Shown here in pieces: positions 1-44,627 of a stretch of 44,627 nucleotides of DNA (positions are counted from its first letter, which is position 1; every line of letters starts with the position of its first letter). The DNA is from Candidatus Gastranaerophilales bacterium (GTDB taxonomy: Bacteria > Cyanobacteriota > Vampirovibrionia > Gastranaerophilales > Gastranaerophilaceae). The DNA is taken from contig CALVBB010000018.1 of NCBI GenBank assembly GCA_944325705.1, forward strand, positions 1 to 44,627, in the 5' to 3' direction. The notes under the pieces were generated by a model. The model was given only the letters and a program-made list of their open reading frames with translations. It ran no database searches and had not been told where the DNA came from. Position numbers and translations under genes: made by a program.

Positions 1-1401
1 ATAAAGGGTTTAGCGGTTCATTTTGTCAAAGAAAATGAGATTCTCTCCGAAGACTCTCGCTCAAGCATTAAGTTTGTTATCGGCATAAAAGTCCTTATGG
101 CAAAACAGTATATTGATAACTTACGTGAAGAAGCGGAAAAAGGACTTAATGAACGCATAGAACAAGGATATGCGCTATATCCTCCACTTGGTTATACATA
201 TGGTGATGATGGTACACATAAACACGCAATTATTATTGATACAGAGCGTGCGCCATACGCAATAAGAGCATTTGAACTATTTGTCTATGATAATCTTTCA
301 GCTTCTGCCATCAATGATATTCTTTATAATGAAGGATTGAGAAATCGTGACGGCAATAAATATGCTGTTTCAACTATTCAGCGCATATTTAGAAATGTGA
401 TGTATGTCGGTGATTACATGTACCAAGGAAAATATTATCCGGATGGCAGACATACGCCATTAATAAGCAGAGAGCTATTTCAGCTCGCACAGGACAAGTT
501 AAATAATGCAAACGACACAACAAGACAACATGATATTGAGTTCCCTTATATAGGATTATTTAAATGCGGAGTGTGCGGTTGCAGTTACACAGCAGAGAGA
601 AAAGTTAAACCAAGCGGTAAAGAATACATATATTACCACTGTACAGGTAAGGGGAAGATTAAAACCTGCAAGAAAGAATCTTATATCAGTCAGGATAAAA
701 TTGATAAGATAATGGCTGAAATACTTAAAGGGCTTGAAAATATACCACAAACTTTTATAGATGAGATAAAAGATACGTTAAAAGAAACTCATGATTTAAA
801 GAATAATTACAGCGACAATGCACAGAAAAACATTGCTAAACGTATTAATGAAATCGACAGATTAATACAAGCAGGTTATCAACGCATGTTGAAGAATAAC
901 AACCCAATGGAAGAGGAGTTGTGGAATAATAATTACAAGCAATGGAGAGCTGAAAAAGAACAGTTAAGAATAGAACAGGCTAGAATTGATAAAGCAGATG
1001 ATGAATACTACAAACAATCCGAACTCATTTTAAAATTCTGCAAAAATGCCCATAGTTTATTTCTTAACGCTACCCCATCGGAAAAGCGTACAATCTGTGA
1101 AATAATAGGTTCGAACTTTATTGCAACTGGCAAAGATATAGATATAACGCTGTATCCGGTTTTCTATGACATTATTGATATGAATAATGCAAAAGTTTCC
1201 GAAAAAGCAAGGTTCGAACTCCCTGAAACACAATCAGAGCAACAAAAAAGAGCCCCTAAAAAGGCTCTTAATTTAAATGGCGGGAACTATGTCGCTAATA
1301 TCGAACGATTTTTAGACCGGCTCAAAGTTCAGTTATCTGAACAACACTCGCAAAAGGTGATATTCATGCTGAAATTTTTAAAAGAACGAAAAATCGCTTA
1401 A
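1..1401 (+). CDS. large serine recombinase, 5' end outside window (neighbouring integrated element)
   Basis: Site-specific integrase of the large serine recombinase family. The reading frame is open from base 1, so the catalytic N-terminal resolvase domain lies outside the window; an internal Met at 97 is not the real start. The visible part aligns closely with the second recombinase (5763-7376): the 'recombinase' domain comes first, then a four-Cys zinc ribbon (CGVC near codon 185, then HC and TC), a coiled-coil stretch and a C-terminal tail. The last 37 codons lie beyond the 14-bp core at 1274-1287, so this tail is encoded by the left end of the neighbouring element. I infer that it is the integrase of a second element at the same tRNA-Asp site. 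Confidence 0.9.
   Translation: MKGLAVHFVKENEILSEDSRSSIKFVIGIKVLMAKQYIDNLREEAEKGLNERIEQGYALYPPLGYTYGDDGTHKHAIIIDTERAPYAIRAFELFVYDNLSASAINDILYNEGLRNRDGNKYAVSTIQRIFRNVMYVGDYMYQGKYYPDGRHTPLISRELFQLAQDKLNNANDTTRQHDIEFPYIGLFKCGVCGCSYTAERKVKPSGKEYIYYHCTGKGKIKTCKKESYISQDKIDKIMAEILKGLENIPQTFIDEIKDTLKETHDLKNNYSDNAQKNIAKRINEIDRLIQAGYQRMLKNNNPMEEELWNNNYKQWRAEKEQLRIEQARIDKADDEYYKQSELILKFCKNAHSLFLNATPSEKRTICEIIGSNFIATGKDIDITLYPVFYDIIDMNNAKVSEKARFELPETQSEQQKRAPKKALNLNGGNYVANIERFLDRLKVQLSEQHSQKVIFMLKFLKERKIA
1248..1269 (+). terminator. hairpin inside recombinase 3' coding end
   Basis: AAGAGCC pairs with GGCTCTT around an 8-nt loop and is followed by a weak T-rich stretch. A different-sequence hairpin (GACCC/GGGTC, 7293-7308) sits at the same place before the core in the second recombinase. 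It could be a terminator or part of the attachment site. It lies upstream of the stop codon, which is odd for a terminator. Confidence 0.45.
1274..1287 (+). repeat. attachment-site core, left copy (TAAATGGCGGGAAC)
   Basis: The 14-bp sequence recurs exactly at 7315-7328, where its TGGCGGGAAC part is the reverse complement of the 3' end of tRNA-Asp including the encoded CCA. Both copies lie in the same codon phase inside the ends of related serine recombinases. The copy here has no tRNA next to it, as expected for the junction between two tandemly integrated elements. Confidence 0.75.
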
Positions 1402-1403
1402 CC

Positions 1404-1518
1404 ACGTCTATAAAACGTTCGTATAACAGACGTAAAATTTCTTAAGCAATTTACGTCTATTTAATAGCTTAATACTATTTAATATACGTCTATTAAATAC
1501 TTGACATTTTATAGACGT
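1404..1518. promoter_or_regulatory. array of ACGTCTAT motifs at the element's left end
   Basis: ACGTCTAT occurs at 1404-1411, 1453-1460 and 1486-1493 on the plus strand and at 1511-1518 on the minus strand, with a shortened minus-strand copy (AGACGT) at 1428-1433. A further copy lies inside the next gene at 1729-1736. The inverted copy at 1511 falls between the -35 and -10 of the promoter at 1501-1529. It looks like an operator array or iteron-like binding region for an element-encoded protein. Confidence 0.6.
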
Positions 1519-1529
1519 TATGCAATAAT
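1501..1529 (+). promoter_or_regulatory. sigma70-type promoter for the 1564-2736 genes
   Basis: TTGACA (1501-1506), 17-nt spacer, AATAAT (1524-1529). An inverted copy of the ACGTCTAT motif occupies the spacer, which would suit repression. The first gene starts 35 bases downstream with an AGGAG Shine-Dalgarno. Confidence 0.65.
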
Positions 1530-1563
1530 AAAAGTATGGAAATAACAAATAGGAGATAAGATT

Positions 1564-1839
1564 ATGAACAACAACGAATTAAGAACCACAGTAGCCGAAT
1601 TACAAGACCTTTACAGTCAGGCAGAAGCTATCAAAGCTGAAATAACAGCACGTGAAGCACAGATTAAGCAGGAAATGGAAAACAGAGAAGTTGAAGTTAT
1701 TGACTTAGGTACAGCTATTATAAGATTTACGTCTATACTTTCTAATAAGTTTGATACAAAAAGATTTAAAGCTGATTTTGCAGACATTTATAATATGTTC
1801 CTTAAGCAAGTTCCCAGCAGAAGATTTAGTATTGCGTAG
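1564..1839 (+). CDS. small coiled-coil protein of mobile elements, function unknown
   Basis: A 91-aa protein of the kind often found on Firmicutes-type plasmids and integrative elements; I do not know a function. The N-terminal half is a heptad-rich coiled coil (roughly residues 5-45, many Glu, Ala, Gln). The C-terminal half has a compact motif FDTKRFK followed by VPSRRFSIA at the end, a pattern I recall from similar small mobile-element proteins. The start has a good Shine-Dalgarno (AGGAG at 1551-1555). It is the first gene after a promoter with operator-like repeats, and a strong hairpin overlaps its stop codon. Confidence 0.75.
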   Translation: MNNNELRTTVAELQDLYSQAEAIKAEITAREAQIKQEMENREVEVIDLGTAIIRFTSILSNKFDTKRFKADFADIYNMFLKQVPSRRFSIA

Positions 1840-1858
1840 GAGGCTTTAGCCTCCTACG
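1835..1858 (+). promoter_or_regulatory. perfect 11-bp hairpin over the stop codon
   Basis: CGTAGGAGGCT pairs exactly with AGCCTCCTACG around two bases. No T-run follows, so it is not a classical terminator. It contains the stop codon of the upstream gene and lies just before the Shine-Dalgarno (TAGGAG) of the next gene. It probably adjusts expression or mRNA stability between the two cistrons. Confidence 0.6.
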
Positions 1859-1873
1859 ATTAGGAGATTTAAC

Positions 1874-2068
1874 ATGATAAATTTACAGGATACATCAGAT
1901 AAATTGCTTAGTTGCATAGGGTTAATGCACGCACTTAATTACATGGTATGGAAAATTGAAGGTGTTGACAGTGACTATAGAGAAGTATTCAACAGTGTAC
2001 TTTCGATTGGAGAATACCTAGAAATGGATTTACGCAATATTTACAGCACTGTACAGATGGAGTTATGA
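1874..2068 (+). CDS. small hypothetical protein (64 aa)
   Basis: Not recognised. It is an acidic, probably helical 64-aa protein. It has a clear Shine-Dalgarno (TAGGAG, 1861-1866) and its stop codon overlaps the start of the following resolvase (ATGA), so the two are translationally coupled. The tight spacing with the resolvase suggests an accessory role in recombination or its control, but nothing in the sequence proves this. Confidence 0.7.
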   Translation: MINLQDTSDKLLSCIGLMHALNYMVWKIEGVDSDYREVFNSVLSIGEYLEMDLRNIYSTVQMEL

Positions 2069-2736
2069 TTATGGCAGAGAACAGAGTTTACGCATATTGC
2101 AGAGTGTCCAAAAATGACGGCACTATGACGATTGAAAACCAGACTCATGCAATCGAGCAATGGGCGGAAAAGAATAATATCAAGATTTCAGCCTACTACA
2201 AGGACGAGTGCAAGGGTGATACGCCTATTGAAAAGCGTTCTCAACTCCCTGTTTTATTGGAGAACCTCCGCACAGGTGATACCGTTGTTGTTGTGGAAGT
2301 GTTCCGCCTATATCGTTCTGTTAGCGGATTAGAAAAAATTTATAGAACAATAGTAGAGGATAAGAAAGCTGAATTTATAACGTTGAATGAAAGAGAACAG
2401 ATACTTTGCACCGCTAACACAAATAAAGACGATATTATGCAGATGTCCATGAAATCTCTTGTATTAGTAATGCTTTCATTATTCAGCGAATTAGAGAAAC
2501 GAAATGTTAGCACACGCACGAAAAGAGCGTTAGATGAACGGAAATCGAGAGGGGTAAAATTAGGACGTCCTAAGATTGAAATCCCTGAACACTTTAAAGA
2601 AATGTTTATTAAAGCAGCAAAAGGCGAATGTACGCATACATCAGTCATGAGGCATTTTGCAATGAAAAAAGCTACCTACTACAAGTTAGCCAAAGAATTA
2701 GGACTTACGACAAATAAGCGCGAAATTCTGAAATAG
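2065..2736 (+). CDS. small serine recombinase (resolvase/invertase type)
   Basis: A 223-aa member of the resolvase/invertase family. The N-terminal catalytic domain starts with YAYCRVS, whose Ser is the nucleophile, and contains VVEVFRLYRS, which carries active-site Arg residues. A long helix follows (LVMLSLFSELEKRNVSTRT), then GRPKIEIP and a C-terminal helix-turn-helix (about residues 180-215). Unlike the two large recombinases it has no zinc ribbon, so it more likely resolves multimers or inverts DNA than integrates. Translation may start at 2065 or at the second Met at 2071; the start overlaps the upstream stop. Confidence 0.9.
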   Translation: MIMAENRVYAYCRVSKNDGTMTIENQTHAIEQWAEKNNIKISAYYKDECKGDTPIEKRSQLPVLLENLRTGDTVVVVEVFRLYRSVSGLEKIYRTIVEDKKAEFITLNEREQILCTANTNKDDIMQMSMKSLVLVMLSLFSELEKRNVSTRTKRALDERKSRGVKLGRPKIEIPEHFKEMFIKAAKGECTHTSVMRHFAMKKATYYKLAKELGLTTNKREILK

Positions 2737-2772
2737 TATAGCGATAAGAGCGTTGTGCTTTTATACGCTATA
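2737..2772. repeat. inverted repeat after resolvase gene
   Basis: TATAGCG (2737-2743) and CGCTATA (2766-2772) are perfect inverted repeats separated by 22 bases, directly after the resolvase stop codon. It may be a terminator stem or a half-site pair for the resolvase. Confidence 0.4.
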
Positions 2773-2920
2773 ACAGTTTTTAAGCACCCTACTTCAAAAA
2801 ATAATTCTATTCAATATCCTTTTTACCTCATGCCGGTCTGATACCGTTTAGAAATAAACTTTCGTTAATTGCTGGAAGTTTTTAATATCTGAACACCCCT
2901 GACAAAGTTTATATTGTAAA

Positions 2921-3115
2921 ACGCGGAGGGCGCTGTAAACGAGCCGAAGGCGAGATTACAGGGAAAGCCCGCCGATAGTGGAGTGAAGTGTAGCCCCGAA
3001 CGGCGGAACGAACGACACGACACAATTTCGGCGTAGCGGGCTTGTCACGGTAAGCGCGCGCGAAGCGCGGTGAAAGTGAACCGTAGCGGGGGCTTCTTGC
3101 ACTTTTTTTACTGCA
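2921..3115 (+). ncRNA. GC-rich, heavily folded segment: candidate structured RNA or transfer origin
   Basis: About 190 bases of much higher GC than the surroundings, with no credible ORF. Nested inverted repeats are visible: CTGTAA/TTACAG (2933-2938/2956-2961) enclosing GCC-GAA-GGC; AAGCCCGC/GCGGGCTT (2965-2972/3036-3043); ACGGT/ACCGT (3047-3051/3080-3084) enclosing CGCGC-GAA-GCGCG (3057-3069). It ends in a T-rich stretch at 3103-3109. The paired regions favour a structured RNA; an oriT or resolution site are alternatives. The plus strand is chosen because of the terminal T-run. Confidence 0.45.
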
Positions 3116-3127
3116 AAATTTTTTACA

Positions 3128-3153
3128 TAAAAAAGGGGCTTTTAAAAGCCCCT
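3128..3153 (-). terminator. intrinsic terminator of the minus-strand small-gene operon
   Basis: A perfect palindrome, AGGGGCTTTT/AAAAGCCCCT (3134-3153), is followed on the minus strand by a run of T (the A-run at 3128-3133). It lies 22 bases after the stop of the last operon gene at 3175. Confidence 0.8.
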
Positions 3154-3174
3154 ATTCCTTATGACAAACAGATT

Positions 3175-3333
3175 TTAAGCCGAGTAATCTTCATACCCCA
3201 ATAGCGAATTTAACGCGCGTACACATACAATATCTACTCTGGATTTCCCGAATTTTTCAATAAGTTCTTCGCGCGAAGCATTCATGATTTCTCCTGCTGT
3301 CATACCGTTTTCAATAATTCTGTCTTCATTCAT
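3175..3333 (-). CDS. tiny acidic protein (52 aa), end of small-gene operon
   Basis: Not recognised. Starts ATGAATGAAGAC and ends YEDYSA. Its start codon overlaps the stop of the preceding gene (ATGA), so it is translationally coupled. Helical and acidic, with one Cys. The ordered overlaps through the four-gene set and the terminator just downstream support a real gene despite its size. Confidence 0.65.
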   Translation of the reverse strand: MNEDRIIENGMTAGEIMNASREELIEKFGKSRVDIVCVRALNSLLGYEDYSA

Positions 3334-3593
3334 AACTTAATCCCCATTATTATAGTACTGTACTTTTCTGTATTTAATGCGTGCGCTACCGCTGAAACGA
3401 CCTTTTTCACGAAAATTTCTTTCAAGACTTCTTGTGAAACCCCGCCCCGCGCAAGATACAAAGGCATTTTAACGCCGTCAACGGCTTTTAGCGCATTTAT
3501 GCGGTCTTTGCTGTTGATAATTTTCATCTTAATATAAGCCTTAGCACGTGCGCGCCAGCCCTGCGCCTGCAACATCTCTGTGTTTTCCACCAT
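3330..3593 (-). CDS. small basic hypothetical protein (87 aa)
   Basis: Not recognised. A basic, helical protein (WRARAKAYIKMKII, later VLKEIFVKKVVSAVAHAL) without signal peptide or cysteines. The Shine-Dalgarno GAGGAGGA lies 9 bases before the ATG at 3593. It is the third of four overlapping or abutting minus-strand genes. Small basic helical proteins in such operons are often DNA-associated, but no motif proves this. Confidence 0.65.
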   Translation of the reverse strand: MVENTEMLQAQGWRARAKAYIKMKIINSKDRINALKAVDGVKMPLYLARGGVSQEVLKEIFVKKVVSAVAHALNTEKYSTIIMGIKL

Positions 3594-3595
3594 TG

Positions 3596-3973
3596 TTATA
3601 AATCCTCCTCATGAATGAAGTCATAATCAGAGAGTAACTCCGGCATGCAATCCAATAACACATCTTCAATATCCTGTATGATTTCAACTAACATGCCAGC
3701 CTGTATTCCCAGCGATAAGCGCCCTAGTCGGTCTAATCTTATAACTTCACCCTTTAAATTGGCGCACATTGAGCGGATTATGTTTTCGCGATATTTCGGA
3801 TACGCGCTATTTGTATTTAAGTGCCTTACAAGACGTACCAAATACAGCTTATGCGCGTGCTGAACTCTACCTTTATTCAAGTAGCTGATAATATCATCTT
3901 TAACCTGATTAATTGTAAACTGTCTTAAGTCCGTTTGTGGCGGAACTATGCCCGCATACCTATTGTTATACAT
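3596..3973 (-). CDS. hypothetical protein (125 aa) of the small-gene operon
   Basis: Not recognised. The start is placed at the Met at 3973 (MYNNRYAG) because GAGGAG stands 10 bases upstream; a longer reading to 4000 has no such signal. The protein is helical, with the stretch LVRLVRHLN in the middle and an acidic C-terminus ending HEEDL. Its first 8 bases overlap the end of the ribbon-helix-helix gene and the next gene follows after 2 bases, which indicates one transcript. Confidence 0.7.
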   Translation of the reverse strand: MYNNRYAGIVPPQTDLRQFTINQVKDDIISYLNKGRVQHAHKLYLVRLVRHLNTNSAYPKYRENIIRSMCANLKGEVIRLDRLGRLSLGIQAGMLVEIIQDIEDVLLDCMPELLSDYDFIHEEDL

Positions 3974-4124
3974 TGTTTGTGTTCTCCTCTCTTTTCTCAA
4001 TGTCTTTCATAATTAACGCGTTAACATATGCGCTGATGTTCTTTTGTTCCTGACATTTCAATGTGTTCAGGAACTCCCATACTCTCTTTGTGAGGGTAAA
4101 AGTTCGTGAAAGTTTTTCTGACAT
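3966..4124 (-). CDS. ribbon-helix-helix regulator (52 aa)
   Basis: A CopG/Arc-like small DNA-binding protein by appearance: a short N-terminal strand (KLSRTFTLT) followed by two predicted helices (VWEFLNTLK and ISAYVNALIMKDIEK), the usual order in this fold. GAGG lies 8 bases before the ATG. It heads the minus-strand operon, and a perfect 16-bp palindrome (4148-4163) lies 24 bases upstream of its start, so autoregulation is likely. It could also be the antitoxin half of a toxin-antitoxin pair, although the downstream genes do not look like known toxins. Confidence 0.7.
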   Translation of the reverse strand: MSEKLSRTFTLTKRVWEFLNTLKCQEQKNISAYVNALIMKDIEKREENTNNV

Positions 4125-4147
4125 CTTAATGTCCTCTCTTGTTATGT

Positions 4148-4163
4148 GTTATCACTTGATAAC
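4148..4163. promoter_or_regulatory. palindromic operator GTTATCACTTGATAAC
   Basis: Two 7-bp arms, GTTATCA and TGATAAC, separated by CT, immediately upstream of the ribbon-helix-helix gene. It is the obvious candidate for autoregulatory binding. Confidence 0.6.
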
Positions 4164-4508
4164 TACCTACATGGAAGAATATAAACAGAGATAAAAATAA
4201 GTATGAAAAATAACTTTTCTCATTTAAACATTAAATTCATTACACGAAATCGGGTATACATTTATACCTATTTTTAATTTCACCCGCCTTAATTCGCGTC
4301 CTAGCGTGTCCATAATTCATTAGAAAAAGAATTGTGGTCAAAAAGTTTGTGAAAATTGAGTATTTGCATAATCGGCAAATAAAAACTACCGTAAATATGG
4401 GGATAGAGAGGTTAGAACATTGCACCGGCATACATGTGCTAAACCTCATACAGAGGGCAGAGTTTACCCGAAATTTTCAATGGGGTCGAAACTATTGATA
4501 TTACTGGG
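4164..4508. other. 345-bp non-coding stretch with two inverted repeats
   Basis: No convincing gene is seen; the longest frames here lack a ribosome binding site. ATTTGC/GCAAAT with a 7-nt loop (4362-4380) and an imperfect stem GAGGTTAG...CTAAACCTC (4409-4447) that encloses GCAC/GTGC are present. In an element without a recognised relaxase or replication protein, this is a possible oriT or origin; that is speculation. Confidence 0.35.
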
Positions 4509-4955
4509 TTATAACAAAGTAACCTTAATTAATCCTTTTTTCTCACGCCTCTGGGCGTACTCAACGATATTACGCGTATTACCAATATGATGACAGTATG
4601 ATATAAGATAATCACTATTTTGAACCATATATTTATTGGCTTGTACGATAGCATATCGCAATGGAACTTTTTCTAACCCTTCCGGAAAATAAGACCCATT
4701 AAAATCCATTGGCACCTCTGTTTTTTGCGTCAGGGCGTAAGGTGCGAGTAGGTACAGTTCAATATTAGTATGGCGTTTTTTTAATCCCCTTAAGACTTCT
4801 TTTACCATACTGTCAAAACCGCCGTAATGACCAACTGTAAAGGTCGTAACACCATATTCTGTTATATGCTTTTCAACGACTTCCGCTAGTTGGTCTCTAA
4901 TATCACTGGGAGTATGCCTGTTACCGATAAAGAAGCATGATTTACCGTTATTCAT
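4509..4955 (-). CDS. SLOG-superfamily protein (DUF1273/YpsA-like)
   Basis: A 148-aa Rossmann-like protein. It has the N-terminal FFIGNRHTPSDI pattern, VGHYGGFDSMV in the middle, YLLAPYAL and, near the end, DYLISYCHHIGNTRNIVEYAQRR. These match the DUF1273/SLOG group, thought to bind nucleotide-derived ligands and common on mobile elements; its cellular role is not established. The start is placed at MNNGKS (4955). No Shine-Dalgarno is visible for either candidate Met, and a TATACT-like -10 lies so close to the ATG that the mRNA may be leaderless. It is divergent from the XRE regulator. Confidence 0.75.
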   Translation of the reverse strand: MNNGKSCFFIGNRHTPSDIRDQLAEVVEKHITEYGVTTFTVGHYGGFDSMVKEVLRGLKKRHTNIELYLLAPYALTQKTEVPMDFNGSYFPEGLEKVPLRYAIVQANKYMVQNSDYLISYCHHIGNTRNIVEYAQRREKKGLIKVTLL

Positions 4956-4984
4956 AATAATTAAGTATAGCATAAATATGTCTA

Positions 4985-5012
4985 TATAATTAGTTTTAAT
5001 CTACCATTAGAT
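4985..5012. promoter_or_regulatory. divergent control region with palindrome ATCTACCATTAGAT
   Basis: Between the SLOG-like gene and the XRE regulator lie a TATAAT (4985-4990, plus strand) and a palindrome with 5-bp arms, ATCTA and TAGAT (4999-5012). The palindrome ends 17 bases before the regulator's ATG, suitable for autoregulation of both divergent genes. Confidence 0.5.
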
Positions 5013-5029
5013 AAGTAAAAATTATAGTC

Positions 5030-5341
5030 ATGGGTTATCAAGAACTAATAACTAATGGCATAAAACGACTACGAACAAAAAGCAAATTAACGCAGGAACA
5101 GTTCGCAGAAAAAATTAATATGAGTGTTCAAGGTTATAGAAATATTGAGCATAACCGCTATTTACCTACTGCTGAAACTATTGATAAAATCTGTGAAGTA
5201 TTTAATATTGAACCAGTTGAATTACTGTTACCAGAACCACAAGAGAACCTCGACAAAATACGGGAACTAATTAATAATAAATTGTGCAACTGCGACTTAG
5301 ATAAACTCATAAGAATTAACAACATGATAGACCTAATGTAA
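5030..5341 (+). CDS. XRE-family transcriptional regulator of the element
   Basis: A 103-aa protein with a Cro/cI-type helix-turn-helix in residues 7-65: IKRLRTKSKLTQEQFAEKIN, then SVQGYRNIEHNRYLPT, which forms the recognition-helix side. A short helical C-terminal extension (residues 70-103) could dimerise. No Shine-Dalgarno is seen before the ATG, so it is possibly leaderless. Located between the SLOG-like gene and the promoter leading to the recombinase, it is the best candidate for the switch that controls excision. Confidence 0.85.
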   Translation: MGYQELITNGIKRLRTKSKLTQEQFAEKINMSVQGYRNIEHNRYLPTAETIDKICEVFNIEPVELLLPEPQENLDKIRELINNKLCNCDLDKLIRINNMIDLM

Positions 5342-5352
5342 CTCTTATTTAG

Positions 5353-5381
5353 TTGAGAAAAATTGAGATTTATGATATAAT
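5353..5381 (+). promoter_or_regulatory. sigma70-type promoter upstream of recombinase
   Basis: TTGAGA (5353-5358), 17-nt spacer, TATAAT (5376-5381). It would start a transcript near 5389 with a leader of about 170 bases before the 47-aa ORF and the recombinase. The leader contains a short palindrome AACCCAAGTGGGTT near 5517-5530. Confidence 0.7.
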
Positions 5382-5563
5382 TGCTTAGTAGATTAGTGAA
5401 CACACACCGCTAATAACGCTTATTAAATTAAGAATAAAAGGCGGTCAATGGTTAAAGGCAAGTGACGCCATCCCTGATATAACTAAGGTTTAACCTGTTC
5501 AATGATAGAAACAACCAACCCAAGTGGGTTATGTTTTGTTGTCTATCGGAACAGGCTTGGCGC

Positions 5564-5707
5564 ATGAAGCAAATTGTATCGTCTTTTGAGGTTAATGGGG
5601 TGACTGTCAATTTAGTAAAACCACAGCAGAGATTAAGCATTGAAGATGATAAAAAACAATTAGCCAAATATCTTTATAAACTGTTAAAAATGGGCTTTAA
5701 GAAGTAG
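5564..5707 (+). CDS. 47-aa protein upstream of the recombinase
   Basis: Not recognised. Reads MKQIVSSFEVNGV and ends YKLLKMGFKK; it has an N-terminal strand-like part and a basic C-terminal helix. An in-frame Met at 5531 would give a 58-aa version (MFCCLSEQAWR in front); neither start has a strong Shine-Dalgarno. It lies between the promoter at 5353 and the recombinase (gap 55 bases). Small basic proteins in this place are often recombination directionality factors; that is inference from position only. Confidence 0.55.
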   Translation: MKQIVSSFEVNGVTVNLVKPQQRLSIEDDKKQLAKYLYKLLKMGFKK

Positions 5708-5739
5708 AGTAGATTGTATTATCTCCATTTTTTAGCTAT

Positions 5740-5755
5740 ACTCCTTTATGGGAGT
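5740..5755 (+). promoter_or_regulatory. hairpin masking the recombinase ribosome binding site
   Basis: ACTCC (5740-5744) can pair with GGAGT (5751-5755). The GGAG in the right arm is the Shine-Dalgarno of the recombinase ATG at 5763. A short stem like this could lower translation of the integrase. Confidence 0.4.
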
Positions 5756-5762
5756 GTGTTTA

Positions 5763-7376
5763 ATGGCAAAAAAACGTGATTATGGTAATAAAGCTGTCAT
5801 ATATGCCCGCGTATCTAGCAGAGAGCAAGAAAAGGGTGGATATTCTATTCCCGCGCAAATTGAACTTTTGCAAGAATATGCAAAAAAGAACAACTTAGAA
5901 GTTGTAGAAATTTTTAGGGAAGCAGAAACCGCAAGAAAAGCCGGTCGAAAACAGTTCAATGCAATGTTGAAATTTTTTGATAAAAACCCAACCGTTCAAA
6001 ATTTGCTCGTTGAAAAAACCGACCGACTACAACGTAACTTCAAGGATTATGTAACACTAGATGATTATAAGCATGTTGCAATCCATTTTGTTAAAGAAGG
6101 CGAAATAATTTCTGAGAATGCGACACGTAGTCAGAAATTGACACACGGTCTTAAAGTTCTTCTTGCAAAAGATTATGCTGATAATCTTTCAGAAGAGGTA
6201 CGCAAAGGACAGACACAAAAGGCTAAGGAGGGTATATATCCATCCACTGCACCTTTGGGGTATCTTAATGCCGATAATGGAAACGGGAAAAGAATTATTA
6301 TAGTTGATAAAGACCGCGCGCCATACATTAAGCGTGCGTTTGAATTGTATGCTACCGGCTCATATTCAGAGTTGGAAATCTGCAACTTAATGTATGAAGA
6401 AGGATTACGAAGCAAAAAGGGCTGTAAAGTTTCTGTTAAGACTTTTGAGAGAATGTTCAAAAATATTTTCTACATTGGCAAATTTGAGTACAGTGGCTAT
6501 ATTTGCGAAAACGCACAGCATGAAGCAATTATTGATGAACACACATTTAATATCATTCAAGAGCGTTTGAATGGTCAAAGTAAAGCTAAAACACATGATG
6601 AACAATTCCAGTATCAAGGGTTAATGCGCTGTCCAATATGCGGTGGCGTACTATCCCCAGAACTAAAAAAAGGAAGGTATGTATATTATCACTGTAATGA
6701 CTATCATAAAAAGGGCTGTAAGGCAAAATCCTACGTAAATCAGAATACTGTTGATACAGCTATTGTAAATATTTTGAAGAGCTTTAAAATCACGAAATCT
6801 ATATTAGATGACGTTTTGAGGAGTATTAAAGAAGTTCATAATGCTAAGAATGAGTATCAGGAACATACTACATCTGAAATAAATAAGAGAATACGCATAT
6901 TAAATAACCGTATACAACAAGCATACGAGGATAAATGTGATGGAAAAGTTAGTGAGGAATTCTGGCAGAAAAACAGCAAGAAATGGCATGAAGAAATATC
7001 CGACTTGGAAAACCAGCGAGCAAGAATAAACAAGGCGGATGAAGAATTTTATAACATGTGCGAAATGTTACTAAAATTCTGTAAAAACGCTCATGAGATG
7101 TACTTGAATGGAACGGCGGAAGAAAAACGTTTTATCACGTCAACTGTTATCTCGAACATTACATATCATGACAAAAACCTAGACATAGAGCTGTTTCCAG
7201 TGTTCTATACACTATCAGATTTAATAAAAGAAGAAGATAAGGAATTTGACACTCTCGAACCGCCTGAAAGTATTGATTTTACTAATAAAAAAGACCCTCA
7301 AAAGGGTCAATTTGTAAATGGCGGGAACGACGAGGCTCGAACTCGCGACCTCATGCGTGACAGGCATGCGCTCTAA
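5763..7376 (+). CDS. large serine recombinase (integrase of the complete element)
   Basis: A 537-aa integrase with the full family architecture: resolvase domain (residues 10-140) with YARVSSREQ, whose first Ser (about 18) is the nucleophile, and EKTDRLQRNF with the catalytic Arg; recombinase domain (about 145-245); zinc ribbon CPIC...HC...GCKAK (about 290-319); coiled coil (about 350-420). The ATG at 5763 has GGAG 8 bases upstream; a Met five codons earlier has none. The last 15 residues after the att core (starting DEARTRDLM) are antisense tRNA-Asp, so the C-terminus is contributed by the chromosome. Catalyses integration into and excision from tRNA-Asp. Confidence 0.93.
   Translation: MAKKRDYGNKAVIYARVSSREQEKGGYSIPAQIELLQEYAKKNNLEVVEIFREAETARKAGRKQFNAMLKFFDKNPTVQNLLVEKTDRLQRNFKDYVTLDDYKHVAIHFVKEGEIISENATRSQKLTHGLKVLLAKDYADNLSEEVRKGQTQKAKEGIYPSTAPLGYLNADNGNGKRIIIVDKDRAPYIKRAFELYATGSYSELEICNLMYEEGLRSKKGCKVSVKTFERMFKNIFYIGKFEYSGYICENAQHEAIIDEHTFNIIQERLNGQSKAKTHDEQFQYQGLMRCPICGGVLSPELKKGRYVYYHCNDYHKKGCKAKSYVNQNTVDTAIVNILKSFKITKSILDDVLRSIKEVHNAKNEYQEHTTSEINKRIRILNNRIQQAYEDKCDGKVSEEFWQKNSKKWHEEISDLENQRARINKADEEFYNMCEMLLKFCKNAHEMYLNGTAEEKRFITSTVISNITYHDKNLDIELFPVFYTLSDLIKEEDKEFDTLEPPESIDFTNKKDPQKGQFVNGGNDEARTRDLMRDRHAL
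7315..7328 (+). repeat. attachment-site core, right copy (TAAATGGCGGGAAC)
   Basis: Exact second copy of the 14-bp core. Ten bases of it are the 3' end of tRNA-Asp on the opposite strand, so insertion leaves the tRNA sequence intact. The tRNA continues to the right, making this the junction with the chromosome. Confidence 0.8.
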
Positions 7377-7396
7377 CCAAACTGAGCTACGCTCCC
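7319..7396 (-). tRNA. tRNA-Asp(GUC), integration target
   Basis: A cloverleaf can be drawn: acceptor GGGAGCG/CGTTCCC, D stem GCTC/GAGC, anticodon stem CATGC/GCATG with loop CTGTCAC (anticodon GTC), T stem GCGAG/CTCGT with TTCGAGC loop, discriminator G and an encoded CCA. The 3' end overlaps the recombinase gene and the att core. Confidence 0.95.
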
Positions 7397-7522
7397 TTAT
7401 TTTATTTTCATTGCCTTTCGACATTTATTATTATATATTGCTGAATTTTTTTTTGCAAGAGCTTTATTATAAAAATTTTTCTTTTCAGGCAATTTTTCAT
7501 ATTCACTTGTTTTACCAGAATT

Positions 7523-8203
7523 ATGGAAGTAAGTAGTGTATCATATCAGCCCGCATTCGGCTCAAACAAAATAATCAGAGATGCTGATAAAATTTGCAGG
7601 ATTATATCTAAAGAATTTCCGGCTATTTCGGGAACCAAAGTTGAAACGTTTCCACTTGCACAGAGTCAGGATAGGTTTATCCGCTTCTATAAACGTAAGC
7701 AGTACGAAAACAGAGCCATACGCGACGATGCCTGGAAACTATACAAAACCTCAGAACCTCTCGATTTTTACAAACGCTTTGTTGAAAATATGAAAAAATA
7801 CAAAAACATTAATTGTGCTGATTATACAAAACTTGCCGAACTTATTCTTGCTGCAAACGGGATTAAGGCCGTCAAAGCAAAAATAATGACAGGCCACTTA
7901 AAAAATCTTGACCATGCCGTGTTAATAGTTAATCCCCCGGCCAAAAATTTTATTGCTTACAAAAATCAGGATTTACAAAAAATTATTGTAATTGATCCAT
8001 GGCTCGGGTTTGCTGATTACGGAAGCAATGCTATCGTCAGGTACAATTCGGAATTTGCCCAGCAACTCGGACTTAATGATAAATTTGAAAAACTAGTTTT
8101 TGCATCTGACCACAATCCAGAAATCAGCAGCAAAACAGTTGACTATATAAGAGAAAAATTTCCACAGTTTCTTCAAAAATCAGGATTTATGACATTTGCA
8201 TAG
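7523..8203 (+). CDS. papain/transglutaminase-like protein, putative cysteine protease
   Basis: A 226-aa protein of unknown family. Three motifs in order suggest a Cys-His-Asp catalytic fold of the papain/transglutaminase type: NCADYTKLAELIL (Cys near 99), NLDHAVLIVN (His near 131) and VIDPWLG (Asp near 158). The downstream neighbour is a paralog with the same spacing. Both start with a short Phe-Gly/Phe-Thr-Gly patch (PAFGSN here, FSFTGK there) and have no classical signal peptide. Activity, substrate and location are unknown. The ATG has no obvious Shine-Dalgarno. Confidence 0.6.
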   Translation: MEVSSVSYQPAFGSNKIIRDADKICRIISKEFPAISGTKVETFPLAQSQDRFIRFYKRKQYENRAIRDDAWKLYKTSEPLDFYKRFVENMKKYKNINCADYTKLAELILAANGIKAVKAKIMTGHLKNLDHAVLIVNPPAKNFIAYKNQDLQKIIVIDPWLGFADYGSNAIVRYNSEFAQQLGLNDKFEKLVFASDHNPEISSKTVDYIREKFPQFLQKSGFMTFA

Positions 8204-8221
8204 ATTAAGGAGATTAAATAT

Positions 8222-8911
8222 ATGATTAATAATGTACAGAATAACAACTTTTCGTTTACAGGAAAATCACCGCTGTTAAAGGATATTAAACAGGTCAAAA
8301 GAATTTTCTTTTCGGAATTTAAAGATGTCAAAAGCCCGGCCAGATATGAATTGCTTCCGCCTGAAAAACAGCAGGAACTGGCACCGGAAATAAAGGAATT
8401 GAGCGACAGATTAAAATTTGTCCGGCATTTCAATAAAACTTTATATGAGGACGGCGGCCTTCCGGAAGTTTTCAGAGGGCTAATCGGATGTGTTAAGGCT
8501 TTCAAAGTCGGAAACTGTGCTGAATTTGCAGAAATCGGGAAAACTATTCTTAAAATGAACGGGATTAAAAACTGCGATATATATACGCTTCATGCAAAAG
8601 CACCTGACGGAACTCTTCGGAACTTAGACCAGACGCTTATTGCATTCAAAGTTCCTAAAACCAAAAACAACCCTCTGACCAAAAGAAACGGTACCTATTT
8701 TAGACCGGCTGAAGATATTAGAATTTTAGATCTGTGGCTCGGAGGGTTTTCCGGAAAAGTTAAACAGGCCAGAAAAAAATACCGGATACTCGGGATGAAA
8801 CCTGATGATCAGCTTATACTGAAACCCGAAAACACTTACGAACCTGATCTTGAAACAATTGAAAAACTTAAGAAAGAATTCCCGAAATTAATGTTTAAAA
8901 ATAACAAATAG
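8222..8911 (+). CDS. paralog of the upstream papain-like protein, His replaced by Gln
   Basis: A 229-aa protein, alignable with the upstream gene: NCAEFAEIGKTILKMNGI keeps the Cys, ILDLWLGGF keeps the Asp, but the middle motif reads NLDQTLIAF where the paralog has NLDHAVLIV, so the presumed catalytic His is Gln. If the triad assignment is right, this copy is inactive or uses another residue. The start has an AAGGAG Shine-Dalgarno 9 bases upstream and the gap to the first gene is 18 bases, so the two form one transcript ending at the terminator at 8919. Confidence 0.6.
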   Translation: MINNVQNNNFSFTGKSPLLKDIKQVKRIFFSEFKDVKSPARYELLPPEKQQELAPEIKELSDRLKFVRHFNKTLYEDGGLPEVFRGLIGCVKAFKVGNCAEFAEIGKTILKMNGIKNCDIYTLHAKAPDGTLRNLDQTLIAFKVPKTKNNPLTKRNGTYFRPAEDIRILDLWLGGFSGKVKQARKKYRILGMKPDDQLILKPENTYEPDLETIEKLKKEFPKLMFKNNK

Positions 8912-8918
8912 AAATAAA

Positions 8919-8946
8919 AAAGGTTCGAATTAAATCGAACCTTTTT
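8919..8946. terminator. bidirectional intrinsic terminator
   Basis: AAAGGTTCGA pairs with TCGAACCTTT around a 6-nt loop, with a T-run on one side and an A-run on the other. It separates the convergent papain-like pair and the GH57 gene. Confidence 0.85.
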
Positions 8947-8969
8947 ATATTTTTAAACAAACCGTCACT

Positions 8970-10691
8970 TTAATTATAAAGCGGAGCAAGTTTTGCTGAC
9001 TGCTGCGGAATTACACCTTCTTCAATTGACTGATATACTCTGTAGTCAATTACAGGGAAACAGTTGTCAATGCTTTCGATTTTCTTTAATTCAGCATCAT
9101 CAATGTTACCGCTTTCAATCATGTCGCAAATTTTTTCAAATCTGTCAACATGTTCTCTGAATCTGTCTGTAGCATAGTCTTTTGCCTGCCATGTTGTAAT
9201 CAGGAACGGCCAGTCAGAACTTTGTAATAACAAATTTTCTCTTGCCATCTGATTAAGTGCTCTGTGTAAAAGCTTATCCTCAGGGATTTCCGGATATTTA
9301 TCGGCAATTCTGTTGATACGTTTTTCACAAGCGTGGATAATCGGCCACATCCATTCAGTTAAATGATTGTTCCATACATAGAAGTGTCCACCCTGCCCCC
9401 AAGAGCTTTCAGGAATTTGAATTGCTTCTGTCGGCGGATGAGCATGGAGGTATTCACCTGCAGTCATTCTTTCAACTTCCGGAAGGTATGTGTTGAACTT
9501 TCTGATAACCTGCTTAATGAATTCAACGCCTTCAAACCACCAGTGTCCGAAAAGCTCTGTATCAAATGACACCATTACCAGCCCTTCTTTACCGTTGTGA
9601 GATTTTTTGTAATCATTCAACAGATGGTAGATTAATGTTGTATAGTGGTCTGAGTTTTCGTTAATTTTATTCAAAGCAAGCACCGGATCATAGAGCATTT
9701 TATCACCTAAATCAGTTGTTGGAGAAGTAATTCTCCAGTAGTGCATGCCAGATTTGTCGTCTTTTTTGTGGAATTCACGGAAACAGCCGTCGCCAGGGTA
9801 GCCGTCAGCAGCAGACCAAACCTGATAGCCGGCTCTGTCATTTCTGCCCATAACAGCAACCTGAGCATCCGGAAGCCAGTAAGCAGAATAGGTATCATAA
9901 CCGGTTGCAGGACGTTCCGGAAGCGGAATATACTCAATATTACCGTAAACTCCGATTACACGGCGATTACCGATTGAATTTCCGCCTTCAATTACGTGAG
10001 ACTCTGTAAAGAAGTATTCAATGTCGTTGTTTTGAAGAGTAACTTCAATAGCCGGCCTCCAGTGTTTTTTACCGTCTTTGCCAACGTATTCATAACCTTG
10101 TCTGTAAGCACATTCCGGAAGCCAGCAGCCTTTAGCTTTTCTTCCGAAAAGTCGTTTGGTAGTGTCTGAGCCTACTTTAAACTGTGCGTTCAGGTTGCTG
10201 TCAGTTGCAAGCAGAGGTGAGAACCCGTGAGTAGCACCGGAGGTTGTAATTTCAATACAGCCTAAATCCTGATACTTTTTAAACTCACCGATTAAGTCCA
10301 TTCCGTATTTGTTTACAAAAGAATCTTTAATATGATTAAACCAGTCAAAATAATATTTTGCCAGATATTTTAAGTGCTGGGAATGAGCAACTTTAGGATC
10401 AGGATAGCGTTCAAGGTCTTTTGTAACCTGAGCAATCCTTGAATCCAAATATTTAACAAACCCATGCTTGAGGTGTTCATCATTAAGCTGTTCAGCCAAA
10501 ATCGGAGTAATTCCGACAGTCAACTTGGCTTTAATCCCTTCTTCATACAGTTCGGAAATAGCGTTCAACAAAGGAACATAAGTTTCCGCCATACATTCAT
10601 AAAGGTTTTCTTCCCCGAAAGGCCACATGCCTGCCATTCTATAGTAAGGAAGATGGCTGTGTAACATAAATACGAATTGTCCTACTGACAT
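8970..10691 (-). CDS. glycoside hydrolase family 57 protein (1,4-alpha-glucan branching type)
   Basis: A 573-aa GH57 enzyme. Family motifs are visible in order: MLHSHLPYY near the start, ITTSGATHGFSPLL, WLPECAY with the presumed nucleophile Glu, and VMVSFDTELFGHWWFEG with the presumed acid Asp; a helical C-terminal domain follows (SSWGQGGHFYVWN onward). This pattern fits GH57 branching enzymes of the DUF1957 group, which act on glycogen-like alpha-glucan in the cytoplasm. The start is set at MSVGQF because GGAGG stands 5 bases upstream; the frame is open 25 codons further. No other glycogen gene is adjacent, so branching rather than amylase activity is inferred from motif similarity. Confidence 0.88.
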   Translation of the reverse strand: MSVGQFVFMLHSHLPYYRMAGMWPFGEENLYECMAETYVPLLNAISELYEEGIKAKLTVGITPILAEQLNDEHLKHGFVKYLDSRIAQVTKDLERYPDPKVAHSQHLKYLAKYYFDWFNHIKDSFVNKYGMDLIGEFKKYQDLGCIEITTSGATHGFSPLLATDSNLNAQFKVGSDTTKRLFGRKAKGCWLPECAYRQGYEYVGKDGKKHWRPAIEVTLQNNDIEYFFTESHVIEGGNSIGNRRVIGVYGNIEYIPLPERPATGYDTYSAYWLPDAQVAVMGRNDRAGYQVWSAADGYPGDGCFREFHKKDDKSGMHYWRITSPTTDLGDKMLYDPVLALNKINENSDHYTTLIYHLLNDYKKSHNGKEGLVMVSFDTELFGHWWFEGVEFIKQVIRKFNTYLPEVERMTAGEYLHAHPPTEAIQIPESSWGQGGHFYVWNNHLTEWMWPIIHACEKRINRIADKYPEIPEDKLLHRALNQMARENLLLQSSDWPFLITTWQAKDYATDRFREHVDRFEKICDMIESGNIDDAELKKIESIDNCFPVIDYRVYQSIEEGVIPQQSAKLAPLYN

Positions 10692-10847
10692 TTGCGCCTC
10701 CATATCTCTCTTAACTTGAATTATTATATAACTATAATCCAATTCCGTTATTTTAATATATAGCACAACCGGGTTAAAAATATAATCCTTCAGAACTAAT
10801 TCTTGTGAATAATGTTACAAAAGTTAAAATATAAAATGTATATTCTT

Positions 10848-11184
10848 ATTACATAAAGGAATATGCTAGTGCGCAAATGGTACTATTATATTCCTTTTAT
10901 TACTTTTATTTTTGTATGTTCATTTCTTTCTCTTTTATTGCGAATTAAAAGAGAAAGAAATGAACAAAAGAAAGAGAAAACGCAATCGTTTACAGCGTCG
11001 CTTCGCGCCGCGAATCAAATGGAAGCAGTTGAAGGCGATACCTTCAACCTTTTTTGCTCGCTATCGCGGCTGCGCAGCACGCTCACAGGAAAACCCTCCG
11101 GCGCTTGCGCCACCTCCCTTACAAGAGAGGTAAGGAGAATATATGCTAGTGCCTTTCGCGCACTAGCATATTCCCTTATGTAAT
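10848..11184. mobile_element. 337-bp MITE-like repeat with 33-bp terminal inverted repeats
   Basis: The ends 10848-10880 and 11152-11184 are inverted repeats matching at 30 of 33 positions, and both contain ATATGCTAGTGCGC. Inside is a perfect inverted repeat with 21-bp arms (10918-10967 region) and a GC-rich block with patches such as GTCGCTTCGCGCCGCGAA. A block of about 140 bp recurs inverted in the repeat at 24784-25255. The ORFs inside are low-complexity and basic and are not believable. This fills the 10692-11298 gap together with the rpsT promoter. Confidence 0.75.
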
Positions 11185-11200
11185 AATTTTAACAAACCTA

Positions 11201-11229
11201 TTGAAAATAAAAGTTTTTTTATATAATAT
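11201..11229 (+). promoter_or_regulatory. rpsT promoter
   Basis: TTGAAA (11201-11206) is followed by TATAAT (11222-11227, 15-nt spacer) or TAATAT (11224-11229, 17-nt spacer). It sits right beside the repeat element, which may have moved close to the promoter. Confidence 0.5.
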
Positions 11230-11298
11230 AAAATCACTCACATCCTCAAGTAAGGTGCCGTCATTAAGCACCGCAAGACTTAGAAAAGGAAAACAACA

Positions 11299-11568
11299 AT
11301 GGCAAATATTAAATCTGCTAAAAAAAGAGTTCTCATAGCTGAGAAAAACAGAGTTAGAAATGTAGCTTTCAAAACTTCTATCAAAACAGCTGTAAAAAAA
11401 GTGCTTGAACTTGCTAAAGGTGAAGATAAAGAAGCTTTAAACACAGCACTTTCTAAAGCTTACCAGCTATGCGATAAAGCTGTAGGAAAAGGCATATTGC
11501 ACAAAAATACAGCTGCCAGAAAAAAATCAAGATTAACTATTGCTGTAAATAAATTACAGACAAAATAG
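11299..11568 (+). CDS. rpsT: 30S ribosomal protein S20
   Basis: An 89-aa basic protein, the usual S20 length. MANIKSAKKRVLIAEKNR and the C-terminal HKNTAARKKSRL are typical of S20, a primary 16S rRNA-binding protein assembled early in the small subunit. The start has AAGGAAAAC upstream. Single gene with its own promoter and terminator. Confidence 0.97.
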   Translation: MANIKSAKKRVLIAEKNRVRNVAFKTSIKTAVKKVLELAKGEDKEALNTALSKAYQLCDKAVGKGILHKNTAARKKSRLTIAVNKLQTK

Positions 11569-11589
11569 TTTTTCCGGAAAACTTTTTCT

Positions 11590-11617
11590 AAAAGCCTCTG
11601 CAACTGCAGGGGCTTTT
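11590..11617 (+). terminator. rpsT terminator
   Basis: AAAAGCC(T)CTGCA pairs with TGCAG(G)GGCTTTT, then T-rich sequence; it lies 21 bases after the rpsT stop codon. Confidence 0.8.
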
Positions 11618-11799
11618 AATATGTATATGGTAACCGGCAGCTTTCCGCTAGAAATTTGCTTTGACATGCCGTAAAATAATATTAAACTGTCAGTACAGCT
11701 TCCACCTGCAGGTTAAATTTATGTAAAGATAGTGGTAATAAATTATTTTGTGAGTATAATTATTTTATTAAATACGGTAGTTTATTAAGAAAGATAGTT

Positions 11800-12594
11800 A
11801 TGCACGAAGTTTTGGAAAGAAAACAGATAAAAAATATTGACTTTAATATAGACCTTGCACAGAGTTTCGGAATATACAAAAACAATTCCGAATTTTCGCT
11901 TCTGGATTATGCAAGTTCCGTAAACATTTCCTGCGGATTTCATGCAGGCGATCCTATGACAATTAAAAATGCTCTTTTAAAAGCAAAAGAACAAAATGTA
12001 GTTGTCGGCGCTCATATCGGGTTTGATGACATTCAGGGATTTGGCTACCGCCCAATGGAGCTTTCTGATGACGAGATTGAAGCACTTGTAATTTATCAGG
12101 TAGGTGCGCTAATGTCCTTTGCTAAAACCTTTAAACTGGAAATTGAACATGTCAGACCGCACGGTGCTATGTATAAAATGGCAGCAGAAGATTTTCAGTT
12201 TGCACTTAAGGTTGCCAAAGCAGTGAAAAAATGTTCTGAGTGGCTTGTTTATTACGGAGCGTCCGGAGAAATTACAGCAGGAGTAGGTGAAGAAGTAAAC
12301 ATTCCAGTAGCGCATGAAGTTCATCTTGAAAAGAATTACAATCCTGACGGCACAATAGATTTTAGCCGCAGAGATAACGAAAACATTTTTGCTTCAATAA
12401 ACAGACTGAAAACACTTCTTGCGACCTCGCAGATAGATAATATTACAGGCGGCAAGACCTGCGTAATCGCAGACACAATACATTTTACAAATAAAGTTGC
12501 CAATGCACAGGCACTTATTAAACAATCAAAAGAAATAATTACTCCGGTTCCGGTCAATTACAAAAATGCTTGCTTGTCCGGCTGGGTTGAATAG
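11800..12594 (+). CDS. pxpA: 5-oxoprolinase subunit A (LamB/YcsF family)
   Basis: A 264-aa protein of the LamB/YcsF family. It matches at IDFNIDLAQSFG near the start, SVNISCGFHAGDPMTI, VVVGAHIGFDD, EHVRPHGAMYKMA and VAHEVHLEKNY. With PxpB and PxpC it forms the ATP-dependent enzyme that opens 5-oxoproline to glutamate. No pxpB or pxpC lies next to it: the following gene is yvcK. They may be elsewhere, or this copy may work differently. The LDLNEDLGE-type N-terminal motif reads IDFNIDLAQ here, so a metal-ligand position may have changed. Confidence 0.88.
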   Translation: MHEVLERKQIKNIDFNIDLAQSFGIYKNNSEFSLLDYASSVNISCGFHAGDPMTIKNALLKAKEQNVVVGAHIGFDDIQGFGYRPMELSDDEIEALVIYQVGALMSFAKTFKLEIEHVRPHGAMYKMAAEDFQFALKVAKAVKKCSEWLVYYGASGEITAGVGEEVNIPVAHEVHLEKNYNPDGTIDFSRRDNENIFASINRLKTLLATSQIDNITGGKTCVIADTIHFTNKVANAQALIKQSKEIITPVPVNYKNACLSGWVE

Positions 12595-12615
12595 GGATGA
12601 TTATAAGAGGAAATA

Positions 12616-13983
12616 ATGAAAAATTTTAGAAATACTGTAAAAATACCTAAGGATGCAGGATGGTTAATACCGGGGCTGCAGGTTAAGAGATGGTTTTTCT
12701 TAATATTTTTAGGCGCAATTTTGATGGGACTGGGATTTTTAATCCTTTGCGATATTAAACCTATATTTTATACAATGGAATTTATCCGCAAAATTGCAAT
12801 GAATATTTCAACAGAATGGATTGCATTTGCGGTTATTATGTTTGGCGCTGCAATATTTTTTAAGGGCTGGAAGCAGACTAATTTGTCAATTATGGACATC
12901 AATAACAGCAGAGCAGATTCTAATATTTTAGAAGCACTCTACCGGAGAAGAAAACTCAACCGCGGGCCGAAAATTGTTGCTATTGGCGGGGGAACCGGTC
13001 TTTCTATGTTATTAAAGGGGATAAAACATATTACAAACAATATTACAGCAGTTGTAACAGTCGGCGACGACGGCGGAAGCTCGGGCAGACTGCGAGAAGA
13101 TATGGGTATTCTCCCTCCTGGCGACATCAGAAACTGTATTGCAGCACTTGCTGATGATGAAGATTTAATCACAAAGCTTTTCCAGTACAGATTCAAATCA
13201 GGTGAAGGACTTGAAGGACACAGCTTCGGCAACCTGTTTTTAACTGCGCTGTGCTCAATCACAGGCGATATGGTTCGCGCGGTGAAAGAATCCTCTAACG
13301 TTTTATCAATCAGAGGCCGTGTATTGCCGGCAACACTTGACGATATGAAGCTTGTAGCTGAAATGGAAGATGGGCGGATTATACGCGGGGAATCAAATAT
13401 TCCGGAAGCACACGGTAAAATCAAAAGATTATTCACAGATCCGTCACACTGCAAAGCGCTGGAAGATGTTATCGCAGCAATAAAAGATGCCGATTTTATC
13501 ATTATGGGGCCCGGGAGTCTTTACACAAGCGTTATACCTAACCTTCTTGTTGAAGAAATTGCTCGTGAAGTTGCTGCCTCAAATGCGAAAAAGATATATG
13601 TGTGCAATATTATGACACAGCCTGGTGAAACAGATAACTACACAGTATCCGACCATGTTAACGCTCTTATGAAACATGCAAACAGCAGAAAAATTCTTGA
13701 TGCCGTTCTGGTAAATGACTTTATCCCGTCTAATCTTGCAATTAAATACCAGATGGCAGGATCTTATCCTGTAAAAATCGATACTGAAAATATTAAAAAA
13801 CTCGGGATTAAAATATTTTCAAAAAAATTAATTGAAGATAATAAAGAAGGACTTGTACGCCACAGTTCAAACAGAGTAGCCAGAGCTTTATACTACTGGT
13901 ACAAAAAAGAACACAAGAACGAACGCAGCACATTGTTTCAGCATAAAGAACCTGTCGCAACAGCAATAAAAGGCGTTAAATAA
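12616..13983 (+). CDS. yvcK: YvcK/CofD-like protein with N-terminal membrane anchor
   Basis: A 455-aa YvcK family protein, linked to cell-wall precursor control and growth on gluconeogenic carbon; family members bind UDP-sugars. Two transmembrane helices (about residues 26-46 and 66-84) precede the core domain. The core begins KIVAIGGGTGLSMLLKGI and carries VVTVGDDGGSSGRLR, PPGDIRNCIAAL and HSFGNLFLTAL, all diagnostic. The N-terminal membrane part is absent from the short B. subtilis form. The start has AGAGGAAATA upstream, and the stop overlaps the panB start by one base. Confidence 0.93.
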   Translation: MKNFRNTVKIPKDAGWLIPGLQVKRWFFLIFLGAILMGLGFLILCDIKPIFYTMEFIRKIAMNISTEWIAFAVIMFGAAIFFKGWKQTNLSIMDINNSRADSNILEALYRRRKLNRGPKIVAIGGGTGLSMLLKGIKHITNNITAVVTVGDDGGSSGRLREDMGILPPGDIRNCIAALADDEDLITKLFQYRFKSGEGLEGHSFGNLFLTALCSITGDMVRAVKESSNVLSIRGRVLPATLDDMKLVAEMEDGRIIRGESNIPEAHGKIKRLFTDPSHCKALEDVIAAIKDADFIIMGPGSLYTSVIPNLLVEEIAREVAASNAKKIYVCNIMTQPGETDNYTVSDHVNALMKHANSRKILDAVLVNDFIPSNLAIKYQMAGSYPVKIDTENIKKLGIKIFSKKLIEDNKEGLVRHSSNRVARALYYWYKKEHKNERSTLFQHKEPVATAIKGVK

Positions 13984-14849
13984 TGGTAAAAAAAATTAGC
14001 GTAAACACTATCCGGAAATACAAAAATAACGGAGAAAAATTTTCAGTTCTTACGGCTTATGACTATTCAACCGCAAAATATATAGATGAAGCCGGTATTG
14101 ATATAATTTTAATCGGCGACAGCCTTGCAATGACAGCACTCGGATATGAAAACACCAACGCTGTCAGCGTTGAGGAGATGGAAATCTTTACCCGAGCAGT
14201 TTCAAGAGGAACTCAGCATGCGATGGTAATTACAGATATGCCGTTTATGAGTTACCACAAGAGAGAAGCCGAAGCAGTAGAAAATTGCGGAAGAATGATA
14301 AAAGCCGGCGCAAACGGTGTTAAAATAGAAGGGGCCTCCGATTATATTATAAAAGTTATAAAACACATAACAGAAGTCGGGATTCCGGTAATGGGGCATA
14401 TTGGCTTTACCCCGCAATTTTTGAACGCAATAGGCGGCTACAATATTCAGGGAAAAACTTACGAAACAACGTTAGAACTTCTGGAACAGGCTAAAAAACT
14501 TGAACAGGCAGGCGTATTTTCAATAGTGCTGGAAATGCTTCCGGAAGAAAGCGCTCAATATATAACCGGAAGATTAAACGTTCCGACTATCTCATGCGGG
14601 GCCGGAAGATACTGCGATGCGCAGGTTTTAGTCTGTGATGACCTATTCGGAAAATTTTCAGATTTCAAACCGAAATTCGCAAGAAAATACGGTGATATGA
14701 AATCTTTAATCTTAAAGTGTGCAAAACAGTATAACGACGATGTCAAAAGCGGCAAATTCCCGTTAGAAGAAGAAGTTTTCAAACTCGGAGAAGATGAAGT
14801 AAAACGATTAAATGCACATGAAGGAGAGAATACGAATTCTCTTCACTAA
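13983..14849 (+). CDS. panB: 3-methyl-2-oxobutanoate hydroxymethyltransferase
   Basis: A 288-aa PanB, the first committed step of pantothenate synthesis: it transfers a hydroxymethyl group from methylene-tetrahydrofolate to 2-oxoisovalerate. Family signatures are VLTAYDYSTAKYID, IILIGDSLAMTALGYENT, ITDMPFMSY, VKIEGAS, VMGHIGFTPQ and TISCGAGRYCDAQVLVCDD. TAATG overlap with yvcK indicates coupled translation; panC follows after 21 bases. The usual Gly-Ile-Gly-Ala of the later motif reads SCGAG here. Confidence 0.96.
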   Translation: MVKKISVNTIRKYKNNGEKFSVLTAYDYSTAKYIDEAGIDIILIGDSLAMTALGYENTNAVSVEEMEIFTRAVSRGTQHAMVITDMPFMSYHKREAEAVENCGRMIKAGANGVKIEGASDYIIKVIKHITEVGIPVMGHIGFTPQFLNAIGGYNIQGKTYETTLELLEQAKKLEQAGVFSIVLEMLPEESAQYITGRLNVPTISCGAGRYCDAQVLVCDDLFGKFSDFKPKFARKYGDMKSLILKCAKQYNDDVKSGKFPLEEEVFKLGEDEVKRLNAHEGENTNSLH

Positions 14850-14870
14850 CAACAAAAAGAAGGTGTAGAA

Positions 14871-15722
14871 ATGATTATCTATAAAATTAAAGAATTAAGA
14901 GAGCAGATAAAAGAATGGAAGAAACAGGGACTTACAGTGGGGCTTGTGCCTACAATGGGGGCACTTCACGCCGGACACTTAAGCCTTATAAAAAAAAGTG
15001 TTGAAAAATGCGACAGAACAGTTGTATCGGTTTTCGTAAATCCAATACAATTTTGTCCAGGAGAAGATTTAGACAAATATCCGAGAACTCTCGATGCTGA
15101 TGAAAAATTATGCAATGATGCCGGTGTAAACATTGTTTTTGCTCCGTCACCAGAGGAAATGTACGGTCAGGGTCATATTTTATCCAACGACTTTCTTACT
15201 TATGTAATCCCGCCTTACTTCTACGTGAACAAGCTCTGCGGCAAATCCCGCGTCGGGCACTTTGACGGAGTTTGTACAGTTGTTAACAAATTATTTAACA
15301 TTGTTCAGCCTGATTTTGCATTTTTTGGTGAAAAGGACAGGCAGCAGTTAATAATTCTTAAAAAAATGGTTAACGATTTAAACATTCCGGTAGAAATAAT
15401 TCCATGTCCTATAGTCCGCGAGGAAAGCGGATTAGCGCTCAGTTCAAGAAACAAATATTTAACAGAAACAGGGAAAGAGGATGCACTTGCATTGAGCAGG
15501 ATTTTATTTAATATAAAAATGTGTTATAATAAAGGAATAAAAGACGTAAAGGCTTTAAAAGAAACCGCATACGGCTTTTTGAACAATAATCATGCTCTTG
15601 AATATCTGGAATTTAGAGACAAAAATACGCTTGAAGAAAAGCTTACCGCAGATGAAGATACACTTGTGTTTATCGCAGCAAGAGTTGAGAATGTACGATT
15701 AATAGATAATATAGCATTATAA
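14871..15722 (+). CDS. panC: pantothenate synthetase
   Basis: A 283-aa PanC; it joins pantoate and beta-alanine with ATP to make pantothenate. The HIGH-type motif occurs in VPTMGALHAGHLSLIKK, followed by VSVFVNPIQF, DGVCTVVNKLFNIVQPDFAFFGEKDRQQ split over the centre, and the KMSKS-like LALSSRNKYL. The Shine-Dalgarno AGAAGG lies upstream. No panD is visible in the window. It forms an operon with panB and the next membrane-protein gene. Confidence 0.96.
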   Translation: MIIYKIKELREQIKEWKKQGLTVGLVPTMGALHAGHLSLIKKSVEKCDRTVVSVFVNPIQFCPGEDLDKYPRTLDADEKLCNDAGVNIVFAPSPEEMYGQGHILSNDFLTYVIPPYFYVNKLCGKSRVGHFDGVCTVVNKLFNIVQPDFAFFGEKDRQQLIILKKMVNDLNIPVEIIPCPIVREESGLALSSRNKYLTETGKEDALALSRILFNIKMCYNKGIKDVKALKETAYGFLNNNHALEYLEFRDKNTLEEKLTADEDTLVFIAARVENVRLIDNIAL

Positions 15723-15732
15723 GAGGATTTTA

Positions 15733-16656
15733 ATGGCCAAAGGGTTGGAACACACTAAAAAACTGTTTAAACTTACCGAACATTTGACTGTCATACTACA
15801 ATTTACAGCAATATTGCTGATTTTTATAGTATCTCTTTACTGGTTCTTTAGTTTAATAGGCAGTCATATTTTTAGCTTTATGGATCCGTTCATTAACGTC
15901 ATTCAAAAAATGATGGAAACCCAGTTCGGCGAAGAATTGAAAAAAGGTAAAGAAGGTCTTGACGGTTCTTTATTCGTTTTTATAATGCTGGTTTTGACCC
16001 TGCTTTACATACTTTCACAGGTTAAAATATTTATCAAATATTCAATGGAATCCCTTGACAGAAAAATCAAAATTGCAAAACAGGAAGAAGAAAAACGCTT
16101 TAACCTCCAGCTAAAAGCCGAAGCGCATAAGGCAATCCTTGAATATAAAAATATTGTCCTTCTTGTAAAAATATCTCTAAAACCTCTTATCAAAGATGCC
16201 TATCTTGCACAATACATGGATCAGAAGGTTGATAAAAAACAGGAAGATGCTGCGCTTGTTCTGTTTTACAATTTGATGAAAGCGGCTGAAGATTGTAATT
16301 TTTCTAAAGACAACAGCACGCTTATTATTACATGCAAGAAGTTTGAAAGAATTGATAATATTTTAAATACACTGACTATGGCACTAGACAAACTTAAAAT
16401 AGATTTGAAAGCAAAAAAACTTCTCATAAACGCCAACATTGCAATTGATGTTTACACAGATAAAGTGTTGTTAAAAGATGTTTATGCAGACATAAAAACA
16501 CTTCTGAAACTTAATATTCCAAATGAAATTCTCTGCTACGGAAACTTCTGCAATCGTTACGAACTGGTTCAAAAACCACAATTTGAAGCCTATTTAAAAG
16601 GTACTTACGATATTACAGAAGATGAAAATGTCTGGGCTTTAGTTAAGAAAAATTAA
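15733..16656 (+). CDS. two-helix membrane protein of unknown function
   Basis: Not recognised. 307 aa with two strong transmembrane helices (about residues 18-44 and 77-95). A charged, coiled-coil-like segment follows (RKIKIAKQEEEKRFNLQ), then a mostly helical cytoplasmic or periplasmic domain of about 190 residues without known motifs. The start has AAGAGGAT upstream and the gap to panC is 10 bases, so it belongs to the pan operon transcriptionally. Nothing links it to pantothenate chemically. Confidence 0.8.
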   Translation: MAKGLEHTKKLFKLTEHLTVILQFTAILLIFIVSLYWFFSLIGSHIFSFMDPFINVIQKMMETQFGEELKKGKEGLDGSLFVFIMLVLTLLYILSQVKIFIKYSMESLDRKIKIAKQEEEKRFNLQLKAEAHKAILEYKNIVLLVKISLKPLIKDAYLAQYMDQKVDKKQEDAALVLFYNLMKAAEDCNFSKDNSTLIITCKKFERIDNILNTLTMALDKLKIDLKAKKLLINANIAIDVYTDKVLLKDVYADIKTLLKLNIPNEILCYGNFCNRYELVQKPQFEAYLKGTYDITEDENVWALVKKN

Positions 16657-16664
16657 GAAAATAC

Positions 16665-16695
16665 TTGATAAAAAAAAATTTTTTGATACCATAAT
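16665..16695 (+). promoter_or_regulatory. candidate promoter of the rplJ-rplL unit
   Basis: TTGATA (16665-16670) and CATAAT (16690-16695) with a 19-nt spacer that includes an A8T6 run. The spacing is longer than ideal, so this is a tentative call. Confidence 0.4.
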
Positions 16696-16699
16696 AATG

Positions 16700-17000
16700 T
16701 AAACCGCAGACAATTAGTCCGTCGGGGGCTGGGCAGACCGGATGTCCACACTGAAGGCGCACCGGATGTGTTCACTAAAGGTGACCGGAGATAGACAGAA
16801 CGGGTCGGAATTCTGTTCCGGAAGTAGTCTAAATACATCCCCTTACGGTTAAATGGTAAAACAGCTAATCGAGGTTGCATCAGTCATTATAATAATACTA
16901 TTTTGCCTGTGTAATTTTGCGGTTCCGGATACTGGATAAGCAAAATTTTTTAGTGTTCGGGCAAAACAAGGTCGATAAAACAAGTTACAAATAAAAAGGA
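16700..17000 (+). promoter_or_regulatory. long 5' leader of rplJ (L10 leader-like)
   Basis: About 300 bases between the promoter and rplJ with no believable ORF. It is rich in repeated CCGGA/ACCGGA words (about 16738, 16762, 16783 and 16818) that can pair with each other and with CCGTCGGGGG. Leaders of this size before rplJ commonly bind L10 or the L10-L12 complex to repress the operon; this is family knowledge applied by position. An independent look for the L10-leader kink-turn is required to settle it. Confidence 0.55.
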
Positions 17001-17006
17001 GCAAAA

Positions 17007-17537
17007 ATGTCAACAAAAGCATTCAAATCTGAAAAAATAGATGCAATGAAAGCTAAATTTGAAAAAGCTCAGGTAGCAGTTGTAACAGAGTATAAAGGAT
17101 ATTCGGTAGAAGAAATTACAAACCTCAGACGCAATCTTCAAAAAGAAGGCGGCGACTACACCGTAACAAAAAATACTTTAGCAAAAATTGCTATCAAAGG
17201 CACTGAATTTGAAGCGCTTGCTGATCTTTGCAAAGGCCCTGTGGCTGTTGCCTTCGGGTTTGAAGATCAAGTTAGCCCTGCTAAAATTGTATCTAAATTT
17301 ATTAAAGATACTAAAAAAGGCGAAATCTTAGGTGCTGTTCTTGACGGCAAACTTTTGTCAGTAGAAGAAACAAAAGCACTTGCAAATCTTCCATCCAAAG
17401 AAGAACTTTACGCCAAAATGCTCGGTTCTATCAATTCACCTGCATCAGGTATTGTCGGAGCTGTTAACGCAGTTATGGCATCGCTTACCCGCGCTGTTGC
17501 AGCTGTTAGAGATCAGAAAGAAAAAGCCGCAGCTTAG
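17007..17537 (+). CDS. rplJ: 50S ribosomal protein L10
   Basis: A 176-aa L10, the base of the ribosomal stalk that binds 23S rRNA and L7/L12 dimers. Typical parts are VVTEYKGYSVEEITNLRR, the TVTKNTLAKIA segment, and a C-terminal alpha helix (about residues 140-176) that carries the L12-binding repeats. AAAGGAG stands 7 bases before the ATG. It sits far from rplK-rplA (37991-39373), unlike the usual arrangement. Confidence 0.97.
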   Translation: MSTKAFKSEKIDAMKAKFEKAQVAVVTEYKGYSVEEITNLRRNLQKEGGDYTVTKNTLAKIAIKGTEFEALADLCKGPVAVAFGFEDQVSPAKIVSKFIKDTKKGEILGAVLDGKLLSVEETKALANLPSKEELYAKMLGSINSPASGIVGAVNAVMASLTRAVAAVRDQKEKAAA

Positions 17538-17637
17538 TTATAGTTCTGCCGGTCAGAGTGTATAAAAGACGGGAAACGGCTGGAACAACCGAAAAATTAC
17601 GTACAAAAAACAAAAAATAATTAAAGGAGAAAAAATA

Positions 17638-18015
17638 ATGAGCAACGTAGAATCAATCTTAGAATCAATTGAAAAATTAACTTTGTTAGAAGCAGCTGAA
17701 TTAGTAAAAGCTATGGAAGAAAAATTCGGCGTATCAGCAGCAGCTCCAGTAGCAGTTGCAGCAGCAGCTCCGGCAGCAGCAGGCGAAGCCGCAGCTGAAG
17801 AAGCTTCTGAAGTAAGCGTAATCTTAACTTCTGCAGGCGCTAACAAAATCGCTGTATTGAAAGAAGTAAGAGCTATCACAGGTCTTGGTTTGAAAGAAGC
17901 TAAAGACTTAGTTGACGGCGCACCAAAACCTGTAAAAGAAGGCATCAAAAAAGAAGATGCTGAAGCTATCAAAAAACAGCTTGAAGCTGCAGGCGCTACA
18001 GTTGAAGTTAAGTAG
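17638..18015 (+). CDS. rplL: 50S ribosomal protein L7/L12
   Basis: A 125-aa L7/L12: N-terminal dimerisation domain (residues 1-37), an Ala/Pro-rich hinge (about 38-57, [15 protein letters not shown]) and the C-terminal factor-binding domain with [20 protein letters not shown] and the [11 protein letters not shown] loop. AAAGGAG is 8 bases upstream. rpoB, its usual downstream neighbour, does not follow; a terminator at 18130 ends the unit. Confidence 0.98.
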
Positions 18016-18129
18016 CGGATTTTGTGTAGAGTGAAACGAACGTAGTGAGTGGAACTCGAAATTGCGAGGACATTAGCGAATGACAGCGTTAGCGTAATGA
18101 GCGGTTTGTCTGAGTGGAACAAAAATTAA

Positions 18130-18160
18130 AGAGGGCTCTTGTTTTTCAAGGGCTCTTTTT
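18130..18160 (+). terminator. terminator of rplJ-rplL
   Basis: A 12-bp stem with three G-U pairs (AGAGGGCTCTTG with CAAGGGCTCTTT), T5 loop and downstream T-run. The 110 bases between rplL and this stem have the patterned GAACG/TAGCG composition seen in other spacers here. Confidence 0.75.
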
Positions 18161-18188
18161 ATATACTGATTAACAAAAAGGAGTTTAC

Positions 18189-18560
18189 ATGAAAAAATTA
18201 CTTAGCTTTCTATTAACACTGCTTGCTGCCGGCTCTTATGTATCAGCGGCAGAATTTTCAGATGAGTTTGCCAAAAATCTCTTAACCTGTACAGAATATT
18301 CTGAAAACGCCAGCAGTATCTCCGGTATAGATAAAGGTAAATGCGTTATGAATGCGGAATATTATACATGCCGGCTGTCATCATCTCAGGCTGAGGCCAT
18401 TAGTCGTGCAATTACAACATATAATAAACGGATAAAAGAAGAAGGATTTTCTTACAACGCCTACAAAAAACAGATGATGGTGTTTAACAAATACATCAAT
18501 AACCCGAAAGTCTGCACCTCAAACGCCAACACAAACTTCACAATGCCAAAAACTAAATAG
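18189..18560 (+). CDS. small secreted cysteine-containing protein
   Basis: Not recognised. 123 aa with a clear signal peptide (MKKLLSFLLTLLAAGSYVSA, cleavage after about residue 20) and four further Cys spaced as in the protein at 19349-19768: both show C.EYSE/C.PYTE, GKC, a YYTC/NTTC element and end NNPKVCTSN/NNPAVCTSN. They are therefore paralogs, exported and probably disulphide-bonded. AAAAAGGAG lies upstream. Function unknown; an envelope or secreted role is inferred from the signal peptide. Confidence 0.8.
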   Translation: MKKLLSFLLTLLAAGSYVSAAEFSDEFAKNLLTCTEYSENASSISGIDKGKCVMNAEYYTCRLSSSQAEAISRAITTYNKRIKEEGFSYNAYKKQMMVFNKYINNPKVCTSNANTNFTMPKTK

Positions 18561-18744
18561 TAAATAAAAACAAATCCTGAATACTCATCTCAAAAGCATT
18601 TGCTATACTTTCCAGATTTTTAACGGTAATATTAGTTTCACCGCGCTCAACAAGTCCTATAAAATTTCTGTTCAGATTTGAAAGTTCGGCAAGTTTTTCC
18701 TGCGAAAGATTCCTCTTCTGTCTTTCAATTCGTATTTTATATCC
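18553..18744 (-). pseudogene. XRE-family regulator remnant without a start codon
   Basis: The minus strand reads GYKIRIERQKRNLSQEKLAE, then NRNFIGLVERGETNITVKN and ends QDLFLFTI, a clear Cro/cI-type helix-turn-helix. The codon directly before GYK is TAG and no ATG, GTG or TTG follows before the domain, so the gene seems to have lost its start or gained a stop; a rare start codon is the alternative. Its 3' end overlaps the end of the secreted-protein gene by 8 bases. Confidence 0.65.
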
Positions 18745-18864
18745 CTATTTCAATACAGTATCAGTGACAATCTACCTAATATAGAGTGGGTATTATGACT
18801 AATATAATAGGCTATTATTTGGACTAATAATATTGTTATTTAAAGAAAAAGGAGTATCTGGAAA

Positions 18865-19284
18865 ATGAGTTTAAAAAACATTCTAATCGTTTTAGCCTGT
18901 GTAGGATTTTTTATTTTTTCAATACAACTGATGAAAGGAAAGCATCCTAAAGGAACCCCTACAGGAGCGTATGCTTGTAATTTTACAAACAGCCGCGGAT
19001 TTGATACTTATGTGAACTATACGCCTGGCATATCTGCAGAAGATGAGTGCAGCTGGCACAAAAGCTTTGGGGAAGACAGCTACAATGAATGTCTTAATGA
19101 ATTTAAAGAAAAAGAGAACGCTTATAAAGCCGGAAAATGCAAGCCTGTATATAAACACACCCGTATTGAAGGCTACACTTCATGCGATGTAGAATTTACA
19201 GATGAACGTTACACTCAAATCAGCTGCAGCGGCTCGCAATCCGAAAAATTAAGAAAGAAAGTACAAAAATTATATAGTAAATAA
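18865..19284 (+). CDS. small membrane-anchored or secreted Cys-rich protein
   Basis: Not recognised. 139 aa with an N-terminal hydrophobic segment (residues 4-22, ILIVLACVGFFIFSIQL) that can act as signal anchor, followed by a hydrophilic domain with six Cys (ACNF, DECSW, NECL, GKC, TSCD, ISCS). It lies between two related secreted proteins but does not share their NNP-VCTSN ending. AAAAGGAG stands 12 bases before the ATG. Two GACTAATA words lie upstream at 18797 and 18821. Confidence 0.75.
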   Translation: MSLKNILIVLACVGFFIFSIQLMKGKHPKGTPTGAYACNFTNSRGFDTYVNYTPGISAEDECSWHKSFGEDSYNECLNEFKEKENAYKAGKCKPVYKHTRIEGYTSCDVEFTDERYTQISCSGSQSEKLRKKVQKLYSK

Positions 19285-19293
19285 TTATAATTC

Positions 19294-19322
19294 TTGATAA
19301 ATTCTCAAAAATGTACTATTAT
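19294..19322 (+). promoter_or_regulatory. sigma70-type promoter of the 19349 gene
   Basis: TTGATA (19294-19299), 17-nt spacer, TATTAT (19317-19322), followed by an AAAGGAG Shine-Dalgarno before the ATG at 19349. Confidence 0.65.
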
Positions 19323-19348
19323 TAACCTGATTAAGAAAGGAGAGCAAT

Positions 19349-19768
19349 ATGAAAACAACTAATGTAATAATTGGTATGCTGGGTGTGGGAGCAATACTCC
19401 TCGGCTATTATTCAACTGCCGGTATCAGTTTTGCAGGCGTAAACACATCCGATAAACTTTTCTCGGCAAAATTTGTGTCAAAACTTGACAAATGTCTGCC
19501 TTACACAGAAACAACCAAAGCATCTATCGGCAATATAACTTTAACAAATAAAATCGTAGGTAAACAGGACGGCAAATGTCAGGTTATATTGTACGGTAAT
19601 ACAACCTGCAACTTTAACAATGAACAAATTAAAGAAATAGCAGACAGCTATAAAGGCTCGGGAACAAATTCATACTCATCAGGCAGTGCGTCTGTAACTA
19701 CCACAGATCCCCTCTCCGCAACACTCGGTAAACTACTTAACAATCCTGCGGTGTGCACTTCAAATTAA
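19349..19768 (+). CDS. small secreted Cys-containing protein, paralog of 18189-18560
   Basis: 139 aa with an N-terminal hydrophobic export segment (residues 5-30) and the same Cys framework as the protein at 18189, including the NNPAVCTSN end. A Ser/Gly/Thr-rich low-complexity segment (about residues 107-122) is absent from the paralog. It has its own promoter. The last 4 bases overlap the convergent nuclease gene. Function unknown. Confidence 0.8.
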   Translation: MKTTNVIIGMLGVGAILLGYYSTAGISFAGVNTSDKLFSAKFVSKLDKCLPYTETTKASIGNITLTNKIVGKQDGKCQVILYGNTTCNFNNEQIKEIADSYKGSGTNSYSSGSASVTTTDPLSATLGKLLNNPAVCTSN

Positions 19769-20397
19769 ATATTACACAGCTTTGAATACTCGCAAAAACG
19801 GCATTTCTCCGAATTTTGCGGGTATTCTTCAGTTTTTGAAATAAATTCGCAGGCATTTTTAAGAGCGTTTTCATAAAGCTCCTTACGCTCCGGCGTCAAT
19901 TCGATTATGCAATTCTTATCATTTTTCAAATCTATGTAGATAAATTTCAATGAATTATATTTTTTAAGCCTACGCGCTGCACAGATTAAGTAAACCATTG
20001 TCTGAAAATCAGTTTCAGGATTTTTCGGGATAGCCCCTGTTTTATAGTCAAGTATAAAATAATCTTCTCCCTCCCGCATAAGAGCGTCAAGCCGACCTCC
20101 AACCCAGTATCCGCCAATTTTACAGGAAAGGTTATACTCTGATTTTACATAAGTTTTCTGAAAAAACTCGTTATCTAAAAGCTTATTCCACACCTTGAGT
20201 TCCTGCCCGCTCAAACCTTTAATAATTTTTGAAATATCATCCCCGCGGAGGTAATAGTTTGCAAGCGCATGAATTTTTTTACCCTTTTCAAAATACGATG
20301 CAGGCTGAGGAATTGAAAGGTTTTTTACATATTTAAGGTAATATCTGTAAGGACAGTCCGCAAAAGTCTTAAACATATTCGGCGAAAAACTAATCAT
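19765..20397 (-). CDS. PD-(D/E)XK nuclease with Cys cluster (Cas4/AddB-nuclease type)
   Basis: A 210-aa stand-alone nuclease of the RecB/Cas4 group. FSPNMFKTFADCPYRYYLKY holds the first Cys (15); GGRLDAL and ILDYKTG give the catalytic Asp, Asp and Lys; CRFCEYSKLC at the end gives three more Cys. Four Cys in this spacing bind a 4Fe-4S cluster in AddB and Cas4 relatives. Its start overlaps the helicase gene by 8 bases, so the two proteins are made together and very likely form one DNA end-processing machine. No cas gene or CRISPR array is in the window. Confidence 0.88.
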   Translation of the reverse strand: MISFSPNMFKTFADCPYRYYLKYVKNLSIPQPASYFEKGKKIHALANYYLRGDDISKIIKGLSGQELKVWNKLLDNEFFQKTYVKSEYNLSCKIGGYWVGGRLDALMREGEDYFILDYKTGAIPKNPETDFQTMVYLICAARRLKKYNSLKFIYIDLKNDKNCIIELTPERKELYENALKNACEFISKTEEYPQNSEKCRFCEYSKLCNI

Positions 20398-23300
20398 AAT
20401 TCACCTCCATCATATCAAAAATCATAGACGGCTCCTGTGATACAACTTTTTCAAAAGATTTTGCCTTTTTGGATACCGAAAAATAAAGTTTCCTTTTTGC
20501 TCTGGTAATTGCAACATACAAAAGCCTGAGGTTTTCCGCAACAAGCTCCTGCTTCATTTCGTATTCTGATTTCGGTTTGTAAGAAGGATTCAGACGTTTT
20601 ACATTTTCCATAAAGTCAGATGTTTTAAGTTTTATTTTATCAAAATCAATTGTAAGATTTTTCTCTGTCATCTCCGGCAGAAAAACATAATCAAACTCGT
20701 CACCTTTTGATTTGTGAAGCGTCATAATCTGGACTTTACCTTCCAGAAAACCTCTGTCGCTTTCATCTTCTTCCGAGAAAAATTTAAATCCGCTCAGACT
20801 GTTTTTTTTAGCAAGCTCTGCAAACCTTTCGACAATTTGCTCAAAACCTTTTGTATTTGTACTTATTCTTTTTATCAATGTTGAAATAAGGTAGATATTT
20901 GATTTTTCAATCTCACCTGTAAAATAATACAGCCCGATTTTTATAGCAAGTTCATCAACCGTAAGGTGCGGGAAATAGAGCCAGTAATTCAAATCCCAGT
21001 AAAACTGTTCCAGATACGGATTGTGTAAGTTATCACAGTCAATCTGCACAAACGGATTTTCATACTTTCTGATTTCAACGCCGAGCCGCTGCTTATAAAA
21101 TCCGAGTTCTGCGAGAATTTCGTAATTATCAGCAATCACCTCATTGTCAAAAGGTTTCAAAATCATACTTAAAACAGCATAAATTGCCCTGAAAATTGAC
21201 TTCTGCTCAAGGCATTCACTCCTCGTAATACTTTTTAAGCCGCTGTCATTAATAAACGCTGTCCACTGTGCAACCTGAAAATTATTTCTCAGAAGTATTC
21301 CGCATGTAGCTTTAGGATTTTTGCGGAAGGCATTTTTTATCTCTCGCAAAACAAAGTTGCGTTCTTCAAGCGGTTTTTCAAAAATATGACCAGACACAGC
21401 ATTTTCGCTCTCCGGATTCCTGCCCTCAACAGGATTCATCAGGATATGAAAAAACGCGTCTTTTGTTTCCTCTCTCATTTCAGAGGAGAGAAGAAGATTA
21501 TTCGCAAGCATCCACACATCTTTTGTGCAGCGCTGCGAACAGTTCATACTTACATTCTTACTCTCTGAAATAAATTTTCTGAAACCTTTGACATCAGCGT
21601 TAGTAAAAGTTGTTGTAATAGCCTGATTAATATCACCGCAGCGGATAAGATTTTTGTGTTTTGCGCTCAAAATATTAATTAACCGCTGCTGGATTGAAGA
21701 AGAATCTTGAGCTTCATCTTCAATAATATAAGCACACAAATCCTGATAATACCTCCGTATGTCCTCATTTTCTTCAAGCAGCCTCACAGATGAAATAAGC
21801 ATATCGTCATAGTCAATCAAATTTGCTTCCCGCAAAATCTGCTGATACCTTTCAAAAAACTCTTTAAACTTCTTAATTTTTGCATCTGAATACACTCCGT
21901 CCGCAGAAGCTTCCGGAGTGAATACTCCGCCGCCTATTTTAAAAACAGAAACCGCCCTGTCAAATTCATCTGTTTCATTTTTCTTCAATTTCATTTTTGT
22001 AGAGATTTCTCTGACTATTCTTGAACGCTGTGTATCATCGCAAATTTCAAAATCAGAAGACAGTCCGAGGCGTTCAAAGTTTCCGTTCTCTTTCAGAATT
22101 CTTAATGCAAGCCCGTGAATTGTACTGATATTCGGAAGCTGGTTTAAATTTTCTCTCACAGCCTTGATACGTTCGCGGAAATTTCTTGCGGCAGATTCCA
22201 TGTAAGTCATAACAAAAATATTTTCCGGATTTATACCTTTATCAAGGAGTTTGAGAATTAACGCAAGAAGAATAGTGGTTTTGCCGGCCCCCGGAACCGC
22301 AGAAATTGCCATCTGACCGCTTTCATATTCGAGTACCGGCTTCTGGTCATCACGCGGAACAATTGGGCGGACTTTGCCTGTATCATTCTGAACCTGCTGC
22401 AGCATCTCCTTATCCACTACAATATATTCTTCAATTCCGCCAAAATTTTCCACCCCGTTTCCGTCAAAAAGACTGGAATATGTAAAAATTTTCTCATCAG
22501 CGGCAAGGGTTAATTTTCTCAAAATTCTGGCTGTTTTTTCCCTGCCCAGTTCAATATTATCTTCAATAGTATACTCATCCTTGCTCCATCCGCGCTGGAA
22601 TACCCAGGCGTTATACAAAGGGCCGGTGTCTGATTTTATCCACTCATCGCTTGAAACATCAAGCCAGAATTGGTATTTTGTACGGATTTGATTATCAATA
22701 ATCTTCTGCGGCGTACCGACAGCAAGCTGCCTCTCACCGATTTCAAGAATTGAATAAGGGTTTTCAGAAATAATCGAGTTTTCGATACGGGTTAAAATTT
22801 CTTCCTTCCTTTTTAAAACCTCCGCTCCGAAAATATTCTCAAAATCCTGAAGCTGTTTTATAAAAAAGTTAAACTTATTCAACTGAACAGCATCAACAGA
22901 AGTGAGTTCTGCAAGTTCATTGTAAATTTCAAAAACCTGCTCGGAAAGTTTTGCCCCGTCGGCTGCGAATTTCGCGACAAGTTCCCTTAATTTCTGATAT
23001 TTCAAATTGTGCTCTTCCGAAGCAAACTCAAAATCAGCAAGTTCTCCTGTGCGGTCAAAATAAGCGAGCACCTCCCGGCAGTATTTAAGAGGAATCCCAA
23101 GGAAATTAGTTAATACAGGACGCAGGTCAAATTCGGTAAGCTTTTCCCTCAAAGAAGTATTTAGTTTCAAAATAGTAACCGCCGAAAGCACAAGCGGATT
23201 TTGAATAAGTTTTTCGCTGCCTGACAAAAATAAAAGTTCTGCCTGCTTATTAAGATTTTCCTTCAAGCTGAACTTCAACATCTCGTCAATCACCGGAGTA

Positions 23301-24280
23301 ATAATCGAAATTTCAGACGGAAGAACCTGCTTTTTCAAAAGTTCGTTAATTTTCAGGGCGGCAAGTTCAATCATTTTTGAGCGCTTTGAAGGTGATTGGA
23401 TTGTAAAATGATTTAAAGTGTTAAATTCACACTTTGTAACATTATTAAAAATTGTTTCTGCATCAAATTTCAACTCATTATTAGTATCAATTACAGTAAC
23501 CGGCTGGTTCAAAAGCTTTTCAAACTCCCATACAGCAGTTCTGTCAGCGCTCAGATACCCTATACGGCTTCCTCCTTTTGAGTCGAAGGCCACAAAAATA
23601 TCCTTAAGCTGCGGCACAAGATATTTTATAAAATCGTAGCAAATAGGGGTAATCTCATCCCCGTCATCGAGAAAAAGATATTTTATGTTTGAAAAATATT
23701 TTGTATTTTTATAAATATAATTAAAAACAAGCCCCTGTCTTAAATAATCAAAATCACGCAGGTAAAGGGTTTTTGCAAGGAGTTTTTTTAAGGCTATCTT
23801 TGCGTCATCCGCAAAGCTTTCGCCGAGAACCCGCGAGCGCCATTCAACATCATCATCGGTTAAATTATTCTGTACAATCAGTGAATATCTTCTAAAAAGC
23901 TGGTGCAAAAGCGATTTTTTTGAATTATACCCCTTAAAAGGAATAACTTTCAAAATATCATTAAGAATAAACTGTGAAATTTCAAGGCCTGCAAGATTTG
24001 GAAGAACAGCCGGCCGGTCATAAGGGTTGCCGTTCTCAATAAACGCCCAGTTGTCGCATATTGTATTATAAACCAGCGAGAAAAACGAGTGAACCTGAAG
24101 TTTTTCAAAGCAGTCAATTTTTAGTTTTTCCAGAGTTTTTTCAATAAATTTATTTTTAAGATTAGAATTTTGCACAAGCACAAGAATCCCGGAAGCATCA
24201 ACGCCGGAATTCAACAAGTCCGCATACTTCCCGATTAAAAACTCCGTTTTATCAGATGATATGGTGCCATCGATAATCAA
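20390..24280 (-). CDS. double UvrD/AddA-like helicase: inactive N-terminal module plus active C-terminal module
   Basis: 1296 aa. The C-terminal half is an SF1A helicase: Walker A SAVPGAGKTT (about 660-669), STIHGLALRIL, LIDYDDML, Walker B YIIEDEAQD (about 851-859), QRCTKDVW, MTLHKSKGDEFDYVFLP and LLYVAITRAKRKL. The N-terminal half looks like a decayed helicase of the AddB kind: DGTISSDKT (4-12) where Walker A should be, LQVHSFFSLVYN, and YLFLDDGDE (201-209) where Walker B should be. No nuclease domain is fused; the next gene supplies it. Start codon is TTG with AGAGGA 9 bases upstream; a stop precedes it directly. Probably the AddAB/RecBCD equivalent. Confidence 0.85.
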   Translation of the reverse strand: MIIDGTISSDKTEFLIGKYADLLNSGVDASGILVLVQNSNLKNKFIEKTLEKLKIDCFEKLQVHSFFSLVYNTICDNWAFIENGNPYDRPAVLPNLAGLEISQFILNDILKVIPFKGYNSKKSLLHQLFRRYSLIVQNNLTDDDVEWRSRVLGESFADDAKIALKKLLAKTLYLRDFDYLRQGLVFNYIYKNTKYFSNIKYLFLDDGDEITPICYDFIKYLVPQLKDIFVAFDSKGGSRIGYLSADRTAVWEFEKLLNQPVTVIDTNNELKFDAETIFNNVTKCEFNTLNHFTIQSPSKRSKMIELAALKINELLKKQVLPSEISIITPVIDEMLKFSLKENLNKQAELLFLSGSEKLIQNPLVLSAVTILKLNTSLREKLTEFDLRPVLTNFLGIPLKYCREVLAYFDRTGELADFEFASEEHNLKYQKLRELVAKFAADGAKLSEQVFEIYNELAELTSVDAVQLNKFNFFIKQLQDFENIFGAEVLKRKEEILTRIENSIISENPYSILEIGERQLAVGTPQKIIDNQIRTKYQFWLDVSSDEWIKSDTGPLYNAWVFQRGWSKDEYTIEDNIELGREKTARILRKLTLAADEKIFTYSSLFDGNGVENFGGIEEYIVVDKEMLQQVQNDTGKVRPIVPRDDQKPVLEYESGQMAISAVPGAGKTTILLALILKLLDKGINPENIFVMTYMESAARNFRERIKAVRENLNQLPNISTIHGLALRILKENGNFERLGLSSDFEICDDTQRSRIVREISTKMKLKKNETDEFDRAVSVFKIGGGVFTPEASADGVYSDAKIKKFKEFFERYQQILREANLIDYDDMLISSVRLLEENEDIRRYYQDLCAYIIEDEAQDSSSIQQRLINILSAKHKNLIRCGDINQAITTTFTNADVKGFRKFISESKNVSMNCSQRCTKDVWMLANNLLLSSEMREETKDAFFHILMNPVEGRNPESENAVSGHIFEKPLEERNFVLREIKNAFRKNPKATCGILLRNNFQVAQWTAFINDSGLKSITRSECLEQKSIFRAIYAVLSMILKPFDNEVIADNYEILAELGFYKQRLGVEIRKYENPFVQIDCDNLHNPYLEQFYWDLNYWLYFPHLTVDELAIKIGLYYFTGEIEKSNIYLISTLIKRISTNTKGFEQIVERFAELAKKNSLSGFKFFSEEDESDRGFLEGKVQIMTLHKSKGDEFDYVFLPEMTEKNLTIDFDKIKLKTSDFMENVKRLNPSYKPKSEYEMKQELVAENLRLLYVAITRAKRKLYFSVSKKAKSFEKVVSQEPSMIFDMMEVNYD

Positions 24281-24443
24281 TTATGCAATCCTCTTTTTAT
24301 ATTATTTTATCATAAAAATAAGTGTACTTAGTACCAGTAAATTAATCCTAATATACTATTGCCTTTTTTTAAAATTTAGTCTATTATTTAAGCATAGAAG
24401 TAAATACTTTATGGTGCATTGTAAGAAAAGTAGGAGGTATTAA

Positions 24444-24650
24444 ATGCAAGAATTACAAGAACAAATCGGAATGTCTGCCGGACAGATTTACAACTATTTA
24501 AACAACAACGGCGAAACTACATTCTCAAAAATCAAAAAAGAATTAGACCTTAAAGGAAACTTTGCTGACTTAGGTCTTGGCTGGTTAGCTAGAGAAGACA
24601 AAGTTGAAATTTCTAAAAAAGGTTCTTCTGTAAACGTAAGACTTAAATAG
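24444..24650 (+). CDS. winged helix protein (DUF2582-like)
   Basis: A 68-aa protein with winged-helix features: QIYNYLNNNGETTFSKIKKEL, then LGWLAREDKVEI and a short beta wing with SSVNVRLK. It resembles the DUF2582 group of small winged-helix proteins of unknown role. AGGAGG is 6 bases before the ATG. Monocistronic, with a terminator at 24685. Codon usage suggests good expression, and DNA or RNA binding is likely, but neither is shown. Confidence 0.8.
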   Translation: MQELQEQIGMSAGQIYNYLNNNGETTFSKIKKELDLKGNFADLGLGWLAREDKVEISKKGSSVNVRLK

Positions 24651-24684
24651 TTTTAGTTTTTGGGTAGACGAAAAAATTTAAAAA

Positions 24685-24714
24685 AAACCGTTCTTTATTT
24701 AAGAGCGGTTTTTT
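24685..24714 (+). terminator. terminator of the winged-helix gene
   Basis: AAACCGTTCTT pairs with AAGAGCGGTTT around TATTT, followed by T-rich sequence. Confidence 0.85.
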
Positions 24715-24783
24715 GCATGTTTTTACGGATTGAAATTGTAATAATTTTTTATAAAATGCGGCACTGCGTTCACACAGGATAAT

Positions 24784-25255
24784 TTAAGGGAATAGACTGG
24801 TGCACAAATGGTGCAAGTTTATTTTCTTATTAAGTTAATTTCTTTTCTTTTGTTGCGATGCAAAAGAAAAGAAATTGACGAAAGAAAATAAAACACGCGA
24901 CCAAAAGAAACGAGTTAGCAGAAACAAACCAATGTTTCTGCACCTTCCTTTGACCGACCTAAAGGTCGGTAAGGTGTGCGTGTGCGGTAGCACGAACGAG
25001 CTGAGGGTGACGTGCGGTGCCGGCTTGTGTGAGCAAGAAGCACCCCCCCCCTTGAGGTTTTTAAGGCATCGCCTTCAACTGCTTCCATTTGCTTCGCGGC
25101 GCGAAGCGACGCTGTAAACGATTGCGTTTTTCTCTTTCTTTGCCTCGTTTCTTTCTCTTTTAATCAGCAATAAAAGAGAAAGAATTGAACATACAAAAAT
25201 AAAATTAATAAAGAAATATGATAGTGCCTTTTGCACACCAGGTCTGTTTTCTTAA
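24784..25255. mobile_element. 472-bp interspersed repeat, same family as 10848-11184
   Basis: The ends are imperfect inverted repeats of about 28 bp (24784-24811 and 25227-25255) that share TTAAG, AGAC, TGGTG and GCAAA words. Two long hairpins lie just inside: arms of 16 bp around 24840-24879 and of 14 bp around 25150-25187. About 140 bp (25063-25206) is the inverse of the core of the 10848 repeat. A run of nine C (25043-25051) and the block GAGCTGAGGGTGACGT (shared with 36567) are present. No transposase and no believable ORF. This accounts for the gap 24715-25323. Confidence 0.7.
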
Positions 25256-25323
25256 GAAAAATGAGGGAAACTCTGCAGCTTTAGTATAACCTCCCTCATA
25301 AGGGAGGCTATACTAATGTTATA

Positions 25324-25626
25324 CTAATCATCCTCATCAAGGATACTAAATGCGACAATCTCATCAACATTAACATTCAGCCAGTCGTAGCGGAAGCAGA
25401 CATAGTCATCACAGTCGCAGTTATCTTCATCACAGGTACAGTAATCACTCAGACGGCAGACAAGCGCATTTTCCAGTGCAAGAATATCCTCATGGCATTC
25501 TTCGCAGTGCCCGTCTTTTTTATAAATATTTCCGTCTATTTTGAGCTTGTCTGTAAAAATAACAATCTTGCTTGAGCCTCTTTTTTCTGCAATTTTGTAA
25601 ATAGCTTTTGATACAGGTTTTGACAT
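25324..25626 (-). CDS. small acidic Cys-rich protein, probable metal-binding
   Basis: Not recognised. 100 aa with a basic N-terminus (SKPVSKAIYKIAEKRGSSK) and a C-terminal half with clustered Cys and acidic residues: CEEC near 41-44, then CRLSDYCTCDEDNCDCDDYVC. The spacing suits zinc or iron binding. It ends in an acidic tail, ILDEDD. AAAGGAG lies 9 bases upstream of the ATG (minus strand). No signal peptide. It stands alone between a repeat element and a prepilin-like gene. Confidence 0.75.
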   Translation of the reverse strand: MSKPVSKAIYKIAEKRGSSKIVIFTDKLKIDGNIYKKDGHCEECHEDILALENALVCRLSDYCTCDEDNCDCDDYVCFRYDWLNVNVDEIVAFSILDEDD

Positions 25627-25707
25627 AAAAAATCTCCTTTATTTAATTACGAATGAATTATAAGAAGATTTTTCAATTAATTAAATTAGACAACATTCTA
25701 ATAAATT

Positions 25708-26460
25708 TTAATACCTTACCTTTTTCGGATAATTTTTTGGAATTTTCCATCCGCTATACTGAATTAATGCAGTACAATAACTCCCATTACCTGTAGTACA
25801 ACCTCTTTCATTACCATTTAATAGTTTATTAACATTACCATCCCACTTATATTTAGCAGGTTCCAAACCTTTATTATAGTGATATTTCCATCCGGAAGAA
25901 GTCGAGGCCGGGTAATATTCAAAATTAAAAACACAAACACCTCTTAATGTATCATATTTGTCTATTTGACATTTCTCAGGATTTCCGGGATAAAAATAAA
26001 TATCCCTGAGAGAGGCATTTCCAAACACCCCGAGCTGGAAAGCACTACCATCAGACAGGTAGTATAAAAGCCGGCCATCTTTATCGGATTTTCTTTTTAA
26101 AACTATAAAAGATGATAGATACTTGCTGAACCACCGGTCAATTTCAGATGTTGAAAGTATAGGGTTGCCCTCATCGTCAAGCTCAACTCCACTTGCGTCA
26201 ATGTACCAATCTTTTTTATCGCCGTACTTAACTTCTGCCATTTTTATTGCTTGATTAAAAGTTGTATAAAATTTCTGCAGTCTTGTCTCAACAACGTGGT
26301 TTCTGTATTTCTGAACGACTGCCGACAGTGTCATGGCAGCAACTACACCTATAATACCGAGAGTAGCCAAAACTTCTGCCAGTGTAAACGCGTTCTTGCC
26401 GGAGCGTTTAAACGTATCTGCGCATGCGGTACGTTCGGAAAGAGTAAATTCTTTTTTCAT
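25708..26460 (-). CDS. prepilin-like protein (type IV pilin N-terminal methylation motif)
   Basis: A 250-aa protein with a long basic leader (about 27 residues) followed by FTLAEVLATLGIIGVVAA, the type IV prepilin/pseudopilin signature with Glu at position 5 of the mature helix. The membrane helix is followed by a globular domain with several Cys (KCQIDKYDTLRGVCVF, GCTTGNGSYC) and an end motif IQYSGWKIPKNYP, shared with the broken gene at 31721-32502. The start is put at 26460, where GAGG is 6 bases upstream, instead of the Met four codons earlier. It is probably a minor pilin or secretion pseudopilin. Confidence 0.85.
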   Translation of the reverse strand: MKKEFTLSERTACADTFKRSGKNAFTLAEVLATLGIIGVVAAMTLSAVVQKYRNHVVETRLQKFYTTFNQAIKMAEVKYGDKKDWYIDASGVELDDEGNPILSTSEIDRWFSKYLSSFIVLKRKSDKDGRLLYYLSDGSAFQLGVFGNASLRDIYFYPGNPEKCQIDKYDTLRGVCVFNFEYYPASTSSGWKYHYNKGLEPAKYKWDGNVNKLLNGNERGCTTGNGSYCTALIQYSGWKIPKNYPKKVRY

Positions 26461-26584
26461 AACAAGCCTCATATCTAATATATCTATTTTATACTTATAT
26501 TGTCAGTATCTTATATTAGTATAACTCAACTCTCTTATTTTGTAAAGTATTTATAAGTACAAAATAATGGAGATATAAACCGAT

Positions 26585-26758
26585 ATGAAGAAAAAACTTT
26601 CCCGCTCAGGCAGCGGATGGGCGCTCTTTATGCCCAAAACACTCCTTGAACTTATTGACGTTAACCCTGAAACAGATTACCTTGAGGTAAAAGTCGAAAA
26701 TGACACCGTGAAAATTACAAAAGCAGAAAATGTAACAATTAATAACGATACAAATTAG
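26585..26758 (+). CDS. AbrB/MazE-like swapped-hairpin protein (57 aa)
   Basis: Reads MKKKLSRSGSGWALFMPKTL, then LIDVNPETDYLEVKVENDTV and a basic/polar tail. The GSGWALFMPKTLLELI pattern followed by a short beta segment is that of the AbrB/SpoVT/MazE DNA-binding fold. No toxin gene follows: gyrB is next. So it may be an orphan antitoxin or a transition-state-type regulator. GGAG stands 12 bases upstream of the ATG, rather far. Confidence 0.7.
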   Translation: MKKKLSRSGSGWALFMPKTLLELIDVNPETDYLEVKVENDTVKITKAENVTINNDTN

Positions 26759-26775
26759 CCAAAATTAAATGTTTA

Positions 26776-26784
26776 TGCTATAAT
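26776..26784 (+). promoter_or_regulatory. extended -10 promoter of gyrB
   Basis: TGCTATAAT, an extended -10 element (TG one base before TATAAT); no good -35 is seen. It lies 44 bases before the gyrB start. Confidence 0.5.
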
Positions 26785-26827
26785 TCTGGTATAGTAAAAG
26801 ATTTTTAATAAGGGGAGAATTATATAA

Positions 26828-29350
<2,523 letters not shown>

Positions 29351-29351
29351 T

Positions 29352-29378
29352 AAAAAGCTCCCATAAGGGAGCTTTTTT
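29352..29378 (+). terminator. gyrB terminator
   Basis: AAAAAGCTCCC/GGGAGCTTTTT with a 4-nt loop, two bases after the gyrB stop. Confidence 0.9.
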
Positions 29379-29395
29379 CAGTATTAGGGGACTTC

Positions 29396-29424
29396 TTGAA
29401 ATGGCATAAAAATTGTAGTAGAAT
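29396..29424 (+). promoter_or_regulatory. adk-map promoter
   Basis: TTGAAA (29396-29401), 17-nt spacer, TAGAAT (29419-29424). Confidence 0.65.
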
Positions 29425-29464
29425 AAAACCATAAACAATTAACTAACAAGAAAAGAGATGAGAA

Positions 29465-30127
29465 ATGACAAAAAAAGAACTTATTTTTCTTGGCCCTCCG
29501 GCCTGCGGAAAAGGAACTCAGACTGAAAAACTTGCGAAAGAACTTAACTTTCCGCACGTTGACACAGGCTCGCTTTTAAGAGCAGAAATTAAAAACGAAA
29601 CAGAAGCCGGTAAAGAAGCTAAAAAATTTATTGACAAAGGCCAGCTTGTTCCTGCTGATCTGGTTGCTAAGATTATTAAAAATAGACTTATGCAGGAAGA
29701 TTGCAAAAACGGATACGTACTTGACGGTTATCCGAGAAGCCTTGAACAGGCTGACAGGCTGGATGTTATCAATCAGGAAATAAACGGAAACGAAAAAGTT
29801 GACTTTAGAGCCATCTACTTTGACATAGATACTAATGTTCTTGTAGAAAGAATTGTTAACCGCCGGTCATGTCCTGTCTGCGGAGAAATTTACAACCTTG
29901 AGTTTAAACCGCCGAAAGTTGCAGGCCGCTGTGATAACGATGGTGCGGAACTCACTCAAAGAAAAGATGACACAAGAGAAGTGGCTCAGGCAAGATTTGA
30001 TACATACTTCCACGAAACAGCTCCGCTCATTGACTACTACAAAAACAAAGGCGTTCTGAAAACCATCGACGCCAACGGAACTATTGATGAAGTATGGGAA
30101 AGATTGTTGAAGGTAATAAATGATTAA
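29465..30127 (+). CDS. adk: adenylate kinase
   Basis: 220 aa of the long (lid-containing) type. P-loop GPPACGKGTQ, with AC where GA is common; HVDTGSLLRAEI; VLDGYPRSLEQA; RRSCPVCGEIYN followed by GRCDNDG, a zinc-finger lid with three Cys and an Asp. Converts AMP and ATP to two ADP in the cytoplasm. AGAAATG precedes the start with a weak Shine-Dalgarno AAAAGAGATGAG. It overlaps map by 8 bases, so the two are coupled. Confidence 0.96.
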   Translation: MTKKELIFLGPPACGKGTQTEKLAKELNFPHVDTGSLLRAEIKNETEAGKEAKKFIDKGQLVPADLVAKIIKNRLMQEDCKNGYVLDGYPRSLEQADRLDVINQEINGNEKVDFRAIYFDIDTNVLVERIVNRRSCPVCGEIYNLEFKPPKVAGRCDNDGAELTQRKDDTREVAQARFDTYFHETAPLIDYYKNKGVLKTIDANGTIDEVWERLLKVIND

Positions 30128-30872
30128 CAGAAAATCCAGAGAAGAAATTAAATTGATGCGCCATGCCGGACACATTGTGGCGCTTGTTCATCAGAAGATG
30201 AAAGAAGTTCTCGAACCGGGAATTTCCACAAAAGAACTTGACGAAATTGCCCATCAGGTAATCAAAGAAAACAGAGCAGTCCCGACATTTTTAGGCTATA
30301 ACGGTTTTCCGGGCTGCATTTGCACTTCAATAAACGAACAGGTAGTACACGGAATTCCAAATGAAAATATTAAAGTCAAGGCTGGTGATATTATAAGCAT
30401 TGATGTAGGTGCAACTTACCACGGACTTGTCGGCGACAGCGCATGGACTTACGCAGTCGGAGAGATTGACGAAGATAAAAAACGGCTTATGAAAGCAACT
30501 GAAGAATCTCTTTACGCCGGTATTGACAAAATGAGAATAGGGAATGTCCTTGACGACATTTCCGGCGCGGTGGAAGATGTTGCAAACCATTACAAATTCG
30601 GAATAGTAAGGCAATACGGCGGTCACGGCGTCGGTCATGTTATGCACGAAGAACCATTTCTGTTCAACTACAGAGTAGGCGACAAAACTTTAATCAAACA
30701 GGGTTACGCAATTGCAATAGAGCCGATGCTTAATCTCGGAGGGGATGAAGTTTCCGTAGCCGATGATGAGTGGACAGTGTCAACCGTAGACGGCAAAGCA
30801 TCCGCGCATTTTGAACATACTGTTATAGCAACAGAAGACGGCCCGCTGATTACAACTAAATTAATGGAGTAA
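30120..30872 (+). CDS. map: methionine aminopeptidase, type I
   Basis: 250 aa. Metal ligands are visible: IISIDVGATYHGLVGDSAWT (Asp pair), GGHGVGHVMHEEPFLF (His), IEPMLNLGG (Glu) and HFEHTVI(A)T (Glu). Removes initiator Met from new proteins. It overlaps the end of adk, an arrangement also common in ribosomal protein operons (adk-map), although here they are away from secY. AAATGATTAAC begins within the adk stop region. Confidence 0.96.
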   Translation: MINRKSREEIKLMRHAGHIVALVHQKMKEVLEPGISTKELDEIAHQVIKENRAVPTFLGYNGFPGCICTSINEQVVHGIPNENIKVKAGDIISIDVGATYHGLVGDSAWTYAVGEIDEDKKRLMKATEESLYAGIDKMRIGNVLDDISGAVEDVANHYKFGIVRQYGGHGVGHVMHEEPFLFNYRVGDKTLIKQGYAIAIEPMLNLGGDEVSVADDEWTVSTVDGKASAHFEHTVIATEDGPLITTKLME

Positions 30873-30874
30873 TA

Positions 30875-31501
30875 ATGAGATACTATATAGGATTATCGCT
30901 TGCGTCAACTTCCGGAATGGACTCGGGGCTTGCTATTTTTGATGAAAACCGGACTTTAATTATGGTTGACAAGCTTTACAAAATGAATGACATAATCCAT
31001 TTTTTCGATAATTATTCATCAACCGGAGATTCCGAAATCTGCGTATCCCTTGCGTGGGATAGAACAATGCTCAACGGCAAATGGCGGATACTGTCAAAAC
31101 CATACCAGATGGTATCAACAAATCCGCTTATGCCAAATCAGGACAACTGGACGCAAAGATTTACCACAAGAGGCAGCGACTACTTTAAATCACTCACGGA
31201 ACGCGGGGCAAATGTAAATCGTTTTGAAATTTATTTAACAAGGCAGAGCATGCACCTGAATTCATGTTTTAAAGAACGTTCTCCTGCTGATTGCAAATTT
31301 CTGCAGCAGACCCTTACAAATGAATGGGGTATAGAATTGCCGCAAAATATGATGCCTATGTCACAGCTGGAAGCAATTACAGGCGCAATTTTAGCCAGAG
31401 AAAATTTTGAAAACCGCACAAATATAAAAACTATTGCAGAATTTAGAGGCCTGCCGGTAATTGATGTAATCAAAAATCCTAACTTACTTAAAGTTTGTTA
31501 A
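30875..31501 (+). CDS. DUF429-like putative RNase H-fold protein
   Basis: 208 aa. The start YYIGLSLASTSGMDSGLAIFDEN, split across the first strands, and later EICVSLAW, then QLEAITGAILAREN, resemble the RNase H-like fold of DUF429 proteins, where acidic residues bind metal. The first-strand Asp is replaced by Ser here (GLSLAS versus G(I)D.A), so activity is uncertain. It follows map after 2 bases and therefore shares its transcript. Its last 18 bases overlap the convergent XRE regulator. The family call is tentative. Confidence 0.5.
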   Translation: MRYYIGLSLASTSGMDSGLAIFDENRTLIMVDKLYKMNDIIHFFDNYSSTGDSEICVSLAWDRTMLNGKWRILSKPYQMVSTNPLMPNQDNWTQRFTTRGSDYFKSLTERGANVNRFEIYLTRQSMHLNSCFKERSPADCKFLQQTLTNEWGIELPQNMMPMSQLEAITGAILARENFENRTNIKTIAEFRGLPVIDVIKNPNLLKVC

Positions 31502-31693
31502 ATTACAAAAATCAACATCCAACGCATCCGCAATAGCAAATAATTTTTTCAAACTGATATTTTTTTGCCCGCGTTCAACACGGGTAATATATTCGCGCGA
31601 CAAATCAACAAGCTCTGCAAGCTTTTCCTGTGAGAGTGCTTTTGCCTGCCTGTATTTTGCAATATTCTGTCCGAGAATTTTGAGTCTTGACAT
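31484..31693 (-). CDS. XRE-family regulator (69 aa)
   Basis: A single-domain Cro/cI-type helix-turn-helix: LGQNIAKYRQAKALSQEKLAE, then VDLSREYITRVERGQKNISLKK. The start is placed at MSRLKIL (31693); a longer reading to 31753 runs through the Shine-Dalgarno region of the divergent pilin gene. It is divergently placed 28 bases from the prepilin-like pseudogene at 31721, and a similar arrangement exists at 40364/40793, which hints that such regulators control pilin-like genes. Confidence 0.85.
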   Translation of the reverse strand: MSRLKILGQNIAKYRQAKALSQEKLAELVDLSREYITRVERGQKNISLKKLFAIADALDVDFCNLTNFK

Positions 31694-31720
31694 GTGACCT
31701 ATTTGTCCGGAGGAGATTTT

Positions 31721-32502
31721 ATGTATTTGGCAAGCTACAAGAAAATAAGACAATATAAGAACAAGAAAGACTTATCTAATAGCAGACTCTTCACGCCTCA
31801 CCCTTCACACTTCACTTCTAAAAAATCCTGTTTTACCCTCGCGGAAGGGCTCATCACCATCGGAATTATCGGTGTTGTGGCAGCCATTACACTGCCGGCG
31901 TTGATACAAAAACATAATACCATTTTCGTAGAAACAAAACTTGAAAAATTCTACTCAACGATTAATCAGGTAATAAAACTTTCCGAACTAAAAAACGGTG
32001 ATAAAAAATACTGGGCACCGAAAGATACTGAAGATTTTTGGAAAACATATCTTGAACCATATATAAAATATTTAAAATATGAGAATAAAAGAGTTGGAAC
32101 ATCAAATGACTGGAGGCTTGCTTATTTAGCTGACGGAAGCGCCTTTATATTTGATATTTACGGAACATGGAACGCTTAAGGAACCCAAACCTCAAAGACA
32201 AACGGCGGCCATTTTATATTCTGTCCGGTGGCAAAAAACTGTATTGATGTGAAAAGATTATGAAAAATGGGGAAAAAGTCAGTTTGCTTCCGGTTTCTGG
32301 CCTTATAAAGCATCAATGTAAAGTATGAAATACCATAAAGACAAAGGAAGCCATACCTTAATTCCTGGGATGGGAAAGAAGAAAGTTTATACACTATGTC
32401 TTATTATGGCTGCAACAAAGAGGCAAGAAATTTCTACTGTACCGCAATAATCCAGCATAATGGATGGAAAGTTCCTAAAAATTATCCTTACAAGTTTTAA
32501 AT
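31721..32502 (+). pseudogene. broken prepilin-like gene (premature stop and frameshifts)
   Basis: Starts at ATG 31721 behind a strong GGAGGAG. A long leader precedes FTLAEGLITIGIIGVVAA, so the pilin signature is present although with AEG in place of AEV. The frame stops at 32179, yet the 3' part of the gene continues: in the starting frame come GGHFIFCPVAKNC and a stop, and in another frame YYGCNKEARNFYCTAIIQ and HNGWKVPKNYPYKF to the stop at 32502. The last part matches the end of the intact protein at 25708-26460. At least one stop and one frameshift therefore separate the parts. Confidence 0.8.
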
Positions 32503-33108
32503 AACCTGTCTAAACAAATTCACAACATCCTTATGAATTTCTTCAATTGACTTTGAGGCATCTATAACCTTAACCCTCTGCGGTTCATTATGGGCAATCT
32601 CAAGATAGCCGTGCCGCACACGGTTAAAAAATTCCACCCCCGCGCTTTCCATTCTGTCTTTTTCAGACCCTACACGCTGCATAGAGGTGTCCGCGTCAAT
32701 ATCAAATACAAATGTCAAATCAGGCTTGTCGCCTCCTGTCGCAATATTATTAAGCGCATTAATTCTTTCAATATCAATCCCCCTGCCATAACCCTGATAA
32801 GCAACAGTACTATCTGTATGCCTGTCACAGAGGACAATTTTACCTTTTTCTACCGCAGGTCTTACGATAACATCCATGTGCTGGGCTCTGTCTGCAAGAA
32901 ACAGAAAAGTTTCACACTTAGACGAAACCTCGCCGTCATAATTCAAAAGAATTTCGCGAATCTTTTCGCCTAAACCTTTTGCGCCCGGTTCGCGTGTGAC
33001 TATTACATCGTAACCTTTTGCCTTCAATCCTTTTGCGAGAAGCATAAGCTGTGTTGTCTTTCCGCAGCCATCAGCGCCCTCAAATGTTATAAATAAGCCT
33101 CTTTTCAT
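32497..33108 (-). CDS. tmk: thymidylate kinase
   Basis: 203 aa. P-loop FEGADGCGKTTQ, the DRx motif in CDRHTDSTVAYQGYGRG and the TREPGAKGLGEKIRE segment are diagnostic. Phosphorylates dTMP to dTDP. Its 3' end overlaps the last bases of the pilin pseudogene. The start at 33108 has AAAGGTGAC upstream on the minus strand. Confidence 0.97.
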   Translation of the reverse strand: MKRGLFITFEGADGCGKTTQLMLLAKGLKAKGYDVIVTREPGAKGLGEKIREILLNYDGEVSSKCETFLFLADRAQHMDVIVRPAVEKGKIVLCDRHTDSTVAYQGYGRGIDIERINALNNIATGGDKPDLTFVFDIDADTSMQRVGSEKDRMESAGVEFFNRVRHGYLEIAHNEPQRVKVIDASKSIEEIHKDVVNLFRQVI

Positions 33109-33169
33109 AAGTCACCTTTAGTTATGATTATAAAATATCAAGGAATATTTTCAACATAATTTATATCTG

Positions 33170-33360
33170 TAAGTTCTTTTCTTTTTTAGCCAGAAAAAAG
33201 AAAAGAAAAATCGGCGATAGATTAGAGTGTTGCTGCGCGCCGCAGAACCAAACGTAAATACTTGAAGGCTTTGCCTTCAACCTCTAAGGGCGTTCTTCTT
33301 GCTCACTCATGATTAACAGAACTAGTTTGTGGGGGTTTATGGGCGCATAGCCCGTGAGAT
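33170..33360. repeat. degenerate member of the hairpin repeat family
   Basis: A long hairpin TTCTTTTCTTTTTT/AAAAAAGAAAAGAA (33174-33208) is followed by GTTGCTGCGCGCCGCAGAACC and TTGAAGGCTTTGCCTTCAACC, the same order of parts as in the repeats at 10848 and 24784. No clear terminal inverted repeats are left. Together with the 5' region of the HD-GYP-like gene it accounts for the gap 33109-33505. Confidence 0.55.
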
Positions 33361-33505
33361 ATAAAAAGCAGGTATACTTTTTATCCTCTAACAAAAGTTT
33401 GAAAAATCCCATACTAAAGTATGAATTTTTGTAAAATTCATTAAAGTTTTTCCAAAGTCATGCCGTATATATATACAAAAGCATGCAAGTAGAAGGATAG
33501 ATTGA

Positions 33506-34789
33506 ATGAAAAATAAAGATACAAACAGCGGTGTTTCATTGTTCGGACAGTCAGAATTTCTCATGGAAAACGATCCTATTGAGGAAATTTTTGCGCTTAA
33601 CCTCGGCGATTTTATCTCTGAACACTTAATTTCAGAAGATTTGGCTAAAAAAATAGGTTCAAATGTCAAAGACAAAAAAGTCAGTCTGAAAAATCAGCTG
33701 AAAGAGCTTATTTCTATTTATTCACTTAAAAATACCCTCTGCGTTCTTGACTTCAATTCAAAAGAGAATTACGCCATCTACACTTCTATCGCGCATTCAA
33801 TAAAACAGATGCTTGAGATAGAAAATTGCAACATTTATCTTGAAAAGGCTTTCGTAAAAGGTTTAAAAGATAACAAAAACGATCTTATTTTAACAGGAAG
33901 TTCGGTAGAAAACCTGAAACATAAAGGATACAATTTAAACGAAAATTCAATAATCAGTGTAGCATTTAACGAACAGGACACAATTGCTCAAGACAATGTA
34001 ACAGCAGTTGCAATGTGCTGTAACTCAAAATCCATAGGGGTTATAGCACTTGAAAGCAACCAGCCTGTCCAACCGCAGTATCTGAACCTTGTTGAAAGTA
34101 TTGCAGCGCTGTTCGCGGCATCAATTACCCTGCAGGGTGAGATTAATACTACAAACAAGCTTATTGACGATGAAAATTCAAGCGTAAGCGACCTGCAGCA
34201 CGAAAGAGCCGAACTTACCGCGCTAATCGGAGATTTGTGTGATTATCAGCAGAACTTTGTGGAACAGCTTGCAAATGCTGTTGACACAAAAGGGCAATAC
34301 AAGGTGTCGCATTCTCAAAATACAGCAAACCTTGCCCGCAAAATTTGCAAAGCTCTCGGTTTGAACGAAAAAACAACCGATTTAATATATTATGCAGGAC
34401 TTTTGCAGAATATAGGAAAAATTACACTCCCTGAAAAAATCTTTGCGACAAACGGCAAGCTGTCGCCGGAAGATTTGAAAAAAATCCAGAACCACTCAAA
34501 TATCGGCGTAAACCTTTTGATGAACATAAATTTCCTCTCGGAAGTTGTACCGTACATAAATTACCAGAAAGAAAGAGTGGACGGTTCCGGCGAACCGGAA
34601 GGCTTAAAAGGCCAGTCAATTCCGCTCGGCTCAAGAATTATTGCAGCAGCAGACGCCTACAGCGCAATGACATCTGACAGACCTTACAGAAAAGCCATGC
34701 CGGCAGATAAAGCATATTCAATTATGCAGGAAGAAGCTGGCAAAAAGTGGGATAAAGATGTTGTCGACGCTTTAGGGAAATGCTTATAA
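33506..34789 (+). CDS. GAF plus degenerate HD-GYP domain protein
   Basis: 427 aa. Residues about 60-225 look GAF-like, a short coiled coil follows (about 225-245), and the C-terminal part is an HD-GYP domain (about 250-427). Recognisable are VSHSQNTANLARKI, then LLQNIGKITLPEKIF where the family has LLHDIGKI, NHSNIGVNLL, YINYQKERVDGSGEPEGLKG where it has HHERWDGSGYP, and AADAYSAMTSDRPYRKAM. The HD dyad (QN), the HH pair and the GYP Tyr are replaced, so c-di-GMP hydrolysis is unlikely. It may sense or bind. AGAAGGATAG lies upstream of the ATG. Confidence 0.85.
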   Translation: MKNKDTNSGVSLFGQSEFLMENDPIEEIFALNLGDFISEHLISEDLAKKIGSNVKDKKVSLKNQLKELISIYSLKNTLCVLDFNSKENYAIYTSIAHSIKQMLEIENCNIYLEKAFVKGLKDNKNDLILTGSSVENLKHKGYNLNENSIISVAFNEQDTIAQDNVTAVAMCCNSKSIGVIALESNQPVQPQYLNLVESIAALFAASITLQGEINTTNKLIDDENSSVSDLQHERAELTALIGDLCDYQQNFVEQLANAVDTKGQYKVSHSQNTANLARKICKALGLNEKTTDLIYYAGLLQNIGKITLPEKIFATNGKLSPEDLKKIQNHSNIGVNLLMNINFLSEVVPYINYQKERVDGSGEPEGLKGQSIPLGSRIIAAADAYSAMTSDRPYRKAMPADKAYSIMQEEAGKKWDKDVVDALGKCL

Positions 34790-34810
34790 AATTACAATGA
34801 CCATAAAGAA

Positions 34811-34848
34811 AGAGGGGCTGTTGGCTATATGAACAGCACCCTTTTTTC
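34811..34848 (+). terminator. intrinsic terminator after the HD-GYP-like gene
   Basis: GGGGCTGTT pairs with AACAGCACCC (one bulged A) around a 9-nt loop, then six T. Confidence 0.8.
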
Positions 34849-34971
34849 TTTTAAATCCGCCTCCGGTTCAAAAGATTATTAGCCGGCTTGGCTATCTTTA
34901 CAAAATTTAACAGCCCGCTGGATTATTTTGCCATATAATAAGTAGGCATAAAATCTGAAAGGGGAAATGCC

Positions 34972-35451
34972 ATGACAATTGCTATATACCCGGGAAGCTT
35001 TGACCCGATAACAAAAGGGCATCTAGACATCCTTAAAACCGGCGCAGAAATATTTGACAGAGTAATAATTGCCGTTGCAAGAAATTCAGAAAAAAAAGGA
35101 TTTTTAAGCGTAGATGAGCGTGTAAAACTTATAAAAGAAAGTATTCTAGATATAGAAAACGCAGAAGTTGACAGCTTTGAAGGGTTAACCATAGAATACG
35201 CGAAAAAAAGAGAAGCAAAGGTTCTTTTAAGAGGACTTCGAGCCGTATCGGATTTTGAATACGAACTTCAACTTTCACAGGCAAACAGCGCGCTTTCCGG
35301 TGATATTAAAACAGTATTTCTGACAACAAAACCCAAATACAACTTTATATCCTCCAGCACTATAAAAGAAATCTACCTGAATAACGGCGATATTTCAAAA
35401 TTTGTTCCGGAAGCTGTTTATGAATATCTCAAAAATCGTAAAGTAAGTTAA
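34972..35451 (+). CDS. coaD: phosphopantetheine adenylyltransferase
   Basis: 159 aa. AIYPGSFDPITKGHLDIL holds the nucleotidyl-transferase TxGH motif, RGLRAVSDFEYELQLSQAN is typical, and the end has FISSSTIKEIYLNNGDISKFVP. Adds AMP to 4'-phosphopantetheine, the penultimate step of CoA synthesis, linking with panB and panC in this window. AAAGGGGAAA precedes the ATG. Confidence 0.96.
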   Translation: MTIAIYPGSFDPITKGHLDILKTGAEIFDRVIIAVARNSEKKGFLSVDERVKLIKESILDIENAEVDSFEGLTIEYAKKREAKVLLRGLRAVSDFEYELQLSQANSALSGDIKTVFLTTKPKYNFISSSTIKEIYLNNGDISKFVPEAVYEYLKNRKVS

Positions 35452-35534
35452 TATATCCTGAAATATCAGCGCAAACTATTTGACAATTAAATTTTGCTCA
35501 GGTAGAATAATATTATATTAAGAAAGGTATATGT

Positions 35535-36137
35535 GTGACAACCATGCAGCAAAATGGAGTATTTGATTTACTGAAAATGTTGGAATTATCACTGGATGAA
35601 AGCTTTCCGATAATTCCGGGACGATTTGTAGTTGTAAAACCAAAAGAGATAGAAACATTAATCGATAGAATATATGCCTCACTTCCGGTAGAAGTTCAGG
35701 AAGCCAGAGCGTTTTTAAGACGCAGGGATGAAATGCAGCTTGAAGCACAGCAGAAAGCTGAAAAAATTGTTGCCGACGCCCAATTGGAAGCTGATAGAAA
35801 ACTTTCAGAGGCTGATTTTATAAAAGCGGTTGAGCGTGAAGGCATCAGAATACGAACTCAGGTTCAGGAAGAATGCGAAGAAATCAAGAGAAAAGCTCTT
35901 GAAGAGGCCGAAAACATCAGAATGCAGGCGGCAGAAGATGCACTTAAGACAAAAGAAGGTGCCGAACTTTACGCAGAACAGGTTCTGACAAATCTTGAAG
36001 GGAATCTGACACAGTTACAACAGGTTGTAAAAAACGGTCAGGTTTATATGGAAAAACTCCGCAGTGAATCGTTAAGCCCTTCAAGATATGAAGCAAACTA
36101 TGCTTCCGCCCAACAAAATAATTATGTAATTAAGTAA
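35535..36137 (+). CDS. coiled-coil protein of unknown function (next to coaD)
   Basis: 200 aa. An N-terminal globular segment (MLELSLDESFPIIPG, then VKPKEIETLIDRIY) precedes a long, charged coiled coil (about residues 58-165) rich in Ala, Glu and Arg that resembles ATP synthase b-subunit or DivIVA-type coils. The start codon is GTG at 35535 with AAAGG 7 bases upstream; a Met three codons later is the alternative. Similar proteins are often found beside coaD, but the role is not known to me. Followed by a strong terminator. Confidence 0.75.
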   Translation: MTTMQQNGVFDLLKMLELSLDESFPIIPGRFVVVKPKEIETLIDRIYASLPVEVQEARAFLRRRDEMQLEAQQKAEKIVADAQLEADRKLSEADFIKAVEREGIRIRTQVQEECEEIKRKALEEAENIRMQAAEDALKTKEGAELYAEQVLTNLEGNLTQLQQVVKNGQVYMEKLRSESLSPSRYEANYASAQQNNYVIK

Positions 36138-36155
36138 AATATTTTTAATTAAAAG

Positions 36156-36185
36156 AAAAAGACCGGCAAATAAACCGGTCTTTTT
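36156..36185 (+). terminator. intrinsic terminator
   Basis: AAAAAGACCGG/CCGGTCTTTTT with an 8-nt loop after the coiled-coil gene. Confidence 0.9.
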
Positions 36186-36275
36186 CTATATGAATACTGA
36201 ATATATGTTACAGCGGATTTGCAAACGGTCACAGTATACTTGCTAATAAACGCTTATAGATTGTTTACAATTAGT

Positions 36276-36303
36276 TTGCATTTTATTTTTTTTGTTTTAT
36301 GAT
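36276..36303 (+). promoter_or_regulatory. candidate promoter of the rpmG-tRNA-Trp-secE unit
   Basis: TTGCAT (36276-36281), 16-nt T-rich spacer, TATGAT (36298-36303). It would start a transcript just before the hairpin at 36316. Confidence 0.45.
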
Positions 36304-36315
36304 GATGATAAGCCG

Positions 36316-36350
36316 AAAAAAAGAATGTGAGTGAAATCACATTCTTTTTT
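36316..36350 (+). terminator. terminator-type hairpin in the rpmG leader (possible attenuator)
   Basis: AAAAAGAATGTGA/TCACATTCTTTTT around GTGAAA with a T-run, 45 bases before rpmG and only about 15 bases after the predicted -10. No gene lies between it and the previous terminator. As placed it would end transcription before rpmG, so it may be an attenuator. Confidence 0.6.
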
Positions 36351-36394
36351 AAAGAGGAAGAAAATAAATCTAAATACAAAAAGGAAATAAAATT

Positions 36395-36562
36395 ATGGGT
36401 ATCAAAGGAAAAAATGACAGAATGGTAGTTCTTGCCTGCGAGGACTGCAAAGAAAGAAATTACACCACAGTAAAAAACAAAAAAAATACAAAAGAAAGAT
36501 TAGAGTTGAGCAAATACTGCCCGACCTGCAGAAAACATACTAACCACAAGGAAACTAAGTAG
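36395..36562 (+). CDS. rpmG: 50S ribosomal protein L33
   Basis: 55 aa. [13 protein letters not shown] and [14 protein letters not shown] give the two CxxC pairs of the zinc-binding (C+) form of L33. AAAGGAAATAA lies upstream. First gene of rpmG-(tRNA-Trp)-secE-nusG-rplK-rplA, a very common order. Confidence 0.96.
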
Positions 36563-36660
36563 TGTGAGCGAGCTGAGGGCGACGTCTTTGTGGCGTCGGC
36601 TTGCGAGAGCAAGACGAGCAAGCAAAGACCCGACCCGTCAATCGCGAGCGAACAAGACAG
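36563..36660 (+). repeat. patterned GC-rich spacer related to the interspersed repeats
   Basis: GCGAGCTGAGGGCGACGT, then GGCGTCGGCTTGCGAGAGCAAGA, matches the block at about 24996-25040 inside the 24784-25255 repeat with few changes. Only this part of the repeat is present; there are no inverted ends. Confidence 0.5.
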
Positions 36661-36685
36661 CCGAGAATATCTATCGAGGTTGAAT

Positions 36686-36754
36686 GTCCTTAGTTCAGTT
36701 GTCCAGCAAGCCGTCGGGCTTGCGTTAGTTCATAATAAGTTCTATCAACTGAAC
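36686..36754 (+). other. tRNA-Trp 5' fragment folded into a nested hairpin
   Basis: The 16 bases GTCCTTAGTTCAGTTG (36686-36701) are identical to bases 3-18 of tRNA-Trp 130 bases downstream. GTTCAGTTG pairs perfectly with CAACTGAAC (36746-36754), and inside this GCAAGCC pairs with GGCTTGC (36706-36712/36717-36723). There is no anticodon arm or T arm, so it is not a tRNA. It may be a duplication remnant or a regulatory RNA structure before tRNA-Trp. Confidence 0.55.
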
Positions 36755-36813
36755 AAGGGTTTGATAAGTTAATAAAATTCACACATACTGTCAGGGGAAC
36801 CATGACAAACTGT

Positions 36814-36886
36814 GCGTCCTTAGTTCAGTTGGTAGAACGTCGGTCTCCAAAACCGGATGTCGAGGGTTCGAGTCCTTCAGGGCGCG
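36814..36886 (+). tRNA. tRNA-Trp(CCA)
   Basis: Acceptor GCGTCCT/AGGGCGC (one T-G pair), anticodon stem GTCGG/CCGGA-type around CTCCAAA with anticodon CCA, T loop TTCGAGT, discriminator G. The 3' CCA is not encoded (GAT follows), unlike tRNA-Asp. It sits between rpmG and secE, a classical place. Confidence 0.95.
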
Positions 36887-36916
36887 ATTTTATAAAAATA
36901 AAAGGAAATACTCAAT

Positions 36917-37123
36917 ATGATGGATCCAAAAATAGAACAACTCGTAAATTCAATACAAAGCTACTTCCGCGGTGTAAGAACCGAATGGGGGAAAATCAAC
37001 TGGCCGGAAAGACGTCAGGTGGTTATAGAAACAGTTTTTGTAATCGTGATTGTGTTTGTATTTACGGTTGCAGTTTATTTGATGGATATAATTTTTAAAG
37101 GTTTACTTGGTCTTATCAAGTAA
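36917..37123 (+). CDS. secE: preprotein translocase subunit SecE
   Basis: 68 aa, the short single-helix form. An amphipathic region with FRGVRTEWGKINWPERRQV is followed by one transmembrane helix (about 38-58). Clamps SecY in the SecYEG channel. AAAGGA lies 10 bases upstream of the first of two consecutive ATG codons. Confidence 0.96.
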   Translation: MMDPKIEQLVNSIQSYFRGVRTEWGKINWPERRQVVIETVFVIVIVFVFTVAVYLMDIIFKGLLGLIK

Positions 37124-37166
37124 AAACCGATAAGCTTCGGTACAAAGTTAAAAGATAAGGTGGCTT

Positions 37167-37793
37167 ATGACTAAAAAAGAAAAATCAATGGAAGAAGAAT
37201 TGAACGAAGATAAACAGCGGGAAGCTGAAGAAGTTCAAGCCAAAGAAGAAGAAAAAAAAGCAAAGAAAAGTCAAAAACGCTGGTATATAGTCCACACATA
37301 TTCAGGATACGAAAACAAAGTTAAAGTAAACCTTGAAAAACGTATTGAATATATGAATATGGGTGACAAAATATTCAGAATAGAAGTGCCGCAAAAAACT
37401 GTTACCCAGATGAGAGGCGGCAAAAAACAGGAACGTGAAGAAAAAATCTTCCCGGGCTATGTTCTTGTCGAAATGATTATGGATGAGGACAGCTGGTATG
37501 TTGTAAGACACACTTCAGGTGTAACTAAATTTGTAGGTTCTGCAAAACGCCCTATACCGGCACGCGACAGTGAAATTAAAAAGATTATTAACAGATCAAC
37601 TTCACAGTCACAGAAAATTGAACTTGATGTTAAGGCCGGCGACAAAGTCAGAATTACGTCAGGTCCGTTTGCAGACTTTATTGCAGATATTATTGAAGTT
37701 TATCCGGATAAGTCTAAACTTCGCGCAAATGTTTCAATCTTCGGACGTGAAACTCCGGTTGAATTGGAATACAAACAAATAAATAAGATTTAA
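37167..37793 (+). CDS. nusG: transcription termination/antitermination factor NusG
   Basis: 208 aa. An acidic/Lys-rich N-terminal extension (about residues 1-34) precedes the NGN domain (RWYIVHTYSGYENKVK, EEKIFPGYVLVEM, WYVVRHTSGVTKFVG) and the KOW domain (about 153-205, GDKVRITSGPFADF and IFGRETPVELEYKQI). Binds RNA polymerase and couples it to Rho or ribosomes. A small hairpin ACCGA/TCGGT lies between secE and nusG (37127-37142). Confidence 0.97.
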   Translation: MTKKEKSMEEELNEDKQREAEEVQAKEEEKKAKKSQKRWYIVHTYSGYENKVKVNLEKRIEYMNMGDKIFRIEVPQKTVTQMRGGKKQEREEKIFPGYVLVEMIMDEDSWYVVRHTSGVTKFVGSAKRPIPARDSEIKKIINRSTSQSQKIELDVKAGDKVRITSGPFADFIADIIEVYPDKSKLRANVSIFGRETPVELEYKQINKI

Positions 37794-37796
37794 TAT

Positions 37797-37985
37797 TCGG
37801 CAGGGCAAAGCTTTCGCAGAGCCGTTCACAAAAAGCTCCGGTTGAGCGGCAGAAATTTGATAAAATTCTAAAGCACAACAAGAGCATGGCAGCCGGATAA
37901 TTAAAAACAACAAAAATAACAGTACAAAAGACGTGGAAGGATTTTTGCCGGAGCCGGCAAAAACCGTTAGCACCACAAAAGGAGA
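37797..37985 (+). promoter_or_regulatory. leader-like spacer before rplK
   Basis: About 190 bases without a believable ORF. Visible pairs include GCCGG/CCGGC (GCCGGAGCCGGC near 37949-37961, a short palindrome) and GAGCCGTTCA with GAGCGGC. An unusual length between nusG and rplK: an internal leader or processing site is likely. No consensus promoter was found. Confidence 0.45.
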
Positions 37986-37990
37986 AAACA

Positions 37991-38416
37991 ATGGCTAAAA
38001 AAGTAGTAGGAAAAATCAAGCTTCAAATTGAAGCAGGAAAAGCAAATCCGTCACCTCCGGTTGGTCCGGCATTAGGTCAGCACGGTGTGAACATCATGGA
38101 TTTCTGTAAGCAGTTCAATGCTAAAACAGAATCTCAGGCAGGATACATTATTCCTGTAGTTATAGATGTTTATGAAGACAGAAGTTTTTCATTTGTGACA
38201 AAATCACCTCCGGCACCGGTGTTGATTAAAAAAGCATTAAACTTGTCTAAAGGATCGGCTGTTCCGAATAAAGATAAAGTTGCTGAAATCACAAGAGAAC
38301 AACTTGAAGAAATCGCAAAAATTAAGATGAACGACCTCAACGCAACAACAATGGAAGCTGCAGTAAAAATGATTGCAGGTTCTTGCAGAGCAATGGGCGT
38401 TACAGTAAAAGAATAG
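37991..38416 (+). CDS. rplK: 50S ribosomal protein L11
   Basis: 141 aa, the standard length. [23 protein letters not shown], split by the first loop, then [12 protein letters not shown] and the C-terminal RNA-binding domain ([16 protein letters not shown]). Part of the GTPase-associated centre with the L10-L12 stalk. AAAGGAGAAAAC is upstream of the ATG. Confidence 0.97.
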
Positions 38417-38650
38417 TGCGTAAGCAGGAGTGAACAGGCGATGTTTGTTTAACAGACGAGTATGGCAAAACTCCGCAAGACCGCCTTTGTGAATGCAGCA
38501 TTAGCGAAATTAACAAACAAATCTACGGCAAAGCGAACCGGCATTATGAGTTGTGTGAGCATGCCCCGAAGGCAAAAGCCAAGGTGATTTGACAGGCGGG
38601 AATTATATGGAAGGACATTGTCCGCAAACACCATGAAAGGAAATTTTAAA
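38417..38650 (+). promoter_or_regulatory. long structured spacer between rplK and rplA
   Basis: 234 bases without a gene where most bacteria have only tens of bases. CCGCCT (38481-38486) is complementary to AGGCGG (38594-38599), and GCATGC-type words are frequent. L1 represses its operon by binding mRNA before its own gene in many bacteria; this spacer could hold that site. The function is inferred. Confidence 0.45.
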
Positions 38651-39373
38651 ATGTCAAAATTAACGAAAAAACAGAAAAAAGTGCAGGAAATGCTGGCAGA
38701 CTTTACACAGCCTGCAACTGCAGTTGATGCACTGAAAAAATTACAGGAAATATCAAAAGAAACATCAAAATTCAACGAAACTGTTGAATGCCACATGAGA
38801 TTAGGTATTGATGTTCGTCAGGCAGACCAGCAAATCAGATCAACAGTTGTATTACCTGCAGGTTTAGGTAAAACTGTAAGAGTTTGCGTAATTGCAAAAG
38901 GCCCTAAGGCTACAGAGGCAAAAGAAGCCGGAGCAGATTTTGCCGGAGCAGAAGAAATCATTGACAAGATTTCAGGCGGCTGGTTTGAATTTGATACACT
39001 GATTGCAACACCTGATTGTATGGGTATGCTTGGTAAATTAGGTAGAGTATTAGGTCCTAAAGGCTTGATGCCAAACCCTAAAACAGGCACAGTTACAATG
39101 GATGTTGCCAAAGCTGTTAAAGATGCCAAAGCAGGTAAAGTTGAGTTTAGAGCTGATAAACAGGGGATGATTCACTGCCCTATCGGTAAAGCAAGCTTCT
39201 CTAATGAAGATTTGGTTAAGAACTATGCAACATTGGCTGATGCTATTTTAAGAGCAAAACCATCTTCTGCAAAGGGAACATTTGTAAAATCAGTTTACCT
39301 TGCAACAACAATGGGGCCTGGTATCAAATTAGACCCTAAAACATTTGCAGCAGAAGTAAAAGAATTAGTTTAA
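38651..39373 (+). CDS. rplA: 50S ribosomal protein L1
   Basis: 240 aa. Typical segments are [69 protein letters not shown] and [19 protein letters not shown]. The start is set at [10 protein letters not shown] (38651) with AAAGGA 9 bases upstream; the frame is open 11 codons more. Followed by a terminator, not by rplJ. Confidence 0.97.
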
Positions 39374-39390
39374 TTCTGAATTTCTAAATA

Positions 39391-39420
39391 AAAAACACCC
39401 GAACTATTCGGGTGTTTTTT
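39391..39420 (+). terminator. terminator after rplA
   Basis: AAAAACACCCGAA/TTCGGGTGTTTTT with a 3-nt loop. Confidence 0.92.
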
Positions 39421-39472
39421 ATTGAAAAACCATAGCAGATATGATAGAATAATAAAAAAGGAGGACAAATTT

Positions 39473-39526
39473 ATGCAAAATAGAGTTATAGCTTCAAATC
39501 TCAGATGGGGGGGGGGGTACAGATAA
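39473..39526 (+). other. 17-codon start segment of the pilin gene, out of frame through an 11-G run
   Basis: AAAAGGAGGAC stands before ATG 39473, the best ribosome binding site in this area. The frame reads MQNRVIASNLRW, passes the G run and stops at 39524-39526. If the run had 10 or 13 G, the frame would continue without a stop into the prepilin-like gene at 39573. As given, it encodes only a 17-aa peptide. Confidence 0.6.
39507..39517 (+). repeat. poly-G tract, G11
   Basis: Eleven consecutive G in a low-GC region, inside the 5' part of a prepilin-like gene. Runs of this length are prone to slipped-strand changes in vivo and also to sequencing error. Confidence 0.85.
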
Positions 39527-39572
39527 ACTGAACTCTGCTCCAGATAAAGGAGTTCCTAACAACCACAGGCGT

Positions 39573-40319
39573 ATGGTTTTTTTAAAGGCTTTTTCCTTTA
39601 CGGACTCTTTTACTCAAACTCAGATTTATTCTTACATGACATACCGGTTTTGTAAAAATGCCTTTACTCTGGCAGAAGTTTTAATAACACTCGGGATAAT
39701 TGGAGTTGTTGCAGCAATGACTCTGCCATCATTGGGTGGCAAGTATCAAAAAGTTTCTACTGCCACACAGTTAAAAAAGTTTTATTCAATTATGCAGCAG
39801 GCAATAAAAGCAGAAGAAGCACAAAACGGTCCGCTTGAATACTGGATGCCGGCTTGCGGCACAGAAGACGATTGTTTTGAAAAATGGTATTTAGAACATC
39901 TTGATAAACATATTAAGTCAGTAAATAAACGTACAAATCCATCATCAACGCTAAGATATGACGTAACATTTTCTGATGGAAGCGGTTTTGTTGCTTATGT
40001 AACCAGAGATTCCAGTATGATACACTTTTTATATTGCACCAATTTTAAATATTGTGGCTCTGAAAAATTTGACGGAGTAAAAACTTTTTTATTTGATATA
40101 TGTAAACTTAACGGGAAATACCAGTTTGTAACATCACTTTGCATCACTCATGGTAAATCGAGAGAAAAGTTACTGGATGAGTGTTTGAAAGGTAATTCGG
40201 ACAATGCAGATGTATATTCTCAAGGCAGACGTCATGCCTGCACCCATCTTATTGAATATGACGGATGGCAAATAAAGGATGATTATCCCTGGTTTCAGGC
40301 AAAACAACCAGAGAAATAA
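39573..40319 (+). CDS. prepilin-like protein, possibly phase-variable
   Basis: 248 aa from the ATG at 39573, which has no nearby Shine-Dalgarno; the likely real start is ATG 39473, out of frame because of the G11 run. FTLAEVLITLGIIGVVAA marks the type IV prepilin helix after a basic segment (YRFCKNA). The globular domain is Cys-rich: ACGTEDDCFEKW, YCTNFKYCGSEKF, ICKLNGKYQF, then RRHACTHLIEYDGW and a PWFQAKQPEK end. It is closely related to the next pilin gene (40793-41467), a tandem duplication. Probable minor pilin or pseudopilin on the cell surface. Confidence 0.82.
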   Translation: MVFLKAFSFTDSFTQTQIYSYMTYRFCKNAFTLAEVLITLGIIGVVAAMTLPSLGGKYQKVSTATQLKKFYSIMQQAIKAEEAQNGPLEYWMPACGTEDDCFEKWYLEHLDKHIKSVNKRTNPSSTLRYDVTFSDGSGFVAYVTRDSSMIHFLYCTNFKYCGSEKFDGVKTFLFDICKLNGKYQFVTSLCITHGKSREKLLDECLKGNSDNADVYSQGRRHACTHLIEYDGWQIKDDYPWFQAKQPEK

Positions 40320-40332
40320 TAATAATATAAAT

Positions 40333-40363
40333 AAAAAGCGGAGCTCAAAAACTTCCGCTTTTT
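40333..40363. terminator. bidirectional terminator between pilin gene and XRE regulator
   Basis: AAAAAGCGGA/TCCGCTTTTT with T-runs on both strands between convergent genes. Confidence 0.85.
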
Positions 40364-40672
40364 CTATAAAACTGCCATAATTAATTTTTTAATAAGTTCA
40401 AGCTGTTCCGGTTTTGCCAGCTTAAGCATGTCATTTATGTCAGATTTTAGATTATCTTTATAGACATTTTTATCATAAGACAACAAATCATTAGGGGTAA
40501 CATCAAACGCAGAACAAAATTTCAAAAGGGTCGTTACAGTCGGCAAACCTTCACCTGCTTCAAGCCGCGCAATATGCCGAACATCCAGATCGACCATCTC
40601 TGCAAGCTTTTCCTGTGTAATCCGTTTATATTTTCTTAAACTTTTCAATTTTTCAGCAAAAGATTTCTCCAA
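40364..40672 (-). CDS. XRE-family regulator (102 aa)
   Basis: A Cro/cI-type helix-turn-helix in the N-terminal 65 residues (LKSLRKYKRITQEKLAE, VDLDVRHIARLEAGEGLPT) with a helical C-terminal tail containing KPEQLELIKKLI. It lies between the two pilin paralogs, convergent with the first and divergent from the second. The consensus promoter of the second pilin gene is in the intergenic region, so regulation of that gene is plausible but not shown. Confidence 0.85.
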   Translation of the reverse strand: MEKSFAEKLKSLRKYKRITQEKLAEMVDLDVRHIARLEAGEGLPTVTTLLKFCSAFDVTPNDLLSYDKNVYKDNLKSDINDMLKLAKPEQLELIKKLIMAVL

Positions 40673-40735
40673 TAATTAAATCCTCCATTACTAAGCCTAA
40701 CCGTATCTTCATATACTTTTAATGGTATTTTTATC

Positions 40736-40764
40736 TTGACAACACGCTAAAAATGTCATATAAT
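40736..40764 (+). promoter_or_regulatory. perfect-consensus sigma70 promoter of pilin gene 2
   Basis: TTGACA (40736-40741), exactly 17 bases, TATAAT (40759-40764). Such a match is rare and suggests strong, probably repressor-controlled, transcription. Confidence 0.85.
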
Positions 40765-40792
40765 AATTATAAATATGCTATGGAGGTCATAT

Positions 40793-41467
40793 ATGCGAAA
40801 AATCAAGGCATTTACGCTTGCTGAAGTATTGATAACTCTCGGTATTATCGGTGTTGTGGCGGCTATGACATTGCCGACATTAATAGGCAAATATCAAAAA
40901 CAGGTTGCGGTAAATAAATTAAAAAAATTCTACTCTGTTATGACGCAGGCAATAAAATTAGAGGAAACAAAAAACGGTTCGATGGAGTACTGGATGCCTG
41001 ATTGCGACACAGAAGACGATTGTTTTGAAAAATGGTATAATCAGCATTTGGATAAACATGTTAAATCTGTGTTGAAAAGAAAAGCTAAAGGAAGTGCAAA
41101 AAACTATGAGGTAGAGTTTGCTGACGGCAGCGGCTTTAATGCTTACGTAAGCAATAATTCATTGATACATTTCTTTTACTGCACAGAATTCGGCTATTGC
41201 GGCAGTGAAAAGTTTGACGGAACGCGAACATTTTTATTTTCAATATGCAAAGTTAAAGGAAAATACCAATTTGTAACCTCTAACTGCGGTGCACAAACAG
41301 CAACAAGAGAACAACTACTGGACAAATGTTTGAAAGGTAATAATGATGATGCTGACGTCTATTCTAAAGGCCGCAGACACTACTGCACACGACTTATAGA
41401 ATATGACGGATGGGAAATGAAGGACGACTACCCGTGGTTTCAGGCAAAACAGCCGGAGAAAGAGTAG
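40793..41467 (+). CDS. prepilin-like protein 2
   Basis: 224 aa. A short leader MRKIKA precedes FTLAEVLITLGIIGVVAA, the usual short prepilin leader. The start at 40793 has GGAGG 6 bases upstream; the frame is open six codons further. The domain after the helix is paralogous with that at 39573: EYWMPDCDTEDDCFEKW, HFFYCTEFGYCGSEKF, SICKVKGKYQFVTSNC, RRHYCTRLIEYDGW and FQAKQPEKE. Expression from a consensus promoter, with a constitutive reading frame, contrasts with the G-tract in its neighbour. Confidence 0.88.
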   Translation: MRKIKAFTLAEVLITLGIIGVVAAMTLPTLIGKYQKQVAVNKLKKFYSVMTQAIKLEETKNGSMEYWMPDCDTEDDCFEKWYNQHLDKHVKSVLKRKAKGSAKNYEVEFADGSGFNAYVSNNSLIHFFYCTEFGYCGSEKFDGTRTFLFSICKVKGKYQFVTSNCGAQTATREQLLDKCLKGNNDDADVYSKGRRHYCTRLIEYDGWEMKDDYPWFQAKQPEKE

Positions 41468-41515
41468 TAATTTTAACAAATTGACCGTGCCGGCTGTTAA
41501 TGCTTTAATTAAGGT

Positions 41516-42178
41516 ATGAACTATATATTTTACCTTTTGATAGTAGTTTCAATAATTGCAGGCGCTGTGAACGGCAGACTGCAGGAGGTTGTAAATGCTG
41601 TGCTTACAGGTGCCGAACTTTCAGTAAAGGTTGCATTTTCCCTGATTGGAATTATGGCGTTCTGGCTCGGCATGATGAAGATAGCAAAACAGTGTGGCTT
41701 AATTGAGTTTATAGCTAAAATTATAAAACCTGTTACCAAACGCATATTCAATGAAATACCGGAGGATTCACCGGCAATAGGAGACATTGCGATGAGTTTT
41801 ACGGCAAACGCCTTCGGGCTTGCAAATGCAGCGACTCCTATCGGTATAAAGGCAATGGAGGAATTACAGCACCATAATAAAGATAAAGCTTCCGCGTCAA
41901 ATTCAATGTGCATATTTTTGGCAATGAGTACCGCAGGATTTCAGCTTATTCCGGCAACGGTAATAGCTGTTCTTATAGGAATAGGTTATAAAAATCCAAC
42001 GTCAATAATTGCACCAACACTTCTCGTAACAACAATATCATTTGTTTGCGCAATTATTATGGCAAAAATTTTCCAAAAATACTGGAAACCTCAAGAGATT
42101 ACTATGCGCAACAAGAAAAAATGCGAACAAAGCAGGCTTAGAATGTCGACTGCCGACTTAAAGGATGGTGATAACTGA
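41516..42178 (+). CDS. spmA: SpmA-like nucleoside-recognition (Gate) domain membrane protein
   Basis: 220 aa with about six hydrophobic segments. NAVLTGAELSVKVAFSLIG, MAFWLGMMKIAKQCGL, SFTANAFGLANAATPIGIKAM and FLAMSTAGFQLIPATVIAVL match SpmA-type Gate domain proteins. They form a pair with SpmB in spore formers and occur as well in bacteria that do not sporulate; transport substrate unknown. The stop overlaps the spmB start (TGATG). The charged tail (MRNKKKCEQSRLRM) is longer than usual. Confidence 0.88.
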   Translation: MNYIFYLLIVVSIIAGAVNGRLQEVVNAVLTGAELSVKVAFSLIGIMAFWLGMMKIAKQCGLIEFIAKIIKPVTKRIFNEIPEDSPAIGDIAMSFTANAFGLANAATPIGIKAMEELQHHNKDKASASNSMCIFLAMSTAGFQLIPATVIAVLIGIGYKNPTSIIAPTLLVTTISFVCAIIMAKIFQKYWKPQEITMRNKKKCEQSRLRMSTADLKDGDN

Positions 42179-42711
42179 TGTTTCAATCCGTAATGAACTT
42201 TATTTCACTATGGGCGCTTCCTGCAATAATAATTACCATTTTAACGCTTGGCTTAATAAAAAAAGTTCCTATATATGAGGTTTTTACAGACGGTGCAAAG
42301 GAAGGGTTTAAAGTATCAGTAAACATAATCCCATACCTTGTGGCAATAATAGTAGCAATCTCAATGCTGAGAGCCTCAGGAATAATAGAATTGACCGGAG
42401 AAGCTTTATCTCCTTTGTTAGCACACTTTAATATTCCGGCAGACATAATACCGGTCATGCTAGTGCGCTCACTCTCCGGCTCTGCGGCACTCGGAATTTT
42501 CTCAGATATTGCTCACAACCTAGGGCCGGACAATTACGCAACAACACTCGCCGCCGTTATGGTCGGCAGCAGTGAAACCACATTTTATGTTCTGGCAGTC
42601 TACTTCGGGGCGGTAGGAATTTCAAAACTTCGTTATGCGCTTCTGGTAGGTCTGCTTGCTGATTTAGTCGGAATTATTGCTGCTGTCACCGTTTGCAACT
42701 TAATGTTCTAA
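42178..42711 (+). CDS. spmB: SpmB-like nucleoside-recognition domain membrane protein
   Basis: 177 aa, four to five hydrophobic segments. FTDGAKEGFKVSVNIIPYLVAI, MLRASGIIELTGEALSPLL, PVMLVRSLSGSAALGIF and VGSSETTFYVLAVYFGAVGI are SpmB features. Translationally coupled to spmA, with which it presumably forms a complex in the inner membrane. No sporulation genes are in the window. Confidence 0.9.
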   Translation: MFQSVMNFISLWALPAIIITILTLGLIKKVPIYEVFTDGAKEGFKVSVNIIPYLVAIIVAISMLRASGIIELTGEALSPLLAHFNIPADIIPVMLVRSLSGSAALGIFSDIAHNLGPDNYATTLAAVMVGSSETTFYVLAVYFGAVGISKLRYALLVGLLADLVGIIAAVTVCNLMF

Positions 42712-42770
42712 TCAGCCGGCAGTCAAAATTTTTGAACTTCCCTGCGATTTTTCTAAACGACTGGAATTTA

Positions 42771-43142
42771 CTAATACTGTCCGATTAATTTAGGATTACA
42801 CAACTCTTTTGCCTCGCACCAGCTCTGCATAATCTCATCAACCTCCGGCTTAATAACTGCTTTCACCAGCACAGCATAATTTATGTCTATAAAATTTATC
42901 TTGTTTACCCTCTCAACAATAAAACTTCTAAACCCGCAATTGTGGCAGTAATGCTCCTCCGGAATAACTTCCCCGTTTTTAATTATAGACTTAAGTTTCA
43001 CTCCGCAGCACGCACAGCGGGTAATGTACCACCGATTTTCTATTAACTCTCCGCAATCCGGACAATAAGCAACATCCTTATCTGGTGTAATTTTATCGTG
43101 GCGGCAAACATTATTCCTTCTAAAATAATCAAGCAAAATCAT
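42771..43142 (-). CDS. zinc-ribbon protein of unknown function
   Basis: 123 aa. Three CxxC-type pairs (CPDCG near 27, CACCG near 43, CHNCG near 66) suggest one or two zinc ribbons; a Cys/His at VCRH lies before them. The C-terminal half is helical with no known motif. Cytoplasmic by composition. No close neighbour gives a hint of the role; it lies tail-to-tail with spmB. Confidence 0.75.
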   Translation of the reverse strand: MILLDYFRRNNVCRHDKITPDKDVAYCPDCGELIENRWYITRCACCGVKLKSIIKNGEVIPEEHYCHNCGFRSFIVERVNKINFIDINYAVLVKAVIKPEVDEIMQSWCEAKELCNPKLIGQY

Positions 43143-43172
43143 ATTTATCTATTAATAAATTAAATAGAAAAG

Positions 43173-43565
43173 TCAATCATCCTTATTAAGCCTGTAAACA
43201 TCAAAGTTTAAAATGCTTGCAAAAACAAGCCAGAGAACATAAGGAATTTGCAGCCACCCCAGAAGCGGCATCAATTTAAAAAATATAAGCGTCATAAATA
43301 ACACCAGCACAAGCAGAACAAATGAAATTACGCACGATAATCCGGCTTTTTTCCATTTGAAAAATACGTAGGGCCATAAAAAATTCACAAAGACCTGCAG
43401 TGCAAATACCACAAGCCCTGCAAGATGAAGTATAGTCTTTGGCAAGAATAAAAGGATTATAAACGACACCAGCATCAGAAAATACAAAATCATCCACGCA
43501 TAATAAAACGCTATCCCCGGAGGGGCATAAGACGGCAGTTTCAATTGTTTGTAATATTCGTACAT
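43173..43565 (-). CDS. TspO/MBR family protein
   Basis: 130 aa with four to five transmembrane helices. LPSYAPPGIAFYYAWMILYFLM resembles the TspO N-terminal PPGWVFGPVWTLLY pattern, FVNFLWPYVFFKWKKAG the NLWSxxFF loop, and IPYVLWLVFASILNFDVYRLN the conserved end. TspO proteins bind porphyrins and related ligands; it is shorter than the 155-160 aa norm. The Trp of PxWxxLY is kept. Confidence 0.85.
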   Translation of the reverse strand: MYEYYKQLKLPSYAPPGIAFYYAWMILYFLMLVSFIILLFLPKTILHLAGLVVFALQVFVNFLWPYVFFKWKKAGLSCVISFVLLVLVLFMTLIFFKLMPLLGWLQIPYVLWLVFASILNFDVYRLNKDD

Positions 43566-43669
43566 AACTAAATATTAACAAATTACGCCTGATAGAACAC
43601 TGCCCGAAATACTAATATATCAAACAAATACATCATTACATCAGGCAAAATTTAATCAATAATACTTCT

Positions 43670-44197
43670 ATGGTATTATCATCAAATATAAATAAATACA
43701 TTGAAAATTCACTTATCCGCGGTAAACTCTGCAAATGGGAAAAATCAATAGTGAATGTCTGCATAACACCGGTTACAGCCGCAATTAACAATAAAGAATT
43801 CATGCACTCACTGGTTCAAAAAGCAATTGCAGCCTGGAATACTATCTTAAAAAGCCACTGGATAAATCTACAATTCAATCAAATTTCCACTGCGGCTGAT
43901 GCTGATATAGTTGTTCACTGGGTTCAGGTTGGCAGAGTTTATGAAGGAATGTGCAAGTATCTGAGCGTTGTCGGAACGTCAATAAAAAAAATTTCCATAG
44001 AAATAGGACTTCCTAATGCTTACGGCAGAGAAACTACTGATTTGAGTATCTACTGCGCTATAATGCACGAATTCGGACACGCGCTCGGCCTCGGACACGG
44101 TGTTGACGTTGATGATATAATGTATGTTCCCCATCAGAAAAATATTTCTACACCCTCAGAAAACGATATTTATGTTTTAAAAGAAATTTATAAATAA
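43670..44197 (+). CDS. matrixin-like metalloprotease (metzincin)
   Basis: 175 aa. HEFGHALGLGH (about residues 131-141) is the HExxHxxGxxH zinc motif, and DIMY shortly after is the Met-turn, the metzincin hallmark. Structural strands such as ADIVVHWVQVG precede it, as in matrixin catalytic domains. There is no signal peptide or propeptide with a cysteine switch at this start, so either export uses another route, the start lies upstream, or it acts in the cytosol. No Shine-Dalgarno is seen. Confidence 0.85.
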   Translation: MVLSSNINKYIENSLIRGKLCKWEKSIVNVCITPVTAAINNKEFMHSLVQKAIAAWNTILKSHWINLQFNQISTAADADIVVHWVQVGRVYEGMCKYLSVVGTSIKKISIEIGLPNAYGRETTDLSIYCAIMHEFGHALGLGHGVDVDDIMYVPHQKNISTPSENDIYVLKEIYK

Positions 44198-44214
44198 AAT
44201 TAAAATATCACAAG

Positions 44215-44252
44215 AAAAATGAGAACCTGAACAATCAAGTTCTCATTTTTTT
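44215..44252. terminator. bidirectional terminator between protease gene and rRNA operon
   Basis: AAAAATGAGAAC/GTTCTCATTTTT with a 12-nt loop; serves the protease gene and, on the minus strand, the end of the rRNA operon. Confidence 0.85.
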
Positions 44253-44261
44253 AAAATAGGT

Positions 44262-44376
44262 GTCGGCAACGAGTTATTTTCCCAGGCGGTGGCCCGCCAA
44301 GTATCTTCACCGCTGTGAGTCTTTACGACCGTGTTCGAGATGGGAACGGGTGGTTTCCTCACGCTTGGTTACCGAC
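44262..44376 (-). rRNA. 5S ribosomal RNA
   Basis: The minus strand has the 5S ends GTCGGTAAC and GTTGCCGAC, which pair, and the conserved internal CCCATCTCGAACACGG segment. About 115 nt, the usual size. Confidence 0.95.
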
Positions 44377-44465
44377 GAATCTTGTAACCAGTGCTTACGC
44401 ACTCTGAAAGTTGCATAATGATTATAAGGTTTCGCAATCATCTTAACCATCCTGAAGGATAATTA

Positions 44466-44627
44466 GGAAAAGCCCTCGTCCTATTAGTATCAGTCGACTG
44501 AAAATGTTGCCATTCTTACATCTCTGACCTATCAACCGTATAATCTGTACGGGGACTTACTAGCTTATGCTATGAGAGATCTTATCTTACGGTGGGCTTC
44601 GTACTTATATGCTTTCAGCACTTATCC
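44466..44627 (-). rRNA. 23S ribosomal RNA, 3' end (continues beyond the window)
   Basis: The minus strand ends in GACTGATACTAATAGGACGAGG, shown here without its last bases, the typical 3' end of 23S rRNA, and contains the helices just upstream (CGGTTGATAGGTCAGAGATG). The rRNA operon therefore runs leftward as 23S-5S; the 16S gene lies outside the window. The exact 3' end is approximate. Confidence 0.92.

Follow-up and report, generated by a model that had tools for sequence, protein, structure and literature searches.

Intergenic MITE-like elements of Candidatus Gastranaerophilales with potential intrastrand triplex modules and with interiors that differ by inversion and exchange

The DNA upstream of rpsT in the window (viz. 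the whole stretch of 44,627 nucleotides analysed here, which is contig 18 of the genome G000, a 1.95-Mb assembly in 44 contigs) contains an element that is real and not an artefact, and it belongs to a family whose surprising feature is a three-way matched triplex module. On balance it is probable that this is a Correia-like family of non-autonomous MITEs, which was dispersed by a TA-targeting transposase and is now evolving by inversion and the exchange of modules. Triplex motifs and the inversion of MITEs are each known, and their union in one element was not found in the literature searched, which lies mostly outside the subscription journals; these searches also agree with the remark in an earlier note on this DNA that its author knew of no such elements described in this group, the component kinds being known. 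Intrastrand triplex motifs have been known in bacteria since 2000, and no function or tie to mobile DNA had been assigned to them. In the present family the three arms of the motif stay matched over dozens of sequence variants, with a mirror symmetry for which neither duplication nor inversion readily accounts. The positions of the motif are fixed within elements that themselves invert and swap parts, which makes them a natural test system for triplexes in genome rearrangement.

The element beside rpsT and its family

The element beside rpsT has type-a ends (AAGGAATATG...CATATTCCCT) and extends from position 10856 to 11176, these boundaries being inferred from 20 paired type-a elements. It is flanked by TA on the left (10854-10855) and on the right (11177-11178), as a putative target duplication, and outside of these the flank TTATTACA (10846-10853), which is identical in the genomes G004, G005, G006 and G011, is an inverted copy of positions 11179-11186 (TGTAATAA). 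The inverted ends noticed earlier are real, with 10848-10880 and 11152-11184 matching at 30 of 33 positions, and inverted arms can be followed over 46 nt (10846-10891 and 11141-11186), of which 40 (87%) are complementary. On the forward strand, the left end forms a predicted hairpin with a 7-nt loop GCAAATG (10858-10894) and the right end one with 12-bp arms (11141-11171). Further inside are the arms 10910-10937 and 10946-10973 (28 nt, 89%), and the perfect 21-bp hairpin that had been reported is present within them (10917-10937 and 10946-10966); however, rather than being a plain palindrome it makes up two thirds of a triplex motif that has mirror symmetry. The folds are far stabler than those of shuffled sequence (z of -14.0 and -9.4), the former value being that of the rpsT element, whose fold energy of -148.5 kcal/mol was compared with 100 shuffles. 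An open frame of 106 aa spans the element (10863-11183). As this frame matched no Pfam family and the interiors of orthologous copies are different, it does not represent a conserved gene, in keeping with the lack of coding capacity that had been claimed.

The neighbours are rpsT for ribosomal protein S20 (11299-11568, forward strand) and a divergent gene for a GH57 branching enzyme (8970-10766, reverse strand). The TTGAAA of the putative -35 region of rpsT, as read from the sequence, is at 11201-11206, 16 bases after position 11184. The effect of the element on rpsT is probably neutral, as relatives that are free of the element retain a similar promoter at rpsT. In G003, G012 and some other genomes, the region upstream of rpsT (loci L083, L084, L106, L108 and L079) contains a type IV prepilin-like gene with a run of 10-13 G in its 5' part, which looks like a slipped-strand phase-variation tract, and G runs of a similar kind are seen near L027.

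The family consists of non-coding elements of about 0.3-1.15 kb, bounded by terminal inverted repeats and flanked by TA (on each side in nearly all copies), with two types of ends, the sequences of which are AGGGAATAG or AAATATGTTATCGG. The type-a end, TA-AGGGAATAGACTAGTGC-GCAAAAG-GCACTAG..., forms a hairpin on its own, with a 7-nt loop and mostly 12-15 of 15 pairs; of the 15 pairs, 12.1 vs 11.8 were obtained in a comparison for covariation, a difference too slight to carry weight as evidence. The type-b end reads CATA-AAATATGTTATCGGAAG. Inverted pairs of type-a ends are 411-763 bp apart, or 317-763 bp when the window copy is counted, and those of type-b ends 451-1146 bp. A search of the whole genome, as had been proposed, established that the family is multi-copy, with 31 matches, whole or partial, in G000. 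Matches to the element are present in 38 of 99 relatives, and type-b cores in 23 of the 191 genomes of the family Gastranaerophilaceae, from 7 genera; 8-kb loci around rpsT from 80 other genome records yielded too few further copies for use. All 27 copies that were examined are intergenic, in divergent, tandem and convergent settings, and some are located a short distance upstream of rplF, rpsB, smpB, pnp and rpsP-like genes (the names of neighbours come from reading their translations, Pfam having been applied to S20 alone). Outside the genus, contigs of several genomes end within a type-b element, which suggests recent near-identical copies there. Elements with type-b ends from other genera (L331, L333, L335 and L337) carry further hairpin classes, e.g. 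GGTACTTTCTTG...CAAGAAAGTACC and GCCCCATTTCTTTG...CAAAGAAACGGGGC. Another element, near the end of contig 38 of G135 (L340), has two flanks that are mutually inverted copies; either it was inserted into the middle of a terminator palindrome, or the assembly has folded back on itself here.

A second, larger member of the family with type-a ends is located at 24787-25252 in the window, between TA at 24785-24786 and at 25253-25254, and its kinship with the rpsT element, which had been pointed out earlier, is confirmed by a match of 90% over 182 bp in inverted orientation. It carries a left triplex module on the forward strand (24834-24893) and a right one with the order X-X'-Y on the reverse strand (25127-25184). 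A module remnant with X' and Y fused, at 33170-33309 on the reverse strand, comes from an apparently decayed element.

The hairpin nature of the ends, with the loops and pairing described above, could also be read as a REP/REPIN-type system, in which a RAYT (Y1 transposase) acts on the hairpins, and RAYT genes are indeed present in 4 of 13 congeneric genomes (G004, G006, G008 and G011). However, these RAYTs adjoin a repeat of their own, GTAGGTTGGGCATACCTGCCCAAC, which is absent from the present elements, G000 and G005 have many elements and no Y1 gene, and long terminal inverted repeats are not a feature of REPs. We consider this reading very improbable, and the link to REPIN/RAYT was rejected as the RAYTs belong to the separate repeat. 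The RAYT genes beside GTAGGTTGGGCATACCTGCCCAAC repeats at L308, L309, L310 and L311 constitute a separate REP-like family in the genus.

Insertion sites and changes in place

The proposed check for empty sites gave a filled/empty difference upstream of smpB, where the element is present in G005 and G011 and absent in G000, G002, G003, G007 and G012, so that both filled and empty sites, as expected of a MITE, are found among relatives. At the empty sites the same upstream gene (27-29% amino acid identity to the G005 gene, over the full length) is followed directly by the smpB promoter region. The junction CCATA[AGGG...CCCT]TAATCTATTTGTG, when compared with ACATAATTTTCTGTG in G002, fits a single TA in the empty state. 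A duplication of the TA target is therefore likely and not proved, because this is a single site and the empty sites have diverged; alternatively, the TA could belong to the terminal repeat. At pnp the neighbourhood is rearranged and no clean empty site was seen. G007 (L352) and contig 2 of G000 (L353) have identical sequence upstream of smpB, and yet these two species differ at other loci; either the region was transferred recently, or a contig is misplaced in the assembly of G000.

At rpsT the element (TTATTACATAAGG...CCTTATGTAATAA) is located at one point in five species (G000, G004, G005, G006 and G011), with lengths of 323-752 bp and flanks that are 88-99% identical. The element is thus not a recent insertion at this site; G008 and G018 do lack an element at rpsT, but their regions there cannot be aligned. 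In G009, a different element with type-b-like ends is found at the identical point. The interior in G000 and G004 is inverted relative to that in G005, G006 and G011, and the elements of G005 and G011 share a common centre of 505 bp (93%) and differ in their right-hand modules, a difference that points to an exchange of modules.

Similar changes are seen elsewhere. The loci L203 (in G011) and L276 (in G006) contain one element of 786 bp, which shows 95.8% identity between them in opposite orientation, the flanks (95% and 93%) being unchanged. A flip in at least one species pair was observed at roughly 9 of the 15 sites compared, including that of the second element of the window, whose interior has the opposite orientation to that of the orthologues in G004, G005 and G006; these flips were scored between species and imply no rate within a strain. 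Elements with type-a ends also invert, viz. at rpsT, at 24787-25252, and at L231/L237 and L240/L245. At one site, five species from across the genus hold five interiors, of which two are similar.

Fixed sites with exchanged and flipped interiors are also what cassette exchange would yield, if these were invertible segments under a site-specific recombinase, with the type-b ends being Xer/dif-like (CATAA-N6-TTATCGGAAG) and XerCD or a relative flipping and swapping the cassettes. When the type-b ends are compared with the B. subtilis dif (PMC3025954), as many as 22 of 28 positions agree (the median over 65 ends is 19), against a background of none above 20 of 28 in 400 kb of G011 strands, and the core recurs with identical sequence between genes of several unrelated viral contigs. 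However, the type-a ends, inclusive of those of the rpsT element, are without the right-hand half of the dif-like core and yet invert, and the outer half-site is poorly conserved. GC skew in G011 proved too weak to reveal where the chromosomal dif of the group lies; Kono et al. likewise failed to locate dif in Cyanobacteria. Based on these observations, control by such a recombinase appears unlikely. On the viral contigs (L359-L361 and L363-L366), which differ in G+C, the sequence CATAA(A/T)ATATGTTATCGG between genes perhaps marks dif-like sites at which phages integrate with the help of the host's Xer recombinases, and two patterns for the triplex module found none on these contigs, which have dif-like cores only.

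The triplex module

The module has the order X-loop-X'-spacer-Y, where X is a pyrimidine 5' arm, X' a purine 3' arm and Y a second purine run. Modules adjoin the element ends, and the hinge from X' to Y is mostly 5-8 nt. In the rpsT element the module (10918-10980, forward strand) consists of X at 10918-10937, a loop, the X' core at 10947-10960 (AAAAGAGAAAGAAA), the spacer TGAACA, and Y at 10967-10980 (AAAGAAAGAGAAAA), which is an exact mirror of the X' core. Y is thus the reverse, and not the complement, of X'. An inverted repeat, a short hinge and a third arm mirroring the purine arm, the marks of an intrastrand triplex (PIT), are all present, and because the mirror repeat of the purine arm adjoins its own inverted repeat, the geometry is that of an A/T-rich potential intrastrand triplex, with the purine motif on one strand and the pyrimidine motif on the opposite strand.

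The mirror relationship holds across the family. When Y was chosen by position and purine content alone, the mirror repeat outscored the direct one in 40 of the 47 distinct combinations, with 5 ties and 2 losses. For 34 X' classes with one representative each, the mirror match was 0.956 and the direct match 0.830, as compared with 0.736 +/- 0.021 for permuted partners (0 of 2000 permutations), a figure that is no strict probability due to the relatedness by descent of the representatives. In an independent scan, 200 kb of unselected DNA sampled from G011 at fixed spacing yielded 8 modules, whereas 2 Mb of first-order Markov sequence yielded none. Where the triplex meets the lower stem, a mismatch is A.C on the side of the purine third strand, i.e. 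G.T or G.U on the other, in 13 cases vs 1 among 64 distinct stems, and this bias hints at an importance of the pyrimidine form, possibly at the level of RNA.

Alternatively, the elements might be structured RNA genes or cis-acting RNAs that are kept for their fold, in which the pyrimidine third strand would form a Hoogsteen triple helix in the transcript. The very stable fold, the covariation of X, X' and Y, and the G.U-compatible mismatch at the junction are all consistent with an RNA of this kind. However, an Rfam search gave no family above the gathering score for the element, and each strand of a complete element bears both orientations of the module. Further, copies occupy every gene orientation, flip in place and differ twofold in length at one site, and due to this no constant transcript is kept. 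A role of the elements as RNA is accordingly improbable. It is also possible, although less likely than not, that the elements work through the triplex module, in a family built around an intrastrand triplex under selection; the three-stranded structure might be recognized or exploited by the replication fork or by a transposase or recombinase to flip and reshuffle intergenic cassettes.

Dispersal and likeness to known systems

For the Correia-like MITE family that we favour, the following course of events can be envisaged. A transposase acting in trans probably recognized the ends, targeted TA and dispersed the copies, and copies once inserted persist at their site through the life of several species. 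Comparison of orthologous sites shows that they flip between their own ends and trade internal modules with other copies. As X' is predicted to pair with X and is mirrored by Y, the module could fold back into an intrastrand triple helix, and such structures may stall replication or be extruded as single strands, thereby provoking inversions and exchanges. Favoured by these structures, inversion and module exchange would be the main events at present. The earlier description as MITE-like holds in that the elements are short, non-coding, bounded by terminal inverted repeats, flanked by TA and dispersed in many copies, with at least one filled/empty difference. However, the autonomous transposon with the same ends that had been suggested was not found as a long copy in the genomes searched, inclusive of G223 and other genera, where paired ends are never more than about 1.15 kb apart, and a gene for a DDE_3 (IS630-type) transposase is present in 0 of 13 congeneric genomes. 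Due to this, the term MITE-like is used rather than MITE, and an assignment to the IS630/Tc1-mariner MITEs was rejected.

TA is the insertion target of the Correia elements. The present elements resemble those of Neisseria (CREE/NEMIS) in being non-coding and mostly located upstream of genes, with inverted ends and with TA where they are inserted, and in inverting in place, as described for Correia elements by Elbeyioglu 2017 according to its citation in PMC10969869. However, Correia elements are roughly 0.1-0.16 kb, whereas those described here are 0.3-1.1 kb with unrelated ends, and they have a modular interior with triplex modules and interiors that are traded between sites. Invertons (PMC11892184) are similar in that DNA flips between inverted repeats; the present elements differ from them in a highly structured interior and in being without a linked recombinase or a demonstrated promoter switch. 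With the dif modules of Acinetobacter (PMC6449649, PMC12907356) they share inversely oriented bounding sites, content that is swapped at fixed sites and, for type b, dif-like ends, but they are gene-free, chromosomal and intergenic, and their type-a ends are not dif-like.

The module itself is comparable to the PIT / BoxC / TM_ECO intrastrand triplex motifs catalogued by Hoyne (2000) and Holder (2015, PMC4666352), which likewise have the order X-loop-X'-loop-Y with a purine arm that pairs with both others, and are intergenic, repeated and tied to local rearrangement. In contrast to these, the present modules are A/T-rich, with arms of 10-16 nt and a hinge of 5-8 nt, and lie beside the ends of elements with terminal inverted repeats. 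Holder et al. (PMC4666352) linked the E. coli motif to local rearrangement, and found no stable triplex in vivo and no association with transposons. The G/C-rich triplex motif of these authors is also present inside some elements of the family described here.
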